NCBI RefSeq assembly: GCF_026410925.1
Contig: NZ_CP112972.1
Location: 2,418,001 to 2,482,000 of the forward strand
Length of the DNA stretch: 64,000 nucleotides
Source: Halovenus salina
GTDB lineage: Archaea; Halobacteriota; Halobacteria; Halobacteriales; Haloarculaceae
Reading direction: 5' to 3'
Shown here: piece after piece, positions 1-64,000 of the stretch
Layout: each line of letters starts with the position of its first letter
How positions within the stretch are numbered: position 1 is the stretch's first letter
Position numbers and translations under genes: made by a program
Notes under the pieces: generated by a model
The model's database searches: none
What the model was told of the DNA's origin: nothing
Seen by the model: only the letters and a program-made list of their open reading frames with translations

Positions 1-13
1 TTGACCAATTCAA

Positions 14-2989
14 ATGGGTCTCGATGAACTGGAACTGGCCGAAAAGCCAGCTATTGAGATTTTTCGAGATCTTGGTTATGACTACGCGTCCTCCACTGAG
101 TTAAGCACTTCACGGCCGACGACGAGTGAAGTCGTACTTAAAGATCGTCTTAGGGACCAAGTCAAGTTAATTAACCCAGATCTGCCGGAAGACGCCCGAG
201 AAGAAGCAATTCGCCACCTAACGAGCACACAATCTCCAAATCTGCTGGAAGATAACCAGGAACTCCATCAACAGTTGGTCGATGGAGTTCAAGTCGAATA
301 TGAACAAGACGGTGAGCAAGTCGGCCGCTTCGTACAGCCAATTGACTTTGAGAATCCAGAGAACAATGACTGGCTCGTCACCACACAGTTCACTGTCCAA
401 GTTGGGGACAATCCCCGACGGAAGCCTGACTTAGTCGTCTTCTTAAACGGCCTCCCTATTGGTGTCCTCGAATTCAAGAACCCGACTGATCCGAAGGCGA
501 CGCTGGAAAACGCGTATGACCAAGTCAATAGTCGCTATCGGAACGATATCTCTCCACTCTTCCGCTATAACGAAGTGATCGGGCTGGCGGACCTGAATGA
601 GTCCCGCATTGGCTGCCTTGACGCTGGTTGGCAGTGGTACCGCCCTTGGCGATACATCGAGCAGGAGGGAGATGGACGCGAGGATTTGCCCGGACAAGAA
701 GTCCTTCTTCGAGGGGTGTTCGACAAAGAACGCCTCTTAGACCTAATTGAGAACTTCATCGTCTTCAGCGAGGTAGACGGTCAGCCAGTGAAAATGCTGG
801 CAGGGTACCACCAGTTCTACGGCGTTAGAGAAGCCGTGAAAAGCGCAAAAGAGACCCAAGGAGACGACCTGGGCCGTATCGGCGTCTACTGGCATACCCA
901 GGGCTCCGGGAAATCGCTCTCAATGGTTTACTTCGTCCGGAAGATCCGTCGGAGCAGTGACTTCGGCAACCCGACGTTCGTCGTTGTTACGGACCGGAAC
1001 GAGCTGGATGAGCAGATCACGCACACGTTCAGTGATGCCGGGTACAACGTGAGTTGGGCTGATACCATTCCTGACCTGCGGGACAAACTGGATCGCCAAG
1101 CTGGCGGTCTAATATTCACTACGATACAGAAATTCCAGACGCAAAAAGACGAACGTGAGCATCCGGTCGTCAACGAGCGTGAGGATGTGATCGTGATGGC
1201 AGACGAAGCCCATCGTTCACAGACGAAAGAGCTGGGAGAAAATCTGCGAGATGCACTCCCGAATGCCTCTTTCATCGGCTTCACTGCGACCCCGATTCAC
1301 GATGGCGATAACGCTACCCGGATGACTTTCGGGGAGTATGTCAGTCAGTACACTATCGACCGTTCAGAGGAAGACGGTTCTACCGTCCCTATTTACTACG
1401 AATCCCGGTTCGCAAAACTCCAGCTCAACAAGGAGGCGATCAGCGAGTCAGTACGAGAGTTGCTCGACTCTGGTGATGAAGATCTGGAGAATCAACTCGT
1501 GGAGAAGTGGACGACCCTCCGTCGGATCATCGAGACCGCTGACGACCGTCTAGAAAAGATTGCGGGCGACATCGTAGACCATTACAACGACCGTGAAATC
1601 GAGGGAAAGGCAATGGTCGTGTCCATTAGCCGTAAGGCTGCGGTGAAATACAAACGCTACATCGAACAGCAGCCAGATTCCCCCGAAGTTGGCGTAGTCA
1701 TCTCAGAGCCGGAAGAATACATCGACGATCCGCCAAACGAAGGGAAACTCAAACGGCGGTTCAAAGATCCAGACGATCCGCTCAAAGTCATCGTTGTCTG
1801 CGATAAGTGGACGACTGGATTCGATTGCCCACCGCTGCATACTCTTTACATCGACCGGCCGATGAAGAACCACAATCTCCTACAGACCATAGGGAGAGTG
1901 AATCGAGTCTATAAGGACAAGCCAGGAGGGCTCGTGGTTGACTATATCGGCATTGCAGAGGACCTGCGCCAAGCCCTGGACAAGTACACATCCGACATCC
2001 AGGAAATGGCGATGGTCGATGTCGAAACCGCCGTCGAGGTGATGAAACAGAAGCACTACAAGGTTTCTCGATATCTCTCACGAGTCGATTACGAGGGCTG
2101 GCAGGAACTCAGTGAGCTCGAACTGTCTCGGCTGATCCACCGCGCGGAGAGTGAGGTTATCGCTACCGAAGAGAAGCAAGAGGAGTTCATGCAGGCTGTC
2201 GCGGAACTCAAGCGAGCCTTTGCGTTGGTGACTCCGCACAACGCAGCTAGTGAAATCCGTTCTGATCTGCTCTTCTTCGAGGCAGTCAGAGACAGCCTCC
2301 GATCCTTAGAGAGCGACGGCACCTCCAGAGACGATGAACTGGACTCAGCAATGAAGAAATTGATTGCGGAGGGAGTCACTGCTGACGACGTCGTATCTGT
2401 CGCCGGCTTCGAGAAATGGAAATCGGAGGAACCGATTGTCAGCGATGAGTTCCTCTCGGATGTTGAGCGTGTAGAGCAACCGGAACTTCAAGTGAAGATG
2501 CTTGAAAAGTTGCTTCGGAACGAGATCTCGACCCGCAAGCAACAGAACCTTGCCAAGTACGAGTCCTTCGAGGAGGAACTGGAGGAGACGCTTAACGAAT
2601 ATAACAATCAGTTCCTGACGACTGAGGAAGTGATTGAGGAACTTCGGAATTACGCGGATGAACTTCAGCAAGAGGACCGTCGGAAAGAACGGTTAGGGCT
2701 TTCCGCCGAAGAATTGGCGTTTTACGACGCGATAGCCACGAATACGGAAACAGAAATCGACGACGAACTGCTCCAAGAGATAGCTCAAGAGGTGTGCGAG
2801 ATGTTGAAGCAGAATGTGAATATCGATTGGACGAACCGGAAGGCGATGCGGTCTAAATTAAAAACGAGAGTAAAAGGCCTACTTCGGAAGAATGGACTCT
2901 CCCATAGTGACTACCAACCTCTTGTAGAACCGATCGTACATCAAGCTGAAGCACTCTACGGAGACGTATCCGCGGAGACTCACTCTTAG
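14..2989 (+). CDS. hsdR: Type I restriction enzyme, R (endonuclease/translocase) subunit
   Basis: This 991-residue protein is the motor and nuclease subunit of a type I restriction-modification complex, which translocates and cuts DNA lacking the cognate methylation. Seen in sequence: an N-terminal PD-(D/E)XK nuclease (PDLVV near residue 137, LEFK near 152), a P-loop (HTQGSGKS near 295), a DEAH box (DEAHRSQ near 396), TATPI shortly after, and a long helical C-terminus typical of the family. The length fits HsdR. The start lies 13 nt from the window edge; an earlier start cannot be excluded. The modification and specificity subunits are not in the window and should lie to the left. The family assignment is firm; whether the system is active cannot be judged here. 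Confidence 0.95.
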   Translation: MGLDELELAEKPAIEIFRDLGYDYASSTELSTSRPTTSEVVLKDRLRDQVKLINPDLPEDAREEAIRHLTSTQSPNLLEDNQELHQQLVDGVQVEYEQDGEQVGRFVQPIDFENPENNDWLVTTQFTVQVGDNPRRKPDLVVFLNGLPIGVLEFKNPTDPKATLENAYDQVNSRYRNDISPLFRYNEVIGLADLNESRIGCLDAGWQWYRPWRYIEQEGDGREDLPGQEVLLRGVFDKERLLDLIENFIVFSEVDGQPVKMLAGYHQFYGVREAVKSAKETQGDDLGRIGVYWHTQGSGKSLSMVYFVRKIRRSSDFGNPTFVVVTDRNELDEQITHTFSDAGYNVSWADTIPDLRDKLDRQAGGLIFTTIQKFQTQKDEREHPVVNEREDVIVMADEAHRSQTKELGENLRDALPNASFIGFTATPIHDGDNATRMTFGEYVSQYTIDRSEEDGSTVPIYYESRFAKLQLNKEAISESVRELLDSGDEDLENQLVEKWTTLRRIIETADDRLEKIAGDIVDHYNDREIEGKAMVVSISRKAAVKYKRYIEQQPDSPEVGVVISEPEEYIDDPPNEGKLKRRFKDPDDPLKVIVVCDKWTTGFDCPPLHTLYIDRPMKNHNLLQTIGRVNRVYKDKPGGLVVDYIGIAEDLRQALDKYTSDIQEMAMVDVETAVEVMKQKHYKVSRYLSRVDYEGWQELSELELSRLIHRAESEVIATEEKQEEFMQAVAELKRAFALVTPHNAASEIRSDLLFFEAVRDSLRSLESDGTSRDDELDSAMKKLIAEGVTADDVVSVAGFEKWKSEEPIVSDEFLSDVERVEQPELQVKMLEKLLRNEISTRKQQNLAKYESFEEELEETLNEYNNQFLTTEEVIEELRNYADELQQEDRRKERLGLSAEELAFYDAIATNTETEIDDELLQEIAQEVCEMLKQNVNIDWTNRKAMRSKLKTRVKGLLRKNGLSHSDYQPLVEPIVHQAEALYGDVSAETHS

Positions 2990-3004
2990 ATATTCATTCT
3001 GACA

Positions 3005-3247
3005 ATGGCGCAATTCTCGAAGGGAGATCACGTCCGGATTGATATTCCTGATGAGACAGATCTCGATCATCAGGAGTACCATGGGGAACACGGACAGGTC
3101 GTTGCAGTACTAAGTGATGATGCAGATTCGTTGACTGCTGACGAGCGGGATGCGCTACTGTATCGGGTCGCGTTTGACTCGGGTGGGACTGCTGATTTCC
3201 GGTGGCGTGACTTGCGGCCACCCCTCGACGATTCACCTAACGCATAA
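3005..3247 (+). CDS. Small KOW/SH3-like hypothetical protein
   Basis: An 80-residue acidic protein starting 15 nt after hsdR, probably in the same transcript. The pattern FSKGDHVRI, then EYHGEHGQVVAVL, then YRVAFDSG resembles a KOW/SH3-type small beta-barrel, with a basic turn followed by a hydrophobic strand, as in L21e-like or NusG-like domains. No catalytic residues are visible. Proteins of this size and pattern commonly bind nucleic acid, but a role with the type I system is only inferred from position. Confidence 0.6.
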   Translation: MAQFSKGDHVRIDIPDETDLDHQEYHGEHGQVVAVLSDDADSLTADERDALLYRVAFDSGGTADFRWRDLRPPLDDSPNA

Positions 3248-3324
3248 TTGGCGGCAGCTCTCTGTCTCCTTCACGGTAGTCGTCCGGGGAAAGGATCATC
3301 ACTTGGCCCTGTCACAATTGCTGT

Positions 3325-4311
3325 ATGCCTCCGGATCGCCTCCGTAGTATTGTCCCGATGTTTGGGGGTGGGACGCGCTACGTTGAGACGTTGGATGCGG
3401 TGCTTGAGTTCGTGTCTGATCATCGGCCGACGACGGATGAACTGGTGGGCTGGCATCGCGGTTCGTTTTCGAATGTGTCGAGTCGGGACTCGATTATGCG
3501 ACGGGTCGCGTATCTGGAGCAGGCAGAGTTTGTACGACAGGAGAATGATCACTGGGTGCTCGGGGATGCTGGTCGGGAGTATGTGCAGCAGTACGACGTG
3601 GGGACGCTGCTGCGAATTATGTGTGAGCGGAATGTTGGGCTTCGGAGTTTGCTGTACGCGTTGTCCGCTGGACCGATGTCGATTCCGGAGATCAGTGCGC
3701 AGCAGTTGGATACGCATCCGGAGTTAGGGTGGAGTCGCGGGGAGACGGACATGGCGAAGCAGCGGGCGAATTGGCTTCGGAGTATGGGCTTCGTTGAGAA
3801 GCGCGGCGGCGAGTACGCGTTAACTGATGCCGGCCTTCAGTTCGTCGAGAGTGCGGTAGAGGAGTGGAGTGACTCGGATTGGACTCCGTCGGTTAGCGAT
3901 GCTGGGATGCGTGCTGGGACGTACGACGCGACTGTTCACGCCCGCTCAGTGGATCCGGAGTTCCGTGCGACGGTACTGTCCCGTCACGACCGGACGTGTC
4001 CGATTTCCGGCGTGGATCACCCTGGCCTGTTGGACGTAGCGCACGTCCTTTCGTGGAGTGACTATCCCGATCACCGGGCTGACCTCTCGAATGTGCTGGC
4101 GCTCAGTAAGACGCATCACGCGGCGTTCGACAGGGAGCTGTTCACTATTGATCAGAACTACCGGTTGCGCGTGAATCCGGAGTTTGAAACACAGAGTGAC
4201 GTGCTCCAAGAGACGATTCTTGACCGTGCAGGGGAGCGAATCTCGATCCCGGAAAAGAGCTTGAAGCCGAAGTATGTCGCGCAGCACAACGCAGCGCTTG
4301 AGTGGGTGTGA
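3325..4311 (+). CDS. Winged-helix/HNH endonuclease
   Basis: A 328-residue protein with a C-terminal HNH nuclease domain. Around residues 219-270 the sequence runs RHDRTCPISG, LLDVAHVLSW, LSNVLALSKTHHAAFDREL: the usual AH, N and HH-x-x-FD signature of HNH enzymes that form a beta-beta-metal fold. Residues 1-200 contain two winged-helix-like segments (TTDELVGWHRG; SIPEISAQQLD), suggesting sequence-specific DNA binding. Such HTH-HNH proteins in haloarchaea are usually annotated as restriction endonucleases and sit in defence islands. No partner methylase is adjacent. The ATG at 3325 is used; an inner ATG at 3358 is possible. Confidence 0.85.
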   Translation: MPPDRLRSIVPMFGGGTRYVETLDAVLEFVSDHRPTTDELVGWHRGSFSNVSSRDSIMRRVAYLEQAEFVRQENDHWVLGDAGREYVQQYDVGTLLRIMCERNVGLRSLLYALSAGPMSIPEISAQQLDTHPELGWSRGETDMAKQRANWLRSMGFVEKRGGEYALTDAGLQFVESAVEEWSDSDWTPSVSDAGMRAGTYDATVHARSVDPEFRATVLSRHDRTCPISGVDHPGLLDVAHVLSWSDYPDHRADLSNVLALSKTHHAAFDRELFTIDQNYRLRVNPEFETQSDVLQETILDRAGERISIPEKSLKPKYVAQHNAALEWV

Positions 4312-4391
4312 AAACAGGGTTTGAGAGACGCTCAGACTATCGACATCACCGAACGCGAAAGATTGTGTAGCCTCGACGAAAGAGGAGTTAC

Positions 4392-5594
4392 TCAGTACCA
4401 GAAGTTTTCGCCACTGTTCTCGAACGACGAAACATCGTCCAGGTCTTGGAGGCGTTGAACAGCTTCGTCGCGTCGGATGTCGTAGACCTCCATCACTTCT
4501 GGTGTAGCTACAGGACCGTGCTCATCAACAAAGCCCTGTAGTTCCTGCGGCTTCTGCTCGTCTATCCCTTGGAACGTGAATTGGGTCTTGAGGTCCGAGT
4601 ACCGGACACGGCCATTCTTCGGAACTGGATTACCCTGGACTTCCATCAACGTGAACGGAAGCTCTCCACGCTCCCCGGCTTCTACCTCCACCTCGTCCAG
4701 ATCCTTCTCGAACTGCTCTAAGTCCAGACCCAGATCTGAGGCCAACTCGATCAGTATTTCCCGGTCGTTGATATCGCGGCCAGCCGCAACACCGTGCCGC
4801 CACAACGTCCTGATGTACTCCATACCTCGGTACTGCTGGAGAGCTGCCTCGAACGCTCGGTTGACCAGTTCCGTGGACTCCGGCGGGTCCTCATCCCAGA
4901 ACGAAGGATCGACTGGCATTTCCAGTTCCTCGCTGCACTCTACCCACTGTTGTTTCGCTTGCTCCGGGTCGATCTCTCGGACAGGAGCTGGTTTGTAGAA
5001 GAGTTCGATCTCTTCACCGTAGCACTCCTCGACGTGTTTCATCACCGGTTGGACACCCCAGGACAGCGCACTCAGGGCATCGACTTCCTGGACCACAACC
5101 ATCGTCTCATCTTCCTCCTCATCTTCGTCTTCATCCTCTTCCTCGTCGGCATCCTCTTCTTCCGCGTCTTCCTCCGTCTCGGGTTCCTCGATGTCGTCTT
5201 CCAGCTCTATATCCGACTCTTCGACATCTGGCGATTCCGGCTGATTCTCTTCTTCTTCCTCTTCTTCACACTCTTCGTCGTCCGAGTCATCGCCATCTCC
5301 GGAATCCTCACCCTCGGGCGGCTCAGTAACCGCACCGCCGCCGGCACCTGAAGCAGCAGTACCGGAAGCACCAGCACCACCTGCACCTGCAGTACCAGCG
5401 GCACCGGCAGCGCCAGCCGCAGCAGCGGCTTTACCACCGCCTGAATCCTCTCCAGAACCGTCACCTTCGCCATCACCAGTGTAATCGTCTACACCGGTTT
5501 GCGTATGGTCGTCTGTCGATTCGTCGTCCTGCGAATCATCATCGTCTGACGAATCGTAATCGCCGCCACTGTATGAACCCATGAATACGAACAT
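4392..5594 (-). CDS. Acidic Gly/Ala-rich protein of unknown function
   Basis: A 400-residue protein with three zones. Residues 5-60 are Asp/Ser/Gly-rich; residues 60-95 form an almost pure Ala/Gly tract (repeats of GAAGAAG type); residues 100-175 are an extreme Glu/Asp run. Only the C-terminal 220 residues look folded, ending in a segment like a small winged helix (VATPEVMEVYDIRRDEAVQRL). The stop codon of the upstream gene is 3 nt from this start, so the two are one operon. An alternative ATG 12 nt further in (MGSYSGG) would trim four residues. I do not recognise the family. The Gly/Ala and acidic stretches suggest a flexible linker or a secreted/surface domain, but no signal peptide is seen. 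Confidence 0.65.
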   Translation of the reverse strand: MFVFMGSYSGGDYDSSDDDDSQDDESTDDHTQTGVDDYTGDGEGDGSGEDSGGGKAAAAAGAAGAAGTAGAGGAGASGTAASGAGGGAVTEPPEGEDSGDGDDSDDEECEEEEEEENQPESPDVEESDIELEDDIEEPETEEDAEEEDADEEEDEDEDEEEDETMVVVQEVDALSALSWGVQPVMKHVEECYGEEIELFYKPAPVREIDPEQAKQQWVECSEELEMPVDPSFWDEDPPESTELVNRAFEAALQQYRGMEYIRTLWRHGVAAGRDINDREILIELASDLGLDLEQFEKDLDEVEVEAGERGELPFTLMEVQGNPVPKNGRVRYSDLKTQFTFQGIDEQKPQELQGFVDEHGPVATPEVMEVYDIRRDEAVQRLQDLDDVSSFENSGENFWY

Positions 5595-5597
5595 CTT

Positions 5598-6551
5598 TCA
5601 GTTGTCCTCCTTCGTGCCGCCGAACTCGTTTACAGGCCTCTGTTCTTGACCATCGTTGACCGTCAGTTTGGCCTCCCGTCCCTCCTGGAACGCCGGCCAC
5701 AGACGTTGCGAAAGCCCGCTCTCAGTAGAGCATGCGTCCGTCCATTGTCGAAGTCCAGTTGCTCCACGCACTCGCGGAGCGAAATCCAACAGGTCGTCCT
5801 CCGCGAGCCGTCCAATCAGGAAAACATTCTCCATATCGATGGCGGCAATGGAGTTCCTAACGTGGCTCCGGAGGACGTTGATTGCGTTACCAGCGTCACC
5901 TCCAGTGTACTGAACGGCGTAGAACGCGAACTCATCGTAGTCGAACTCCTCGAACAACTCGCGGTACTCTAGGAAGTGTTCGTACGTCCAGCCCTTGTTC
6001 GTCGGGAGCAACCGGACATCCAAGTTCTCCTCAATAACTAGTTCCTGCAGCGTTCTAACGTGGCCGGTGTAGGCTTCAAGAGCGTTTTCTTGAATCTCGT
6101 CTTCCATCCAGTTGTAGCTGTAGACCACGTCCGGGACGTAGATCGCGGGTTGCGCTATCGCCAGCACGTCTAAAACATCCTGCAAGGTACGTGCATTCAC
6201 AGCCTCATCATATTCCGTACCGAGGATCACTGGGATATGCCACGGCTCTAAAACCTGGCTCAGGTCACCGTCCCGCTCGATGGCCTCCTTGGCGTCAGTG
6301 AAATTGACAACCACGTACTCGATTTCCTGATTGCCATCAAGCCACTCCTCAAACTCTTCGTCCGGAAGTTCGATGCGAGGATGAACACCTCTAATCGGCT
6401 CGTAGATGCGGTGAGAATTAACCGCCTCGTGCAGTGTTTGCTGGCCTCTACCGAGTTCTTGGGATTCAGCGTGCGAGCTCAAACTTTCTCTCCTCGTCTC
6501 CGGTTGTGCTTTCAGATGGGAGACACGACCTACTACGACTTTCACCCCCAT
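5598..6551 (-). CDS. Unknown protein with alternating alpha/beta pattern, first gene of a two-gene operon
   Basis: A protein of about 317 residues, taking the ATG at 6551; a TTG at 6569 would add six residues. It shows regularly spaced hydrophobic strands (IEYVVVNF, IPVILGTEY, PAIYVPDVVY, DVRLLPTN, EFAFYAVQY, NVFLIGRL) separated by helices, which is what a TIM-barrel gives. The combination of PDVVYSYNW, a buried AFYAVQYTGGDAG and GLRQW near the end loosely recalls the tRNA-guanine transglycosylase superfamily, which includes DNA-modifying DpdA enzymes, but the catalytic Asp and zinc ligands cannot be placed. Treat that as a guess. It is directly followed by the acidic Gly/Ala-rich gene. An 18-bp palindrome lies just upstream. 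Confidence 0.65.
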   Translation of the reverse strand: MGVKVVVGRVSHLKAQPETRRESLSSHAESQELGRGQQTLHEAVNSHRIYEPIRGVHPRIELPDEEFEEWLDGNQEIEYVVVNFTDAKEAIERDGDLSQVLEPWHIPVILGTEYDEAVNARTLQDVLDVLAIAQPAIYVPDVVYSYNWMEDEIQENALEAYTGHVRTLQELVIEENLDVRLLPTNKGWTYEHFLEYRELFEEFDYDEFAFYAVQYTGGDAGNAINVLRSHVRNSIAAIDMENVFLIGRLAEDDLLDFAPRVRGATGLRQWTDACSTESGLSQRLWPAFQEGREAKLTVNDGQEQRPVNEFGGTKEDN

Positions 6552-6574
6552 ATAACTATCGCCGGTCAAACGCC

Positions 6575-6592
6575 GTCTAGGCCGCCCTAGAC
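6575..6592. promoter_or_regulatory. Palindromic operator candidate
   Basis: A perfect 7-bp inverted repeat (gtctagg, 4-nt spacer, cctagac) lies between the start of the minus-strand operon (6551) and an AT-rich TATA-like stretch (ctattaaaac near 6630). Its location in the divergent intergenic region before the 6713 gene makes it a plausible repressor site for either direction. No regulator gene is identified. Confidence 0.4.
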
Positions 6593-6712
6593 CGGTAATA
6601 CCGGCAGATCCGAAAGCGCCCTGCTATTAAAACAGATTCTCAATGGGCATCTAATACTCTGAAATTCGACTAGGTGACATTCAAGCAGTCCCGGTGTGAA
6701 TGCGTTGCTACG

Positions 6713-7876
6713 ATGGATGAATCGGCGGTGTTCGGGCACGTCATCGATGAACTCGAAACACGTGACTACCAGCCACTCGTCCATGTCCCCAGTGCACACG
6801 AAGACACGTACGCGAATGTCCTGGATCGGTGTGAAACCCATCAGATCACGATTGGTGGGCGGTATCCGGATGTGCTGGGGTTCACGCATGCTGATCGCGT
6901 GTTTGCTGTTGAGGTGAAGGGGTCGAGTGGACTACTCCGCGGGATCGGGCAGGCGCTTACGTACCAGCAGGGCGCGCACGTCTCGTACCTCGCGGCGGCG
7001 GACGACACGGTTGGGCAACATACTGATTTGCTCCGGTCGAAGGGTGTTGGTGTGATTGGTGCGACGGATGATGGCGTGACGCGGTGGTCGGGCCCGCCGA
7101 CCTCGGAGTCGCACGAACAGGTCGTTGATATTGAGGGGCAGTTGTCGGTTCGACTGCGTCGCAGTGACATTGCTGGTGATATTGCGAGTCTTTCGCTTGC
7201 TCAACCGCTGAATTATCTCGCGCCGGTCGTCGCGGTTGATCAGCATGGGCCGTTGGCTGGCGATGAGTTGGTGGATGTGATCGAAGCTGAGTACGGGTTC
7301 GGTGCGGGCACTCAGGCCCGGCGGAGTGCGCTGTCGCTCGGACTGTTGGAGGGTACTGGTCGATTCACGCTGACTGACCAGGGGGAACTCGCGGCGACGG
7401 TGCTCCGCGGGTCCGGGATTTCGACGCTCGAAGAGCTTGATGCGGTCAAGAGTGATGTCGGCCGATCAACGGTCGTCGCGGAACATCAGCCGCTCGCCAT
7501 TCTGCTGCGGAACTGCTACGAGCGACACCCCGAATTCCGGCTGTTACTTGATGCGTTGCGGAAAGAAGGCCCGCGGATTCACTTTCCCGACTTGATTCGC
7601 CGGTTGGTTCACGAGTATCCGAACGTCTTCCTGAACACGTTCTGCACGCGATCGGGGCGTACACGGGCGCGGGAACTGATCGAGGCTGGACAGGTATCTC
7701 GAATCTACGAGGAGGAAGCCGTCTGGAAGGACATCATCCGCACCAACGTGTTATTCAATTTCGTGCAGCAGCTCAAGCATATCGGTGTGCTTGCCGCGGA
7801 GACACGCAGTCACAGCGGGAAGATCAGCGAGTACGACTCTGATGCGAAGCCGTGGGTGTTGCGAGACGACCGGTGA
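6713..7876 (+). CDS. PD-(D/E)XK nuclease-like protein with winged-helix domains
   Basis: A 387-residue protein from the ATG at 6713; a GTG at 6674 would add 13 residues of poor composition. Residues 45-90 read GGRYPDVLGF, then VFAVEVKGSSG, then GIGQALTYQQGA: a PD-(D/E)XK core with the metal-binding Asp, the ExK pair and the downstream Q typical of restriction-like nucleases. The rest (residues 150-380) contains winged-helix-like repeats, including a segment reading GELAATVLRG. The architecture mirrors the HNH gene at 3325 with a different nuclease fold. It is probably a stand-alone restriction or defence nuclease; the target is unknown. Confidence 0.75.
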   Translation: MDESAVFGHVIDELETRDYQPLVHVPSAHEDTYANVLDRCETHQITIGGRYPDVLGFTHADRVFAVEVKGSSGLLRGIGQALTYQQGAHVSYLAAADDTVGQHTDLLRSKGVGVIGATDDGVTRWSGPPTSESHEQVVDIEGQLSVRLRRSDIAGDIASLSLAQPLNYLAPVVAVDQHGPLAGDELVDVIEAEYGFGAGTQARRSALSLGLLEGTGRFTLTDQGELAATVLRGSGISTLEELDAVKSDVGRSTVVAEHQPLAILLRNCYERHPEFRLLLDALRKEGPRIHFPDLIRRLVHEYPNVFLNTFCTRSGRTRARELIEAGQVSRIYEEEAVWKDIIRTNVLFNFVQQLKHIGVLAAETRSHSGKISEYDSDAKPWVLRDDR

Positions 7877-8172
7877 CGTAGTGAGGGAACTTAGAAATAG
7901 TCCGCACTTCGCTCCACGCGTGTCCTGCTGAGCGAGAAGTCGTGATCGCTGCACGTCAAGCGGACGAGGGTTTATACCTTGCAGGTTCCTTTGAGCAATT
8001 AAGCGACGCCCGAGAATCCCCCGCATCTACAAGCTGACGATGCATAGACCCTCTCTGGTACACTAATTCGATACCGCAATCCCTGGTATCATAGACTCTT
8101 GCCGACGCGAGGCCAGCGCGTCGTCGGACGTCGCGTGTTAGCAGTACGATCAGCGGACAGCACGCGATACTA

Positions 8173-8907
8173 ATGACACGAAAAACCGCATCTGAAGTCG
8201 GTGAAAGCACAGATCAGGGCAACGAGAAGAACGTGGCCCTTGAAACGGTAGAAGACAAAGCCAGGGAAGCTCTCAAACACGATCACCCAGGGAAGGCCTG
8301 TGACGTCACCGTTCGCGCTCATAACCGTGACCACGACTCCACTCACAGCGTGACTGACCACCTTATCAGAACCGGCGAGGAGTGGATCGGGGTTCAAACG
8401 TGGGCGGAGGCCGGCGGCGGAAGCGGCGTTGCAGTCAAAGATCACGGCGAAACTCTCCAAGTTGAAGCGCTGGAACTTGACCACGACCTCATCGCTGATC
8501 GTATCCGCAGCGAAGCGCTTGACGCAATCGACACTCACGAAGAGGTTGGGCGGCCGGTCAAACCGTTCACCGCTCTCGTCCGAAACGTCACGGAGGTCGC
8601 GGACGACCTCGTAACCAGATGGCAGACTGGGTCGGAACAGGTCGTCAAGGAGAGGCTCTACGAAGGGCTCGCTGGATGGACCGGGCGCACTGCGTGGACC
8701 GCGCACGAAGATGAAGCCATCTACATTGAAGCAGACAGGGCGGCAACGTGGTTCATTGACGAGCACGTCACCGGTGATGTGAGTGACGACGTCGAAGCGA
8801 TCATTCAGGACATCTACGTGGAGGCGTTATACGACGCTGTCGGCGATCACCGCAGCCGACAAACACCGCATCTGGAATACGGAGTGGAGGTGACGCTCGT
8901 AGACTGA
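8173..8907 (+). CDS. Hypothetical acidic protein
   Basis: A 244-residue soluble protein, moderately helical, not recognised. Charged N-terminus, then a beta-like section (CDVTVRAHNRDHDSTHSV, EEWIGVQTWAEAGGGSGVAV) and a helical C-terminal half. No nuclease or ATPase motif is seen. The last 28 codons reappear in diverged form at 15454-15537, just after another gene, showing that a relative once existed there. The 296 nt upstream hold no gene; they contain several short hairpins and no clear TATA box. Confidence 0.6.
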   Translation: MTRKTASEVGESTDQGNEKNVALETVEDKAREALKHDHPGKACDVTVRAHNRDHDSTHSVTDHLIRTGEEWIGVQTWAEAGGGSGVAVKDHGETLQVEALELDHDLIADRIRSEALDAIDTHEEVGRPVKPFTALVRNVTEVADDLVTRWQTGSEQVVKERLYEGLAGWTGRTAWTAHEDEAIYIEADRAATWFIDEHVTGDVSDDVEAIIQDIYVEALYDAVGDHRSRQTPHLEYGVEVTLVD

Positions 8908-8936
8908 GATCCCTCAAGCAATCCTGGTACATGGTA

Positions 8937-9797
8937 TCAGTCGGCGGCCGATTCTTCCGCAGAGGATCGTTTGTAGTGGTATCGGAGGCTTCCTGCAACT
9001 GCCATACCGAATAGGATGCCGACACCGTGCGCCACAATATTTGTCAATCCGCCGCCGGACGTAATATCTGACGGGAGCGAGGCAGTGAATCCGAGGACGC
9101 TCACGAGGATCGAAACTAAGAGTACCAAGCTCAGCCGACCGTTTTTATTCCCCCATTCAGATAGTTCGGCGGCCGATGCCACGTATGTGGTTCGCGTACC
9201 GGCAAACATACCAAAGAGGATGAGTACGCCCACACTGATGACCACGCTCCGATTAGTCAGTATACCGAACCCCAGCATCAGATACCCGAAGTAGAGTCCC
9301 ATCGATAGCACGGCAACCGTTTCCTCCTGTTTCTGAGCGAACGTGTGAAGGATAGACATGAGCAGGAATCCGGCTAGAGCACCGACAACTCCGGAGAATC
9401 CTCGGTCGTTCTGGATCTCAAAGCTTAGGATTTCATAGAACGCAAGGTAGCTGCTGGCGCTGATGATGAATGGACCGATCGCTAGGATAATACCCAATCC
9501 GGCCCAGAATCGACGTTCCTGCTCACAGTAAATCTGAAGGACCCAACAAGGGAAGACCAAGAGTAAGTAGCCACCGAGGTTGCCGATTAGGTGGCCGTCA
9601 CCTGGTCGATGCTCGTGGACGAGTGCGTTCGTCCAGAAGTTGTAGAGACGGGGATTAGTATGATCAAGAGATAGGGTCTGTTGGAACCGGAGGGAGGTGC
9701 CGTAGTAGATGACTGCCAGCATGGTGGGGATTGCCAGGAGAACGGCCATTTTGAGGACGTCCTGATAGGTGACCTGAGGTGTCTCTGGCAGTTCCAT
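8937..9797 (-). CDS. Rhomboid-family intramembrane serine protease
   Basis: A 286-residue membrane protein with about seven hydrophobic segments. Rhomboid hallmarks are visible in order: HLIGNLGGY at residues 69-77 (the H-x-x-x-N before the second helix), GFSGVVGALAG at 133-143 with the nucleophile Ser135 in GxSG, and AHGVGILFG with the partner His257. A Ser-His dyad is therefore present and the enzyme looks competent. Rhomboids cleave within or near transmembrane helices. It lies 121 nt downstream of the HEPN-motif gene on the same strand, so co-transcription is possible but not shown. Confidence 0.85.
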   Translation of the reverse strand: MELPETPQVTYQDVLKMAVLLAIPTMLAVIYYGTSLRFQQTLSLDHTNPRLYNFWTNALVHEHRPGDGHLIGNLGGYLLLVFPCWVLQIYCEQERRFWAGLGIILAIGPFIISASSYLAFYEILSFEIQNDRGFSGVVGALAGFLLMSILHTFAQKQEETVAVLSMGLYFGYLMLGFGILTNRSVVISVGVLILFGMFAGTRTTYVASAAELSEWGNKNGRLSLVLLVSILVSVLGFTASLPSDITSGGGLTNIVAHGVGILFGMAVAGSLRYHYKRSSAEESAAD

Positions 9798-9918
9798 TAT
9801 CCGTCAACAGGATGTCTGTTCGCATAATAGTTGTTGGAAGGTTACAGGTTAGTACCAGGGAGCGCTTGCGCACAATAGTCTAAATTATATTCACAGATGC
9901 AAGTTCCAGCAGATCCGT

Positions 9919-11646
9919 CTATTCTAACCGCGGTTGGTTCTCTTGCAGGTACGATTCGAGTTCATCAAGTGAGTCCGCCACCCCCTGGAAGGTATACCGA
10001 TAGAGTTCTAGGATATCCGTATTTTCTTCTACATCCAGTTCGTCTAGAGCCTCTGTCCAGCCCGATTGGACTCTATCATGGCTTTCTTCGTTCCGGAAGT
10101 AATGGACTGCGTTGATCGGTGCCATCAGTTCTGCAGCACGGTCGGTATCTGCGAGAAACTCATACAAATCAAATATAGCGTTTTTCGTCCCACCAGCATT
10201 CTGTCCTGTAATGGCTTCGATCGCACTCTGATTTACCCGTTCAACCAGGACATTATCCAGATCTTGCATGATCTGCAGTAATTCGTTCCGGTCGTTCCGT
10301 ACCGGGGTAAGCAGGTCCTCGGCGTGATGATCTGACGGAATATCCCGAAAGAGTGGGTCACCGCGGAGCGACTGGAATATGGAATCAGCCTCTCGCATCC
10401 CGTTGAGAACGGCTTGAGCGGGAGCGAAGGTATCTACCGGTTCTGCGTACACATAATTCTGCACCATCTCCTCCGGCACCTCTCCTCCAGGAGTCACATT
10501 ATGTTGATGCCAGTACGAGAGTTCCGTATCTCCGATACTAGTAAGATCATCGACCAGCAACACAAGTTGTTCATTGTCACTACGATAGAGCCGCACCATC
10601 CACCGATCTAACCAATCTACTGTCAACCCTTGCTCCGACCACTCCTCCACACTTCCTCTCGGGTCGTTGCGGTATCGTTCCAGTACTGCCGGGTCGAAGT
10701 GTATGTAGTCGTGGTCCTCAGGACCGGCGGGCGGACGGCTAATCCCCGTCTCTCGAAAGGCAGACCCATCATCGACGGCTTGTTTTGTGACGGCGTGACC
10801 GTTCTGTGTCCGAAAAGAGAGGTGATCCCGGTGTTCGGCCATTTCGGACTCTCTTGACTGAGGAATATCGTCCGGAAGGATTGGGCACGTCCAATAGAAC
10901 CAGCATGAATGACCTAACCCAGGCATTCGTTCGGGGTGGAATTCGCGTTTAGAGGTGCCATTTGAGACCGGCACTGACACCGACTCATCGATAGAAACGG
11001 CGTCGCTCGGCTCAACTGTCCGGCGCTGCATATACGAGAGTACGATCGCCTTCCCGCGTTCTTCCAGATACTCTTTCAAGAATGATGCGCGGACACGTTG
11101 TTCCCGGACTGAATGACCGGTCGATTCAGCTGTCAATCCATATTTTGCTCGCCAGATATCCGCGTTAAAACGGACCGCAACATCGTCGGACTCCAACTCC
11201 TTGAATTGGCGTTTGTCGGTTTCGACCAAGTTGTGGTACTCAATAAAACCGGTATCGATGAGTGGTGCCTCATATTCGAAATTCATAATGAATCTTGACA
11301 CTGGAATTCCGTTGATCTCACGCGTCAGGTCTTCTTCCCAGTAGGGCTCCATTGGATCATCTAACGACTCTCGTCGTCGGCCATACCGCATTGGGCGGAA
11401 TTCGATATCACCCATATCCGTGTCTGGATCGGCATCAAGGATAGGATCTAATTCGTCAACATTGACGAGAAACGCCTGTGTGTCGAAGGCCTGTGTCAAT
11501 TCACACTCCTGAATCTGTATAGAGGCCCGTCCCCGCTGATAAGGGTGGATCCAGCCGGCGTCAACGGGTGTTTGGTCGAGGTCTCCGAAGGCCAACCACG
11601 TCGTTGGATCTGTTCGCGGAGGGTCTTCTGAGATGATCTGGTACAT
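9919..11646 (-). CDS. Large hypothetical protein with C-terminal HEPN-like motif
   Basis: A 575-residue protein. The first ~330 residues look beta-rich and unlike anything I can name; residues 330-440 form a mixed region; the last ~150 are helical and contain YFRNEESHD at about 517-525, the R-x4-H (RN...H) motif that in HEPN domains forms an RNase active site. Large N-terminal sensor plus C-terminal HEPN is the plan of several abortive-infection proteins such as ApeA, RloC and the Abi families. Here this is inferred from one motif plus helical context. It has its own promoter region and no methylase or antitoxin beside it. Confidence 0.6.
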   Translation of the reverse strand: MYQIISEDPPRTDPTTWLAFGDLDQTPVDAGWIHPYQRGRASIQIQECELTQAFDTQAFLVNVDELDPILDADPDTDMGDIEFRPMRYGRRRESLDDPMEPYWEEDLTREINGIPVSRFIMNFEYEAPLIDTGFIEYHNLVETDKRQFKELESDDVAVRFNADIWRAKYGLTAESTGHSVREQRVRASFLKEYLEERGKAIVLSYMQRRTVEPSDAVSIDESVSVPVSNGTSKREFHPERMPGLGHSCWFYWTCPILPDDIPQSRESEMAEHRDHLSFRTQNGHAVTKQAVDDGSAFRETGISRPPAGPEDHDYIHFDPAVLERYRNDPRGSVEEWSEQGLTVDWLDRWMVRLYRSDNEQLVLLVDDLTSIGDTELSYWHQHNVTPGGEVPEEMVQNYVYAEPVDTFAPAQAVLNGMREADSIFQSLRGDPLFRDIPSDHHAEDLLTPVRNDRNELLQIMQDLDNVLVERVNQSAIEAITGQNAGGTKNAIFDLYEFLADTDRAAELMAPINAVHYFRNEESHDRVQSGWTEALDELDVEENTDILELYRYTFQGVADSLDELESYLQENQPRLE

Positions 11647-12006
11647 GTTGTGAAAGTAAACTAAAGCAGACTAGTTGATAGTTCCGCTAGCCGCCCATCA
11701 TATGTCTTAGCCAGAGGAACCCGTCACCAGACACCCTCGTATGCGGTCTGTACAACGATTCCGTAATTTCCATTGTTGGCCACGCTGCTCTTTGGAGCTT
11801 CCCACGCAAATACGGGTGCTGTAACCCTAGTTCAAAAATATCCCTGTATCAGGCGCTATAACGAGTGTATTCGATATTTCACGTATCGTCTCTTCTATCG
11901 TTGGGACTGGTTGGCCCCCTCTGTTCGCGTTCTATATAGGGTCTGGATCGGCTGTGAGCCAGAGTTTTAAAAGTGGGTAGATTCTCAACCTGTTCGGGTC
12001 GAACCA
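11647..12006. promoter_or_regulatory. Divergent intergenic region with TATA-like box
   Basis: No gene is seen in these 360 nt. A ttttaaaa box at 11965-11972 sits 35 nt before the ATG at 12007 and probably drives that gene with a very short leader. AT-rich tracts near 11660-11700 may serve the minus-strand gene that starts at 11646. Confidence 0.45.
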
Positions 12007-12288
12007 ATGCAAGAAACAAACGCAAGCGTCCGAGTACAGAAACTCGACGAAGCAAAAGACATCATCGTAGAGTTAGAAGAACAGAAAGGAATGGAATTAG
12101 GCGGACCGCGAGGTGCGTTGTTCCGTGCTGGTAGCACTGTGGATTCCGGGCAGGCCTACATAGGGCATATGGAGAAGGCGATGGGACAAACAGCGGGGCT
12201 GGCTATCGAAGGCGGGTACGACTATGTCGCGTCAGAAGCTGCTCAGATCATCCGAGATCTCCAAGCAAGCCAGGCGAACGACGACTAA
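12007..12288 (+). CDS. Small helical hypothetical protein
   Basis: A 93-residue acidic protein. The first 30 residues form an amphipathic helix (VQKLDEAKDIIVELEEQ), then a Gly-rich stretch (ELGGPRGALFRAG) and a second helix towards the C-terminus (SEAAQIIRDLQASQ). A TATA-like box about 35 nt upstream supports the chosen start and real expression. No family recognised. It is followed on the opposite strand by the DUF262/DUF1524 gene, so the two are convergent. Confidence 0.6.
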   Translation: MQETNASVRVQKLDEAKDIIVELEEQKGMELGGPRGALFRAGSTVDSGQAYIGHMEKAMGQTAGLAIEGGYDYVASEAAQIIRDLQASQANDD

Positions 12289-12420
12289 GCGGTCGGTTCA
12301 TTTACAGGCGATTGGCTGGGGTCGAATAAATCTTCGACACGCGTGATAATCCATCACATCGATTACAGGCACAAGGAAAACTCGGACTGCGAGGTTTAGA
12401 CGGCTCGCAGAAACCGAACG

Positions 12421-14550
12421 TTAGGCGGGAATCTGCACGGTAAGCGCCTCATCGGTAGGCGACCAAGTATGCTTGTTTTGCTCAGCAAGCCCAACGTTCT
12501 GGAGGCGACTCAGAATCGAACCTACCTCGTTCCGTTCTGTACCGTTCGAATTTGGTTCTTTGAACGGTGAATCAGGGAGTTCGCACACATCCCCGTGGAT
12601 GACACGACGAACCGCGCCGCCGGTGTTCTGTCGGAGTGCCTTGAGGACGAACTGTTCCTCCGCCGTCAGCCGGTCAATGGCGTCTGCAGGCTCTTCAACG
12701 CCGCCAAGACGTGTCTCAGGGGTTGCCCACTCCTTGAGAACAAACTCGGTTATCGCCTCCTCGCGGTCCTCGATATTTTCGACGGACCACTCGTCGTAGT
12801 TGTCCTGGATGTCCCACTGCACCCAGAGCTTCGACTCTACGTACCCTTCGTCGCGCTTTGTCTCGAACGCAGCGTTCCCCCACTTCGAGTTCCACGATCT
12901 GCTTGCCAACGTGAGGTTCCCGAGGCGGTGAACATATGCATCGTACCGAGCTTCGGGACTAGGATACTCGTCGGCATCCTGGATCGGGAGTTCGTCAGGA
13001 CTCTGTGGCCAGATGTGTTCGACCGTGTATTCGTTGCTCATTGCTTCCGAGAGCGTTGGTCCCCCACGCTCACCCTTCTCGTCAGCTCGATGTTCGTTGT
13101 AGAAGTAGAAGAGGTACCGGAGATCCTGTGAGCTTGCTTTCGAGTAGAGGTCAGAAGCGGACAATGATCGCCGGAACTGGGAGTCGTCCTCGTATCGATT
13201 CATCAGGGAGACGACTTTGCTCACCCAGACATCGGCAGGGCTGTCCTTGCTGAGGTTCCGAGTGCGGACGTAAAGGCTGGATTCACCAGTGTGGCTCCGA
13301 TGGTTCCCAATAGAGTAGACGCGGAAGATGTACGTCTCAATCGCGTTCAGAAGCTCCTGTCGCCCGTCCTCATCGAGGTTCGGCCAGGCTTTGAGGAGCA
13401 ATGGGTAGAACTTCGTCGCATGACGCAGGCGATGTATCCGCTGGACAAGCGTCGAGATGTCGTCGTCGCCAGTACGGTCGAGTACTTTCGCTAACGCGTT
13501 GAACCCGCGCTCCAAGCTGTTAGTGTAGTCGCGGATGTATTCCAAGCACGCTTGAGGGTTTTTCCTTCGAAGCGTGCGGACGTGTTCTTTCAGTTCGGTG
13601 AGGAAGGCGGGATCGCTGTACTCGTCGGAGTTCGACCAGTCGAAATACGAGATGAAGTGGTACCGCTGGACCGCATCGTCGCTGATGTCGGTGACGTACG
13701 GCGACTCCAGCATCGTCTGGTGGTCGTTGTACATCTCTCCGAAGGACTGCCGAATGCGGCGAATGGTCGCTTGGGCCTCTCCTTCGTCGTCAGCAGCGAG
13801 GTAGGCCATCCGCATCAGGAAGGACTTCGTCTTGTCGAACGTTGAGAGTGACCGGCCGCGGTCGTTGACGCTGTCGAAGATGAGTGTCGCCTTCTCCGGG
13901 TTGGCTGCGTCAACGACGTACACCATCAGTTCGAGTTCGAGGATGGTCTCCCAGAGTTGCTTGAGTTCGGTGGCGACGTCTACAGGATTAACATCAGGGG
14001 ACGCAGTGAGATCATCGAGTTGCTCGTCGAAGTATTCCTTCGCCTCGATCATCTTCCGCTGGGACGGGCGCTCCGGTTCGTGAACGTCGTGCCCGGTAAG
14101 CAGCCATTCGAGATACTTGTTGTCCTCCTCGTCAAGTAATTGGAGCTGGTAGATGTTGTCCTCAATGAGAAGCGTCTCGCGCATCTCTTCGACGTCACCG
14201 CGTATCTCGGCCTCGTGATCCGTCTCCGGTGCGATCTCTTCCAGACACTCCGTCATTGAGCGTACCAGCAGTGCAAGTGAGGTGAGGCGCTGTTGGCCAT
14301 CGATGAGGAGGTTGATCGGTTTCTCTCTGGAAGAGCCGTATCCACCAGTACTCCCGCCGCTTTCCGTTTCGTCCGTCTTCTGGATGATGATCGTCCCGAA
14401 GTAGTGCTGTTTGTCCGGAGGTAGCGTGTAGAGGTCAGTCCAGAGGTCGTCCCACTCCGGCTCGGTCCACGAGTAGTACCGCTGGTACTCCGGAACGTGG
14501 AACACCCCTGCTGTCGTCAGTTCTTCTAACGATTTCTTTCCCGATTCCAT
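12421..14550 (-). CDS. GmrSD-type DUF262/DUF1524 restriction endonuclease
   Basis: A 709-residue fusion with the two domains of GmrSD/SspE-type enzymes. The N-terminal DUF262 (ParB/DNase-like NTPase) shows VPEYQRYYSWTE at 19-30 and LLIDGQQRLTSLALLVRS at 81-98, the characteristic DGQQR nucleotide-binding motif. The C-terminal DUF1524 nuclease has YTVEHIWPQS near 510 and HRLGNLTLASRSWNSKWGN, an HNH-type centre (His-x-x-Pro and N). A short winged-helix-like tail follows. These enzymes restrict DNA with modified bases (glucosylated, hydroxymethylated or phosphorothioated). The gene is divergent from the glycosylase-like gene at 14648, with a 97-nt gap holding both promoters. Confidence 0.9.
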   Translation of the reverse strand: MESGKKSLEELTTAGVFHVPEYQRYYSWTEPEWDDLWTDLYTLPPDKQHYFGTIIIQKTDETESGGSTGGYGSSREKPINLLIDGQQRLTSLALLVRSMTECLEEIAPETDHEAEIRGDVEEMRETLLIEDNIYQLQLLDEEDNKYLEWLLTGHDVHEPERPSQRKMIEAKEYFDEQLDDLTASPDVNPVDVATELKQLWETILELELMVYVVDAANPEKATLIFDSVNDRGRSLSTFDKTKSFLMRMAYLAADDEGEAQATIRRIRQSFGEMYNDHQTMLESPYVTDISDDAVQRYHFISYFDWSNSDEYSDPAFLTELKEHVRTLRRKNPQACLEYIRDYTNSLERGFNALAKVLDRTGDDDISTLVQRIHRLRHATKFYPLLLKAWPNLDEDGRQELLNAIETYIFRVYSIGNHRSHTGESSLYVRTRNLSKDSPADVWVSKVVSLMNRYEDDSQFRRSLSASDLYSKASSQDLRYLFYFYNEHRADEKGERGGPTLSEAMSNEYTVEHIWPQSPDELPIQDADEYPSPEARYDAYVHRLGNLTLASRSWNSKWGNAAFETKRDEGYVESKLWVQWDIQDNYDEWSVENIEDREEAITEFVLKEWATPETRLGGVEEPADAIDRLTAEEQFVLKALRQNTGGAVRRVIHGDVCELPDSPFKEPNSNGTERNEVGSILSRLQNVGLAEQNKHTWSPTDEALTVQIPA

Positions 14551-14647
14551 ACACCTGATTGCTCAGAGAAGGCAGAAAGTTCCTGTGGGAATCACGCTAC
14601 TGGAGTTAAAGTATCCTCAACAGATTTTTCGGCGGTGCATAAGACGG

Positions 14648-15451
14648 ATGCGTATGGCTCAGGTCGAGTGGACGTTCTCAGACGAGGAGACCGGCAACGT
14701 TCTTGAGATCATCTCCGATCAAGAAGACGACCCGTTCGTGCAGAAACGACGGGAACAGAACGTGAACAAAGCCGAGATCGAAATCACTCCGGATCAGTTC
14801 TGGAATGCGCATCTCGCAGCACTACTCACCTCCCAGCAGCGCTCGGGACCGGACAGCCACGTCTCCAAATTTCTGAAGAACAAAATTCAGACGGTGAGTC
14901 TCGATCAGTGTCGGGATGTCGATGACGTCAGCGGATTCGTTTCCGAGACGCTCGAAGAACACGGAGGGATTCGGTACTACAACAACATCGGTGACGCCTG
15001 TGAGACGAATCTCGAACGTCTGGACTCTGGCGGGTGGGACGAACTGTGGAGTGAACTAGAGTTATTGCTTGAGGCTCGAACCCGGGAGCCGAAAGCCGGC
15101 GATCCCGGGACCGAGCGAGAAGCAGCGACATACCTGTCCGAGCGGCTCGCTGGTGATGGACTCCACAGAGTAGGGTCAAAGCAAGCGCGGAACATCCTCC
15201 AGATTCTCGGTCTAACGAGATTCGAGATTCCACTCGACTCTCGTATCACGAAATGGCTGAACAAGAACTTCGATCTTCCCTACCACGTTTCCGGGTCAGG
15301 ACTCAGCACGCCGGAGTATTACCACTTCATCATGGACATCGTTCAAGACGGCTGTTCAACAGCCGATGTGCTCCCCTGTGTCTTCGACGCCGCGGTGTTC
15401 TCAAGCTACGATACGAACTGGACAGAGAGTGATGCCGATGCAATCTTCTAA
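14648..15451 (+). CDS. HhH-GPD-like DNA glycosylase/lyase family protein
   Basis: About 267 residues from the ATG at 14648 (another ATG at 14654). Near residue 175 it reads RVGSKQARNILQILGLTRFE, a helix-hairpin-helix, followed by IPLDSRITKWLN, where the Asp matches the catalytic Asp of the endonuclease III/OGG/AGOG superfamily and the Lys could be the lyase residue. No iron-sulfur cysteines follow, so it is closer to AGOG-like 8-oxoguanine glycosylases than to Nth. Divergence from a modified-base restriction gene suggests base excision from modified DNA, which is inference. Its stop codon abuts a remnant of another gene at 15454. Confidence 0.7.
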   Translation: MRMAQVEWTFSDEETGNVLEIISDQEDDPFVQKRREQNVNKAEIEITPDQFWNAHLAALLTSQQRSGPDSHVSKFLKNKIQTVSLDQCRDVDDVSGFVSETLEEHGGIRYYNNIGDACETNLERLDSGGWDELWSELELLLEARTREPKAGDPGTEREAATYLSERLAGDGLHRVGSKQARNILQILGLTRFEIPLDSRITKWLNKNFDLPYHVSGSGLSTPEYYHFIMDIVQDGCSTADVLPCVFDAAVFSSYDTNWTESDADAIF

Positions 15452-15453
15452 GA

Positions 15454-15537
15454 GGCATTATACGACGCCGTTGCCGATCATTGCGGCCGCAGAACTCCGC
15501 ACCTAGATTACGCAGCGGAGGTGACGCTCACAGACGA
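15454..15537 (+). pseudogene. Remnant of a paralogue of the 8173-8907 gene (3' end only)
   Basis: Immediately after the stop of the HhH gene, in another frame, the DNA encodes EALYDAVADH, then TPHLDY, then EVTLTD. The 3' end of the 8173 gene encodes EALYDAVGDH, TPHLEY, EVTLVD, with about 20 of 27 residues identical. The remnant has no start and no separate promoter; its reading frame runs on past the expected stop until about 15709. This marks a recombination junction at about 15450 where a relative of that gene was replaced. Confidence 0.7.
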
Positions 15538-15634
15538 ACAAGCCGGACGACATGCTGTGGTGGGATTTCGCTCACAGGCTGGATCGATAGTAGCTCGAAG
15601 TATTACGGTTGACGAGACAACCTATGCTTCTCTC

Positions 15635-17521
15635 TCAGTTCTGGCTACAGTATTCATGAACATGTTGCATAATATCGACAATCTCGGTAGGGTGTTCTAC
15701 ATCGTCTAATCTCCCCATCTTAAGCCCTATGTTTGGTTTAGTCACACTGGGGCAGTCTGGAATATTCTGCGCGCAGCCACTTCGGATGGTGTCAACGATT
15801 TCGTCACTCGGTTTCTCTGCCCCGTCTACTGACTGGAAATGGATTTCATCCCAGTCATTGCCATCTGCACGCGGCCAGTGTTCTTCAGCGAGTCGGGCTA
15901 AGTCGTCCTTCTCCCACGTGTCTTCAAGTTCCTTGTCACCGATCCAGACGAGTTCTGGCTCCGAACCTCCGACTTCGTATATATCTTCAAGGTGGTCTTC
16001 AAGAGTATCTTCATAATGGGTCTCCTCTTTTGCATCGGAATCCAGGATAACGAACGTTCGTGCTCGCCCGCTATCCTGAAGCCGCTGGAGGGTTTTTACG
16101 ATATGGCCACATCCCTGACTGTCCCAGACTTGGACCCCATCCTCGACGAGGGTGCTACCGGTGACTTGGTGGTATAGTTCTTCGATATAGTTGTGTTCAG
16201 TTGCGCCCTCTACGACAATCATCGCTCGTTCGAGATAGACCCAGCTGGCAGAGAGTCCCAAACCGGCCATGATGTTGCCCATGAAATCCTCCGCCTCTGC
16301 TTCGTCTTTCGAAACTAGCGGCGCTCGTTCGTCGTTCGGATCCACTTCTTCAGGGAGATATACTACTTCGTGTAACGGGGTCCCATCAACCATAATCAAA
16401 CTATGAGTCGAGACGATACACTGGGAGAGATAACTATCTTCACCCGAGATATCGCTCCGGAGAAGATTGATCAGCCTCCGTTGGACGTCAAAATGGAGGC
16501 GGTGATCCGGTTCGTCCATCGTCCGGATGACGGATTCTTTTCCTTTATTGACCTCTGCGCTCCATTCAAGCATTGAGAGGGCCGAGCGGGCATTAGTTCC
16601 GCCACCCAGTTCTTGAAGCGGGATCTGTTCACCATCTCGGCGAAGCACGATGTTGGAGAGATCTGCTCCGTTGACAAAACTCCAATCAGGATCTACTGTG
16701 ATCTGGTCCAGACCGGGGAGGTATCGCTCCATCCTGTCGGAGAGGCTTTCGAGTCGTTCGTTAAGCGCATCCGTCGCTTGCTCTTCAATTTCGACAAGTT
16801 CGTCAACTCCACTCTTCTCACCATCCTCATCCTCGGCATAGAGGAACGATTTGGTTTCTTGACGGAGTAGTTTTGAGAGTAACTTGATTGGGCTGTCTAC
16901 ATCCTCGGTATCGATTTGCTCACTGGCTGGAGCTAAACGACCGAATTCTCTGGTTCCGCAAGAGATCCAATCAAGACAGGTGTCTTCAGGATTTTCGAGG
17001 ATCTCAGCCTTCAATTCCTCGAACTGTTCTTCCCGCTCATCAGCGTTGCTTCCTGGCTCAATATCGTAATCCTCCAGAATCTCCTTTTCGCCATCCGCAT
17101 AATAGTCCCATTCGTGGAGCCGCTCATCTTCGGGAACCCGCTCTCTGAGATAGTGGTCTGGGGACTCCAAATAGACATCTTCTTCTGAATCTCCAGTTAC
17201 TTCCCATTCGATCTTCAGCCCTGCAACATCGCCCTCCTCAAGATTGGCACGGTCTGCCAGATCGTCCGGCGGGTTTTCAATGATCGCCTCGATTGAGGCG
17301 TCGGGTGCTCTTCCGGTGTCTCGTGTCACATCACGCCGGATTTGCTTAATGTCCAGCTTCGAATGATCGCATACAGTCTGTAATGCCTCCAAGAGAGTGG
17401 TTTTTCCAGCGTCGTTAGGGCCCACTAAGAGTGTGAACGGGGTCAGCTGGAGTGTTAAGTCTTCAAATTTCCCGATGTTCTCGACTGAGAGTCGTGAAAC
17501 GTGAGTCCGTCCGTCACTCAC
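15635..17521 (-). CDS. OLD-family ATPase/TOPRIM nuclease
   Basis: A 628-residue protein. Residues 25-45 contain a P-loop (LLVGPNDAGKTTLLEAL) of the SMC/RecF-like ABC ATPase type; a signature-like segment ELGGGTNARSALSMLEW and a Walker B region (RTMDEPDHRLHFD) follow near 300-335. The C-terminal TOPRIM domain has MIVVEGATEHNYIEEL with the conserved Glu near 420 and FVILDSDAKEE with the DxD near 480. This is the order of overcoming-lysogenization-defect nucleases, including GajA of the Gabija system; no UvrD-like GajB partner is adjacent, so it is a stand-alone OLD protein. The start codon is probably the GTG at 17521. The KTSC gene lies 52 nt upstream on the same strand. Confidence 0.88.
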   Translation of the reverse strand: MSDGRTHVSRLSVENIGKFEDLTLQLTPFTLLVGPNDAGKTTLLEALQTVCDHSKLDIKQIRRDVTRDTGRAPDASIEAIIENPPDDLADRANLEEGDVAGLKIEWEVTGDSEEDVYLESPDHYLRERVPEDERLHEWDYYADGEKEILEDYDIEPGSNADEREEQFEELKAEILENPEDTCLDWISCGTREFGRLAPASEQIDTEDVDSPIKLLSKLLRQETKSFLYAEDEDGEKSGVDELVEIEEQATDALNERLESLSDRMERYLPGLDQITVDPDWSFVNGADLSNIVLRRDGEQIPLQELGGGTNARSALSMLEWSAEVNKGKESVIRTMDEPDHRLHFDVQRRLINLLRSDISGEDSYLSQCIVSTHSLIMVDGTPLHEVVYLPEEVDPNDERAPLVSKDEAEAEDFMGNIMAGLGLSASWVYLERAMIVVEGATEHNYIEELYHQVTGSTLVEDGVQVWDSQGCGHIVKTLQRLQDSGRARTFVILDSDAKEETHYEDTLEDHLEDIYEVGGSEPELVWIGDKELEDTWEKDDLARLAEEHWPRADGNDWDEIHFQSVDGAEKPSDEIVDTIRSGCAQNIPDCPSVTKPNIGLKMGRLDDVEHPTEIVDIMQHVHEYCSQN

Positions 17522-17573
17522 GGCTCCGCCCTCTCGATTCGGGGATCTTGGACACGGACTAAATTGACACGCA

Positions 17574-17786
17574 TTATTTGATCTGATCGTATCGGTATTT
17601 ATCTTCGATATTCCGGTGGAAGTATTTCCCGTGCGAACTGGCGTTCATGAGTTCCTGGTGGATTCGTTTGGGGACATCGAAATACTGGTAGACTCTTCCA
17701 CCGTGGAACTCAATCTCTAGAACTTGGTTCGACTCATCATACCCTACGCTACTGAGGTTACTTGAGGAGACGGGGGCCCGTTTCAT
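17574..17786 (-). CDS. KTSC domain protein
   Basis: A 70-residue protein made of a single KTSC domain: VSSSNLSSVGYDESNQVLEI, then EFHGGRVYQYFDVP, ending in SSHGKYFHRNI. These are the usual features (S-S-N/I start, Y-x-Y-x-x-VP, GKYF/Y-x-x-x-I). KTSC domains are small beta folds often found beside nucleases or Lys-tRNA synthetase-related genes; the function is unknown. It is probably co-transcribed with the OLD nuclease. Confidence 0.8.
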   Translation of the reverse strand: MKRAPVSSSNLSSVGYDESNQVLEIEFHGGRVYQYFDVPKRIHQELMNASSHGKYFHRNIEDKYRYDQIK

Positions 17787-17847
17787 ACTGCATTATGTGG
17801 CAGAATAGTCATTTAGTTCTATCCATTAAATAACGATTTGTCTAGCT

Positions 17848-18150
17848 TCAGTTGCTGTGTTGGGTGAGGCAGTAGGGGAGTCCTTTGACTTCGACGGCTT
17901 CGACGTCTGGGGCTTTGATGACGGCTTGGCCTTTGCCGTATTTTTGGAGGTCTTGTTCGTAGCCGCGGGGGATGGAGGGGACTTTGGTGATGACTTCTTC
18001 GCGGAGACCGAGGAAGATGTTGGTGTTGGTTTGTTTGAGGATGTCGCCGTCGATGTCTTCGGGGTTTTGGGTGATCATGAAGAGGCCGGGTTTGTCTTTG
18101 CGGCCTTGTTTGACGGCGTCACGAGCGCGGTTGACGATTGTATGTCGTCT
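17848..18150 (-). pseudogene. Truncated HerA/VirB4-like ATPase (C-terminal remnant)
   Basis: The minus-strand frame between 18150 and 17848 encodes only the last ~100 residues of a HerA/VirB4-type translocase: IVNRARDAVKQGRKDKPGLF, MITQNPEDIDGDILKQTNTN and a short tail. The Q-x-P-x-x-I-D-x-D-x-L-x-Q segment matches the equivalent part of the intact herA at 24506-26149 (ISQRPSKIDQDVLSQCGTQI), but the two are different paralogues. An in-frame TAA at 18151-18153 cuts off everything upstream. The Walker A and B regions are gone. Confidence 0.75.
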
Positions 18151-18276
18151 TTACTTCACTTTCACCCTGGTTGGATGATGTTTAATAGTCGTCCGGTTAC
18201 ACGTAGTCACATACTTTCAGGCCCGTGATTTGGTAGCACGCTCGGCTGAACAAGTACCCTCCACAACACACTGATC

Positions 18277-19794
18277 ATGCTGACACTTACGCACATCGCT
18301 GATACGCATCTTGGCCATCGACAGTACGGGTTGAAACAACGCGAGGACGATATGGTATCGACCACGCGTGCTGCGTTCCAAGAGATGATTGAGGAGCGCG
18401 GGACGGATGCGATTCTGTTACCAGGCGACCTGTTCCACTCACGGGATTTGCGCCCGAAGATCCTGCATCAGATCGAACAGGAACTCGAACGGATACCTGA
18501 TGAGGTACCGGTGTTAGTATCGCGTGGCAACCACGATGAAAACCTGACACCGCGTGACGTGACGTGGTTGAATTACCTGCATCAGCGCGGACACATCGTG
18601 TTCTTGCAAGCCAACCTGAATGCGGATCCCGAAACAGCGTGGCTCAACCCGCACGATCCGGACGAACCGGGGCAGTCTGCAGGGTTTTATGACATCGATG
18701 TCGCGGACGTAGACGGGCCGATTCGCGTGTTCGGCCTGCAGTGGCGCGGCGCGAAGACAGACCAGGCTCTCCAGCAAGTGGCGAAGGGGATCAAGGAGAC
18801 GAATGAGATGCATGGGGAACCGGCGTGGACCGTGCTGCTGGCGCATTTCGGGATGGAAGATGAGGTGCCGACGCTCGGCGGGACAGTCACCCACGGCGAA
18901 CTGCGAGACGTGAAGGATGTCGTGGATTACCTGGCGCTCGGGCACATTCACAAGCGGTACGAGTCGGGCGAGTGGATCTACAATCCCGGGTCGCCGGAAG
19001 CGCATAACACGCGAGAAGGACGGGCTGAGTGGGAGCACGGCTACTACTCGGTTACACTCAACGCCGGAGAATCTGAGGCTGGTGGTGACGCGGTTGGGTG
19101 CGACGTGGCGCATCACCCGACGAAGCGACGGCCGTACTACCGAATTGAATTCGACGTGACCGCGCATGAGTCACCTGGTGACCTCGAAACCGCGTTTCAG
19201 GAGCACGTTCGGGATGAGCAGGCTGCGATGACAGAATACTGCAGTCAGGACGCGTTCACGGCACAGGGTGAGCCGCGAGACCCGATTATCGACCTTCGGT
19301 TCACGGGCACGTTGCAGTTCAGCCGTGGAGATTTCCGGACGGATGAGCTTGCGGAGTGGGTGGAAGACGCGTGCGACGCGTTGTACGTCCAGGTGAATAC
19401 AGGGATTCGGACGGCGAACGTGCAGCAACTCCTCTCGGAGATTGACGAGGACGAAGTGTTCAAGGATGGGCAGTTGAACACGGCTGCGTTAGAAAACCGC
19501 GTTTTCGAGACGATTGCGAAGGAATCGATCTACGATGACCACGCAGCCGATGTCGCTGACGTGTTAGGGAACGCTCATCAGATGGCTCAAGCTGGCGAAG
19601 CCGTTGAGGACATCCGTGACTCCGTGAGTTCGGCGCGCCAGGAGTTGTTCCCGGAGCTGACAGACGACGTCGTGCTGGACATTGAAGAAGATCCGTTCGC
19701 CGATGCCGACACAGGCGAGGAAGCGTCTGATGACACGACAGACGGCGACGAAGCAGACAGAGAGGCGGAGGCAGGGGAGGTGGTGGAGCAATGA
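18277..19794 (+). CDS. mre11: DNA double-strand break repair exonuclease Mre11
   Basis: A 505-residue calcineurin-like phosphoesterase with all Mre11 metal-site motifs in order: HIADTHLGH (residues 6-14), LLPGDLFHSRD (~49), VSRGNHDEN (~84), LLAHFGMEDE (~188), LGHIHKRY (~226) and YNPGSPE (~240). The C-terminal ~250 residues form the capping and Rad50-binding region, with a very acidic tail. Mre11 is a Mn-dependent 3'-5' exonuclease/endonuclease acting with Rad50 at DNA ends. The stop overlaps the rad50 start by 4 nt, so translation is coupled. It is the first gene of a five-gene repair operon lying within the island. Confidence 0.95.
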   Translation: MLTLTHIADTHLGHRQYGLKQREDDMVSTTRAAFQEMIEERGTDAILLPGDLFHSRDLRPKILHQIEQELERIPDEVPVLVSRGNHDENLTPRDVTWLNYLHQRGHIVFLQANLNADPETAWLNPHDPDEPGQSAGFYDIDVADVDGPIRVFGLQWRGAKTDQALQQVAKGIKETNEMHGEPAWTVLLAHFGMEDEVPTLGGTVTHGELRDVKDVVDYLALGHIHKRYESGEWIYNPGSPEAHNTREGRAEWEHGYYSVTLNAGESEAGGDAVGCDVAHHPTKRRPYYRIEFDVTAHESPGDLETAFQEHVRDEQAAMTEYCSQDAFTAQGEPRDPIIDLRFTGTLQFSRGDFRTDELAEWVEDACDALYVQVNTGIRTANVQQLLSEIDEDEVFKDGQLNTAALENRVFETIAKESIYDDHAADVADVLGNAHQMAQAGEAVEDIRDSVSSARQELFPELTDDVVLDIEEDPFADADTGEEASDDTTDGDEADREAEAGEVVEQ

Positions 19795-22502
19795 GAATCA
19801 CGGAAGTTGCGTTGGAAGACATCAAGTCGTATGAGGATCGGACTGTCGTGCCAATCGAAGGCGGCGTGACGGCGATTCTCGGTGAGAACGGCGCGGGGAA
19901 ATCGACGGTTCAGGAGGCTATCGGATTCGCGTTGTTCGACTCGCTCCCGTTCAACAACAAGGAGTTCGTGCGGGAAGGCGCAAGTTCAGGAACAGTCGAA
20001 GTCACGTTCGAGCAAGATACACAGAACGGGACGGACCGGTACAAAGTTGTTCGATCCGTCGGCCGGTCGAAGTACGGCGTGCACCGGTATGATCCCGATG
20101 CTGACGAGTGGATCGATCAGGACATCGATTCCAAGACGCAGTTGGTGGACTGGTTGTGTGCGCGCTTCGATGTGGAAGATGGCGACGAGCTTAGCAGTCT
20201 CTGGAGTTCCAGCATCGGGGTACCTCAAACGCGATTCCTATCGGACTTCTCGCAAACGCCTCGAAATCGCAAGGCAACGTTCGATGCGCTCCTGAATCTG
20301 GACGCGTACGAGGAGTCGTGGGAGACGCTCAAGGACGTGCCGGACGCAATCGAGAGTCGGCAGCAGGATCTCCGTAGGGACATTGATACGCTCACCGGCG
20401 AGGTGCAAGGGTTGCCGGACGAGCGAGCGGAAGCGGAGTCGTTGGCCGATGACGTTGAGGAAATTGAAGCCGGGATCGAACGGAAAACCGGCGAGTTGTC
20501 GGAGAAAGAAGACGAGTATGAAGAGTTGGAAGCTGTTGAAGAGGAAATCGACCGCCTTGACCAGGAGGTTGATTCGCTGGAAGGGGACATCGACTCGACA
20601 GAGAGCAATTTGGGGACGGCGAAGGAGGAACTCGCGGCCGCCGAAGAGGCACAGGAGAAATGCGAGGCGAACCGGGAAGGGCACCGTCGGTACGAGGAGG
20701 CACGCGAGCGGCAGGATGAGTTAGAGGAACAGGAGGTCGAACGGGACGCGCTCGTCGCGGACCGAGACGAACAGGAAGACACGATCCAGGCGATCGAATT
20801 TGAAGTCGAACAGCTGGAAGAGGATCTGGAAGAACTGGAGACCGCTCGGGAGACGTTGGAGGCGCGTGAAGAGGCGAAAGAACGGTATGAGGAACTCGAT
20901 GACCGTATTGAGTCGTTGAAAGACCGCGAAGACGACGTAGACGCATTCGAAGTGGAGATCGAGGAGTTGGCAGAGCAGATCGAATCGAAGGAGCGCGAAA
21001 TCGAGGCGAAAGAAGAGACGATTGCGGAGATAGAGGACGAGTGGGAGGGGACGACGGATCCGGAAGCTCTCTCCGGTGAGATCAACGACCGAGAGGCGAG
21101 TCGGAAGCAACTGGAGAGCGAACGTGAGCGGCTCGAAGAACAGTTAGATAGGTTGCGTGACACGGATGTTGATGCGCCGTGCCCGACGTGTGACCGTCCG
21201 TTAAACGAGGATCACCGGTCGAAGACGATCGAGCAGCGTGAAGCCCGGATCGAGGAAATCGAGACGGAGCGTGAGGAACTCGCCGAGGAACTTGATGCGT
21301 TGCGTGAGCGGCGTGCCACGGCGCGAGAGGTCAAGCAGCGCGTCGATAAGCTCCCTGTGCATCGGGACAAAATCGAGTCGTTGGAAGGTGAGATCGAAGA
21401 TTTGCGCGCCGACAAGGAAGAGACAGAGGTGGAGTTAGCGGACTTGGAAGACGAATTGTCGGATCTCCCGGATCTTGAAGCCGAGCAGGATGACTTGGAG
21501 GAGGCGTACGACGAATACCAGACTGCTGAATTCCGAGTTCAGGAGCATGCTGATGTCCCTGATGAGTTGGAGGCAAAACGGGCGGAATTAGAGGAGGAAC
21601 AGTCGGTACTGGCGGAAATCGAAGACGAGTTGGAGGAGTTCGAGGGCCTGGATGAAGAGTTGACGGAGGTCAAGGAAACGCTGGAAGAGGCGGAGTCGGC
21701 ACATCAAACGTATATCAAGTACGAGCAGCAAGCGTCGCAAGTGGAAGAGCGTCAGGAGAGAGTGGAAGACCTGGAGAGCGAGCTTGCAGACCTCGAAACG
21801 AATCTCGAAGAGACGAAGGCAGAACTGGAGGAGACGAAAGCGTCGTTCGATGAAGAACGATTCGAGACGCTGGAGTCAGACATCGAGGAACTCCGGGAGG
21901 AACTGGCCGGTGACCGGCGGTCATTAGAGCATAAGCGGGAGAATCTGGCGGAGGTTCGTGAAACGATCGAGGAGTTGGAGACGAAGCTAGAGGAGCGTCA
22001 GGAGAAACTTCAGCAGCTGAAGGAACTGAAAGCGGACCAGCAGTTCGCTGACTGGGTGCGGGAGAACGTCCGTGAGGCCGGGCCGAAAATGCGGGAGATC
22101 ATCACCGATCGGATTGGATCCCGGGCGAATGAGTTGTTCCGGTCGATTCGCGGCGCATCGGCTGAGACGCTGGAGTGGACGAGCGACTACGAAATCGTCG
22201 TCCACGATGCGGATGTCAGAAAGTCGTTTTCGACACTGAGCGGTGGGGAGAAGATGGCAGCTGCACTTGCGGTGCGACTGGCGATTCTCGAACAGTTAGC
22301 GTCCGTGGGGATCGCATTCTTGGACGAACCGACGGCGAACCTCGATCGGCAAAAGAAACGGAATCTTGTCACCCAGCTCAAACAGCTGGATAGCTTCGAG
22401 CAACTCACGGTCATTAGTCACGACCAGACGTTCGATTCGATGACTGACTACACGATCACCATCGAGAAAGACCAGCAGACGTCGGAGGTGTCGGTCAATT
22501 AA
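19791..22502 (+). CDS. rad50: DNA double-strand break repair ATPase Rad50
   Basis: A 903-residue SMC-like ATPase. N-terminal Walker A ILGENGAGKSTVQEAIGFAL (~30-48); roughly 650 residues of Glu/Leu-rich coiled coil; a zinc hook at the centre (DAPCPTCDRPL near residue 464, CxxC); C-terminal signature LSGGEKMAAALAVRLAI and Walker B IAFLDEPTANLD. Everything needed for a dimer bridged through the hook is present. It overlaps mre11 by 4 nt and abuts nurA by 1 nt. Confidence 0.95.
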   Translation: MRITEVALEDIKSYEDRTVVPIEGGVTAILGENGAGKSTVQEAIGFALFDSLPFNNKEFVREGASSGTVEVTFEQDTQNGTDRYKVVRSVGRSKYGVHRYDPDADEWIDQDIDSKTQLVDWLCARFDVEDGDELSSLWSSSIGVPQTRFLSDFSQTPRNRKATFDALLNLDAYEESWETLKDVPDAIESRQQDLRRDIDTLTGEVQGLPDERAEAESLADDVEEIEAGIERKTGELSEKEDEYEELEAVEEEIDRLDQEVDSLEGDIDSTESNLGTAKEELAAAEEAQEKCEANREGHRRYEEARERQDELEEQEVERDALVADRDEQEDTIQAIEFEVEQLEEDLEELETARETLEAREEAKERYEELDDRIESLKDREDDVDAFEVEIEELAEQIESKEREIEAKEETIAEIEDEWEGTTDPEALSGEINDREASRKQLESERERLEEQLDRLRDTDVDAPCPTCDRPLNEDHRSKTIEQREARIEEIETEREELAEELDALRERRATAREVKQRVDKLPVHRDKIESLEGEIEDLRADKEETEVELADLEDELSDLPDLEAEQDDLEEAYDEYQTAEFRVQEHADVPDELEAKRAELEEEQSVLAEIEDELEEFEGLDEELTEVKETLEEAESAHQTYIKYEQQASQVEERQERVEDLESELADLETNLEETKAELEETKASFDEERFETLESDIEELREELAGDRRSLEHKRENLAEVRETIEELETKLEERQEKLQQLKELKADQQFADWVRENVREAGPKMREIITDRIGSRANELFRSIRGASAETLEWTSDYEIVVHDADVRKSFSTLSGGEKMAAALAVRLAILEQLASVGIAFLDEPTANLDRQKKRNLVTQLKQLDSFEQLTVISHDQTFDSMTDYTITIEKDQQTSEVSVN

Positions 22503-23767
22503 TGCCGATCGATAAACACGGTGTCGCGTCTGAATTGGAGGCGAACGTTGACACGATTAAGACGTATCTCGAAGACGATACGGGGATCGTGGAGCGGTAT
22601 CAAGACGCGTTTCAGCGGTTGCCCGACGAGTGGACGAGCGAGGAGATTCGAGCGTCGCTCCAGGACGCGTCATACCCAGGGGCGTATCCGACGGACGAGT
22701 TCGATGAGGGGGATAGTCTCATCGTTCCGTACCCCGAGAGTGACGGGTGGGAGAATCACGAGGAGGTCAACGAGTGGGCCCGCGATATTATTCGTGACGT
22801 GCCGGTGATGGCTGTCGATGGGTCACAGCTCCCGCCGACAACGCAATTCAACGTTCCGCTCGCGTACGTCCAAGCGGCATGGGCAGTCAACCACCATCAC
22901 GCCGAGGGACGGCTTGACCGCGGCGTCGAAGGACGGCTCTTGACGCCTGACGAGGTCACACAAGAATCAGAGGACGGTGACTACCGGTTCGTTGATTCCC
23001 AACTCGTGGGGCATCACCGGTTCGAACACGAAGGGCGGCTACTCATCGACCAACTCTCGGAGTTAGCTGATGCGCGTGATGCAGGTGATATCGATCAGAC
23101 GCCGGTCGTGTTCTATGACGGTCCGTTGATCGCGTCGTTTGCGAATCCGTTGAAGCCAGAGACCCGAGAGCGGTACATTTCGACGCTGAGTCGAGTTATT
23201 GCAGCGAGTCAGCACCACGAGATTCCGCTGGTCGGGTACGTTGCCGGGTCGAGCGCCACTGAGCTCGTGAAGATGACACGGCTCCTGTTACGCGAGGAAT
23301 TCGGGACGGATCGCGTCATTCCGGATGCACACGTCTTGACGGAGTTGATGAGCCCGTGGGGGGACACGACAATCCCGTTCATCTCGAAACGCGATGGGAG
23401 TATCGACGCGTTGCAGACAACGTACAACGGGGAAGCGTACGAATTCCGCGATGACATCTTGTTCTCGTACCTGAACGTACCGCCAGGCGCTGGACTCGAC
23501 CGAATCGAATTCCCCGGGTGGCTGTGCCGCAGTAACGGTCCCGACGGGTACGATTCGATGTACGAGTACACCGTCGATATTGTGCGGGCAGAAGCAGGCA
23601 TCGGACGTGGCTATCCTGAAATCCTGCAACAGGCCGACAGTGACGCTGTGTTAGACCATCAGGACCGCCAACAGTTCCAGCGCGTCGTCCAACGCTGGGC
23701 TGAATCGAACGACGTACCGCTGGAATGGGACGCCAAAGCACTAAGCAAGGAACTTCGACGACGATGA
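22502..23767 (+). CDS. nurA: NurA 5'-3' nuclease
   Basis: A 421-residue NurA-domain nuclease. The Mn-binding acidic residues are in VMAVDGSQLPP (~residue 103) and VVFYDGPLIASF (~202), the two strongest NurA motifs; HEIPLVGYVAGSSATEL follows. NurA works with HerA to resect DNA ends after Mre11-Rad50. The ATG overlaps the rad50 stop (TAATG). The family assignment rests on the motifs plus the fixed mre11-rad50-nurA-herA gene order. Confidence 0.92.
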   Translation: MPIDKHGVASELEANVDTIKTYLEDDTGIVERYQDAFQRLPDEWTSEEIRASLQDASYPGAYPTDEFDEGDSLIVPYPESDGWENHEEVNEWARDIIRDVPVMAVDGSQLPPTTQFNVPLAYVQAAWAVNHHHAEGRLDRGVEGRLLTPDEVTQESEDGDYRFVDSQLVGHHRFEHEGRLLIDQLSELADARDAGDIDQTPVVFYDGPLIASFANPLKPETRERYISTLSRVIAASQHHEIPLVGYVAGSSATELVKMTRLLLREEFGTDRVIPDAHVLTELMSPWGDTTIPFISKRDGSIDALQTTYNGEAYEFRDDILFSYLNVPPGAGLDRIEFPGWLCRSNGPDGYDSMYEYTVDIVRAEAGIGRGYPEILQQADSDAVLDHQDRQQFQRVVQRWAESNDVPLEWDAKALSKELRRR

Positions 23768-23840
23768 TTCACCACCACACCCCACACGCACCAGCAGGAT
23801 GCACCGCTCGACGACCAGACAACAGTACGGAGACGAAGCT

Positions 23841-24506
23841 ATGACAGACACACTAGCTGACGGAGACAGTCCGGATCTCGATTCGTGCGTTCGGATTGGC
23901 AGCATCGTGTCCTCGAACAGCCATCTGGATTACGTCGCCGAGGTGTACAAGGAACGAGACTGTGATCGTCCACCGGAACTGCACGAGCGCGAATTCGGAC
24001 AACCCGTCTTCATCAAGAAAACTGTCGACGGAACCGAGCACGCAGTCATGGGCGTGATTTATGACACGCAGTTAGTCGATCCTGACCAGGGACGAACCGG
24101 GCCGCGATTAGCGCAGGACGACCAGGCCCAATTCACGCCGGGATACATCGAAGAGCGCACCACGCTCGCTGGCGTGGCGCTTCTCGGTACCGCAGAAATC
24201 GCCGAAGATGGGACAATACAAGAGCCAACGCATCAAATGCCGCGGTGGACGTTAGAAGTCGAGGATACCGTCTTCCACTGTCCTGATCAGGTCACGGGTT
24301 CTTTCCATACCGTCGACGATCAGATTCAGTTGGCGTACATGGATCGACTCTTAGATATTGCTGGTGACCTCGGGTCGGAGGTCATCGTCGCACTGATTGA
24401 CCGGTTACGAGGGATGCTACCGGAAGACGATCCAAATCAGCGAGTACTAGACGTGGTTGAACAGAACGTGCAGTGGCAAGCGCGGGAACAGCGAGGGATG
24501 GTCTGA
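23841..24506 (+). CDS. HerA-associated protein, HAS-barrel-like
   Basis: A 221-residue protein between nurA and herA; ATG at 23841 preferred over the ATG at 23799 because the 14 extra residues are low in acidic content. The N-terminal 130 residues are beta-rich (RIGSIVSSNSHLDYVAEVY, FGQPVFIKK, AVMGVIYDTQLVDPD) and resemble the HAS barrel that usually begins HerA itself. The C-terminus is helical. Its TGA overlaps the herA ATG by one base (TGATG). It may serve as a HerA or NurA cofactor. Family assignment is inference from pattern and position. Confidence 0.7.
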   Translation: MTDTLADGDSPDLDSCVRIGSIVSSNSHLDYVAEVYKERDCDRPPELHEREFGQPVFIKKTVDGTEHAVMGVIYDTQLVDPDQGRTGPRLAQDDQAQFTPGYIEERTTLAGVALLGTAEIAEDGTIQEPTHQMPRWTLEVEDTVFHCPDQVTGSFHTVDDQIQLAYMDRLLDIAGDLGSEVIVALIDRLRGMLPEDDPNQRVLDVVEQNVQWQAREQRGMV

Positions 24507-26149
24507 TGACTGATCGATCAGACGTGGTCGGCACCGTTGCTGGACCGGGTGACGATCCGAACGAATTCGTGTTCGTGACTCCGTCGGACAAGTCGATCAA
24601 GACGGGTGAGTTCATCACGTACACTGTCTCGGTTGAAGGTGAGCCACGATCGGTGTTCGCTCGCGTGACGAACCGTGAGCTGATTCGGGGTCTCCCTGAA
24701 GGGTTCCTTGCGGATCCGGAGGTCGGGCCGGAGACAGTTGCGGCAACGCTCGGTGTGCCGACTGATGACACTGAGTTGTACCGGTTGACAGCAACGGTCA
24801 TCGGGTACTACGATACGAACATGACGACGTTCGCTAATCCTCGCCAGTTGCCTGACCCGGGGACGCCACTGTCGATTGCACCACACCAGCAACTCGAAAC
24901 CGTGTTGCCGAACCTCGGCTGTGAAACTGACAGCACAGATGTCACAACACTTGACGGAGTCGCGCACATCGGCTGGCTGTTGAATCGACCAGCAGAGGCG
25001 ACAAATTTACACATTCCAATCGAAGAATTCGCTTCGACACACCTAGCGATTCTCGCTTCAACAGGGAGCGGGAAATCCTACACAGCGTCGGTCCTAATCG
25101 AGGAGATGATGCGTCCGAGCTCGCGTGCATCACTGCTCGTGTTTGACCCACACGGTGAGTACGACACGTTGGCGGAAATGCAGGGTGAAGAGGCGTTCCA
25201 AGGTGCAGATGGGTATGAACCAAGTATCGAGTATTACGACCCGGAGCGCCTTCGAGTTCGCATCTCTGAACTTGAGATTGGTGACGTGATGGCGATCTTG
25301 GACAACCCAAGTAATCGGATGCAAGAGCGGCTTTCGACGGCGTGGCGCGCGATGCAGAGACAAGAGAGTCGGACGTGGGGTATAGACGAACTCATTGCCG
25401 AAATGGAGCGGATCTACGGCGATGATGACGCGAGTGTCGGCGCACTAGAGTGGCGACTCCGACGGTCGATTGAACGGAATGATCTCTTCCATCCCGAAGA
25501 AAACGTTCCGCTGGACGAGATTGTAGATCCGGGGCAGTGTACGGTGCTCCAGATGGATACGTTGGATCGGTGGGACCAGCAACTTATCACGACCGTTCTT
25601 CTGCGGCGGATGTATCGAGAGCGACTTGATGACGTGCGAGACCGGGATTCGGATATCGAGCATCCGATTTTCGCCTTGTTCGAAGAGGGACACCGCTTTG
25701 CTCCAGCCTCCGGTGAAGCCCCATCGCTAGGGATCATGCGAACGATCACGTCTGAAGGCCGTAAGTTCGGATTCGGACTCGGGATTATCAGTCAACGTCC
25801 GTCGAAAATCGATCAAGACGTACTGTCGCAGTGCGGCACGCAGATCTCGATGCAGATCAAGAACCCGAATGACCAGGACGCGATCAAAAACTCCGTGGAG
25901 GCCGCTGGCGAAGACGTACTTCGGGAGTTGCCCGGGTTAACCCCAGGGCAAGCGGTCGTGTCTGGTGACGCAATGAACACGCCAGCACTGATCCAGGTTC
26001 GACAGCGACGCACACCACACGGTGCTGGAAGCAGGCCAGTTATTGAAGAATGGCGCGAAGCATATGATGAACGACAACGCGAACCGACACAGTCCGAATC
26101 GGCTGATTTCGGGGAGGGAGACTCGACTGGCGTTCAGAGCTTAGACTGA
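24506..26149 (+). CDS. herA: HerA hexameric DNA helicase/translocase
   Basis: A 547-residue protein starting at the ATG that overlaps the previous stop. HAS-barrel N-terminus (DVVGTVAGPGDDPNEFVFVT), Walker A ILASTGSGKSYTASVLIEEM (~residues 180-200), Walker B PIFALFEEGHRFAP (~390), then arginine-finger region EGRKFGFGLGIISQRPSKID and the C-terminal brace with LTPGQAVVSGDAM. All parts of a functional HerA are present. It completes the mre11-rad50-nurA-x-herA operon; the protein pumps DNA through the NurA dimer during end resection. Confidence 0.94.
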   Translation: MTDRSDVVGTVAGPGDDPNEFVFVTPSDKSIKTGEFITYTVSVEGEPRSVFARVTNRELIRGLPEGFLADPEVGPETVAATLGVPTDDTELYRLTATVIGYYDTNMTTFANPRQLPDPGTPLSIAPHQQLETVLPNLGCETDSTDVTTLDGVAHIGWLLNRPAEATNLHIPIEEFASTHLAILASTGSGKSYTASVLIEEMMRPSSRASLLVFDPHGEYDTLAEMQGEEAFQGADGYEPSIEYYDPERLRVRISELEIGDVMAILDNPSNRMQERLSTAWRAMQRQESRTWGIDELIAEMERIYGDDDASVGALEWRLRRSIERNDLFHPEENVPLDEIVDPGQCTVLQMDTLDRWDQQLITTVLLRRMYRERLDDVRDRDSDIEHPIFALFEEGHRFAPASGEAPSLGIMRTITSEGRKFGFGLGIISQRPSKIDQDVLSQCGTQISMQIKNPNDQDAIKNSVEAAGEDVLRELPGLTPGQAVVSGDAMNTPALIQVRQRRTPHGAGSRPVIEEWREAYDERQREPTQSESADFGEGDSTGVQSLD

Positions 26150-26199
26150 TCACTATCTCACAGTAGATTTACAACACTGGTGCCCGGTGTGCCATTCAT

Positions 26200-26601
26200 A
26201 TGACTACCGAGGGACTTACCCCAGGCACGCTACGAGACGCGCTCACTGATGTTGGTGTCGAACTGAACACGGGTGAAACAGCGGGATGCGTCGAATTAGA
26301 ATCCAATTTAAATATTAATGCGCTCGCAATCGGTCTCGGATTAGCGAATATCGAGTACGAGCCAGAACAATTCCCCGGTTTGATTTACCACGTAGACCAA
26401 CCAATGACCACCGCTGTGTTGTTCGGTAATGGTGTAATCGCAACAGTGGATGGGATGGATGAGCCGGCAGTTACGGATGCCATTTTGACCGTGATTGAAC
26501 GAGGGGAAGACCTCGGACTCATCGAAGCCGACTCAACACCATCAGTGAACGTGCCTGTCGAGTCAATTCCAGTCGCTGACATAGTTGAAACTGGGGAATG
26601 A
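26200..26601 (+). CDS. Single-repeat TATA-binding protein homologue
   Basis: A 133-residue protein with one TBP repeat instead of the canonical two. Residues ~35-110 read NLNINALAIGLGLANIEYEP, EQFPGLIYHV, TAVLFGNGVIATVDG and IERGEDLGLIE, which follow the second, C-terminal repeat of haloarchaeal TBPs closely. The two Phe residues of the repeat (in EQFPGL and VLFG), which in normal TBP intercalate into the TATA box, are kept. In place of the first repeat there is only a ~30-residue helix-like N-terminus, and a ~25-residue tail follows. It is 50 nt downstream of herA and probably in the same transcript. It may dimerise to rebuild a saddle or act as a regulator; both are inference. Confidence 0.85.
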   Translation: MTTEGLTPGTLRDALTDVGVELNTGETAGCVELESNLNINALAIGLGLANIEYEPEQFPGLIYHVDQPMTTAVLFGNGVIATVDGMDEPAVTDAILTVIERGEDLGLIEADSTPSVNVPVESIPVADIVETGE

Positions 26602-26640
26602 ATCTGATCCGGGCTGACAGCGCTGAATCGGCACAACGTG

Positions 26641-27117
26641 TTACGGAACTTCATCTACGACATCGCGTAGACCATCTGGACTGGACCAAGCGAAGCATCG
26701 ATTGTGAAGTTCGAAGAGGCGGAATTCGTTGAGATGCACCCAACTGTATGGAACTGGGGCGTCTTCGACGTCGTCTCGATTTTCAAGTCGCTCTATGATG
26801 TCTGGTTTCGCAAGATCGATATCGTTCTTGTTCGCCGCTGTGATGAGGGAGTCCAGCTCTTCTTCGGTGGTAGCTTCGTCGAGATCGTCGTTGAAGTAGA
26901 TAGTCGCGGCAGCGGCGATGACGTCTGCTTCCGTGTTGAGGTTCTGTGCGGACATCCACGCGTAGTCCCGGGGTAGCACGTAGAATTTGTCGAAGTTGTC
27001 CAACCAGCGTATCTCTCCCGACTGACCGAGCAGGCGATGGAGCGCGTGTAGTCTTCCGCGAGAGTCGGACAGAGAATCGACGAGACTAGTCCCCGAACAA
27101 CCGGGATAGGAATCCAC
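26641..27117 (-). CDS. Hypothetical protein downstream of the PLD-AAA+ gene
   Basis: Up to 158 residues, acidic, helical. The first ATG (27117) overlaps the end of the upstream gene by 32 nt in another frame; codons up to about residue 35 look poor, so the true start may be further in, before a segment reading IRWLDNFDKFYVLPRDYAWM. The middle is a helix-rich segment (ADVIAAAATIYFNDDLDEAT). No family is recognised. Because it is tightly linked to the PLD-AAA+ protein it may be a partner subunit or immunity protein. Confidence 0.55.
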   Translation of the reverse strand: MDSYPGCSGTSLVDSLSDSRGRLHALHRLLGQSGEIRWLDNFDKFYVLPRDYAWMSAQNLNTEADVIAAAATIYFNDDLDEATTEEELDSLITAANKNDIDLAKPDIIERLENRDDVEDAPVPYSWVHLNEFRLFELHNRCFAWSSPDGLRDVVDEVP

Positions 27118-29359
27118 TGGAGTTGTCCGTATCCGATGCGTCTTCCGTGGTGGTTGACTGCTCGGTGTCTGTGCCGGTTTCGGCTGCTCCGTTCAGGAGG
27201 TCGTTGACGGAGTATCCGATCCACTCGGCGAACTCTTCGGGTGCGCCGATGTAGACGCTCGTGGACGATTTCTCGGACATGAATCGTTTGGGGAGGCGTT
27301 TCTCGTAGTCGTAGACCTCGTACTCTTCGCGGTCGAAGTCAGCTGTGATGGCATTCGGCTCCGACTCGAACGTGACACGGCCGCCTTGAATGTCGCGCTG
27401 CCACTTCAGCCGCCCCGTATCGTACGTCTTCTCGGCCGGTTCGTCGGCGGGGAAATACTCGGGTTGCTCCCGACCAGCTTCGTCATAGAATTCGCGGACA
27501 ATACGGCGGACGTCTTCGATAGTGCCGTTCCCGTCGGTCCACGGTTGTTCGGTGAGCATTCGGCGGGCCACGTAACTGAAGATCGGGTTCTGCCGTTCTA
27601 GCACGCCCGAGAGGTCTTTTTGTGCTTCGCGGAAGCCTGGATCCTCCGGGTTGGAGGGGAAGGAGACGTCCATGCTCAGGATTTTCATTCGGTTCCGGAA
27701 TTCGGATTTCGGGAGAGCGTCGTTGGTCGTGAAGATGAGGCAAGGCTGATCGACGCTGGTGGGTGTCCAGTCGCCCCAGTAGTTTCGGATCGGGCTCCAG
27801 CGCTGGATCTTCTCTTTTTCGGCGTCGATGATGGCGTACGGGAAGCACGTGTCCCATTCGCGGACGCCGCGGACCTCTTTGACGCCGACGTCGTCTGCGT
27901 CCACACCGGAGATGACCGTGTTGTCGGAGACGAGTCGCAGGATGTACTCGGTGAGTTTGTCTTTCCCCGCGTCGCTCTTTCCTTCGATGTAGAGGTGCTG
28001 CAGAACGTTGTCTAGTGTTCGTGATGGTGACGACAAGGCCTCGGCGTACTGGTTGGCGAACGGGGCCCAGAACCCGTAGAGGAACGCCTCGTACATCTGC
28101 GCCATCACTGCGGTCTCGGATTGCGTGTGGCCGTGGTTCTGGACGGTCTCGATGTAGTCTTCGATGGTTTCGAGGCAGTGATCTAGAACTTCGGGGGTCG
28201 GCTCGTCGGTGGCGACGAGAATCATCTCGTCATCCTCCCCGATCACGACCTGCTCGGCCTCTGGAAGGACGGACATCGTCGGGATGGCCGTCGACTCCTT
28301 GACCTGGTTATTGTACGCGCTCAGCGGCGCGGTGATACTGTGGTCTTCGACGGTCGCCCCGCGGTCACGGAGCCCGGACCCGAACTCGTCGGCAGTGTCT
28401 TTGTCCACCTTGCTGGTTCCCATTCGTATCTTCTCGTCGGGCGCGCGGATCCGCGGCCGGTCGAGCCCGTCCGTCAGCCCCGTTTCGTGATCTGATTCGA
28501 CGAGCCCGACGTCCGGTGATTCATCCTTGTCCGGAGCGACGGTCGAGTCTTCCTCGTCAGTGGAGTCATCTGGCTCGATGACGTTGCGGTCGGCGTTCTC
28601 GGGTTCTTCGACGAATGCAACTGTCTCGTCGGCCTCCTCTGGGTCGTCAACGACGGCAGTGACCTGATCGGCGACGTCTTTCAGGTCCTCGACGGCGTCC
28701 TGATTCAGGGCGGCAGTGTCACTCACGTCGAGGTCGCCGGCTCCGACCCAGTACTCGATGCGGTTCTCCCGCTCTTCCGGCGAATCGGCTTCTTCTAGCG
28801 CCTCAACGAGCCCTTCGAGGAGCGTCTGGTCGCTGTACCCTTCGCGGTACTCGTCGATGAACCGCTCGAACTCTTCGTCCAGTTCGGTCCCGACATCGGT
28901 CGTAATGACGGAGATTTGGTTCGTATGGTACTCCCAGGAGTTCCGCGAGAGGTTCGCCGACCCTTGGACGAGCTTCACCGTGTCGTCCGGCATAACGATC
29001 CGGTAAATCTTCGAGTGGACCGTCTTCCGGTTCTTCAGCCGAATCGTGAGTCGGTCATCCTGTCGAAGTCGAACGAGTGACCTCGCCGTCGACACTTCGT
29101 TCACTTGGTCGGCGTAGTCTTCAGCGTTCCCGATAAGTACGTCCAGCGACCCGATGTCGTACTCCGTCAGCATCTGTACCATCAGCTCAGGTGTCTCCGC
29201 ATACGTCACGGCGTCCACGTGACGAGCGCCTGCGAACAGATCGAGAAAGTCAGCACGCTCTTTCACCATCGCCAGGCGGTATTCCGCAGCCCCCGATCCG
29301 TAGAACTCCGGCATATCTGCGAATCGGTCGAATGAGATATTCGCTGTCAGTTCGTCCAT
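27086..29359 (-). CDS. PLD-like nuclease fused to AAA+/SF3-like ATPase
   Basis: About 757 residues from the ATG at 29359. A box reading ataaaaa on the plus strand (TTTTTAT on the coding strand) at 29384-29390 is correctly placed for a leaderless transcript from this ATG, so the longer open frame to 29497 is rejected. Domains: PLD-type nuclease, residues 1-160, with VHSKIYRIV (His115, Lys117) and VQGSANLSRNSW (Ser134, Asn136), one HKD-like motif, so a dimer would form the active site; a very acidic linker, 235-300; an ATPase with Walker A IEGKSDAGKDKLTEY (458-472, GKD instead of GKS/T), Walker B-like FPYAIIDAEKE (506-516), sensor-1 LIFTTNDALP and possible Arg finger FRNRMK (554-559). This plan suggests an ATP-gated DNA or RNA degrader in defence. 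Confidence 0.75.
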   Translation of the reverse strand: MDELTANISFDRFADMPEFYGSGAAEYRLAMVKERADFLDLFAGARHVDAVTYAETPELMVQMLTEYDIGSLDVLIGNAEDYADQVNEVSTARSLVRLRQDDRLTIRLKNRKTVHSKIYRIVMPDDTVKLVQGSANLSRNSWEYHTNQISVITTDVGTELDEEFERFIDEYREGYSDQTLLEGLVEALEEADSPEERENRIEYWVGAGDLDVSDTAALNQDAVEDLKDVADQVTAVVDDPEEADETVAFVEEPENADRNVIEPDDSTDEEDSTVAPDKDESPDVGLVESDHETGLTDGLDRPRIRAPDEKIRMGTSKVDKDTADEFGSGLRDRGATVEDHSITAPLSAYNNQVKESTAIPTMSVLPEAEQVVIGEDDEMILVATDEPTPEVLDHCLETIEDYIETVQNHGHTQSETAVMAQMYEAFLYGFWAPFANQYAEALSSPSRTLDNVLQHLYIEGKSDAGKDKLTEYILRLVSDNTVISGVDADDVGVKEVRGVREWDTCFPYAIIDAEKEKIQRWSPIRNYWGDWTPTSVDQPCLIFTTNDALPKSEFRNRMKILSMDVSFPSNPEDPGFREAQKDLSGVLERQNPIFSYVARRMLTEQPWTDGNGTIEDVRRIVREFYDEAGREQPEYFPADEPAEKTYDTGRLKWQRDIQGGRVTFESEPNAITADFDREEYEVYDYEKRLPKRFMSEKSSTSVYIGAPEEFAEWIGYSVNDLLNGAAETGTDTEQSTTTEDASDTDNSSGFLSRLFGD

Positions 29360-29383
29360 ACACACGGCAGCGGTCTGAAACGA

Positions 29384-29390
29384 ATAAAAA
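29384..29390 (-). promoter_or_regulatory. TATA box of the PLD-AAA+ gene
   Basis: TTTTTAT on the minus strand, 25-31 nt before the ATG at 29359. This is the haloarchaeal spacing for a transcript that begins at or next to the start codon and decides the start of that gene. Confidence 0.6.
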
Positions 29391-29611
29391 CCGTGCCGTG
29401 GGGCGGTAGTAGAACATACGCTGTCGACACTTGGTGACACTTCGACAGCGATGAGCGAGACTGACATCCTCCCGTGCCGGAGACAAGGGAATTCCACGGC
29501 ACTACACCGCTGGATTTGGTCGTTGATTCGCCACCTATATTGTTAAATTTATAAGAAATAGTTGAGGCAGGCAGTCTTCGAATCGTTCTATACCCTGCGT
29601 AAGCGAGATTA

Positions 29612-30049
29612 TTACTCGCTTGGTCCTCGAATCACGACTGGGCACCAGTCATCACTGTCACGGCCGTGTAAGCGTCCAGCAAATCGTCGATGTGCTTGTG
29701 TTACTGCCATGAGGAGGCGGACTTCGCTCATTTCCCAGTGGTAATCTCCCGCATGGTCAGGGAGATGTACGTCACGGAGGAGGTATTTGGGGTGATAGTC
29801 CGGGCCCCACGCGATCAGAAATCCTTCCACTGTGAACGTCCGGAACCCGGTCGGTCCGAAATGTAGCGCGTAGAAGGTTTCCTCTAGGTCCTCTCTGTGC
29901 CCGTCCCAAACTGAACTTCCTTCTTCAAGAAGTGTATGTAACAACTTTGCGTCGATTTCGTGTTCGTCAGCCACGGAGAGGACGATATCCTTCGGGATTG
30001 GATGCGTCCATTCCGCGTCAGCCGAGTTGGTTGTGCGTGTCTCTGTCAT
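29612..30049 (-). CDS. Hypothetical protein
   Basis: A 145-residue soluble protein, not recognised. It has an N-terminal helical part (PIPKDIVLSVADEHEIDAKL, LLHTLLEEG), a beta section (FYALHFGPTGFRTFTVEGFL) and a helix (SEVRLLMAVTQAHRRFAGRL). No transmembrane segment or catalytic motif is seen. It lies 250 nt upstream of the PLD-AAA+ gene on the same strand, with an AT-rich region between, so it is likely a separate transcript. Confidence 0.55.
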   Translation of the reverse strand: MTETRTTNSADAEWTHPIPKDIVLSVADEHEIDAKLLHTLLEEGSSVWDGHREDLEETFYALHFGPTGFRTFTVEGFLIAWGPDYHPKYLLRDVHLPDHAGDYHWEMSEVRLLMAVTQAHRRFAGRLHGRDSDDWCPVVIRGPSE

Positions 30050-30165
30050 AGTGCTTCTGAACGGTTGCGTATATTTGCTTGCCGTTCAGGTACACCGGCA
30101 AAATAACCACCGTGGTTTAAACCCTGGCCCGCTGAGAGCACCGCCCCCCGGATTCGGGAAATACG

Positions 30166-30475
30166 ACGAGAGCCGCAGTAAGTACTACTCTCTGCCGGCT
30201 CGGATTTTCCGAATCCTGCTGTGATGGCGTCGGTAATTCAATGGAACGTCTAGAACCGCACTCATGCGAGCGGCACAGTCTGGATACGGACGTTCAACAT
30301 TCTTCAGGTTCTGAAAGGCGCGCTGCTCATCACACCGCCGTTAGTGCTTGTGGCCGTATCAGATCGGATGTGCCTCTGATTGGGTGCCTGTAGGTATGAT
30401 CCTAAGAACGTATCAACCAAGATGTGTCCCTCATAGCGGCTGAGTGCCGTTGTTCTGGAGAAAGCATTACATCGA
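30166..30475 (+). repeat. Long direct repeat, copy A (upstream of DNA methylase)
   Basis: About 310 nt that match 33055-33370 in the same orientation with scattered substitutions and small gaps. Shared landmarks include gatggcgtcggt, ggatttt/cccgaatcct, atacggacgttca, tgcttgtggccg and catagcggctgagt. No open frame is conserved between the copies, so it is unlikely to encode a protein. It fills most of the gene-free stretch 30050-30708. It could be a mobile-element end, an untranslated RNA or a recombination site. Confidence 0.75.
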
Positions 30476-30672
30476 AGAGCGGTTTCACGCGCGCTTGGTA
30501 TCGCTGATCGTTCTCGTTGTTCGCCGTCTAAACAAGAACTATGGTTCTAGGAAATTCGACGGGCCCCTCTTGGAATCGCCGTGGACGGGGCTAAGAAGCA
30601 TGTCTGTCGTGGTGTCCGGTGCGGCCGTAGCTGTGCAGTGAGTAGAACGGTAACTCCCTGAGTGGCTTACCC

Positions 30673-30680
30673 TTTTAAAA
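30673..30680 (+). promoter_or_regulatory. TATA box of the DNA methylase gene
   Basis: ttttaaaa 29-36 nt before the ATG at 30709, which gives a leaderless transcript and supports that start. Confidence 0.6.
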
Positions 30681-30708
30681 AACCAGCTCCTGAAACTGCA
30701 TTACTCCG

Positions 30709-33000
30709 ATGTCTCGCACTACTTCAGAAACAAAGTCCGTCGGTCGATTACGACCGTCTACTGGTGAGTGCTACAACTCTCAAGATACCGAACGGGTCAC
30801 CGCCACCCAGAGTGCTAGTGTCGTGTCGCATATCACTCCAACCGGGACTGAGAGACTGAGCGTCAGTGACTGGGAACCTGTTCCGGACCGATTCGACGAG
30901 AGCACGCATGAAACCCTTGTAGAGAGGCTCCGGACGGCAGCCGACGCTCTTACCGCGACCATCGATTCTGCTCTGCCCGAGTCCCTACAGGATCAGGTTA
31001 CGGAGTGGTGTGCACTCCACGGGCTTGATACTCCGGCTACGACGCATACTCGGACGATCATTGCTCGGCAAGCTGTTCTGAACGTGTTTCTCAAGACGAC
31101 ACTCTACGAGTGGCACCACCAGCACGCCGACCTGCCATCGCTGCCCACCGATACGCGAGAGGCACTTCGACGAGCAGCGGATCAGACAGAGAATCCAGCG
31201 TTCAGCGAGTACGTTCTTGATGAGATTGTCTGGTTCGCTGACGACGCCGATCTCGAACCGGTCGTCGATGCTCGGGACTGGTTGCTGGAGTCGGGAGAGC
31301 CGGCTGAAGCCATCGGTCGGCTCTATGCAGACCTGACGTCGAACGACGACCGCCAGATACTCGGTCAATTCCGGACGCCTCCATCCGTCGGGACGCTCAT
31401 GCAGGCGTGGGCAGCCGGTGGCGATGACAGTGTGCTTGACCCCGGGATGGGAGCTGGTGTCCTAGCAAGCCCATTCCACCCGCAGTGGGAGGTGAGTGCA
31501 GAACCAGCCCACGTTAACGGCATTGACAAGAGTCCCCTCTCAAACCTCATGGGGACGACCGCGCTCACGCTGTACGGGCAGGCGCACGACCCGCGTACGA
31601 CTGATTTTCTCGACCTCTCACCAGCAGACCTGCAGCGAGATGTCGACGCGATCATCTGCAACCCTCCCTACACGAGTGGCGATTCGCTCCCGGCAGCGTA
31701 CAAAGACCGAATCAACACGCAAATAGAACAGTCGATCGGGAGCGAAATCAGCGCACGCTCACCGCTCCATGCGTATTTCATCTACCACGCACGACAGTTC
31801 CTCTCTGGAGGGGATCGCGCAGCCTTCATCACACCGCAAAGCCTCCTCACGACACGTTACGGAGAATCCCTCAAGCAGTACCTCCTAGAGGTGTTCTCGA
31901 TCAAAGCGTTCGTCCAATTCAACCCGGCTGGTGAACGAATCTTCCCGGACGCTCACACGACGGCCCTCATCACATTCTTAGAAGCAACACCTGAGAATGA
32001 ATCAGATGGCGAAACGCGGTTCATTCGTGTTGATGACTCGGTTAGCGGGTATGAACTTCGTGACGCAGTCAAGGAGGGTGAGTCGGGGCGCACCGACTGG
32101 GGGTTCATCAACTGCGTGCAACAAACACAGCTCGATCCTGTCAAGAACTGGGAATCATTATTCACCCCGACGGACATCGATACGAGCAGTTTCAGACGCC
32201 TTGACGAGTTCGCCACAGTACATCGTGGCGTGACGACTGGCGCAGTCAATTTCTTCTGCCTCTCACAGGCCGACGTTGACGACCTCGAATTAGCCAACGA
32301 GCATCTTTCCCGGCTGATTCGGCGGCCAAGACTTGTCGACGGGTATGATTTCCGTGACGAAGACTGGGAGGAACTACGAGGGAACGGTGAGGACGTGTGG
32401 TTGTTCGATCCTGACTTGATCCAAGAGATCCCGGAGTCGATCCGCGTATTTACCGAGCAGATGGCTGAGGACTCATCGGTACTACCAGACGACGACTCCG
32501 GCAGGGTAGCGAATGTGCTTGCATATCTGCGTGGCGGCGTTAGCAAGCACGGTCTATCAGAGACGACTACGTTCGAAGATCGTCCGTACTGGTACCGGCC
32601 GAGGAGACAAGACTCTCCCCAGGTTCTGATTCAAAACGCGAGCGGAGACGGATTCACGTTCCTGCTGAATGAGACACCGGCCCGAAACATCCACAATTTC
32701 GATGGACTCTACGACGTAACGCTGAACGAGACGGAACTGAAGGCGTTGCTCGCGTATTTGAATAGTGGCGTTGCCGAGCGCGTCGTTTCCAATTACACGC
32801 AGACCCGGCAAGGTGGTTTGGAAAAATTGGGGCCGGGAGCTCTCAAAAAACTGCCTGTGATTGATGTGACCGACATCGATGATGAGTTGACGACTGACCT
32901 TGCTGACTTATTCGATACGCTGCGAGAGACCACCCGCCGCGACGATGATTGCGAGTCCGTCATTAATCGCATCGATGCTGTACTCCAGCAGACCCTGTGA
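30709..33000 (+). CDS. N6-adenine DNA methyltransferase (type IIG/orphan, Eco57I/HsdM-like)
   Basis: A 763-residue class I DNA methylase. GQFRTPPSVGTLMQAW (~residues 222-237) is the typical entry to the HsdM/Eco57I fold; motif I is VLDPGMGAGVLASPF (~241), motif IV is AIICNPPYTSGD (~313, NPPY means adenine-N6). ISARSPLHAYFIYHARQFLS and GDRAAFITPQSLL follow. Residues 480-763 form a target-recognition-like region ending in KKLPVIDVTD. No nuclease motif is seen in the ~200-residue N-terminal extension, and no restriction gene is adjacent. The gene is bracketed by long direct repeats. It may be an orphan methylase or part of a split defence system. Confidence 0.85.
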   Translation: MSRTTSETKSVGRLRPSTGECYNSQDTERVTATQSASVVSHITPTGTERLSVSDWEPVPDRFDESTHETLVERLRTAADALTATIDSALPESLQDQVTEWCALHGLDTPATTHTRTIIARQAVLNVFLKTTLYEWHHQHADLPSLPTDTREALRRAADQTENPAFSEYVLDEIVWFADDADLEPVVDARDWLLESGEPAEAIGRLYADLTSNDDRQILGQFRTPPSVGTLMQAWAAGGDDSVLDPGMGAGVLASPFHPQWEVSAEPAHVNGIDKSPLSNLMGTTALTLYGQAHDPRTTDFLDLSPADLQRDVDAIICNPPYTSGDSLPAAYKDRINTQIEQSIGSEISARSPLHAYFIYHARQFLSGGDRAAFITPQSLLTTRYGESLKQYLLEVFSIKAFVQFNPAGERIFPDAHTTALITFLEATPENESDGETRFIRVDDSVSGYELRDAVKEGESGRTDWGFINCVQQTQLDPVKNWESLFTPTDIDTSSFRRLDEFATVHRGVTTGAVNFFCLSQADVDDLELANEHLSRLIRRPRLVDGYDFRDEDWEELRGNGEDVWLFDPDLIQEIPESIRVFTEQMAEDSSVLPDDDSGRVANVLAYLRGGVSKHGLSETTTFEDRPYWYRPRRQDSPQVLIQNASGDGFTFLLNETPARNIHNFDGLYDVTLNETELKALLAYLNSGVAERVVSNYTQTRQGGLEKLGPGALKKLPVIDVTDIDDELTTDLADLFDTLRETTRRDDDCESVINRIDAVLQQTL

Positions 33001-33054
33001 TTCAGCGTTCGGTTCTGACTCAGGTACTTGGCTTGGTGATCCCGACGCTCCTTC

Positions 33055-33370
33055 ACGAGAGTCGCGGTAAATACCACTCTCAGCCGGATCGGATTTCCCG
33101 AATCCTACGATGATGGCGTCGGTGACCAATAGATCTTCCAGAACCGTCGGGCTCTCGTGCAAGCGGCACACTCTGAATACGGACGTTCAGCGGTTTCCAA
33201 GATTGGGGGGTCAGTTGCTGATCACATACTGGTGCCAGTGCTTGTGGCCGCGTAGGATTGGACGTGGCTCTGGTTGGGCGTCTGTGGGTATAATCCTGAG
33301 AACGTCTTAATCAAGATGTGTCCGTCATAGCGGCTGAGTACGGATGTTCTGGAACAAGCAATACCACGAG
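33055..33370 (+). repeat. Long direct repeat, copy B (downstream of DNA methylase)
   Basis: Second copy of the ~310-nt repeat, starting 55 nt after the methylase stop, same orientation as copy A. Identity looks to be roughly 70-75 percent by eye. Conserved blocks include acgagag at the left edge, cgaatcct, tgatggcgtcggt, gatgtgtcc and tcatagcggctgagt near the right edge. Confidence 0.75.
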
Positions 33371-33437
33371 ATCCACTGAGGATTCTGGCGTTCGGTAGAA
33401 TGTACGTACTCACGTACTTGTGGACGTACACATGGAT

Positions 33438-33485
33438 GTACACAAGTACGTACCCAGAGACGTACACAAGTACATATCCAGAGAC
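33438..33485. repeat. Two 24-bp tandem repeats rich in GTAC
   Basis: Units at 33438-33461 and 33462-33485 share gtacacaagtac and cagagac with three differences, and a third partial gtac follows. The preceding 40 nt (33401-33437) hold more GTAC palindromes (gtacgtactcacgtac). The cluster lies between the convergent methylase and nucleotidyltransferase genes. It could be a protein-binding array or a residue of repeat B's neighbour. Confidence 0.6.
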
Positions 33486-33548
33486 GTACTGCCGAATGCT
33501 TGCCATCCTCATCCCAGTGCCGTCACTAAGAGATTCGAAAGCACCGAG

Positions 33549-34424
33549 TTAGTTGGACGAGGGGTGAACAGTCTCCCCTTCTCGGTCAAGAATTTCCTTT
33601 TCGACGAGACGATCGATCCCAGCAGACACCGCCTCCTCGTCGCCAACGGAGAGCTCTCGGACGTTCGAAAGAACACGTTCGCTGATCGCGCGTGGACTCC
33701 GAAGACCCTCATCGACCGCTTCCAAGATACCGTACTCAACTTCGAATTCGGTTGCGAACTCCGACACGCGATCCGTAAACGAGGATGGCAGCCCGGAAAG
33801 CGACTGTACAGCCACCTCGATAGTAAATAACGGATGAGATTGATTACGGATATGCGTCGCTTCAATTGACCCCGTATTGAACGGGCGCTGTTCCTCAATC
33901 TCGTTGAGGATCTCCTCGTAGGCGAGTCCACGCTGCGCGTACGTCCGCATATCCTCAATGTCGCGTCGTCTGCCAGCCCCTAAGTCGCCACCGGACACTG
34001 CCTTCAACAAGAACAAATCCTCATCAGCGAGCACGTACGCCGTTGCATACTCCCCTGTCCAGAACTCGTCCGCCCGGTCGTGCATGCTCTCTGTGATCCA
34101 GACTTTCCCGACAACCTGTTGCTCGAACAAGTCAACCCGAAACCCGCGGCCAGGATGGTAGAGCTCAACCGTTTTTCCAACCCCTTCGAATGACGCGGTC
34201 GGCTCACCCGTCACCTGAAACCCTTGTTCTCGAAGGGCGTGGTAGACGTGTTTGAATTCGGTTGGCACGCCGAGGGCCAAGTCGATATCTTCGGTTTGGT
34301 CTTTCAGCCCGCGAACTGTCATTGCAGACCCGCCAAGGAGGTACACGTCCACCGGTTCTGAGAGCCACTCGTCAAACTCGGCAAGAAACGTCTTGATGGC
34401 CTCCTCGCCGCTGAAGACGGTCAT
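33549..34424 (-). CDS. Nucleotidyltransferase, AbiEii-like toxin candidate
   Basis: A 291-residue protein with a DNA-polymerase-beta-type nucleotidyltransferase core: VYLLGGSAMTVRGL (GGSA at 31-34), TEDIDLAL (Asp46, Asp48) and FRVDLFEQ (Asp98 as third metal ligand). A helical region and a C-terminal winged-helix-like end (AISERVLSNVRELSV) follow. AbiEii/MenT enzymes add nucleotides to tRNA or similar targets and are neutralised by the AbiEi partner. The ATG follows directly on the stop of the upstream regulator with no gap. Toxin role is inferred from gene order and operator. Confidence 0.75.
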   Translation of the reverse strand: MTVFSGEEAIKTFLAEFDEWLSEPVDVYLLGGSAMTVRGLKDQTEDIDLALGVPTEFKHVYHALREQGFQVTGEPTASFEGVGKTVELYHPGRGFRVDLFEQQVVGKVWITESMHDRADEFWTGEYATAYVLADEDLFLLKAVSGGDLGAGRRRDIEDMRTYAQRGLAYEEILNEIEEQRPFNTGSIEATHIRNQSHPLFTIEVAVQSLSGLPSSFTDRVSEFATEFEVEYGILEAVDEGLRSPRAISERVLSNVRELSVGDEEAVSAGIDRLVEKEILDREGETVHPSSN

Positions 34425-35381
34425 TTATACGACTCCATACTGATCTTTCAGCGCCGCGTATTCTTGAGCACTCGGCAAGGGACTTCCCGCCTCCATCTCA
34501 TCGGCGGCGTCAGTGCCTTCGTCTATAAGACGATACATCCGGGGTATCATTGAGTCCAGACCGTACCAAGTCGCAGTCTCGGTGAGTGTTTCCTGTTCGA
34601 TTCGTTCCTGTTCGATGAGCAGCATCGCGTAGCTCACGCGTCGGGAGTCAGTGTTGAGGACGAGCGTATGGCAAACGATGTCTGCAAGGGTGAGATCGTC
34701 GTCTGGCGCGTACCAGAAGGCGGGTTCTCCTGCAAGGAAGAACTGCAGGCCGTACGCTTGGAATTCCGCTAATCCAGTCACGTCCCAGTCGTCGGCGTTC
34801 TGGAATTTCTCCGTGTCTTCGGAGGTTTGTACTTGGACGAGCGCGCGTTTCGGGTCATACCACGCAATTGTGGCACTGGGCGCGAGTCGCCGAACACGGT
34901 TGCGGTGGCCATGCCTGACGACGGTGTTGGCGAATTCGAGTAAGGGGTGAAGGTCGTCGGCGAGTGCGTACTCTGGGCCGGCGGGAGCGAGCATCGCTCG
35001 GTTCTTCAACGGGGATAACACCTTGTGGACAGCCTGTCGCGTAATTCCTAATCGGTCAGCGATCGTGGTGATGCGGCGTGGTTCATCAAGGTACCAGCAG
35101 ACCTGTATCGTGGCCGGTGAGAGGAGGTCCGCCCAGTCCACGTGCCCGAGGTTCGATGTCAGGTCCCGGTACGCTTCGACAATCGGGTCGTCAGAGGCGC
35201 GCAGGACACGCTGGTTGTGCTGCGCTCGGGACTCGTCCAGTACCCCTTTGTCGAGTAAGTCGTCAACGACGCGGTAGACCTGCTTGCGACTATACCCGGT
35301 TTCTGCGGCCAGCTCTTGTGCGGTTGCGTCCGCCCCGGAACTCAGCACGTCTAGAATAGCGAGCCCGGCCTTCGTAAGCAT
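34425..35381 (-). CDS. Winged-helix regulator, AbiEi-like antitoxin candidate
   Basis: A 318-residue protein with two winged helices: residues 1-45 (ATAQELAAETGYSRKQVYRV, a helix-turn-helix) and about 90-130 (RITTIADRLGITRQAVHKVL). The rest is an alpha/beta domain (FQAYGLQFFLAGEPAFWYAP). It is the first gene of the pair with the nucleotidyltransferase. AbiEi proteins are autorepressors that bind inverted repeats in their own promoter, and such repeats are present at 35384-35437. The protein is longer than typical AbiEi, so it may be a haloarchaeal variant. Confidence 0.75.
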   Translation of the reverse strand: MLTKAGLAILDVLSSGADATAQELAAETGYSRKQVYRVVDDLLDKGVLDESRAQHNQRVLRASDDPIVEAYRDLTSNLGHVDWADLLSPATIQVCWYLDEPRRITTIADRLGITRQAVHKVLSPLKNRAMLAPAGPEYALADDLHPLLEFANTVVRHGHRNRVRRLAPSATIAWYDPKRALVQVQTSEDTEKFQNADDWDVTGLAEFQAYGLQFFLAGEPAFWYAPDDDLTLADIVCHTLVLNTDSRRVSYAMLLIEQERIEQETLTETATWYGLDSMIPRMYRLIDEGTDAADEMEAGSPLPSAQEYAALKDQYGVV

Positions 35382-35383
35382 CC

Positions 35384-35437
35384 TTGTAAACTATATTGTC
35401 TTAACAGTTAAAAGAGTTTCCGCATTTTAGTTTACAA
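35384..35437 (-). promoter_or_regulatory. Inverted-repeat operator of the regulator/nucleotidyltransferase operon
   Basis: TTGTAAACTA at 35384-35393 and its perfect inverse TAGTTTACAA at 35428-35437 flank a 34-nt AT-rich promoter (ttttaac on the coding strand). The inner arm is 3 nt from the ATG at 35381, so a bound dimer would block initiation. Confidence 0.65.
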
Positions 35438-35626
35438 CCAGCCTCTATACCGTCGGAATCCCCCGGGTGAAGGATTGTGACTTCCAGCCTCTTCTCAGTT
35501 GGAACACAGACGAGAATCCGCGCGGGACGCGAAGAGTACCGAGTCGAGTTTAACGAATTGGTCGTGAGGGAATCCGAGGGGGTCGCCCACGCACCGCTCC
35601 GTGGGCATTTGAACCGTGAGTATGAT

Positions 35627-35646
35627 GCCGCCTCCCCGATTTGAAC
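35627..35646. repeat. Attachment-site-like copy of the tRNA-Phe 3' end
   Basis: gccgcctccccgatttgaac is identical to 42533-42552, the T-arm and acceptor 3' half of the tRNA-Phe gene; identity extends 2 nt further left (35625-35626). Divergence begins immediately after, so only the 3' end is copied, as expected for an att site. Confidence 0.75.
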
Positions 35647-35650
35647 CACC

Positions 35651-35703
35651 GGAAGACTTCGCTACGCTCGTCTTCCGAGCCCCCGCTCGCTTCGCTCGCG
35701 GGG
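35651..35703. other. Pair of hairpins beside the att-like copy
   Basis: Two GC-rich palindromes follow one another: ggaagac...gtcttcc (35651-35676) and ccccgc...gcgggg (35681-35703), both with cgctcgcttcgctcg-type loops. A similar pair lies next to the real tRNA at 42391-42447. They could be transcription stops or recombination-related structures. Confidence 0.45.
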
Positions 35704-35773
35704 AGGGGGACAGCGTACCGCGTCAGCCGGTCCACTCACCCGCCACAACGCTCATGTGCACTTCGGACAAACC

Positions 35774-36063
35774 ATGACGAAGAACGAATTTGAACCCATC
35801 TCGTCTGCTGAGACGAAAGAGATGTACCTCGAAGAACCGAACTGTTATCGACTCCCTTGGCCATCTACGGAATCACGTATCGCAATCCAGTGGGATCAGG
35901 CATCGATTCAGGATGCTGAATGAGAACTTAGAAATCAAATTCGATGAAGAGGTGTATCATGCGGAATAGGGACCAGCACTCTATGAGGTGGGTAATGGGG
36001 AGCAGGAATGGTATATGAACCAGGCGACTTGTGGGGCCCAGGTGTTCAGAGAAATACCGTGAG
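35774..36063 (+). pseudogene. Decayed small gene
   Basis: An ATG at 35774 opens 49 codons (MTKNEFEPISSAET, then YRLPWPSTESRIAIQWDQ) ending at 35923. A second frame overlaps and continues as LNENLEIKFDEEVYHAE, a TAG at 35968, then GPALYEVGNGEQEWYMNQ and QVFREIP with a stop at 36063. Together they look like one short gene broken by a frameshift and a stop. The family is not recognised. Confidence 0.35.
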
Positions 36064-36163
36064 ATGAAAGTATGAATGAAAATTTGAAAAAAGATACGTG
36101 TTTACCCCCAGAACGATTTCGCCACTCTCTCGTAAGTTGCCCCTGATCTCACGGTAGAGCAAT

Positions 36164-36226
36164 GCAGACGACAGGGTGTTACCCGAGGGACGGTCTCCGG
36201 CAGGGAGACCGTCCCGCGTCGTCTGC
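36164..36226 (+). other. Two-stem hairpin upstream of IS66 transposase
   Basis: Outer arms gcagacgac (36164-36172) and gtcgtctgc (36218-36226) enclose a perfect 12-bp inner stem (gggacggtctcc / ggagaccgtccc at 36187-36198 and 36204-36215). It lies 20 nt before the transposase ATG and could limit its expression. Confidence 0.55.
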
Positions 36227-36246
36227 ACTGGTCAGGAGGTGTTGTC

Positions 36247-37683
36247 ATGGTCAGTGACAAGAAAGTGGACCAACTGCTTGAGCGAATCACTGCTCTTGAA
36301 GATCGTGTTGATGACCTTGAACAAGAGAATGAAGAGCTCAAGCAAGAGAATCAGCAACTCCGTAAGGAAAACAAGCGCCTCAGAGCCAAACTTCGATGGT
36401 ACGAAGGGCCGCATACACCACCGAGCAAGGATCAAGCAAATCAAGACGAGTCGTCCTCGTCTGATGGAGACGAGGACGACGAACAGCCACGTACTGACGG
36501 TGGCAGTCCTGGTCGAAATCCCGGACACGATCCAGAGTGGCGAACTGCACCTGATCCGGATCGAGAAATCGAGGTTACCTGTGACTGCTGTCCAGACTGT
36601 GGTGAAGTGTTTGACGAGTCGGCGGGCGTCAGCCCCCGACTCGTCGAAGAAATCCCGGACCCACAGCCACCGGAAGTTACACAGTACAACCGCCACCACT
36701 ACGAGTGCCACTCTTGCGGGTCCGAAACTGTTGCTTCACACCCCGACTGCCCCGATGAGGGGCAGTTCGGGGTGAATGTCATCGCACAAGCCGCTCTGTC
36801 TCGATACGATCACCGCCTCCCATACCGGAAGATCGCTGATCGCTTCGAACAACTACACGGACTGGAGTTCACGGGCGCGTCCGCGTGGCACGCGACCGAG
36901 CGCGCTGCGCGCGCCGGTCGCTGTGAATACGAGCGAATACGCCAGCACATTCAGGACGCTGAGGTCGTTCACGTTGATGAGACAGGAATCAAACGAGATG
37001 GCGAACAGGCGTGGATCTGGACGTTCACCACGGAAGAGCACACGCTCTACGCGGTTAGGGAGAGTCGAGGAAGCGATGTTCCCGCGGAAGTCCTCGGCGA
37101 GGACTTCGCAGGAACGGTCATCTGTGATGGATGGAGGGCATATCCAGCCTTCAGCGAGACGCTTCAGCGGTGTTGGGCACATATTCTTCGGGAAGCTGAA
37201 CAAGCCGCTGAACAGCAGGACGAAGGCGAACCAATCTACCGTGCTCTCAAACAGCTGTACGTTGCTCTCCAGACTCAGCTGGAGAGCGACTTGTCACTGC
37301 GCGAACGGGCAGAACTCCAGCGTGTAGCACGGAGAGAGCTTGAATCGTTGATTGAGCGGTCAGTTCCCGACGGACCAGTGGCAACACTACTCGGGAAGAT
37401 CGAAGGAGGTCTCGACCACTGGCTCACCTTCGTCGGTGAGCCAGCGGTCTCTCCAACGAACAACGCTGCAGAAAACGCGCTTCGTGAACCGGTGGTTCTC
37501 CGGAAACTCATCGGTACGCTTCGAAATGACCGAGGCATGTTCGTTCACGAGACGCTGCTGTCCCTGCTGGCGACGTGGAGCCAGCAGGGACGCAATCTCT
37601 ACGAGGAACTCAAGCGAGTTGCTCGGGACAACGAAATGATTTCACGGGCTCACGCCGTGCCAGTTGTTGCATCCTCGGGGTAA
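36247..37683 (+). CDS. IS66-family transposase
   Basis: A 478-residue transposase. N-terminal leucine-zipper-like coiled coil (residues 5-55), acidic linker, a zinc-binding region (CDCCPDCG ~115, YECHSCGS ~156), then a DDE core: VVHVDETGIKRDGEQAW (~240), FAGTVICDGWRAYPAF (~288) and NNAAENALREPVVLRKLIG (~408, catalytic Glu). It is encoded alone, without the tnpA/tnpB accessory genes of many bacterial IS66 elements, as in other haloarchaeal members. All catalytic residues are present. Confidence 0.92.
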   Translation: MVSDKKVDQLLERITALEDRVDDLEQENEELKQENQQLRKENKRLRAKLRWYEGPHTPPSKDQANQDESSSSDGDEDDEQPRTDGGSPGRNPGHDPEWRTAPDPDREIEVTCDCCPDCGEVFDESAGVSPRLVEEIPDPQPPEVTQYNRHHYECHSCGSETVASHPDCPDEGQFGVNVIAQAALSRYDHRLPYRKIADRFEQLHGLEFTGASAWHATERAARAGRCEYERIRQHIQDAEVVHVDETGIKRDGEQAWIWTFTTEEHTLYAVRESRGSDVPAEVLGEDFAGTVICDGWRAYPAFSETLQRCWAHILREAEQAAEQQDEGEPIYRALKQLYVALQTQLESDLSLRERAELQRVARRELESLIERSVPDGPVATLLGKIEGGLDHWLTFVGEPAVSPTNNAAENALREPVVLRKLIGTLRNDRGMFVHETLLSLLATWSQQGRNLYEELKRVARDNEMISRAHAVPVVASSG

Positions 37684-38765
37684 ACACGTACGAAAAAAGA
37701 AATCGAAAAGCGTGTAGAGAAAGTTATCGAGGAGGATGGTAATCCGACTTCAGATAGTTTTGCGGTTCTTGAGGGTAATAATCAACTTTCACTATTCCCA
37801 CCAGATACCTATGTCCATGAGCTATCTGCGGATGGTCTTCGGGATCTCTCATATCACCTTTGCAAAACTCAGCTATTTTCTTCATCAAACCTGAGCGATA
37901 ATTACCATTATTGGGGATGGACGCTTGTCTGTTCTACATCAATCCATTTTCCTGAGAGAGAATTCATTGATGCTCCGGAGGGACTAGTACCAGATATCGC
38001 AGGAGTCCTACGTTTGCTCTATTTGAGGAATTTAGAAACTATCCTTCGGAATATCGGTCAAGAGAAATGGAAACATTCCTCGGAGCCAAAAGTACCTTTT
38101 GAGCAATCATTAGAGAGAATCGTTCCCTCCCCTCATGAGGTACAGAATCAACTTGCCCGTGCTGCTTTTAGCACCTTAGAGGCAAGCCTTCGACGTCATT
38201 GTAAAGAAGTCGATCTAACCGGAAAACCAATCGATAACGAGAGATACAACTCATATATCGATGAATATACACATAGGGGTAAAGTGAAATATGAGGACCT
38301 ATTGAACCTCTGGAAAGATTACAATGCAAATCCGGCTACGGAGGAAGCTCTTGAGAAGATTCAATATATATTTGAAGGAGATGAGAGGTTACTTTCTGAA
38401 ACTGAGGAAATGGCAGAAGAGTTCAATTTTGAGGGAGAACGCCACGACCTATTCTGGTTAATCCGTAATGTCCGGAATGCGAATATCCACGGAGAGATAG
38501 ATGATGTATTTGGTCCACCAGGTAAATTCACCTACATGATTGTCAATCTCCTCTGCCTGCTTTTTTGGGACAACGTGGACGATGAGGCATTTGATGATAA
38601 CCTTGAGGAATTCATATCGATAAATGAGCAATTCTCTAATTCAGACCACTACAAGCGTCCAGAAGACCTGTACTACCCTGCGTTCTCGATAGAAGTAGAA
38701 TATCGATATTCCTCGATTTAAACTCTCCTCAACGCCTCTCTCATTGGCGCTAACCTCGACTTGAT

Positions 38766-38823
38766 GATTCCTATTGCTGGTAAGGAGTATGTCTTTAGAG
38801 CTACGGAGAGGAGCAGAGAGATG
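38766..38823 (+). repeat. Intergenic repeat, copy 1
   Basis: Follows the HEPN-motif gene. It shares attcct-ttgct at its start and an exact 18-nt block agagctacggagaggagc (38797-38814) with copy 2 at 39618-39673. Similarity extends weakly back to the stop codon of the preceding gene (ctcctcaacg versus ctcctcagcg). Confidence 0.6.
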
Positions 38824-38855
38824 CTTTGAAGTTGAATGGCTCCTGATTAGAAAAT

Positions 38856-38981
38856 ATGATTTCCTTTTGGGAAATTCTGACTATACTCGCTTTTCTTGTC
38901 GGCCTCTTGGGTCTCTTTGCCCGATATGACCTCCTAATTCGGAAGCTCATTACCATCTATATACTCCAGATGTGCAGTTGA
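38856..38981 (+). CDS. Short membrane protein or N-terminal anchor of the next gene
   Basis: A 41-codon frame from the ATG at 38856 encodes one hydrophobic helix (ILTILAFLVGLLGLFARYDL) and ends inside the start of the following gene, 10 nt past its GTG. Either it is a tiny membrane protein translationally coupled to the next gene, or the two were one membrane-anchored protein now split by a frameshift. Confidence 0.45.
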   Translation: MISFWEILTILAFLVGLLGLFARYDLLIRKLITIYILQMCS

Positions 38982-39574
38982 TATTCTACCCAGGAAGCTC
39001 AGATAGGAAATATGGAGGAGTCACAACCCGGACTCCAGATTACTATGAGGATGACACGGTTCTGGCAATCGAATTCAGCGGTAAATATGAGGTGTTTGGT
39101 ATCCCGAGAGAACGCCTCTGCTATTCAGAATACACAGAGGATAATACAAAATTCGCCCTCTCGATTGCGAATTCGGGTGAGGAGACTCTTAGCGTCAAAG
39201 GCGAATTTCTCACTGATTGGCGAATTATGAATCCGCGAGAAACCCTCCCTAAGCCATTACGTGAAGCCGACTTTGGAAAGCAAATGGAGATTCAAGAGAT
39301 GGACCTGTCTGAACCTCTTTCGGTTGGTCCAAAGCGGAAATACGATTTCGTGAAGTTTACTCTGGACTCGGATGCTAGGAGGAGCTTCAGTTGGGTTATT
39401 GATGATGGACGGGTCGATGGAGATTCAATGGGAGACTATGAGGTTTTGCTAAGAGTATCTGTTTCAATTGACTCCTCCGAATTCAGCATTTGGCGATGGG
39501 ACCTCCCCCGCAATATCGGGTCTGTTGAGTATGGTCCTGTAGAGAAGGAGGTTATCATCCTCAATTCTGAATAA
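38972..39574 (+). CDS. Beta-rich hypothetical protein of the AT-rich cassette
   Basis: A 200-residue protein from the GTG at 38972. It has many short strands (TVLAIEFSGKYEVFGIP, TKFALSIANSGEETLSVKG, YEVLLRVSVSIDSSEFSIW) and no obvious catalytic residues. The pattern, including ANSGEETLSVKGEFL, resembles an Ig-like or lipocalin-like sandwich. The family is not recognised. It is flanked by related intergenic repeats and probably forms a unit with the preceding single-helix frame. Confidence 0.6.
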   Translation: MQLIFYPGSSDRKYGGVTTRTPDYYEDDTVLAIEFSGKYEVFGIPRERLCYSEYTEDNTKFALSIANSGEETLSVKGEFLTDWRIMNPRETLPKPLREADFGKQMEIQEMDLSEPLSVGPKRKYDFVKFTLDSDARRSFSWVIDDGRVDGDSMGDYEVLLRVSVSIDSSEFSIWRWDLPRNIGSVEYGPVEKEVIILNSE

Positions 39575-39617
39575 GCTCCTCAGCGTCATCCTAAGCTGTG
39601 CCCCTCCCGATTCGATT

Positions 39618-39673
39618 AATTCCTGTTGCTATCATGGGAGAGATCACTCAGAGCTACGGAGAGGAGCGAGATG
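39618..39673 (+). repeat. Intergenic repeat, copy 2
   Basis: Between two convergent genes. The 18-nt block agagctacggagaggagc at 39650-39667 is identical to copy 1. Its left part with the preceding bases (gattcgattaattcctgttgctatcatggg) resembles copy 3 near 41957. Confidence 0.6.
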
Positions 39674-40250
39674 AAGAAATTAGACCTTCTTCGATAATCG
39701 CTTTAGGATCTGATTCGCGGATTCTGAAACCTTCTCAATTTGGTCATTCAAATACCCAGATGTCTCCTCTGCCTCCGCGACCCCTTCGTTGATGGCTTGG
39801 TAATAGAGATTGAAGTAGTCCATATCCAATTCCCGTAGAGGGAGGTATGGATGCCGACGTTGACTCTCCAAATATTCTATCATCAAATCTCGAAGCTCGG
39901 CTGGTGAATCTGCGATTAGGAGGACTGGACCAAATTTTTCTGTGAAAGTATCGAGGGGTAGGCGTGTTGGGGTTCCATCAGGGGTAGTATAGGAAATCAT
40001 CACGCCACCTTCAGTCTCCTCTAACTCCTCGGCTTCGCCAACTCTGGATGCAAGCGATTGCTCAATCCCCGTAAGGAAGTCATTGAGTGTATCAAGTTCG
40101 GAGGAATACTCTTCGAGCTGAGATTTGATTTGCTGGTCCATATTCTCCTTTCGATATTCAGGAATATCGTTCCAGTGTGAATGAAACTCATCGCTAAAGG
40201 GGAAATTACGTGGGTCTCCAGAAGTGACCTCATTCAGTTCAGTATACATT

Positions 40251-41717
40251 CGGTACTTCACGAACAGCGTAATCGGTTAGATTGAATCGTTGATTTGACC
40301 ACGAGAAAGTGTCTGGATTAGGATGTGTTCAAGCTCCCCAATCCAGACGGTTATCTTTCGGCGTCGGAGGTAAAAGACGTAGCGGAAGAGGTCATCACTC
40401 CACTCCCGTTGCCGGGTGTCGAGGGGAGCCCCCTCGACCCCGGCGATATCTGGCTCGTCGTCATTTTGGCCTGCACCAATCAGACCTCGATTTGGGAAAC
40501 CTGCAAGGACACCGACGGAACACCATGCGACGACACCGTCTTGACGTGGCTACATACACTCAATCGGCAGTGGCTCGAATTCGTCGCTAACCTCCTACTC
40601 GCTCGCCTAGCTATGACGATTCTCGACGCTGACCGGTCGAGAATCGTCTCCATCGACTTTATCGATAACCCCTACCACGGCGATCACTACGCCGATGAAG
40701 GCGAACTCTGTTCAATGTCCCCCAAAGATGGGACCACAACGTGTCACCGATACTGTACGGCGTACATCGTTTCCAACGAAAAGCCAGTGACGCTGGCGAT
40801 GACGTACGTCCGCAACGACGAAGACGAGGCCGACGCGGTCGAGCGCGTGCTCGCCCGCGTCGAGAACTATCCCTTCGAAATCGACCTCCTGCTTGCCGAC
40901 AGCGGGTTCTACAACGAACGCGTCATCCGCCGTTCCCGTGAGATCGCTGCAACGGTCGTTCACGTTCCCAAGAAAGGTGAGCGCATGAAGGACAAACTCG
41001 ACGTACACAAGTCGTACATGACGACCTATCGCATGTACAAGGACAGCGAGCGGGAGCTTCAGATCCCGCTCGCGGTCGCAGTCTCCTACCAGAATGGCGA
41101 CCGTGGCAAACACGGAGAGGTTGTTCGGGGCTACGTCGCCTGTGGCGTTGCTGAAAAGTCACCGAAGAAAGTCGAACGCCTCTACAGGAAACGCTCAGGC
41201 ATCGAGACGAGTTACCGGTTGCTTCGGCAAGCACGAGGGATCACGACAACGCGTGATCCCGTCGTGCGATTTGCGATAATGCTCGTCGCGGCACTGCTGG
41301 AGAATCTGTGGCTCGTGCTCCGATGGGCGGTCGTCGCCCGCCCGCGGCGGGGCGGGCGCGACCTCCCGGAGGAGTTCACGTTCAAGACGTTCTGTGACTG
41401 GATTCGGAACGAACTCGAAGACGAGTTAGAGCGACGCTGGTACGTCGAGGCGAACGGTGTGGGTGTTCCTGAGACGTACGGCTCGGTGGCAGCCGCGGGC
41501 TGACCGCGGTCAGCCCACGGCCTGTCCGAGGATCCGTCAGCGACAGCTCTCTGCAGCACCGGCGTAAAATTGCCTGTTCTCGTCCGTTTGGTGTGGTAGC
41601 TCGTTTCTGCCGTCCGTTCTTTCACAGTGGTTGCGAGAATCTCCCCCAAAATCATACAGAAAGTGATTCGTTTGTGGCGTTCAGATCACGCTGTGTCGAC
41701 TCGTTCGTGAAGTACCG
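40251..41717 (+). mobile_element. ISH3-like (IS4-related) insertion sequence, complete
   Basis: A 1467-bp element with perfect 15-bp terminal inverted repeats (cggtacttcacgaac at the left end, gttcgtgaagtaccg at 41703-41717) and an exact 5-bp target duplication acatt at 40246-40250 and 41718-41722. Length, 5-bp duplication and transposase type fit the haloarchaeal ISH3 family. Confidence 0.88.
40325..41503 (+). CDS. ISH3-like DDE transposase
   Basis: A 392-residue transposase from a GTG start. DDE residues: VSIDFIDNPYHGDH (~residue 102), IDLLLADSGFYNERV (~193) and YRKRSGIETSYRLLRQARG (~290; the Y-x-x-R-x-x-I-E-x-x-Y/F-R signature of IS4-type enzymes). A C-terminal hydrophobic helix (FAIMLVAALLENLWLVLRW) is usual for ISH3. 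It appears intact. Confidence 0.88.
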   Translation: MFKLPNPDGYLSASEVKDVAEEVITPLPLPGVEGSPLDPGDIWLVVILACTNQTSIWETCKDTDGTPCDDTVLTWLHTLNRQWLEFVANLLLARLAMTILDADRSRIVSIDFIDNPYHGDHYADEGELCSMSPKDGTTTCHRYCTAYIVSNEKPVTLAMTYVRNDEDEADAVERVLARVENYPFEIDLLLADSGFYNERVIRRSREIAATVVHVPKKGERMKDKLDVHKSYMTTYRMYKDSERELQIPLAVAVSYQNGDRGKHGEVVRGYVACGVAEKSPKKVERLYRKRSGIETSYRLLRQARGITTTRDPVVRFAIMLVAALLENLWLVLRWAVVARPRRGGRDLPEEFTFKTFCDWIRNELEDELERRWYVEANGVGVPETYGSVAAAG

Positions 41718-42245
41718 ACATTGGTTGATATATCTCCTCTTTCCGCTTCTCTATCTGGGTGAAGCGCCGTCGAACGTAAGGGCCTAAAACTGCTCCCAGA
41801 ATCGTACCTAATAGCACTAGTCCAACGTCCTTGAGTAGCGCTTCGACCATTCATTTGCAGTTATGAAAGAGAATATAAATAAAAAACGGATACGCTCTCG
41901 TGCGGATACCGTTGTTGCCGTTTTATTTTCTCAGCGCCATTCTGACCCGCGTTCTCCTTGATTCGATATTTCCTTGCTATCAAAATGGGGCTCTCTGAGA
42001 ATGTCCTTCTTGCTTCTCCCAGCTAATTCTCCCGCGCGAGCGCCCGAATAACTGGTAGATTCGAGGAGAGTCAGAGTCCTCACGGCTCTTGTACGCTAAG
42101 GTCTAAGCGCACTCCGTCTCAAATGTAGGCTGAAGTTCCCGAAGACGCGAGTGAATCCATATTTAAATCTAAATCGGGAACTCGTAGAGAAATCGCTGTA
42201 ATTCGTCGTCTCCTTTCGAAATTCTTCTCCGGAGGAATTCACCAT

Positions 42246-42265
42246 GTCGCCTCCTCGATTTGAAC
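42246..42265. repeat. Imperfect copy of the tRNA-Phe 3' end
   Basis: gtcgcctcctcgatttgaac differs from the tRNA copy at 42533-42552 in two of 20 bases. It lies 287 nt from the intact tRNA and looks like an older attachment site left by a previous integration. Confidence 0.6.
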
Positions 42266-42390
42266 GAAGGACGAGATTTCTGCTCGATTTGCTGTGTCGG
42301 CCTCTAGCGTTAAACCGAGTCGGTGTCGTCTTTTCGACTGATCGCTCGTAGGGATAGGGACGCCTCAATTGTCAGTCGACTCCAGGCATA

Positions 42391-42455
42391 CCACGACGAG
42401 CGAAGCGAGTCGTGGTTTCACCGGAGCCGAGCGGAGCGAGGCTCCGGCTTTTTTT
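42391..42455 (+). terminator. Tandem hairpins ending in a T run
   Basis: First hairpin ccacgac...gtcgtgg (42391-42415), second ccggagcc...ggctccgg (42421-42447), followed by seven T at 42449-42455. The second has the form of an intrinsic terminator on the plus strand. The loops resemble those at 35651-35703. Confidence 0.5.
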
Positions 42456-42531
42456 CACCTAGTTTTTTCGCCGAGTGGTTCCCGCAGGTCGCCGGAGGCG
42501 ACCGAGGAAACCCGAGGCGAAAAAAGAGGTA

Positions 42532-42606
42532 TGCCGCCTCCCCGATTTGAACGGGGGACAGCTCGATCTTCAGTCGAGTGCTCTCCCAGTCTGAGCTAAG
42601 GCGGCC
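42532..42606 (-). tRNA. tRNA-Phe (anticodon GAA)
   Basis: On the minus strand the acceptor stem GCCGCCU pairs fully with AGGCGGC, the D-arm is AGCUCAGACUGGGAGAGC, the anticodon loop is CUGAAGA within a CUCGA/UCGAG stem, and the T-arm contains GUUCAAAUC. The anticodon GAA gives phenylalanine. The discriminator is A and CCA is not encoded. Its 3' end is the integration target repeated at 35627 and 42246. Confidence 0.95.
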
Positions 42607-42703
42607 TGCAACACTGCATGCGGGCAGACCCGAAAAAAAGAATTACGATTGGCCGCCGCCATGTGAGAGGACCGCAACCGCACTAATCCGGGCAGTTCGA
42701 CGG

Positions 42704-42798
42704 TTTTAAGTGTCGCATTGGCGTCTTTTCAGCCGAGACAGGCGTAGTCCTGTTTCACTGACCCGTAGAAGCCACACGGCGTACTACGGAGGTGAACA
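42704..42798 (+). promoter_or_regulatory. Promoter and leader of the L1-L10-L12 operon
   Basis: A TATA-like ttttaag at 42704-42710 predicts a start near 42735 and a ~60-nt leader, long for a haloarchaeon. The leader contains paired elements (gacaggcgtagtcctgtttc) and a strong Shine-Dalgarno ggaggtga at 42788-42795. In archaea, L1 represses its own operon by binding an mRNA mimic of its 23S rRNA site; the leader is the natural place for it, but the motif was not matched base by base. Confidence 0.5.
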
Positions 42799-43437
42799 AT
42801 GGCAGATCAGGAGATAGAGGAGGCAGTCTCTCGCGCAATCGAGGACGCACCCGACCGGAACTTCCGTGAGACGGTGGACCTCGCAGTCAATCTGCGCGAC
42901 ATTGACCTCAACGACCCATCGAACCGAGTTGATGAGAGCGTCGTCCTGCCGGAGGGAACCGGCCAGGAGACCAGTATCGTCGTCTTCGCCGACGGCGAAA
43001 CCGCAGTCCGTGCCGAGGAAGTCGCTGATGACGTCCTCAGCCCGGAGGAACTGGCCGACCTAGGCGACAACGATAACGAAGCCAAAGACCTCGCAGGCGA
43101 CACCGACTTCTTCCTCGCAGAGGAGGGGCTGATGCAAGACATCGGCCGCTACCTGGGGACCGTGCTTGGTCCGCGAGGTAAGATGCCAGACCCCATCAGT
43201 CCCGACGACGACGTCGTCGAGATGGTCGAGCGACTCAAAAACTCCGTGATGATTCGGAGTGGAGACCGGCGGACCTTCCACACGCGCGTCGGCGCGGAGG
43301 ACATGTCCGCCGACGAGATCGCCGACAACATCGACGTCATCATCCGTCGGCTCGAGGCCGACCTCGAGAAAGGCCCACTCAACATCGGGTCCATCTACGT
43401 GAAGACGACGATGGGGCCGGCCGTGGAGGTGGTCTGA
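42799..43437 (+). CDS. rpl1: Large ribosomal subunit protein L1 (uL1)
   Basis: A 212-residue ribosomal protein that forms the L1 stalk and usually also represses its own mRNA. Family signatures are clear: [20 protein letters not shown] near the start, [10 protein letters not shown] (~residues 126-135) and [20 protein letters not shown] at the end. It starts the L1-L10-L12 operon; the L11 gene is not adjacent in this window, as in haloarchaea where L11 is transcribed separately. Confidence 0.97.
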
Positions 43438-43438
43438 G

Positions 43439-44482
43439 ATGAGCACACAACGCAAGACTGAGACGATTCCCGAGTGGAAGCGCCACGAAGTCGACGAGAT
43501 TACCGACTTCCTCTCCCGCTACGAGAGCGTCGGCGTCGTCTCCATCACGGGTATCCCGAGCCGGCAGCTGCAGGACATGCGGCGTGACCTGCACGGTACC
43601 GCCGAGCTGCGTGTCTCGCGTAACACACTGCTCGAACGCGCACTCGAAGAGGTCGACGACGGGCTGGAGCAGCTCACGACGTACGTGAGCGGCCAGGTTG
43701 GCCTCATCGGGACCAACGATAATCCGTTCGGGCTCTACCAGCAGCTCGAAGCCTCGAAGACCTCTGCCCCCATCAACGCGGGCGAGGTCGCGCCGAACGA
43801 TATCATCGTCCCCGAAGGCGACACGGGCGTCGACCCGGGTCCGTTCGTGGGCGAACTCCAGAGTGTCGGCGCGAACGCACGCATCGACGAGGGCTCGATC
43901 AAAGTGATGGAGGACTCCAAGGTGCTCGACGCGGGCGAAGAGGTATCTGGTGACCTCTCGAACGTCCTCTCGGAGCTCGGCATCGAACCGAAGGAAGTCG
44001 GCCTCGACCTCCGCGGCGTCTACGCTGAGGGTGTCCTCTTCGAACCCGAGGACCTCGAACTCGACGTCGATGAGTACCGCAGCGACATCGAGACGGCTGC
44101 GGCGTTCGGACGGAACCTCGCACTCAACGCGAGCTTCCCGACGGCACAGACGATGCCGGCCCAGCTGTCCAAGGCCACCGGCGAGGCAAAGAGCCTCGCA
44201 CTCAACGCGGCCATCGAGGACCCGGACGTGATGCCCGACCTTATCAGCAAGGCAGACGGGCAGGTCCGTGCGCTCGCCGCGAACATCGACGACCCCGAGG
44301 CACTGCCTGAAGAGCTTCAGGACGTCGACGCGCCCGAACCCGAGGAAGAACAGACCGACGACCAACCCGACGACACCGAGGACGCCGAGACCGACGCTGA
44401 CGACGAAGCAGAAGCCGAAGACGAAGACGACGATGACGACGACAGCGACGGTGGCGACGCCCTCGGAGCGATGTTTGGATAA
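43439..44482 (+). CDS. rpl10: Large ribosomal subunit protein L10 (uL10/P0)
   Basis: A 347-residue P0-type stalk base protein. N-terminal rRNA-binding domain ([20 protein letters not shown]), the archaeal insert ([20 protein letters not shown]), helical spine for L12 dimers (~residues 240-290), an acidic hinge and the C-terminal tag DALGAMFG that recruits translation factors, similar to the end of L12. The ATG follows the rpl1 stop by one base. Confidence 0.97.
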
Positions 44483-44484
44483 CC

Positions 44485-44823
44485 ATGGAGTACGTATACG
44501 CAGCACTCATCCTGAACGAATCCGGCGAAGAGCTCAACGAAGAAAACCTGACGAACGTCCTCGAGGCGGCCGGCGTTGACGTGGAGCAGTCCCGCGTCAA
44601 AGCCCTTGTTGCCGCACTCGAAGACGTCGACATCGACGAGGCAGTCGAAGAGGCTGCCGCCGTCCCGGCCGCCACGGGTGGCGCTGCCGCTGGCGGTGCC
44701 GAGGCCGACGAGGCCGAGGAAGAAGAGGACGAAGCCGAAGAAGAAGCAGACGCCGACGAAGACGACGAAGACGACGATGACGACGAGGCCGCCGGCGAAG
44801 GCCTCGGCGAACTCTTCGGGTAA
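44485..44823 (+). CDS. rpl12: Large ribosomal subunit protein L12 (P1)
   Basis: A 112-residue acidic stalk protein: N-terminal dimerisation domain [40 protein letters not shown], an Ala/Gly hinge, a run of Glu/Asp and the factor-binding tail EGLGELFG. It starts 2 nt after rpl10 and ends the operon. Confidence 0.97.
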
Positions 44824-44896
44824 CGTCACTCGACCCCTTCTTTCGACACCACCTCGACAGCGGCCGCTATCGCGCCCGGAACAGAACGAATTTTCA

Positions 44897-44937
44897 GTAA
44901 CACACGTTACAGAAATGTCATTCTGGTTAATATTATA
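44897..44937 (+). promoter_or_regulatory. Promoter of ABC exporter with palindrome
   Basis: A palindrome gtaac-acac-gttac (44897-44910) lies about 17 nt upstream of a TATA-like ttaatattata (44927-44937), itself 25-35 nt from the ATG at 44962. The spacing fits a leaderless gene with a site for a dimeric regulator just upstream of the BRE. Confidence 0.45.
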
Positions 44938-44961
44938 GTCACGACGGTCATCACGTGCAGT

Positions 44962-45996
44962 ATGGCACAACACGCGGCACAGTCTCCGCGAGCACGCACC
45001 GACGACACTCGCTCGGAGCGGGCGGCGTCGGCCGGGGAGACAGTAATTAGCGTCGATGGATTAACGAAGCAGTACGGCTCCGACGAGGCCGGGGTGCGGG
45101 CTGTCGACGGCGTTTCTTTCGAGATAGAACGCGGAACGATTGTCGGGTTACTCGGGCCCAACGGAGCCGGCAAGACGAGCACTATCAAATCGATGCTCGG
45201 GCTCATCGTTCCCGACGCTGGGACCGTCTCCATCTGTGGGGTCGATGTTGACAGCGACCCTGCCCGCGCACACGGGCACGTCGGAGCGATGCTCGAAGGA
45301 GACCGCAACGTCTACTGGCGGCTCACCGTTCGGGAGAATCTAGAGTACTTTGCCGGACTCGGCGGGGAGCGACCCTCGAAGGTCAGAGAGCGCCACGACG
45401 AATTACTGGAACGACTCGGGTTACTCGAGTGGGCTGATACCCCCGTCAACGAACTCTCGAAGGGAATGAAACAGAAGGTTTCGCTCGCGAGCACGCTGGC
45501 GCGGGATGTCGACGTTATCTTTCTCGACGAACCGACACTCGGGCTCGATGTCGAAGCCTCCCAGGACCTTCACGAGGAACTTCGCCGGCTAGCCGAGCAG
45601 GAAGACATCACCATCGTCCTGACGAGCCACAATCTCGACATAATCGAAGCGGTCAGCGACCGCGTTATCATCCTCAACGACGGCACCGTCATCGCGGACG
45701 ACGACACCACCGAGTTGGTCGACCTGTTCGAGACGCAGTCCTACCGGTTCGTCATCGAGGGCACGCTCTCGGAGGCTCTGGAGACACGCCTCAGGGATGC
45801 GTTCGAGATTACGTGCGAACAGGACGGCAGCCAGACTGCAATCGAGTGTATTGGGGCCGACAGCGAGACGCTCTACGGGCTGATGGACCAGTTCCAGGAC
45901 GCAGGAGTGGAACTTGCTGATATCGCATCTGTCGATCCGGACCTCGAAGACGTATTCCTCCGAGTCATCGACGACGGTCTGGGGGGTGAGAAGTAA
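44962..45996 (+). CDS. ABC-2-type transporter ATP-binding protein
   Basis: A 344-residue ATPase subunit. Walker A LLGPNGAGKTSTIKSMLGL (~residue 68), signature LSKGMKQKVSLASTLA (~170), Walker B DVDVIFLDEPTLGLD (~185) and H-loop VLTSHNLD (~218). A C-terminal ~90-residue domain (EALETRLRDAFEITCEQDG) is typical of DrrA/CcmA-like exporters. Its TAA overlaps the ATG of the permease gene, so the pair is one transport unit. The substrate is unknown. Confidence 0.92.
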   Translation: MAQHAAQSPRARTDDTRSERAASAGETVISVDGLTKQYGSDEAGVRAVDGVSFEIERGTIVGLLGPNGAGKTSTIKSMLGLIVPDAGTVSICGVDVDSDPARAHGHVGAMLEGDRNVYWRLTVRENLEYFAGLGGERPSKVRERHDELLERLGLLEWADTPVNELSKGMKQKVSLASTLARDVDVIFLDEPTLGLDVEASQDLHEELRRLAEQEDITIVLTSHNLDIIEAVSDRVIILNDGTVIADDDTTELVDLFETQSYRFVIEGTLSEALETRLRDAFEITCEQDGSQTAIECIGADSETLYGLMDQFQDAGVELADIASVDPDLEDVFLRVIDDGLGGEK

Positions 45997-46805
45997 TGGC
46001 GACCGCAGATACGAGACACGAGACCGGCGACGGACCGTCTCTGCTCGCACTCGTCTGGGTCGTGCTCCGTAAACAGCTCATTCTCCTGGTCCGCTATCCG
46101 CTGAATACGGCAACCCAATTTCTCACGCTTGCAATTCTCTTTGGCATCATCTTCTTCGGCGGGCAGGCGGTCGCCGGCCCCACGATTACCGACTCGCTGG
46201 GTGGTATCATCGTGGGACTGTTCGTCTGGACGTTGGCTATCGTTGCCTTCTCCCAACTCTCTTGGAACGTCACCCGTGAGGCACAATGGGGGACGCTCGA
46301 ACGGCTCTTCCTCTCGCCGAACGGTTTCGGGACGGTGATGGTGACGAAGACAGCGGTGAACATCCTCCTGAGCTTTCTCTGGGCGTTTGTCCTCCTGTTG
46401 GTGATGATGGTCATGTCGGGCGAGTGGCTCGCTGTCGACCCACTGACTGTGGTGCCCCTGGGGTTGTTGACAGTCGCGTCCATCACCGGTATCGGTTTCT
46501 TCTTTGCCGGCCTGGCCCTGCTGTACAAGCGTATCGATAACGTCTTCCAGCTCGTCCAGTGGGCCTTTGTTGCGCTCATTGCCGCACCGGCTGGCACGTA
46601 TCCGGTTCTCAAACTGCTTCCAATCTCTCACGGCAGCTATCTCCTCCGACGGGCGATGGACGATGGGGTTCGACTCTGGGAGTTTGCGCCGAGAGAACTC
46701 GGTCTCTTAATCGCCACAAGTGCGGGCTACCTGCTCGTCGGCTACTACTGTCTGTACAGAGCACAGCGTCGCGCCCGGCGAAACGGACTGTTAGACCAGT
46801 ACTGA
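45996..46805 (+). CDS. ABC-2-type transporter permease
   Basis: A 269-residue protein with about six transmembrane helices (ATQFLTLAILFGIIFFGGQA, IIVGLFVWTLAIVAFSQLSW, ILLSFLWAFVLLLVMMVM and others). The ABC-2 fold is shown by TREAQWGTLERLFLSPNG between helices 2 and 3, the coupling region. It partners the ATPase encoded immediately upstream. The short cytoplasmic C-terminus is basic (RAQRRARRNGLLDQY). Confidence 0.9.
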   Translation: MATADTRHETGDGPSLLALVWVVLRKQLILLVRYPLNTATQFLTLAILFGIIFFGGQAVAGPTITDSLGGIIVGLFVWTLAIVAFSQLSWNVTREAQWGTLERLFLSPNGFGTVMVTKTAVNILLSFLWAFVLLLVMMVMSGEWLAVDPLTVVPLGLLTVASITGIGFFFAGLALLYKRIDNVFQLVQWAFVALIAAPAGTYPVLKLLPISHGSYLLRRAMDDGVRLWEFAPRELGLLIATSAGYLLVGYYCLYRAQRRARRNGLLDQY

Positions 46806-46811
46806 CCGTGT

Positions 46812-47954
46812 TCAGATTTCGATGGTCATGCCAGTAAACTCGAATCGGGCACCACCGGCCTCGCTTTCGGTAATTGTAACCTCCCAGCCGTGCGACCGAG
46901 CAATCTCGCGGACGATAGCGAGTCCAAAGCCAGCGTGGTCGCCGCTGGCGGTTGTATAGCCCGGCGAGAAGGCGCTGTCGCGCTCGGATTCGGGGATACC
47001 CGGACCGTCATCCTCGATAAAGAATCCACGTTCGAGGGGGCCGACCCGGACTGTGACATCGTCGCCGCCGTGCTCGTGGGCGTTCCAGAACAGGTTCTCG
47101 ACGAGCTGTTCGAACCGACTCTGGTCGGCTCGAACCACCATTTCCGTGTCGACAACGAGTTCGCGGTCACGTTCGTCGACACAGCACTGCCGCCAGCAGT
47201 CGGCGACGACCTCCGAGAGGGCGACCCAGTCCGGGTCGCTGACCTGTGTTCCCTGGTTGACGAGGGTCTCCATGTCGCGGATGACGGTCTCGATACGGCT
47301 GTGTGCCGTCGAGACACGGTCGAGTGAATCGACATCGCCGCTCTCCTGAACGATATCCAGCCACGACTCGGCAGCACTAAGGTGATTCGGGATATCGTGG
47401 GCGATAACGTCGACGAACGTTTCGAGGCGTTCGTTCTGTCGCTGGATGGCGCGTTCCTTGTTGAGGCGGTCGAGGACTGCGCTAGCAGTCGACGCCAGAA
47501 TCGAGGCCAAGTCGATGTCTCGCTGGTCGAAGGCATCTGCCGACGGTGAGGTGACACTGACCACGCCGTGGTCGCCGACTGGGAGATACATAGCAGCCTG
47601 TGCGGTGCCGCGGTCGTACTCGTCGCCGAGAGCGTCGATATTGTCGACCAGTAGCGGCTCCTCACGGCGAAACGCCCGTGCAACCGGCGTCTCACCGCCG
47701 CTATCGTATCTGGGCCGGTCCCCCATCTCGAACACAGCGCTTTCCGTGACGACGACCGGTTCAAGGACGCCGGCGTCGGTGACGAGCCTGACGACGATAC
47801 TCTCGTACCCAAACAGCTGTTCGGCTGTCTCGGCAGTGAGTTGTGCGACTTCCTTTCTAGTCTCCGCAACCAACAGCTCCTGTGTTGCTCGCTGGACCTC
47901 TGCGATGACACTCTCCCGCTGTCGACAGTCTCGCTTGGAGTGTCTGTCAGGCAT
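46812..47954 (-). CDS. GAF-domain sensor histidine kinase
   Basis: A 380-residue soluble kinase. N-terminal coiled-coil, a GAF domain (~residues 30-165), a HisKA box DVIAHDIPNHLSAAESWLD (His~189) and a HATPase with N-box NLFWNAHEHG, G1 EDDGPGIPESE and G2 HAGFGLAIVREIARSHGWEV. No transmembrane segment or receiver domain is present, so it likely senses a cytoplasmic signal. The cognate regulator is not adjacent. It is convergent with the ABC permease, with a 6-nt gap. Confidence 0.9.
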   Translation of the reverse strand: MPDRHSKRDCRQRESVIAEVQRATQELLVAETRKEVAQLTAETAEQLFGYESIVVRLVTDAGVLEPVVVTESAVFEMGDRPRYDSGGETPVARAFRREEPLLVDNIDALGDEYDRGTAQAAMYLPVGDHGVVSVTSPSADAFDQRDIDLASILASTASAVLDRLNKERAIQRQNERLETFVDVIAHDIPNHLSAAESWLDIVQESGDVDSLDRVSTAHSRIETVIRDMETLVNQGTQVSDPDWVALSEVVADCWRQCCVDERDRELVVDTEMVVRADQSRFEQLVENLFWNAHEHGGDDVTVRVGPLERGFFIEDDGPGIPESERDSAFSPGYTTASGDHAGFGLAIVREIARSHGWEVTITESEAGGARFEFTGMTIEI

Positions 47955-48052
47955 GAATGTCTGTAAAGTAGTAACGACTGGTTACCGGGGCAGCCGTGTT
48001 GTGCCGAATTGAGCGTACCGGCAGACAAAAACCCGGCGATACGTCTCGTAGT

Positions 48053-48601
48053 CTACGCTTCGATGGCCTCTGCGGCCTGCTCGGAGACGTCCTGAATCTG
48101 GGCCTGGACGTCCTCGACCTGGTCTTGGAGCTCTTCGACCTGCTCACTGACCTGCTCGGTCGCCTCGACTGAGTGGTCCTCGAACTCCTCGTGGGCGTCG
48201 AGCAGCGTTTCGAGCTGCTCGTCGAGGGTGTCGAGGTACTCCGACATCATCTCGTTGTAGGAGTCAGCGCCCTCGTCGACCTCGTCCTCGATGGTCTCGA
48301 AGGCCTCGGCGTGTGTATCAAGCAGCTGTGCGTACTGGTCATCGACCGTCGCACGGACCTCCTCAGTCATTCCGGCTGCGCCCGGGATACCCTCCATCGC
48401 GTCAAGCGTGCGGTGGACGTTGTCCTGGAGGAACTCGACGGCCTGGCGCTGGCTGGTCTCCTGTACGTCGAGACTCTCGAGTGCTGCGGTCGTCATCTCC
48501 TTCTGGAACTCGAAGCTGGTCTCCACTGCGCGCTGGCTCTGGAGAAGGGCCTGGCGCTGTAGTTCAAACGTCGCTGTAATCGGTGTCGTGTAGTCTGTCA
48601 T
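48053..48601 (-). CDS. Phasin-like coiled-coil protein
   Basis: A 182-residue, almost wholly helical, acidic protein without transmembrane parts (FELQRQALLQSQRAVETSFE, EQVEELQDQVEDVQAQIQ). The pattern of an amphipathic N-terminal helix starting T-x-x-F-E-x-Q-R followed by heptads resembles polyhydroxyalkanoate-granule phasins, which coat storage granules. No phaC/phaE synthase genes are in the window, so this is family-level inference. Confidence 0.6.
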   Translation of the reverse strand: MTDYTTPITATFELQRQALLQSQRAVETSFEFQKEMTTAALESLDVQETSQRQAVEFLQDNVHRTLDAMEGIPGAAGMTEEVRATVDDQYAQLLDTHAEAFETIEDEVDEGADSYNEMMSEYLDTLDEQLETLLDAHEEFEDHSVEATEQVSEQVEELQDQVEDVQAQIQDVSEQAAEAIEA

Positions 48602-48627
48602 TGTTCTATTACCGACTATGCGGCACG

Positions 48628-48685
48628 AGCGTATAAATCTTCCGCCGATTGGTATTCAATACCATCTAATGGTATAGAATGGTAC
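48628..48685 (-). promoter_or_regulatory. Promoter and palindromic operator of the phasin-like gene
   Basis: On the minus strand a TTTATA box at about 48630-48636 is 29-35 nt before the ATG at 48601. Just upstream are overlapping palindromes: ggtat-tca-atacc (48651-48663) and tacc-atctaat-ggta (48660-48674), then a further atggta unit. Such iterated ggta/tacc half-sites indicate binding of a dimeric regulator. Confidence 0.5.
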
Positions 48686-48771
48686 TGTAGCAATATTGCG
48701 ACGCAATTGCCTAGGCACAGATGGCACTGGCAGGGGTGATCCCAGCTCTGAGTCACAGCCGGACAGTTCGG

Positions 48772-49593
48772 TCAGAGGTGGTCGGCGAACTGCTCGAACT
48801 CCTCGCGGTCGAGACCGGCCAGCCCGAGTTTCTCGTTGTGTGCGTCGCTCCCGCCGGTCACGAGGAGGTCGTGGTCTGTCACAAGCTCTGCCAGGTACGA
48901 GTCGTCTACGTCCCGGCCGTAGGGGTAGTATCGCTCGACGGCATCGAGGGTCTCGACAAGGTTGAGTGCAGCCTCTGGGTCGGGATAGCGAAACGGGTGT
49001 GCGAGCCCGACAACCGAACAGGCGTCCCGCAGGATATCGCGCCCTCGCTCGAAGGAGGGGATGTCACGTGAGACGAAACACGGGCGGCCGTCGCCGATGA
49101 GTTCGTCGAAGGCGCTGCCGTAATTGTAGTCGGCCTCGCTCTCGTCGATTGCCTGGGCAATGTGTGGGCGGCCGATTCCCTCGCTGATTTCGACCTCCAG
49201 TTCGACGCCGGTGTACGATTCGACCAGCTCGACGATGGCACGACCGCGCTCGATGCGGTTGGTCTGGAGGCCGTCGACCAGCGACCGAAGTTCGTCGGTG
49301 GGCTCGACGCCGTAGCCGAGCAGGTCGACACGGAACTCGCCGACCTCGACGCGGAGTTCGATACCGTGGATGACTGTCACGCCGTCGTGCTCGGTGAGCG
49401 GTGCATCCAACTCGGGATGGATGCGGTCGTGGTCGGTGATTGCCACGGCGTCGACGCCGGCGCGGTGGGCCGCGTCCGGCAGTGATTCGAGGGTAAGTTC
49501 GCCGTCGGAGTTCGTCGTATGCGTGTGAAGATCGGCAGCGACCATACCCGTTGCTGGGCTGTCAAGGGTTTGGGTGCTGTGATTTGTGGGCAT
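48772..49593 (-). CDS. PHP-domain phosphoesterase
   Basis: A 273-residue PHP metallohydrolase. Metal-binding motifs: ADLHTHTTNSDGELT (~residues 20-34), VDAVAITDHDRIHPEL (~49), VIHGIELRVEVGEFRVDLLG (~74) and the C-terminal GGSDAHNEKLG (~246). Members hydrolyse phosphoesters such as 3',5'-nucleoside bisphosphates or histidinol phosphate. The start overlaps the stop of the upstream gene (TAATG), so the two are coupled. Confidence 0.88.
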   Translation of the reverse strand: MPTNHSTQTLDSPATGMVAADLHTHTTNSDGELTLESLPDAAHRAGVDAVAITDHDRIHPELDAPLTEHDGVTVIHGIELRVEVGEFRVDLLGYGVEPTDELRSLVDGLQTNRIERGRAIVELVESYTGVELEVEISEGIGRPHIAQAIDESEADYNYGSAFDELIGDGRPCFVSRDIPSFERGRDILRDACSVVGLAHPFRYPDPEAALNLVETLDAVERYYPYGRDVDDSYLAELVTDHDLLVTGGSDAHNEKLGLAGLDREEFEQFADHL

Positions 49594-50012
49594 TACTCGT
49601 CGTCTTCCTGGAGAAATTCGGGTAGGTCAACGACGTTGGTCGAATCGATGTCGGGCCGGTCGAGCGCACCGAACTTGTCGACGGCCTCGGGCAGTCCCTG
49701 TCGACCGCCCGTCGGCACGTCGTCGGGGTCGACCGTGACGGGCTCGTCGTCGACAAGTTCGTCCCACACTTTCGCCGGCTCGTCGGTCGCCGTTGCGTCG
49801 ACTTCGAGCGCTTCGGTCTCTCCCTCCTCGAACGCAAGGTCGACGACGCTGCGCTGGTAGGCGGTGTCCATCTCCTCGCGGATGGCAGCCAGCTCGTCGG
49901 GAAGTGGCTCGCCAAGCGAGGTCGCCACGCCAAGCGCGTAGGCCCGCTCCATTCCCTCGTCCTCGTCGAGACTCTCCCAGTCGGTGCCGTACGCGCGTTC
50001 GTATTTGCTCAT
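49593..50012 (-). CDS. Hypothetical acidic protein coupled to the PHP gene
   Basis: A 139-residue haloarchaeal-type protein. Helical N-terminus (YERAYGTDWESLDEDEGMER, AYALGVATSLGEPLPDELAA) and an acidic, Pro-containing C-terminus. The family name is not known to me. It is upstream of and translationally coupled to the PHP phosphoesterase, and 39 nt downstream of the KaiC-like gene, so all three may be one transcript. Confidence 0.7.
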   Translation of the reverse strand: MSKYERAYGTDWESLDEDEGMERAYALGVATSLGEPLPDELAAIREEMDTAYQRSVVDLAFEEGETEALEVDATATDEPAKVWDELVDDEPVTVDPDDVPTGGRQGLPEAVDKFGALDRPDIDSTNVVDLPEFLQEDDE

Positions 50013-50051
50013 CTCTTTCCTCGATATCTGTTCGCCGGTGTCTCGTTCATG

Positions 50052-50738
50052 TTACCCCTGTACCTGTTCGTCTGGGTGGACCCGCAACCCCTGCTCTGAG
50101 AAGGAGAGCTGGCGGATGTCGCTGTCGATTGCCGTCCCCCGCATCTTGATGACCTGGACGCCCCGCGTCATGCCGCTCGAGTCGAGAAAATTGTGGAAGA
50201 AGATGACACCGTGGGCGAGGTAGTGTTCGTCGGAGTAGGAACTTGGGTCGGTCATCTCCGAGATCAACAGGACAGTCGCGTCGGTCTGTTTCAGTGCCGA
50301 GAGGAAGCCAGTAATTTCCTCTGTTGCGTCCGCGAAAAAGTGCTGGAGCAACATCGTCGAATCGATAACCACGCGGTCGACGTCGTTCGAGTTGATGAAC
50401 GCGACGAGCCGGTTTGTTAGGCCGCCCTCGGTCCCGAACTGCGTAATCGTCCGCTTGCCCGATTCGGTGACGAGGTTGAGAAACTGGGTCGTCTCGGACT
50501 GCATCGCCCGGTCGAAGCCGAACGCGAAGCTCGACATATCCTGTATCAGTTCCTCTTTCGTCTCGTGCATGGTGACATACAGGCACTCTTCGCCCTGCTT
50601 TGCACCCTGTGTGACAAAATGTGAACAAAATGTCGTCTTGCCGCTGCCCGGCGGACCGCTGATCACGTAGAGTCGGTCGCTCAGCAATCCCCCCTCGACG
50701 AGTTCGTCGAATCCGGGGACGCCACTGGAAACGCGCAT
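50052..50738 (-). CDS. KaiC/RadA-like ATPase
   Basis: A 228-residue RecA-superfamily ATPase with one KaiC domain: VPGFDELVEGGLLSDRLYVI (~residues 7-26), Walker A SGPPGSGKTTFCSHF (~27), catalytic Glu in CLYVTMHETKEEL (~53) and Walker B VDRVVIDSTMLLQ (~118). There is no DNA-binding HhH, so it is a signalling-type KaiC-like protein. In haloarchaea these are often linked to sensor or taxis pathways, but the partner here is unknown. Confidence 0.85.
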   Translation of the reverse strand: MRVSSGVPGFDELVEGGLLSDRLYVISGPPGSGKTTFCSHFVTQGAKQGEECLYVTMHETKEELIQDMSSFAFGFDRAMQSETTQFLNLVTESGKRTITQFGTEGGLTNRLVAFINSNDVDRVVIDSTMLLQHFFADATEEITGFLSALKQTDATVLLISEMTDPSSYSDEHYLAHGVIFFHNFLDSSGMTRGVQVIKMRGTAIDSDIRQLSFSEQGLRVHPDEQVQG

Positions 50739-50926
50739 ATACTGGGTAACGACGGCTCGAAGTATAGATGTTTGCTCTTTGTTCCTACGCCTGACAACTA
50801 TGTGCCATGGTTCCTACTTTACGAGTCAACGCCTAACGTTCGTGCTCACGCCACGAACTGTTTCACGGTACATAACGGTGTAGGCGGCCGCGACGGCGGT
50901 AATAGTGACACCTATTGTCATTGCTG

Positions 50927-51187
50927 TCAGGAGAGGCGCTCGCCACACTCCCGGCAAAACGAGTACATCGGGTGACTCTCGTTGTACGCGCCACAGTTCT
51001 CACAGGCGACGAGGTCCTCGTCTGGGTCGTCATTGGTCGCGCTGATGGACCGCCCACTCCCTTCCGAGAGTGGCGTCGTCCGCTCGCGCGAATCCGTCGA
51101 TGTCGACCTGATGAAATACCGGTAAAGGTACAACTGGAGTAGGGCGAACCCGAGCAGGTACGCGAGCAGCCACACCCAGGTTTCCAT
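50927..51187 (-). CDS. Small membrane protein with zinc ribbon
   Basis: An 86-residue protein with one N-terminal transmembrane helix (WVWLLAYLLGFALLQLYLY), a polar linker and a C-terminal zinc ribbon (ACENCGAYNE, then FCRECGERLS; CxxC...CxxC). The cytoplasmic ribbon could bind nucleic acid or protein. No function is known. It is divergent from the mutS-like gene. Confidence 0.8.
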   Translation of the reverse strand: METWVWLLAYLLGFALLQLYLYRYFIRSTSTDSRERTTPLSEGSGRSISATNDDPDEDLVACENCGAYNESHPMYSFCRECGERLS

Positions 51188-51275
51188 GTTTCAACGTAGG
51201 GTATCGAACTATTTGGGTGTTCTGCCGACGCCCCTGACTCACATTTTTAAGCGCCGGCTCGCATGGAGAAAGTAG

Positions 51276-53258
51276 ATGGAACTCACGTCGATACCCGGCG
51301 TCGGCACGAAGACCGCCGACGCGTTGCAGGACCTCGATGACCCTGAAGGCGCGCTCGAACGGGGCGACGTGGCCGCGCTCGCCCGTGCCCCCGACATTAG
51401 CCCGGGCCGTGCGGCGCGCATCGCCCGCGGCGCAATCCGAGCGAACTACGACGACGCGGGCAACATCACCGCCACACCGCCCGCACGTGACATCTATCAG
51501 GATGCTCTCTCACTCATCCAGGAGCGAACTGTCACCGACTACGGTCGACAGCGACTCGAAACCCTGTATCCCAGCGCCGCCCGTGCTCGCATCGAGGATG
51601 TGCGAGAGCGAACCCGGGCCGCGATGGAACGTGACCCGTCGTCGGCGGTCCGCGACGCACTCGCCGGCGTCGAGCCGCTGTCGGAGCCGACCGACCTCCG
51701 CATCCGCGACCGGTGTCTCGCCACGAGCGACGCCGAAACGTACGCGAAGGCCCGGGAGGCTGTTCCCGAAGTGAGCGTCGAACTTGTCGAGGACGCTCGG
51801 ACGCTCTCGGAGCTTGCCCGCGGGTACGCGACCGTCGTCGTCCTCGACGAGTCCTTCGCGGGCACCGATATCGAGGGCGACATTCGAATCGAGCCGGACG
51901 CATTGGAGGACCCCTCGACGGTCGTGCCAGAGCGCACGCTCGCCTTCTTCGCACAGAACCGGGACACACTCCAGGCCGCCGCCGCAGTCCACCGCGAAGC
52001 GGGACTCGACGCCCCCTGTGACCTCGCGGCGCTGGAGGCGGCACTCTCCCGGCTCGGCACAGACGGCGAGGTACGCGGCGACGATGAACTCGACCGGCTG
52101 ACCGATGCCGTCGACGATATCGACGCCGCAGTCAGCGAGGCCGAACGGGTCGCAAACGACCACCTTCGGGACGCAATCGAGAAGCGGGACGTGACAATCG
52201 AGGGGACGGACCTGCTCTCGCTGGTCGAACGCGGGGCGGGTGTCGACTCGCTGCTCGGGCGCGAACTGGCAGACGAGTACGACGCCGCGGTCGCGGCCGC
52301 CCGCGAGACCCTCGTTGAGACCCTCGACCTGCGGGATACAGTGTCGATTGCCCGTCGCGCCTTCGGCGACGAGCCGACCTATCCGGTCGAACACGACGAG
52401 AGTGTTATCAACCGCCTGCGGACGGAACTGACTGCCGCCCGGGACCGCCGCGCGACCGAGCAGAAACACGAACTCGCGGCCGACCTCGCGGGGATGCGCG
52501 AGGACTGTGAAACCCTCGTCGAGCGTGCGCTCGAACTGGACGTTGACCTCGCTATTGCCAGATTTGCGGCTGATTTCGACTGCACGATGCCGGAGCTCGG
52601 CGGCGAGGGCTTCACCATCGAGGACGGCCGGTCGCCGCTGCTTGACGTTCCCTTCGAGGAGGTCGAACCCGTCGATTACGAGGTCACGGGGGTGACACTC
52701 CTCTCAGGGGTCAACAGCGGCGGGAAGACCTCGATACTCGATCTGGTCGCGCTCGTGGTCGTCCTCGCACACATGGGGTTGCCCGTGCCTGCAGAGCACG
52801 CCCGTGTCGGCCGCGTCGCCGAACTCCAGTACTACGCCAAGACACAGGGCACGCTCGATGCCGGTGCCTTCGAGTCGACGCTCCGGGAGTTCGGCGAGCT
52901 GACCACGAGCGTGGGCGAGGACGGGGTGCTCGTGCTCGTCGACGAACTCGAGAGCATCACCGAACCCGGCGCGAGCGCCAACATCATGGCTGGCATCCTC
53001 GAAACCCTTGCCGACCGGGACGCGACCGCTGTCTTCGTCTCTCACCTCGCCAGTGAAATCCGTGAGACAGCCGCGACAGAAATTGCTGTCGACGGTATCG
53101 CGGCCGAAGGTATCGAGGACGGAGAGTTACTGGTTGACCGCTCGCCGGTCAAAGGACAGCTCGCGCGGTCGACACCGGAACTCATCGTCGAGAAACTCGC
53201 CGAAGAAGAGACCGACGAAGATGCTGCCTTCTACGAGTCGTTGCTGGAGAAGTTCTGA
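51276..53258 (+). CDS. MutS-family ATPase with N-terminal HhH (MutS5/MutS2-like)
   Basis: A 660-residue protein. It opens with a helix-hairpin-helix (SIPGVGTKTADALQDLDDPE), lacks the mismatch-reading domain I of MutS, has a long coiled middle (core/lever, ~200-420) and a C-terminal ABC ATPase: Walker A LLSGVNSGGKTSILDLVAL (~482), signature/ST region (STLREFGELTTS), Walker B VLVLVDELESITEPGAS (~550) and VFVSHLASEIRE. No Smr nuclease domain is present. Such haloarchaeal MutS-like proteins are likely recombination or branched-DNA factors rather than mismatch repair. A tttttaa box 26-32 nt upstream supports the ATG at 51276. Confidence 0.85.
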   Translation: MELTSIPGVGTKTADALQDLDDPEGALERGDVAALARAPDISPGRAARIARGAIRANYDDAGNITATPPARDIYQDALSLIQERTVTDYGRQRLETLYPSAARARIEDVRERTRAAMERDPSSAVRDALAGVEPLSEPTDLRIRDRCLATSDAETYAKAREAVPEVSVELVEDARTLSELARGYATVVVLDESFAGTDIEGDIRIEPDALEDPSTVVPERTLAFFAQNRDTLQAAAAVHREAGLDAPCDLAALEAALSRLGTDGEVRGDDELDRLTDAVDDIDAAVSEAERVANDHLRDAIEKRDVTIEGTDLLSLVERGAGVDSLLGRELADEYDAAVAAARETLVETLDLRDTVSIARRAFGDEPTYPVEHDESVINRLRTELTAARDRRATEQKHELAADLAGMREDCETLVERALELDVDLAIARFAADFDCTMPELGGEGFTIEDGRSPLLDVPFEEVEPVDYEVTGVTLLSGVNSGGKTSILDLVALVVVLAHMGLPVPAEHARVGRVAELQYYAKTQGTLDAGAFESTLREFGELTTSVGEDGVLVLVDELESITEPGASANIMAGILETLADRDATAVFVSHLASEIRETAATEIAVDGIAAEGIEDGELLVDRSPVKGQLARSTPELIVEKLAEEETDEDAAFYESLLEKF

Positions 53259-53271
53259 GCAGCTCCCGACC

Positions 53272-54363
53272 TCACTCGGCGCGAATACTGATGCTCGCCT
53301 CCTCGACAGCGGTGACTCGGCCGTCGATGGTGGCGTGTTGTGGGATACTCACACCCGTCGCGCTCGGCGTGGCGATGCGGTCGCCGGCGTCGACACACTC
53401 ACCGACGGCGACGGTCGGTTCGCTCGGCTTGACGATGCCGATATCCGGGTTCGTGACGAGTGGCACGCGGACGGTCTCTGGCTCGATGCGCTCGCTCGGC
53501 TCGGTCTCGACGGCCCGCTCGGTCCAGTCTCGGGTCGCTAAGACGTCGATGCGGTCGCCACCGAGGGTGTGTTGGTCGACAGTCTCGCGGTCGAGGAGCA
53601 TGAGACAGTTGGTGTGTTTGCGGACGCCGAACGCACTGGGGTCGGTATCGACCGGGAAGCACCAGCCGGGGCCGCCGGTGACGAGAACGCTCTCTGGGCC
53701 GCCGGCGGTGACGCCCGCGGCGTCGAGCAGCGTCTCCGCTGATGTCCCGACTGGCACGTCGAGAAACCGGTGGCGTGGGACGTTGCCGCCGACGTGGACG
53801 TAGGTTCGGGTCACCGGGGCGTTATCGGTCCAGGCCCGCGAGAGGTTGTACAGCGTTTCGGTGTTCTGGACGAGCCAGCCGTGGTCCATCGGCAACTGGT
53901 CGCCGATAACCGTTCCGGCAACGACGTTCAGGAGGACGCTCTCCATCCCGTACTGGTAGGTGTTGTCGGTGTACGCGAAGACGACGCCGGACTCTTCGGT
54001 GGGGTCGAGCGGGAGTTCGGCAGGGGAATAGACGGTTCCGTCTGTCAGCCGCTCGAGCCGTCGCAGGCCCTCTCTGTCCTTCCACTTTGCGCTGACGACG
54101 ACGACGTCGAGCAGTTCGTTGAGGAGTGAATCGAACAGCGAGGCGAACCTCGCCGCGTACTCGCTGCCGAGCCAACTGTCGATGAAGTAGTTCGGCTCGC
54201 TCTCCTGGTGGTTCATCAGGAGGCAGTCGACCTCGTCGACCCGCTCCCACTTCGAGTACGTCGGGAAGCCGGCACCGCCCGCTCCGGCCACCCCGGCCTC
54301 CCGCGCCGTGGCGACGATATCGTCGGCTGCTGGTCGTTCGGTTCGAACGATTGTTCCGGTCAT
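53272..54363 (-). CDS. RnfC/NuoF-like (SLBB) oxidoreductase subunit homologue
   Basis: About 363 residues from the ATG at 54363. REAGVAGAGGAGFPTYSKWE (~residues 18-37) is the FMN/NADH-binding glycine motif of the complex I 51-kDa/RnfC family, followed by LLMNHQESEPNYFIDSW. An SLBB-like section follows (GGNVPRHRFLDVPVGTSAET) and a C-terminal barrel (ATPSATGVSIPQHATIDGRV) as in RnfC/PduS. No 4Fe-4S cysteine motif is seen, so it is not a full RnfC. It may be a cobalamin- or quinone-linked reductase subunit acting with an unlinked ferredoxin. Confidence 0.75.
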   Translation of the reverse strand: MTGTIVRTERPAADDIVATAREAGVAGAGGAGFPTYSKWERVDEVDCLLMNHQESEPNYFIDSWLGSEYAARFASLFDSLLNELLDVVVVSAKWKDREGLRRLERLTDGTVYSPAELPLDPTEESGVVFAYTDNTYQYGMESVLLNVVAGTVIGDQLPMDHGWLVQNTETLYNLSRAWTDNAPVTRTYVHVGGNVPRHRFLDVPVGTSAETLLDAAGVTAGGPESVLVTGGPGWCFPVDTDPSAFGVRKHTNCLMLLDRETVDQHTLGGDRIDVLATRDWTERAVETEPSERIEPETVRVPLVTNPDIGIVKPSEPTVAVGECVDAGDRIATPSATGVSIPQHATIDGRVTAVEEASISIRAE

Positions 54364-54454
54364 AGCAGGTACAACTACTGCCAGAACGCGCCTACGGCTT
54401 CCCCCGCATCGGTGAGGTGGATTTATATCGGCAGAGCCGGGAGACGAAGCCACG

Positions 54455-55117
54455 ATGCGGTATCTCGAACTCACTGTCAGCCGCCCGCCCGAGGACCGCC
54501 ACCCCATGCACCGCTTTGTCGTCGACCACGAGGAGTACACCGTCGCCAGACAGCTCTATCACCGCCAGTACGCCCCCGACGAACACGCGCTGCTCTTTCA
54601 CGTCGACGGCCCTTCGGACACCTACAGAACGGCGATACAGACGGTGGATTCGATTGTCGACTTCGAAATTGCTCCCTGTTCCGACGATTCCTTCTATCTC
54701 TACGTCCGCGACGAGGTGACGACCCCTGGCAGGGCGCTCATCGACGCCGTCTCTCAGCCCGGGCTGTTGCTGGCGCGGCCAATCGAATACCGCAGCGACG
54801 GGACAATCGGGCTGTCTCTTATCGGCCCAGCTGAGGCGATACAGGCGGCAGCGGACACCGTCGGCGAGACGAACGAAACCGAGGTGGACAAGATTGGGGC
54901 GTTCCCGTCGAGTCACGTCGACAGCCGCGTGGGAGTCACCTCGCGCCAGCTTGAGGCGGTCGCCGCAGCCGTCGACTGTGGCTACTACGAGGTTCCCCGA
55001 GAGGCCGGTATCGACGCGGTCGCCGCCCGGCTGGAGTGTTCGACTGGAACCGCCGGCGAGTTGCTCCGCCGGGCCGAACAGACCGTTATGACGAACCTCG
55101 CAGACGGACCGTTCTGA
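54455..55117 (+). CDS. Bacterio-opsin activator (Bat)-type HTH regulator
   Basis: A 220-residue protein with an N-terminal ~150-residue sensor-like domain (YLELTVSRPPEDRHPMHRFV) and the C-terminal HTH_10 domain: VGVTSRQLEAVAAAVDCGYY, EVPREAGIDAVAARLECSTG, AGELLRRAEQTVM. This C-terminal pattern (L-T-x-R-Q-x-E-A-x-x-x-A...G-Y-Y-x-x-P-R) is diagnostic of the Bat family of haloarchaeal transcription regulators. Targets are unknown. Confidence 0.9.
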   Translation: MRYLELTVSRPPEDRHPMHRFVVDHEEYTVARQLYHRQYAPDEHALLFHVDGPSDTYRTAIQTVDSIVDFEIAPCSDDSFYLYVRDEVTTPGRALIDAVSQPGLLLARPIEYRSDGTIGLSLIGPAEAIQAAADTVGETNETEVDKIGAFPSSHVDSRVGVTSRQLEAVAAAVDCGYYEVPREAGIDAVAARLECSTGTAGELLRRAEQTVMTNLADGPF

Positions 55118-55127
55118 ACGACCCGGG

Positions 55128-55325
55128 TCAGTGCTGACGCTCACGTTCGCCGAAGGGGCCGACGCCGACCGACTGCAAGAGCAACCCGAGCAACAGGCCG
55201 AACGTGCCGAGATACAACAACACCTCGTACCCACCGAGCAACAACAACAGGGAGAATGCGCTGACGGCGATGAACGCGAGCAGCCCGATGATGAGGTCGA
55301 GCCGCAGGCGAAGAGCGGGGTCCAT
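55128..55325 (-). CDS. Small two-helix membrane protein
   Basis: A 65-residue protein with two transmembrane helices (LIIGLLAFIAVSAFSLLLLL; YLGTFGLLLGLLLQSVGVG) and a short polar C-terminus. It is haloarchaeal-typical, with no function known. It is divergent from the Orc1/Cdc6 gene. Confidence 0.75.
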   Translation of the reverse strand: MDPALRLRLDLIIGLLAFIAVSAFSLLLLLGGYEVLLYLGTFGLLLGLLLQSVGVGPFGERERQH

Positions 55326-55421
55326 GAGCGAGCATACGCTCGCCTGGAAAAAACTTCTGGGTATCAGACGAGACTCGCACCCTCGGTACCATTAAGTGGC
55401 CCGAAAAGCTCGGTGAAAGTA

Positions 55422-56549
55422 ATGACGGATGAGCCCGAGGAGGACATGCTCTCGTGGGACGAGTCCGTCTTTCGCGACGAGCGCGTCTTCGAGATCGACT
55501 ACGTGCCGGAGACGTTCCTCCACCGCGAGAGCCAGATGCAGAACCTGAAATACGCCCTCAAGCCGGCAGTGCGCGGCTCGCGGCCCCTGAACGTGATGGC
55601 GCAGGGGCCGCCCGGAACTGGGAAGACGACCGCCGTCAACATCCTCTTCGACGAACTGCGGGCACGGACCGACATCACGCCGATCCGGGTGAACTGTCAG
55701 GTCAACTCGACGCGGTATGCGATTTTCTCTCAACTGTTCGAGGGCGTCTTCGACTACGAGCCGCCTTCCTCGGGTATCTCGTTCAAGAAGCTGTTCTCGC
55801 AGGTGACCGACCAGCTCGTCGAAGACGACGAGGTGCTCGTCGTTGCTCTCGACGACGTGAACTACCTGTTTTACGAATCAGAGGCCTCGGATACGCTGTA
55901 CTCGCTGTTGCGCGCCCACGAGGAGCAGGGCGGGGCGCGCATCGGCGTCATTGTCATCTCCTCGGACCTCGACCTGGATATGATGGCCGAACTCGACGGC
56001 CGCGTCCAGAGTGTCTTCCGGCCAGAAGATATCTACTTCCCGCCCTACGACGAGCCAGAGCTCGTCGAAATTCTCCAGGAGCGGGCCGACCGCGGCTTCC
56101 ACGAGGGCGCGGTCGGGGCCCAGGTGATGGACCGCGTCGCCGAACTCACTGCTGAGCAGGGCGGCGACCTCCGGGTCGGCATCGACCTGCTCCGGCGGGC
56201 GGGGCTCAACGCTGAGATGCGTGCGAGCCGGGCCGTTGAGGTCCAGGATGTCGAGGAGTCCTACGAGAAATCGAAATACGTCCACCTCTCGCGACGGCTC
56301 GGCGAACTCTCGGACTCGGAGGCCGACCTGCTCGCAGTCATCGCCGAACACGACGGCGAACAGGCCGGCGACATCTACGAAGCCTTCCACGACCAGACCG
56401 ACCTGGGATACACGCGCTACTCAGAGATTATCAACAAGCTCGACCAGCTTGGCGTCATCGACGCCACCTACACCGACGTCGACGGCCGCGGGCGCTCGCG
56501 GGAACTCTCGCTCAACTACGACGCCGATGCAGTCCTCGACCGCCTCTAG
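55422..56549 (+). CDS. Orc1/Cdc6-family replication initiator ATPase
   Basis: A 375-residue protein from the ATG at 55422; the open frame extends upstream, but there it only mirrors the opposite small membrane gene. It has the AAA+ core: MAQGPPGTGKTTAVNILFDE (~residues 62-81), Walker B VLVVALDDVNYLFYE (~138), sensor-1 GVIVISSD (~175) and a C-terminal winged helix (GYTRYSEIINKLDQLGVIDA). Haloarchaea carry several orc/cdc6 genes, only some next to origins; no ORB-like repeats are obvious in the ~100 nt upstream, so this one may not mark an origin. Confidence 0.9.
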   Translation: MTDEPEEDMLSWDESVFRDERVFEIDYVPETFLHRESQMQNLKYALKPAVRGSRPLNVMAQGPPGTGKTTAVNILFDELRARTDITPIRVNCQVNSTRYAIFSQLFEGVFDYEPPSSGISFKKLFSQVTDQLVEDDEVLVVALDDVNYLFYESEASDTLYSLLRAHEEQGGARIGVIVISSDLDLDMMAELDGRVQSVFRPEDIYFPPYDEPELVEILQERADRGFHEGAVGAQVMDRVAELTAEQGGDLRVGIDLLRRAGLNAEMRASRAVEVQDVEESYEKSKYVHLSRRLGELSDSEADLLAVIAEHDGEQAGDIYEAFHDQTDLGYTRYSEIINKLDQLGVIDATYTDVDGRGRSRELSLNYDADAVLDRL

Positions 56550-57310
56550 CGCAGCCTTTCGGCGTGGTCGAGTGCGGCCGCCGCACCGTCACCGAGGTGT
56601 GCGAGGTCCATCCCCGCGACGATGTAATCGACATCCCAGGCGAGGCGTCGCTCCCGGGACTGCTCGCCGGCCGCGAACGTGCCGACAGCGACCCCTTCGT
56701 CCGTTGCGGCCTCGATTGCACGCTCGACAGCGGTCGTGAACCGCTCGGCCTCGAAGTCACCGAAACAGCCAAGCGCCGCAGAGAGGTCAATCGGACCGAT
56801 GAAGACGCCGTCGATACCGTCGACGGCAGCGATTTCGCCGGCGTTCTCGACTGCCTGCTCGGATTCGAGCTGGACGTGTGTCCTGAAGGCCGTGTCGTCG
56901 GCTTCGACCTGTGTATCAAGCGAGCGACCGTACGTCGAGGCACGTCCGGTCCCGACGCCGCGATTCCCTGCCGGCGGGTGACGGACGGCCTCGACGATAG
57001 CTTCTGCTTGTTCTGCCGTGTGGACCATCGGCACCAGCACGGCGTCGGGGGCTAAATCGAGTGTCTGCCCGAGCGTCGTCGGGTCGTCGTCTGCGACCCG
57101 GACGAGAGTCTCTGTCTCGCCGTCGGCTGCCTCGACGGCCCGGAGCAGGTTCGCCAGCGTCTCTGTCGTCGCCGGCGAGTGTTCGGTGTCGATGCCGATG
57201 AAATCGTAGCCGAGTCCGGCGACGAGCTCGGCCACCGCCGGGTGTGGGACAGCCTGCCAGCTGCCGAGTGCGGTCTCCTCGGCCGACGAACGGAGCGAAC
57301 TATCACGCAT
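56546..57310 (-). CDS. HpcH/HpaI-type aldolase
   Basis: A 254-residue class II (metal-dependent) aldolase from the ATG at 57310. Signature: LGYDFIGIDTEHSPATTETL (~residues 33-52; E and H in the active site), VLVPMVHTAEQAEAIVEAVR, HVQLESEQAVEN (metal-binding Glu) and DGVFIGPIDLSAALGC. Relatives cleave 2-keto-3-deoxy or 4-hydroxy-2-oxo acids to pyruvate and aldehydes. It lies 38 nt downstream of the prolyl-tRNA synthetase-like gene and shares its strand. It is convergent with orc, with 4-nt overlap. Confidence 0.9.
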   Translation of the reverse strand: MRDSSLRSSAEETALGSWQAVPHPAVAELVAGLGYDFIGIDTEHSPATTETLANLLRAVEAADGETETLVRVADDDPTTLGQTLDLAPDAVLVPMVHTAEQAEAIVEAVRHPPAGNRGVGTGRASTYGRSLDTQVEADDTAFRTHVQLESEQAVENAGEIAAVDGIDGVFIGPIDLSAALGCFGDFEAERFTTAVERAIEAATDEGVAVGTFAAGEQSRERRLAWDVDYIVAGMDLAHLGDGAAAALDHAERLR

Positions 57311-57348
57311 ACACGCCCCGTCGACCGGCCGCCACAAAGCGGTGGCGG

Positions 57349-58599
57349 TCACCCCACGATATCGGCAACCTCGTCGACGGCGACGTATCTCGTCTCTCCG
57401 TCACGACTCTCGAGCTCGACCTCGCCGGTCGCGCTGAAGTGGTTGCCGAGGACGACCTTCCAGGGGACGCCGAGCAGGTCGCTCTCGGCGAACCGCTCGC
57501 CGATGTGTTGGCCGGCGTCGTCGAACAGCAGCGTTTCGTCGGGATCACATGCCTCGTAGAGTCGGTCGGCCGCCTCGCGCACGTCACCCTCGTAGGAGAG
57601 GGGGACGATGGCTACCTCGAAAGGAGCGACACCGTCGGGCCAGCGACAGCCGTCGCCGTCTGCGTGCTGTGCCACCAGCGCCTGGACGAGTCGCTCGATG
57701 CCGATGCCGTAACTGCCCATCACGACCGCCTGCTCGGTCCCGTCGGGAGCGTCGACCGTCAGTCCCATTGCCTCGGAGTACCGCGTTCCGAGCTTGAACA
57801 CGTGGCCGAGCTCGATACCGTTGCCGGCGGCCAGGTCGTTTCCGCAGTCGGGACAGCTATCGCCGGCCGACAGACTTCCGCGGGGCGAGTCGTCGGTGAC
57901 GCCGAACCGACAGCCGTCGGCGCGACAGTAGCGTACTCGTTCGCTTCCCGTTTCGACGAGTGCGTGAAACTCCGCAGAGCCGGAGCCACCCATCACCTCG
58001 TTTTCGGCAGCGGTGACTGCGAAATCCAGGTCGAACTCCTCGAAGATGCGGGCGTACGCCTCGCGCACCCGGTCGTACCACTCCGCGAGCGACTCGCGGC
58101 TCGTATGAAGGCTGTAGGCGTCTTTCATGGTGAATTCCTTCGTGCGAACCAGGCCGTTTCGGGCGTGGTCGTCGCGGTACTTCTTGGTGACCTGATACAG
58201 CAACAGGGGAAGGTCGTCGTACGAGCGGACCGCCCCGTCGACCAGCGAGACGATGCCTTCCTCGTGGGAGGGGGCGAGACACAGCGATTTCCCGTCGCGG
58301 GACTCGACGGTGAGCATCTCGCCCTCGAAGCTCTCCCACCGACCGCTCTGTCTCCAGATGTCGTCGCCGTTCAGCGAGGGAAGCGTCACCTGCTGGCCGC
58401 CGATGGCGTCCATCTCGCATTCGACGCGAGCGATTACCTTCGCTCTGACCCGCTGGCCGACAGGTGCGAGCGCGTACAGCCCACTCCCCAGCTGTCGGGC
58501 GATTCCGGCCCGGTGAATCAACTGGACTGTCCTGTTCTCGTGGTCTGTCTCCTCCCGGCTGGTGAAGAGAACGGCGTCGCTACGCCGCATCACACTCAC
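57349..58599 (-). CDS. proS: Bacterial/mitochondrial-type short prolyl-tRNA synthetase
   Basis: A 416-residue class II synthetase without the editing insertion. Motif 1 region VIARVECEMDAIGGQQVTLP, motif 2 DDHARNGLVRTKEFTMKDAY (~residues 141-160), motif 3 VVMGSYGIGIERLVQALVAQ (~303). A zinc-ribbon-like segment (RYCRADGCRFGVT, then CPDCGNDL) sits where the insertion is in bacterial ProRS. The C-terminal anticodon domain is present (DVREAADRLYEACDPDETLL). Archaea normally use a different, eukaryote-like ProRS, so this is a second, bacterial-type enzyme. Its tRNA specificity is unproven. Confidence 0.85.
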   Translation of the reverse strand: MSVMRRSDAVLFTSREETDHENRTVQLIHRAGIARQLGSGLYALAPVGQRVRAKVIARVECEMDAIGGQQVTLPSLNGDDIWRQSGRWESFEGEMLTVESRDGKSLCLAPSHEEGIVSLVDGAVRSYDDLPLLLYQVTKKYRDDHARNGLVRTKEFTMKDAYSLHTSRESLAEWYDRVREAYARIFEEFDLDFAVTAAENEVMGGSGSAEFHALVETGSERVRYCRADGCRFGVTDDSPRGSLSAGDSCPDCGNDLAAGNGIELGHVFKLGTRYSEAMGLTVDAPDGTEQAVVMGSYGIGIERLVQALVAQHADGDGCRWPDGVAPFEVAIVPLSYEGDVREAADRLYEACDPDETLLFDDAGQHIGERFAESDLLGVPWKVVLGNHFSATGEVELESRDGETRYVAVDEVADIVG

Positions 58600-58811
58600 C
58601 TCCCAGAACAGCGTCCCCCGTCTGCTGCTGACAGCGGGTGCTGTGTGACAGTCTCGCGGCGCTCAGATCGAAAACAGTACTGCTATCGCGGAACCCAGCC
58701 GCGGGCCACACCGGACCCGCGGTTGCCAAACTGCGTTATTTCGAACATCGTACTGGGTGCGACGAGGGCGGAGGTAAAAACCGTTGCCAAGGTGTGTGCT
58801 CGTCTGTCACG

Positions 58812-59129
58812 TCACTCCTCGTCGACGCGGTCGAGGACGATACCCTCGCTGAATCGGCCGCGCTCGTCGGCTTTCTGCTCTCGGAGTTCCTCGATGTCCT
58901 CGGTTGAACGCTCGTGTTGCTCACAGAGGGCGTAGACGACTTCGAGTACGTCTGCCAGCTCTGCTGGCTCGCGTTCCTCTTTGTACTCCGTGACCTCCTC
59001 GTCGAGTTTCGCCAGCAGCCGGCGGTCGTACTCCTCACCCTCGGCGACGTGTGTGACTGGCGTTTCGTTGTTTGCCTCGATAATCTCGGGGATATTGTCC
59101 CGGACCAGTTTGTCGTATTCGCGTCCCAT
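58812..59129 (-). CDS. MazG-like nucleotide pyrophosphohydrolase
   Basis: A 105-residue all-alpha NTP pyrophosphatase. It begins YDKLVRDNIPEIIEANNETP, typical of the phosphoribosyl-ATP pyrophosphohydrolase-like/MazG family, with the metal-binding E-x-x-E and D in KLDEEVTEYKEEREPAELAD and VLEVVYAL. The likely role is house-cleaning of non-canonical NTPs. Confidence 0.9.
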   Translation of the reverse strand: MGREYDKLVRDNIPEIIEANNETPVTHVAEGEEYDRRLLAKLDEEVTEYKEEREPAELADVLEVVYALCEQHERSTEDIEELREQKADERGRFSEGIVLDRVDEE

Positions 59130-59215
59130 CAGCCGGCCGTTGTCACGGCCGGCAAATCAAGGGTCCGGTGCCTCGAGACAGAACCGTTATGCTGCGGGCG
59201 GTCGGCGGGGCCGGT

Positions 59216-59806
59216 ATGGACGAAATCTCACGAACGCTCGATGTTTACGAGTCCAGCTCGGATTCATACGTCGAGAAATACACGTCCGAGTCTGTCGCCG
59301 AACTGTACGGCGGCCCCTTTTTTGACGCGCTTAGCACGGCCTCCTCAGGTGAGTTCGCACAGGTGCTCGATATCGGCTGTGGACCAGGGCCGGACACCGA
59401 AGTATTCAGCGCCGCCGGACACGGCGTGACTGGGTTTGACATAACACAGTCGTTTCTCTCCGCGGGACGCGAGCGCGTTCCCGACGCAGCGTTCGTTCGT
59501 GGCGATATGCGGTCTCTCCCCTTTGACGACGGTTCCTTCGACAGCATCTGGGCCTCGGCGTCGTTCCATCATATCCCACGCCCGGCGGCGACGGAAGCTC
59601 TCGGTGACTGGCGGCGCGTGCTCCGCTCCGGTGGCTGTGCGTTTCTCTCTGTCAAACGCGACGAGAGCCTCGACGGCGACACCACCGACAGATTCTTTGA
59701 GTACTACGAGCCAGACGAGTTCCGGTCGCTGCTCAACGGTGCTGGCTTCGAGCCAATGACGCTTCAGACAGCGGGAAAGTGGGTATCTGCTATCGTGACG
59801 GCGTGA
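59216..59806 (+). CDS. Class I SAM-dependent methyltransferase
   Basis: A 196-residue methylase from the ATG at 59216; an upstream start at 59168 would add a basic stretch unlike neighbours. Motif I VLDIGCGPGPDTEVF (~residue 46), acidic loop GFDIT (~69), FVRGDMRSLPFDDGSFDSIW (~92-111) and a final YEPDEFRSLLNGAGFEPMTL. This is the UbiE/Methyltransf_11 type. Substrate unknown. Confidence 0.88.
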   Translation: MDEISRTLDVYESSSDSYVEKYTSESVAELYGGPFFDALSTASSGEFAQVLDIGCGPGPDTEVFSAAGHGVTGFDITQSFLSAGRERVPDAAFVRGDMRSLPFDDGSFDSIWASASFHHIPRPAATEALGDWRRVLRSGGCAFLSVKRDESLDGDTTDRFFEYYEPDEFRSLLNGAGFEPMTLQTAGKWVSAIVTA

Positions 59807-59810
59807 GCCA

Positions 59811-60593
59811 TCACCCGTCGGCGAGTGCGTCGACGGTTCGCTCGGCCCACTCAACGGCGTAGTCGGAGCCGTGGTCAAGATAGACCGACGCATCTAGCGC
59901 CTCGAACGGTGGTGGGAGTTCGCCGGCGTGTTTGACGGCGCTACAGGCCAACTCGGCGGCCTCGGCGAAACTCGTTTCGTTGCGTGCCATCTCTCCGGGA
60001 AGCCCGTCGACTCTCGGCTCCAGCCGGTCGCTGGCGTCGGCCCAGGCTTCGAACAGTGGTTCCTCCCAGTCGGCAAACACATCGCGTGTCTGGAGGCCGA
60101 GGTATGCGTCGTGGCAGGCCACAGCGACCTGGTAGGTCTCGGCCGGCGAGAGCAGGTCGGCACACGCCGCCGCAAATCGGGGGTAGTCACTCTCGAACAG
60201 TCCGAGGAAGTGTTCGGGCGCGTCGAGGCCGACCTCGACGAGTGCTTCGGCGACGAGAAACTCGGCGAAGGAATCGGGCGATTCTTCGAGCCGCGGCTTG
60301 CAGATGACCACTGATGGGTCGGTCTGGTGTGTCCAGACCACACTTCCGTCGCCGGGCATCCCGACGATGAAATCACTGCTGGCATAGCGGGCCAGCACCT
60401 CCGGAGAGTTCGGCGGGACCCACTCGTCGGGGTACGTCGCCGGCACGACGCTGTCGGTCACGAGCAGCAGGTCCTCAGCCTGTGCGGGCAGTAGTGACTC
60501 GAAGTTCTCGGCGCTGTCGAGAACGAGCGCGTCGGGTGCATGACGTTCTTTGACCGATTTCAGCGGCTCCGAGAGCGTACGTTCGGTGAACAT
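59811..60593 (-). CDS. Hypothetical haloarchaeal protein
   Basis: A 260-residue soluble acidic protein with an alpha/beta N-terminal half (PDALVLDSAENFESLLPAQA, EDLLLVTDSVVPATYPDEWV) and a helical C-terminal half (SFAEAAELACSAVKHAGELP). No catalytic motif is recognised. It is likely a conserved haloarchaeal family of unknown function; the neighbouring small membrane protein precedes it by 0 nt on the same strand. Confidence 0.75.
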   Translation of the reverse strand: MFTERTLSEPLKSVKERHAPDALVLDSAENFESLLPAQAEDLLLVTDSVVPATYPDEWVPPNSPEVLARYASSDFIVGMPGDGSVVWTHQTDPSVVICKPRLEESPDSFAEFLVAEALVEVGLDAPEHFLGLFESDYPRFAAACADLLSPAETYQVAVACHDAYLGLQTRDVFADWEEPLFEAWADASDRLEPRVDGLPGEMARNETSFAEAAELACSAVKHAGELPPPFEALDASVYLDHGSDYAVEWAERTVDALADG

Positions 60594-60686
60594 TCAGGTT
60601 GTCAGCCCGACGTTGACTGCAATCACGAGACCGAGGAGCACTGACAACAGGACTGTTCCGACCACTATCTTGGTTGGCTTGTTCAT
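60594..60686 (-). CDS. Tiny membrane protein (30 aa)
   Basis: ATG at 60686, MNKPTKIVVGTVLLSVLLGL followed by VIAVNVGLTT: a short basic N-terminus and a single transmembrane helix, ending directly before the start of the next gene at 60593. The size and position suggest a real haloarchaeal small protein, co-transcribed with its neighbour. Confidence 0.6.
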   Translation of the reverse strand: MNKPTKIVVGTVLLSVLLGLVIAVNVGLTT

Positions 60687-60732
60687 ACCTGTCGATTTGG
60701 CCAGCACCGATAAAAACCTCCAGGTTTGTTCT

Positions 60733-60975
60733 TCAGGGGACGAGCTGTTCGCCGTCCTCATAGACCACGATTGCGTCGACCGGACAGGCCCGGGCCGCGA
60801 ACTTCGCGTCCAGCTCAGCGCCCTCGGGGACCTCTCGGACGAAGATGCCTTCCTCACGTTCCTCGCTCTCTGTGAGGTCTGCCTTGCCGTCGTCTCTGTC
60901 GGCCTCGAAAGCGTCCCACTCCTCGACGCACTGGAACATCCCGATACACGTGTCGCGGTCGAATTCGACTCGCAT
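60733..60975 (-). CDS. Small ferredoxin, probably 3Fe-4S
   Basis: An 80-residue ferredoxin from the ATG at 60975. It has three cysteines: Cys10 and Cys16 in RDTCIGMFQCVEEWDAF and Cys64 in ARACPVDAIVVYEDG. The C-x5-C...C-P layout matches single 3Fe-4S ferredoxins, with a fourth Cys missing. Acidic insertion in the middle fits halophilic relatives. It probably serves an electron-transfer partner encoded elsewhere. Confidence 0.85.
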   Translation of the reverse strand: MRVEFDRDTCIGMFQCVEEWDAFEADRDDGKADLTESEEREEGIFVREVPEGAELDAKFAARACPVDAIVVYEDGEQLVP

Positions 60976-61021
60976 ATCGGGCCTTGGACCGCCGGCGGTA
61001 AAGAGGTTCAGTCTCGTGTCG

Positions 61022-61333
61022 TCAGATGTCCTCGCCTGCGTCGCCGCCGAGTCCAATGGTGTTGTTGGTCTCTACCGAGGCAATGTCCGAAACCTTACAA
61101 ACCTCCTCGATCTGGTCTTGTGTGAGCCGCACGCGGAGCGACCCGAACCGGAGGCTGTCCTCTACCGTTGCGCCGGTATCCTCGATATCTTCGATGACCT
61201 GCTCGACTGCCTCATCGGTCACTTCGCCGACGCCGCCGTCGGGGCCCTGTGCAGCAACCCGGACGATGACGGTCAGCTCCTCGCCCTCGTCGGGGTTCTC
61301 ACGCATGCGTCTGACTGGGTGTGAGAGATACAT
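61022..61333 (-). CDS. Hypothetical protein with I9-inhibitor-like fold
   Basis: A 103-residue protein from the ATG at 61333. The alternation ELTVIVRVAAQG, EAVEQVIEDIEDTGATVEDS, LRFGSLRVRLTQDQIEEVCK, VSDIASVETNNTIGL resembles the ferredoxin-like propeptide/inhibitor I9 fold of subtilases (beta-alpha-beta-beta-alpha-beta, ending in a V-x-S-V/I-E strand). No protease is adjacent. Function is inferred only at fold level. Confidence 0.65.
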   Translation of the reverse strand: MYLSHPVRRMRENPDEGEELTVIVRVAAQGPDGGVGEVTDEAVEQVIEDIEDTGATVEDSLRFGSLRVRLTQDQIEEVCKVSDIASVETNNTIGLGGDAGEDI

Positions 61334-61390
61334 GGCTGTTCTCGGTCTCTGTTGGTAACTCAACAGTCACCCAATAAATCCCTTTGGAGC

Positions 61391-62320
61391 TTACACCAGT
61401 GTGAACCAGTCGTCGTACTCCTCGGGTTTGGTCTCGACGATTTCGAAAAACCGCGACTGGAGGTCGGCGGTCACCGGGCCGCGCGTGCCTGCCCCGATAG
61501 CGCGGTTGTCGACCGACTTGATTGGCGTGACTTCGGCGGCGGTGCCGGTGAAAAACAGCTCGTCTGCGTTGTAGAGTTCGCCCCGCGAGATTGTCGCGTC
61601 CTCGTGGACGGTGTACCCTTCGTCGCGGGCGATCTCGATGAGCGACTCGCGGGTGATGCCGCCCAGGATGCTCTCGGCGAGACCGGGAGTGTACAGCTCG
61701 CCGTCACGGACGAGGAAGATGTTCTCGCCGGGGCCTTCGGCGACGTTGCCCTCCTTGTTGAGGACAATTGCCTCGACGTAGTCGTGGGCTTTTGCCTCGA
61801 TAGAGGCGAGGACGCTGTTGACGTAGGCACCGGTCATCTTCGCGCCGGTCGGCATCTGGCTGGAGGCGTGTTTGCGCCACGACGAGACGCCGACATCGAC
61901 ACCCTGTTCCAGTGCGTCCTCTCCGAGATAGGTTCCCCACGGCCAGGCCGCAATCGCCGTCTCGACTGGCATATCGCTCGGATTCACGCCGAGCATCTCG
62001 TAGCCGAAGAAGGCGACCGGCCGGATATAACACGACGACAGCTCCTCGCGACGGATCAACTCGAGCGTGGCCTCGGTCAGTTCGTCCGGGTCGTGGGGTA
62101 TCTCCATCTCGAAGGGCTTGGCCGACTCGTAGAACCGTTCGAGGTGGTCCTCCCAGCGGAAGACCGCTGGCCCGTCTTCGGTCTCATAACACCGAACGCC
62201 TTCGAAGATACCGGTCCCGTAGTGAAGTGCATGTGTGAGAACATGCACGTTTGCGTCGTCCCAGTCGACAAACTCCCCGTCCATCCAGATGGTTCCGACG
62301 TCCATCTCCTCGAAGCTCAT
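61391..62320 (-). CDS. ilvE: Branched-chain amino acid aminotransferase
   Basis: A 309-residue fold-type IV PLP enzyme making or degrading Val, Leu and Ile with 2-oxoglutarate. Seen: VHVLTHALHYGTGIFEGVRC (~residues 25-44), SSCYIRPVAFFGYEMLGVNP, GAKMTGAYVNSVLASIEAKA with the PLP lysine, NKEGNVAEGPGENIFLVRDG and GGITRESLIEIARDEGYTVH. Length fits the family. No regulatory site is obvious upstream. Confidence 0.96.
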   Translation of the reverse strand: MSFEEMDVGTIWMDGEFVDWDDANVHVLTHALHYGTGIFEGVRCYETEDGPAVFRWEDHLERFYESAKPFEMEIPHDPDELTEATLELIRREELSSCYIRPVAFFGYEMLGVNPSDMPVETAIAAWPWGTYLGEDALEQGVDVGVSSWRKHASSQMPTGAKMTGAYVNSVLASIEAKAHDYVEAIVLNKEGNVAEGPGENIFLVRDGELYTPGLAESILGGITRESLIEIARDEGYTVHEDATISRGELYNADELFFTGTAAEVTPIKSVDNRAIGAGTRGPVTADLQSRFFEIVETKPEEYDDWFTLV

Positions 62321-62369
62321 ATCTCTTTAAACTCACCCGACGGTAAAGAGTGTTCGTCATCCAGCAACG

Positions 62370-62801
62370 TCAAGAGTTGACAGTAACCACGGGAACAGAT
62401 GACAACCGAACCACGCGCTCGGTGACGCTGCCGACGACATCCCGCTCGTCGCCGGTCCGTCCCGCCGTCGCCATGACGACCATATCGACGCCGCTGTCTT
62501 CAGTGTAGCCGACGATCTCCTCCGCTGGGACTCCCTGTCTGATGGCTGTCTCGACACCGGTGATGCCGTGGTCGTTGGCGTGCTCAACAGCTGTCTCGAC
62601 CGCCTCCTCGCCTGCGCGCTCGACCCGCTGTATCATCTCCTCGAACTCGTCGTCGCCGAGCGTCTCGACGACTCCGCTTGCCTGGACGACGTAGATGATA
62701 TGAAGCGCCGCGTCGTACTGTTGAACGAGGCTGCTCGCGTGTTCTAAGGCTTCCAGTATTCGGTCGGAGCCGTCGGTCGGCACCAGCACGTGGTCGTACA
62801 T
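62370..62801 (-). CDS. Universal stress protein (UspA family)
   Basis: A 143-residue single UspA domain: YDHVLVPTDGSDRILEALEH at the N-terminus, LHIIYVVQASGV, RQGVPAEEIVGYTEDSGVDM, VVMATAGRTGDERDVVGSVT and VVRLSSVPVVTV at the end. The G-x2-G-x9-G-S/T type ATP-binding loop appears as GRTGDERDVVGSVTERV. Role in stress response is known only for the family. Confidence 0.93.
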   Translation of the reverse strand: MYDHVLVPTDGSDRILEALEHASSLVQQYDAALHIIYVVQASGVVETLGDDEFEEMIQRVERAGEEAVETAVEHANDHGITGVETAIRQGVPAEEIVGYTEDSGVDMVVMATAGRTGDERDVVGSVTERVVRLSSVPVVTVNS

Positions 62802-62884
62802 ACCTCACCTACCAGAGCGACAGGGCAAAAGCATTACTCACGGAGGCGAAAACACTTTGCTGTCTGCTCCGATAGTAGTCTTCA

Positions 62885-63541
62885 ATGCCAATCCTCATCG
62901 ATATACGGAAGCTCACAATTATCGGGAAACTCATCCAGCACGGGGCAAAGAACGTTACCGGGTCGCTGTCGACGATGGCCAACATCCAGGCCGATATCCA
63001 GATCAAGAGCCTCTCGTTTGTCGAACCCAGCGACATCCCCCATGAGATTGGTGAGGGAGATCACTACCACGCGAACATCCGGCTCACGGAACCGCCCTAC
63101 GGCGTCTTTCTGATGACATTCGGCGACCGTACGGCCCACGAGATAGCTGGCCACATGACCGGCCAGCCTGTCGAGGACGGCACCCTCAATCAGATGCACG
63201 AGAGTGCCCTCCAGGAGATGTGTAACATCCTCACCTCCGGTTTCATCGACGGTATCGCTAACACTCTCGGGACGACGATCAACATGCACACCCCGGAGCT
63301 TGAACGCTCCGACGCCGAGGTCATCGCCGACCAGACCCTCTCGCACATCCACAGTGACTCGCTGTCTATCGTCCTTGACTCGGTGGTCGACCTCCGCGAC
63401 GAGGACACTGAGTTCCAGCTGCGTATCTTCCTCGTACCCGACCCCGGCGCGTTCGTCAATCTTATCGACAAACTTGATGTCGAGGAGATCCGCGAAATCG
63501 AGAACGTCGCCGCCGCTCACGACGGCGACCGGGCCTTCTAG
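62885..63541 (+). CDS. cheC: CheC-family chemotaxis protein
   Basis: A 218-residue CheC-like protein. The first phosphatase motif S-x3-E-x2-N is seen in ESALQEMCNILTSGFIDGIA (~residues 101-120), and the Pro of the motif follows in NMHTPELERSDAEV. A second, weaker half repeats the pattern around residues 160-200. CheC dephosphorylates CheY-P and, in haloarchaea, links taxis to the archaellum. No che genes are adjacent in the window. Confidence 0.8.
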   Translation: MPILIDIRKLTIIGKLIQHGAKNVTGSLSTMANIQADIQIKSLSFVEPSDIPHEIGEGDHYHANIRLTEPPYGVFLMTFGDRTAHEIAGHMTGQPVEDGTLNQMHESALQEMCNILTSGFIDGIANTLGTTINMHTPELERSDAEVIADQTLSHIHSDSLSIVLDSVVDLRDEDTEFQLRIFLVPDPGAFVNLIDKLDVEEIREIENVAAAHDGDRAF

Positions 63542-64000
63542 TCCTCGTCTACCGCCACCGGAATCCCCTTGCTGGCCACGTCTGTCACGAACGCCTGCGA
63601 GTCGGCCTCGATGGCCTCGAAGGTGTTGTAGTGTATCGGCACGACGAGGTCCGGCTCAAGTGCCGCCGCAAGCTCGGCAGCCTCCCCGCGATTCATCGTG
63701 AGCGCTCCGCCGATTGGCGGCAGAAAGACATCGACATCAAGACGCTCGTGACCGTCCAGTACGTCCGTATCTCCCGGCCAGAAGACGCGTGTCCCGTCGA
63801 GCGAGAGCAGGAAGCCACAGCCTCGTCCCTTCGGGTGGTAGGGCGTTCCGTCCCGTCGCGTCCGCGGACCGTCCGACTCGTTGTACGCTGGCACGGTCCA
63901 CACCGGGAAGTCTGCCAGCATGGCCTCGTCCTCAGTCCCCAACGTCACCACCTCGTACGGTAGCTCTGCCAGCCGCGGCAAGTCCCGAGAGCTTCCGCGG
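63538..64000 (-). CDS. Metallo-beta-lactamase-fold hydrolase (partial)
   Basis: The C-terminal ~150 residues of an MBL-fold metal-dependent hydrolase of the UPF0173 type; the frame stays open to the window end, so the N-terminus and the first HxHxDH motif are missing. Seen: FLLSLDGTRVFWPGDTDVLD (the GD-T-D ligand Asp), VFLPPIGGALTMNRGEAAEL and VVPIHYNTF with the last His. It overlaps the cheC stop by 4 nt, convergent. Confidence 0.82.
   Translation of the reverse strand, partial: RGSSRDLPRLAELPYEVVTLGTEDEAMLADFPVWTVPAYNESDGPRTRRDGTPYHPKGRGCGFLLSLDGTRVFWPGDTDVLDGHERLDVDVFLPPIGGALTMNRGEAAELAAALEPDLVVPIHYNTFEAIEADSQAFVTDVASKGIPVAVDED

Follow-up and report, generated by a model that had tools for sequence, protein, structure and literature searches.

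The TATA-binding proteins (TBPs) are a family in which two tandem lobes form a saddle, and the protein probably goes back to a duplicated single-lobe ancestor, according to excerpts of PMC7221094 and PMC4132731. The same excerpts describe single TBP-like lobes in the N-terminal domain of RNase H3 and in RnlA, an anti-phage toxin, in both cases as domains of larger enzymes. Excerpts of PMC7221094 further indicate that two acidic positions of the C-terminal lobe (C-lobe), C.L3.2 and C.L3.4, contact TFIIB/TFB and that the aromatic residue at L5.1 of a TBP lobe contacts nucleic acid. In TbpC-like haloarchaeal TBPs, the phenylalanines of the N-terminal lobe (N-lobe) are lost, leaving DNA-binding phenylalanines in the C-lobe only, while both lobes are kept (PMC4230888, excerpts). 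One defense system relevant here is Shango, composed of SngA, SngB, and SngC (PMC10250203, excerpts).

Here we describe TBP1, a free-standing one-lobe TBP encoded in the window, which is the whole 64,000-nucleotide stretch of Halovenus salina DNA that was analyzed. TBP1 shares its fold, its family profile, and both intercalating phenylalanines with the C-lobe of ordinary archaeal TBPs of the haloarchaeal TbpE type, but it has no first lobe, has lost five residues on the DNA side, and carries a conserved tail of 25 residues; it is 133 aa long, whereas ordinary TBPs are mostly ~190 aa. Like TbpC-like proteins, it has DNA-binding phenylalanines in a C-lobe only, but unlike them it does not keep the other lobe, and unlike the lobes of RNase H3 and RnlA it is not part of a larger enzyme. 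No earlier case of a free-standing one-lobe archaeal TBP was recognized in the part of the literature that our search covered. A natural free lobe derived from a modern archaeal TBP raises the question of what half a TBP does: whether it binds TFB, binds DNA as a dimer, or does neither.

The TBP1 gene and its single TBP lobe

TBP1 lies directly after an extra set of mre11, rad50, nurA, and herA genes, on a mobile island. The features of the window used below are as follows.

18277 to 19794, plus strand: extra mre11 (calcineurin-like phosphoesterase), gene 1 of the cassette; another Mre11 is encoded elsewhere in the genome
19791 to 22502, plus strand: rad50-like SMC ATPase
22502 to 23767, plus strand: nurA nuclease (PF09376, E value of 9e-25)
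23799 to 24506, plus strand: X, a conserved 235-aa partner between nurA and herA, with no Pfam match up to an E value of 0.01
24473 to 26149, plus strand: herA ATPase
26168 to 26174, plus strand: putative box-A-like element TTTACAA, identified by eye, -32 to -26 from the TBP1 ATG
26200 to 26601, plus strand: TBP1, one-lobe TBP gene, 133 aa (head, residues 1 to 25; TBP lobe, residues ~26 to 108; conserved tail, residues 109 to 133)
27086 to 29497, minus strand: PLD-domain protein (weak Pfam match, below cut-off)
35625 to 35646, plus strand: att-like copy of the tRNA-Phe 3' end
42244: second copy of the tRNA-Phe 3' end, with 2 mismatches
42532 to 42605: tRNA-Phe gene

The TBP1 reading frame begins with ATG, 50 bp after the herA stop codon (26149), and its placement by the initial annotation directly behind herA is borne out, on an island that is mobile. 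The 133-aa product contains one TBP stretch (PF00352, residues 29 to 96, E value of 5.3e-12) that scores 45.9 bits against a curated cut-off of 22.9; a Pfam search up to an E value of 1 returned nothing besides TBP, and no nuclease domain is fused to the lobe. In NCBIfam, TBP1 matches best over the second half of a TBP model (positions 106 to 186 of 186 in the profile), and among the NCBIfam TBP models in the matches listed, nine of ten are hit through their C-terminal half and one through its N-terminal half. We also searched all six frames of the 900 bp upstream of TBP1 with an N-lobe profile, which scored 173.8 bits in a positive control. Nothing significant was found (best E value of 0.84), and the 900 bp upstream of the copy in Halosimplex pelagicum likewise held no first lobe in six frames. 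A missing first repeat in another frame, which had been named as a possible flaw in the one-repeat reading, was therefore rejected. The protein thus has a single complete repeat, as first claimed, and none of the five loci that carry it encodes the two-lobe saddle of the family. The claimed closeness to a C-terminal-type repeat is also supported, both by these half-model matches and by the lobe trees described below, and the motifs quoted for it, including VLFGNG, are present.

Both the head and the tail of TBP1 are conserved within the family. They had been described as short and unrelated to TBP; they are short, but "unrelated" perhaps does not apply to the head, which our alignment (A2) places, with gaps, over the final helix of the first repeat in ordinary TBPs. 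The tail was not seen in the ordinary TBPs aligned. AlphaFold modeling with 27 sequences predicted one TBP lobe with a leading helix (pLDDT of 75.8), with strand S1 predicted at residues 27 to 32; a run with five sequences gave a pLDDT of 43.3 and was not used. A Foldseek search of the PDB returned 44 matches at an E value of 0.001 or better (6e-07 to 3e-04), all of them TBPs or TBP-holding complexes judging by their titles, and a search of viral folds gave weaker TBP-like matches only. TBP1 is very acidic, with lysine and arginine at 2 of 133 residues and a net charge of -22.

The TTTACAA element is also found ahead of TBP1 in Halosimplex salinum, in Halorubrum amylolyticum, and in one further genome (G011). 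In H. pelagicum, the upstream sequence is otherwise unlike that of the window, and TTATAAA is found at -31 to -25. TBP1 therefore appears to have its own promoter-like box A, at near-equal spacing in both settings.

Family members, selection, and descent of the lobe

Five loci carry the 133-aa layout, and the four others are 99, 92, 91, and 57% identical to TBP1 of the window. When 146 genomes from the taxonomic family of the window were searched at the protein level, four had matches over the full length (residues 1 to 133): the window's own genome, H. salinum YPL4 (99%), G011 (92%), and H. pelagicum R2 (57%). The copy in H. amylolyticum ZC67 (91%) was added by a contig search of the best 80 of 507 relatives. 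At class level, a profile search found full-length TBP1 in 2 of 391 genomes, both known already, while a second family had it in 1 of 170 genomes, at a locus identical to that of H. amylolyticum over 3,396 bases, and a third family had it in 0 of 125; the genome sets behind all of these counts overlap, and in many genomes scoring was limited to a subset of the first-look candidates. No full-length relative was found in a plasmid collection, where none of 71 records reaches 80% query coverage, or in two scans of IMG/VR, which gave one partial match.

The family is small and real. Among the four close copies, dN/dS (Nei-Gojobori) is 0.22 to 0.25 in five of six pairs, and the sixth pair (window and H. 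salinum) is separated by a single change, which is nonsynonymous. Compared with the H. pelagicum copy, dN is 0.32 to 0.34, and dS is 2.65 in one of four pairs (dN/dS of 0.12) and saturated in the other three. Three copies of herA, taken as a yardstick, gave a dN/dS of 0.03 to 0.04, indicating that TBP1 is under selection but evolves faster than herA. The concern that TBP1 might be a lone decayed copy is not borne out, given four further loci with the same layout and these dN/dS values.

Short TBP frames were also surveyed within a set of fetched loci. Two candidates (L123 and L158) were rejected as members because the other lobe lies in a neighboring frame or behind a stop codon. Two more (L122 and L157) were rejected because they join a C-lobe to an unrelated start and have the usual residues on the DNA side, features that make them look like truncated ordinary genes.

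The phage hits of the TBP1 search exceed TBP1 in length, at 179 aa (HRTV-9) and 204 aa (HJTV-2, two records), and the 204-aa protein has two TBP stretches. These haloviruses (L154 and L155) carry them as annotated TBP genes near restriction-modification genes. Approximately 3 kb to the left of the window (G000:C1:2413919-2415114; L121, 9908 to 11136), two two-lobe TBPs are encoded in divergent orientation between methylase genes resembling those of type I restriction systems. On visual inspection, the usual intercalating phenylalanines are missing from both N-lobes, as in TbpC.

To place the lobe, we used a tree of 38 lobes, thinned by identity from 110, in which four of the five TBP1 copies were included. 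TBP1 and the lobe of a 236-aa protein, L126, form one clade (98/99) on the C-lobe side, separate from all 17 N-lobes (94/88). L126 was flagged as a long branch by the tree program; when it was removed, the four TBP1 lobes made up a single clade (100/100) and stayed on the C-lobe side (96/89). TBP1 therefore most likely descends from the C-lobe of an ordinary TBP. It groups with archaeal TBP C-lobes in trees that held no RNase H3 or RnlA sequence, and with neither the L121 nor the viral C-lobes (Halobacterium TbpC was not placed as such). Since the head lines up, with gaps, with the final helix of lobe 1, the simplest history would be one in which most of lobe 1 was lost.

L126, present in 1 of 391 genomes, shares with TBP1 its S1 and S5 changes and has a similar tail. 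Unlike TBP1, it has an extra stretch ahead of the lobe, perhaps a worn first lobe as judged by eye, and a weak C-terminal zinc-ribbon match, and it lacks the glutamates of the stirrup. The L126 cluster (L203, 836 to 8994, genome G284) encodes two Ser/Thr protein kinases, a PP2C phosphatase, and FHA proteins, and it adjoins tbsP.

Genomic settings of TBP1

Four TBP1 copies come after a mobile mre11-rad50-nurA-X-herA cassette. The cassette is an extra set, since the genome's other Mre11, which is the better match to that of H. pelagicum, is encoded 0.8 Mb away. X was found in 41 of 391 genomes of the class, and we examined 24 cassette loci: the window, five further loci (L118, L119, L039, L200, and L206), and 18 fetched regions, which are the best-scoring 18 of the other 39 X hits and not a random draw. 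TBP1 is intact in 4 of the 24. At a fifth (L182), its last 27 residues alone remain, 1.6 kb downstream, and the other 19 gave no TBP1 at an E value of up to 1, one of these (L190) being uninformative because its contig ends inside herA. TBP1 is thus an optional gene of the cassette. A relative of the PLD-domain protein is found near the cassette in at least 12 of the 22 other cassette loci, a count bounded by locus ends.

The fifth and most diverged TBP1 copy, that of H. pelagicum, is situated 102 bp downstream of a complete SngA-SngB-SngC operon, whose products match the PADLOC Shango models with E values of 3.8e-83, 6e-172, and 3.8e-266, respectively. Downstream of this copy are an HNH gene and a Mre11-Rad50 pair only distantly similar to that of the cassette. 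On DL31 plasmid phalar01 (L206, 8269 to 22257) and on a Natrinema zhouii plasmid (L207/L200), Shango directly precedes the cassette, with 206 bp between the two. Both homes of TBP1 therefore belong to one kind of super-locus, and Shango and mre11-rad50-nurA-X-herA may form a combined defense locus. On a Halocatena salina plasmid, the cassette is not adjacent to Shango within the 14 kb examined. In the stretches examined, TBP1 was absent at an E value of up to 1 from the DL31, N. zhouii, and Halocatena salina Shango loci, so that it is present in one of the four haloarchaeal Shango loci examined, and TBP1 is not a Shango component. The initial annotation had suggested a regulator tied to the mre11-rad50-nurA-herA operon or to transcription of the element; a tie to this one operon is not supported in that form, given 4 intact copies in 24 loci and a most diverged copy behind Shango. 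Among the hits screened, part of those returned, our literature searches covering the cassette as well as Shango and Ter systems turned up no account of this locus.

Up to ~42 kb, where the tRNA-Phe gene sits, the island has a low GC content. The three tRNA-Phe 3' ends, at 35625, 42244, and 42532 to 42605, suggest nested insertions at one tRNA gene. The H. salinum locus is 99.6% identical to the window over 17 kb and then 97.4% identical up to its own tRNA-Phe gene. The GC3 of TBP1 is 0.48, compared with 0.60 to 0.69 for mre11, rad50, nurA, and herA, which points to separate acquisition. Defense-like genes around TBP1 encode GmrSD, an OLD/AriA-like ATPase, the PLD-domain protein, and an Eco57I-like methylase. 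At 33552 to 34424 (minus strand) is a gene with a weak, below-cut-off nucleotidyltransferase match, adjoining a gene for an HVO_2833-type winged-helix protein (34428 to 35381).

Residue pattern and candidate functions

We mapped the acidic positions C.L3.2 and C.L3.4 onto E54 and E56 of TBP1. This stirrup pair is Glu-Glu in four of the five family members and Asp-Glu in H. pelagicum, and the TbpE-type stirrup EPEQFPG reads EPER in two copies and DPEQ in one. The intercalating pair, F58 and F75, is kept in all five proteins.

The DNA side of the lobe is different. We take the S1 Asn, the S3 Arg, the Lys of SGK, the S5 Thr, and the Lys of GGK to be DNA contacts in TBP-DNA structures. These residues are present in 19, 19, 19, 19, and 18, respectively, of 19 ordinary C-lobes (the two L121 C-lobes excluded), and all five positions are changed in each of the five TBP1 proteins. 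TBP1 of the window keeps 0 of these 5 residues compared with 37 of 59 other near-invariant positions (Fisher test framed after the data were seen, P = 0.011). The L121 C-lobes keep four of the five DNA-side residues in one protein and two in the other, indicating that this loss is not limited to the one-lobe form.

We consider it most probable, at roughly 40%, that TBP1 is a mimic of the TBP C-lobe that binds TFB, holds TATA DNA poorly, and tunes transcription around defense loci. TBP1 would bind TFB through the conserved stirrup residues E54 and E56 and would be unable to grip TATA DNA well. It could then remove TFB from TBP-TATA complexes or hold it for one set of promoters, with the outcome that transcription of the surroundings of defense genes, or of invading DNA, would be damped or redirected. 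The lone lobe, its conservation and selection, its grouping with C-lobes, its two defense settings, and the residue pattern are observations, whereas TFB binding, loss of DNA binding, and an effect on transcription are inferred.

The retained features also invite a different reading, that of a half-saddle homodimer in which two TBP1 chains pair through S1 and bind a palindromic TATA-like site, such as their own box A, in an autoregulatory manner. Both intercalating phenylalanines, the predicted S1 strand, and the promoter-like box would fit such a dimer, but the loss of the five presumed DNA-contact residues in every copy, the S1 Asn and S5 Thr among them, does not, and nine near-invariant positions in or just after S1, the pairing strand, are changed in TBP1 of the window. 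Because the DNA-side residues are lost while the phenylalanines and the acidic stirrup are kept, we favor a TFB-capturing half-TBP over a TATA-binding homodimer, which we consider unlikely. We think it equally improbable that the lobe is a subunit that docks nucleic acid or protein for HerA-NurA-Mre11-Rad50 or for SngC, as the one-lobe N-terminal domain does for RNase H3. TBP1 comes last in two ATPase/helicase operons that belong to a single kind of super-locus, and one-lobe TBP-like domains exist in RNase H3 and RnlA (PMC7221094 and PMC4132731, excerpts); TBP1 is missing, however, even as a remnant, from most of the cassette loci (19 of 24, one of them cut inside herA) and from three of four Shango loci, so that it is no core subunit, and its strong acidity and its own promoter-like box also count against this reading.

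TBP1 might instead be a relic or a selfish passenger, in which case the island would be carrying along a truncated tbp gene that is heading for loss. The remnant at L182, the low GC3, and the small number of loci would be expected of such a gene, and truncated one-lobe tbp frames do occur, at L122 and L157. Relaxed decay sits poorly, however, with the dN/dS of the close copies and with the low dN relative to dS against the H. pelagicum copy, as well as with an equal length across five loci in two contexts and a conserved tail absent from the ordinary TBPs aligned. The selection test disfavors the relic reading, and we regard it as the least probable of those weighed here.

Several observations also count against TFB capture by TBP1. 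The stirrup positions are Gln/Asp in L126, so that TFB contact would not be retained throughout the clade, and Asp replaces the first Glu in H. pelagicum. Both phenylalanines and a hydrophobic sheet are retained, which is unexpected if DNA binding was simply lost; these phenylalanines may help to pack the sheet or may contact a different partner. The family is tiny, its link to the cassette is loose, the C-lobes of L121 show similar losses, and TBP1 evolves faster than herA. Ordinary haloarchaeal C-lobes are acidic as well, with net charges of -10 to -21 over 118 aa.

The position of TBP1 behind two defense operons suggests that some archaeal immunity acts on, or is tuned through, the basal transcription machinery, and the analysis also brings out Shango and mre11-rad50-nurA-X-herA as a locus resembling a combined defense system. 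More broadly and more doubtfully, haloarchaeal defense islands might be equipped with a dedicated half-TBP, a free-standing protein that gates transcription during immunity by capturing TFB; a decoy for a general transcription factor would then serve as an immune regulator or effector. The TFB-like genes of the host genome, nine with two repeats plus a weaker single match above the cut-off, all lie outside the window. A TFB (PF00382) match at G000:C1:260615-260833 lies in an open frame of 141 aa, possibly a one-repeat TFB.
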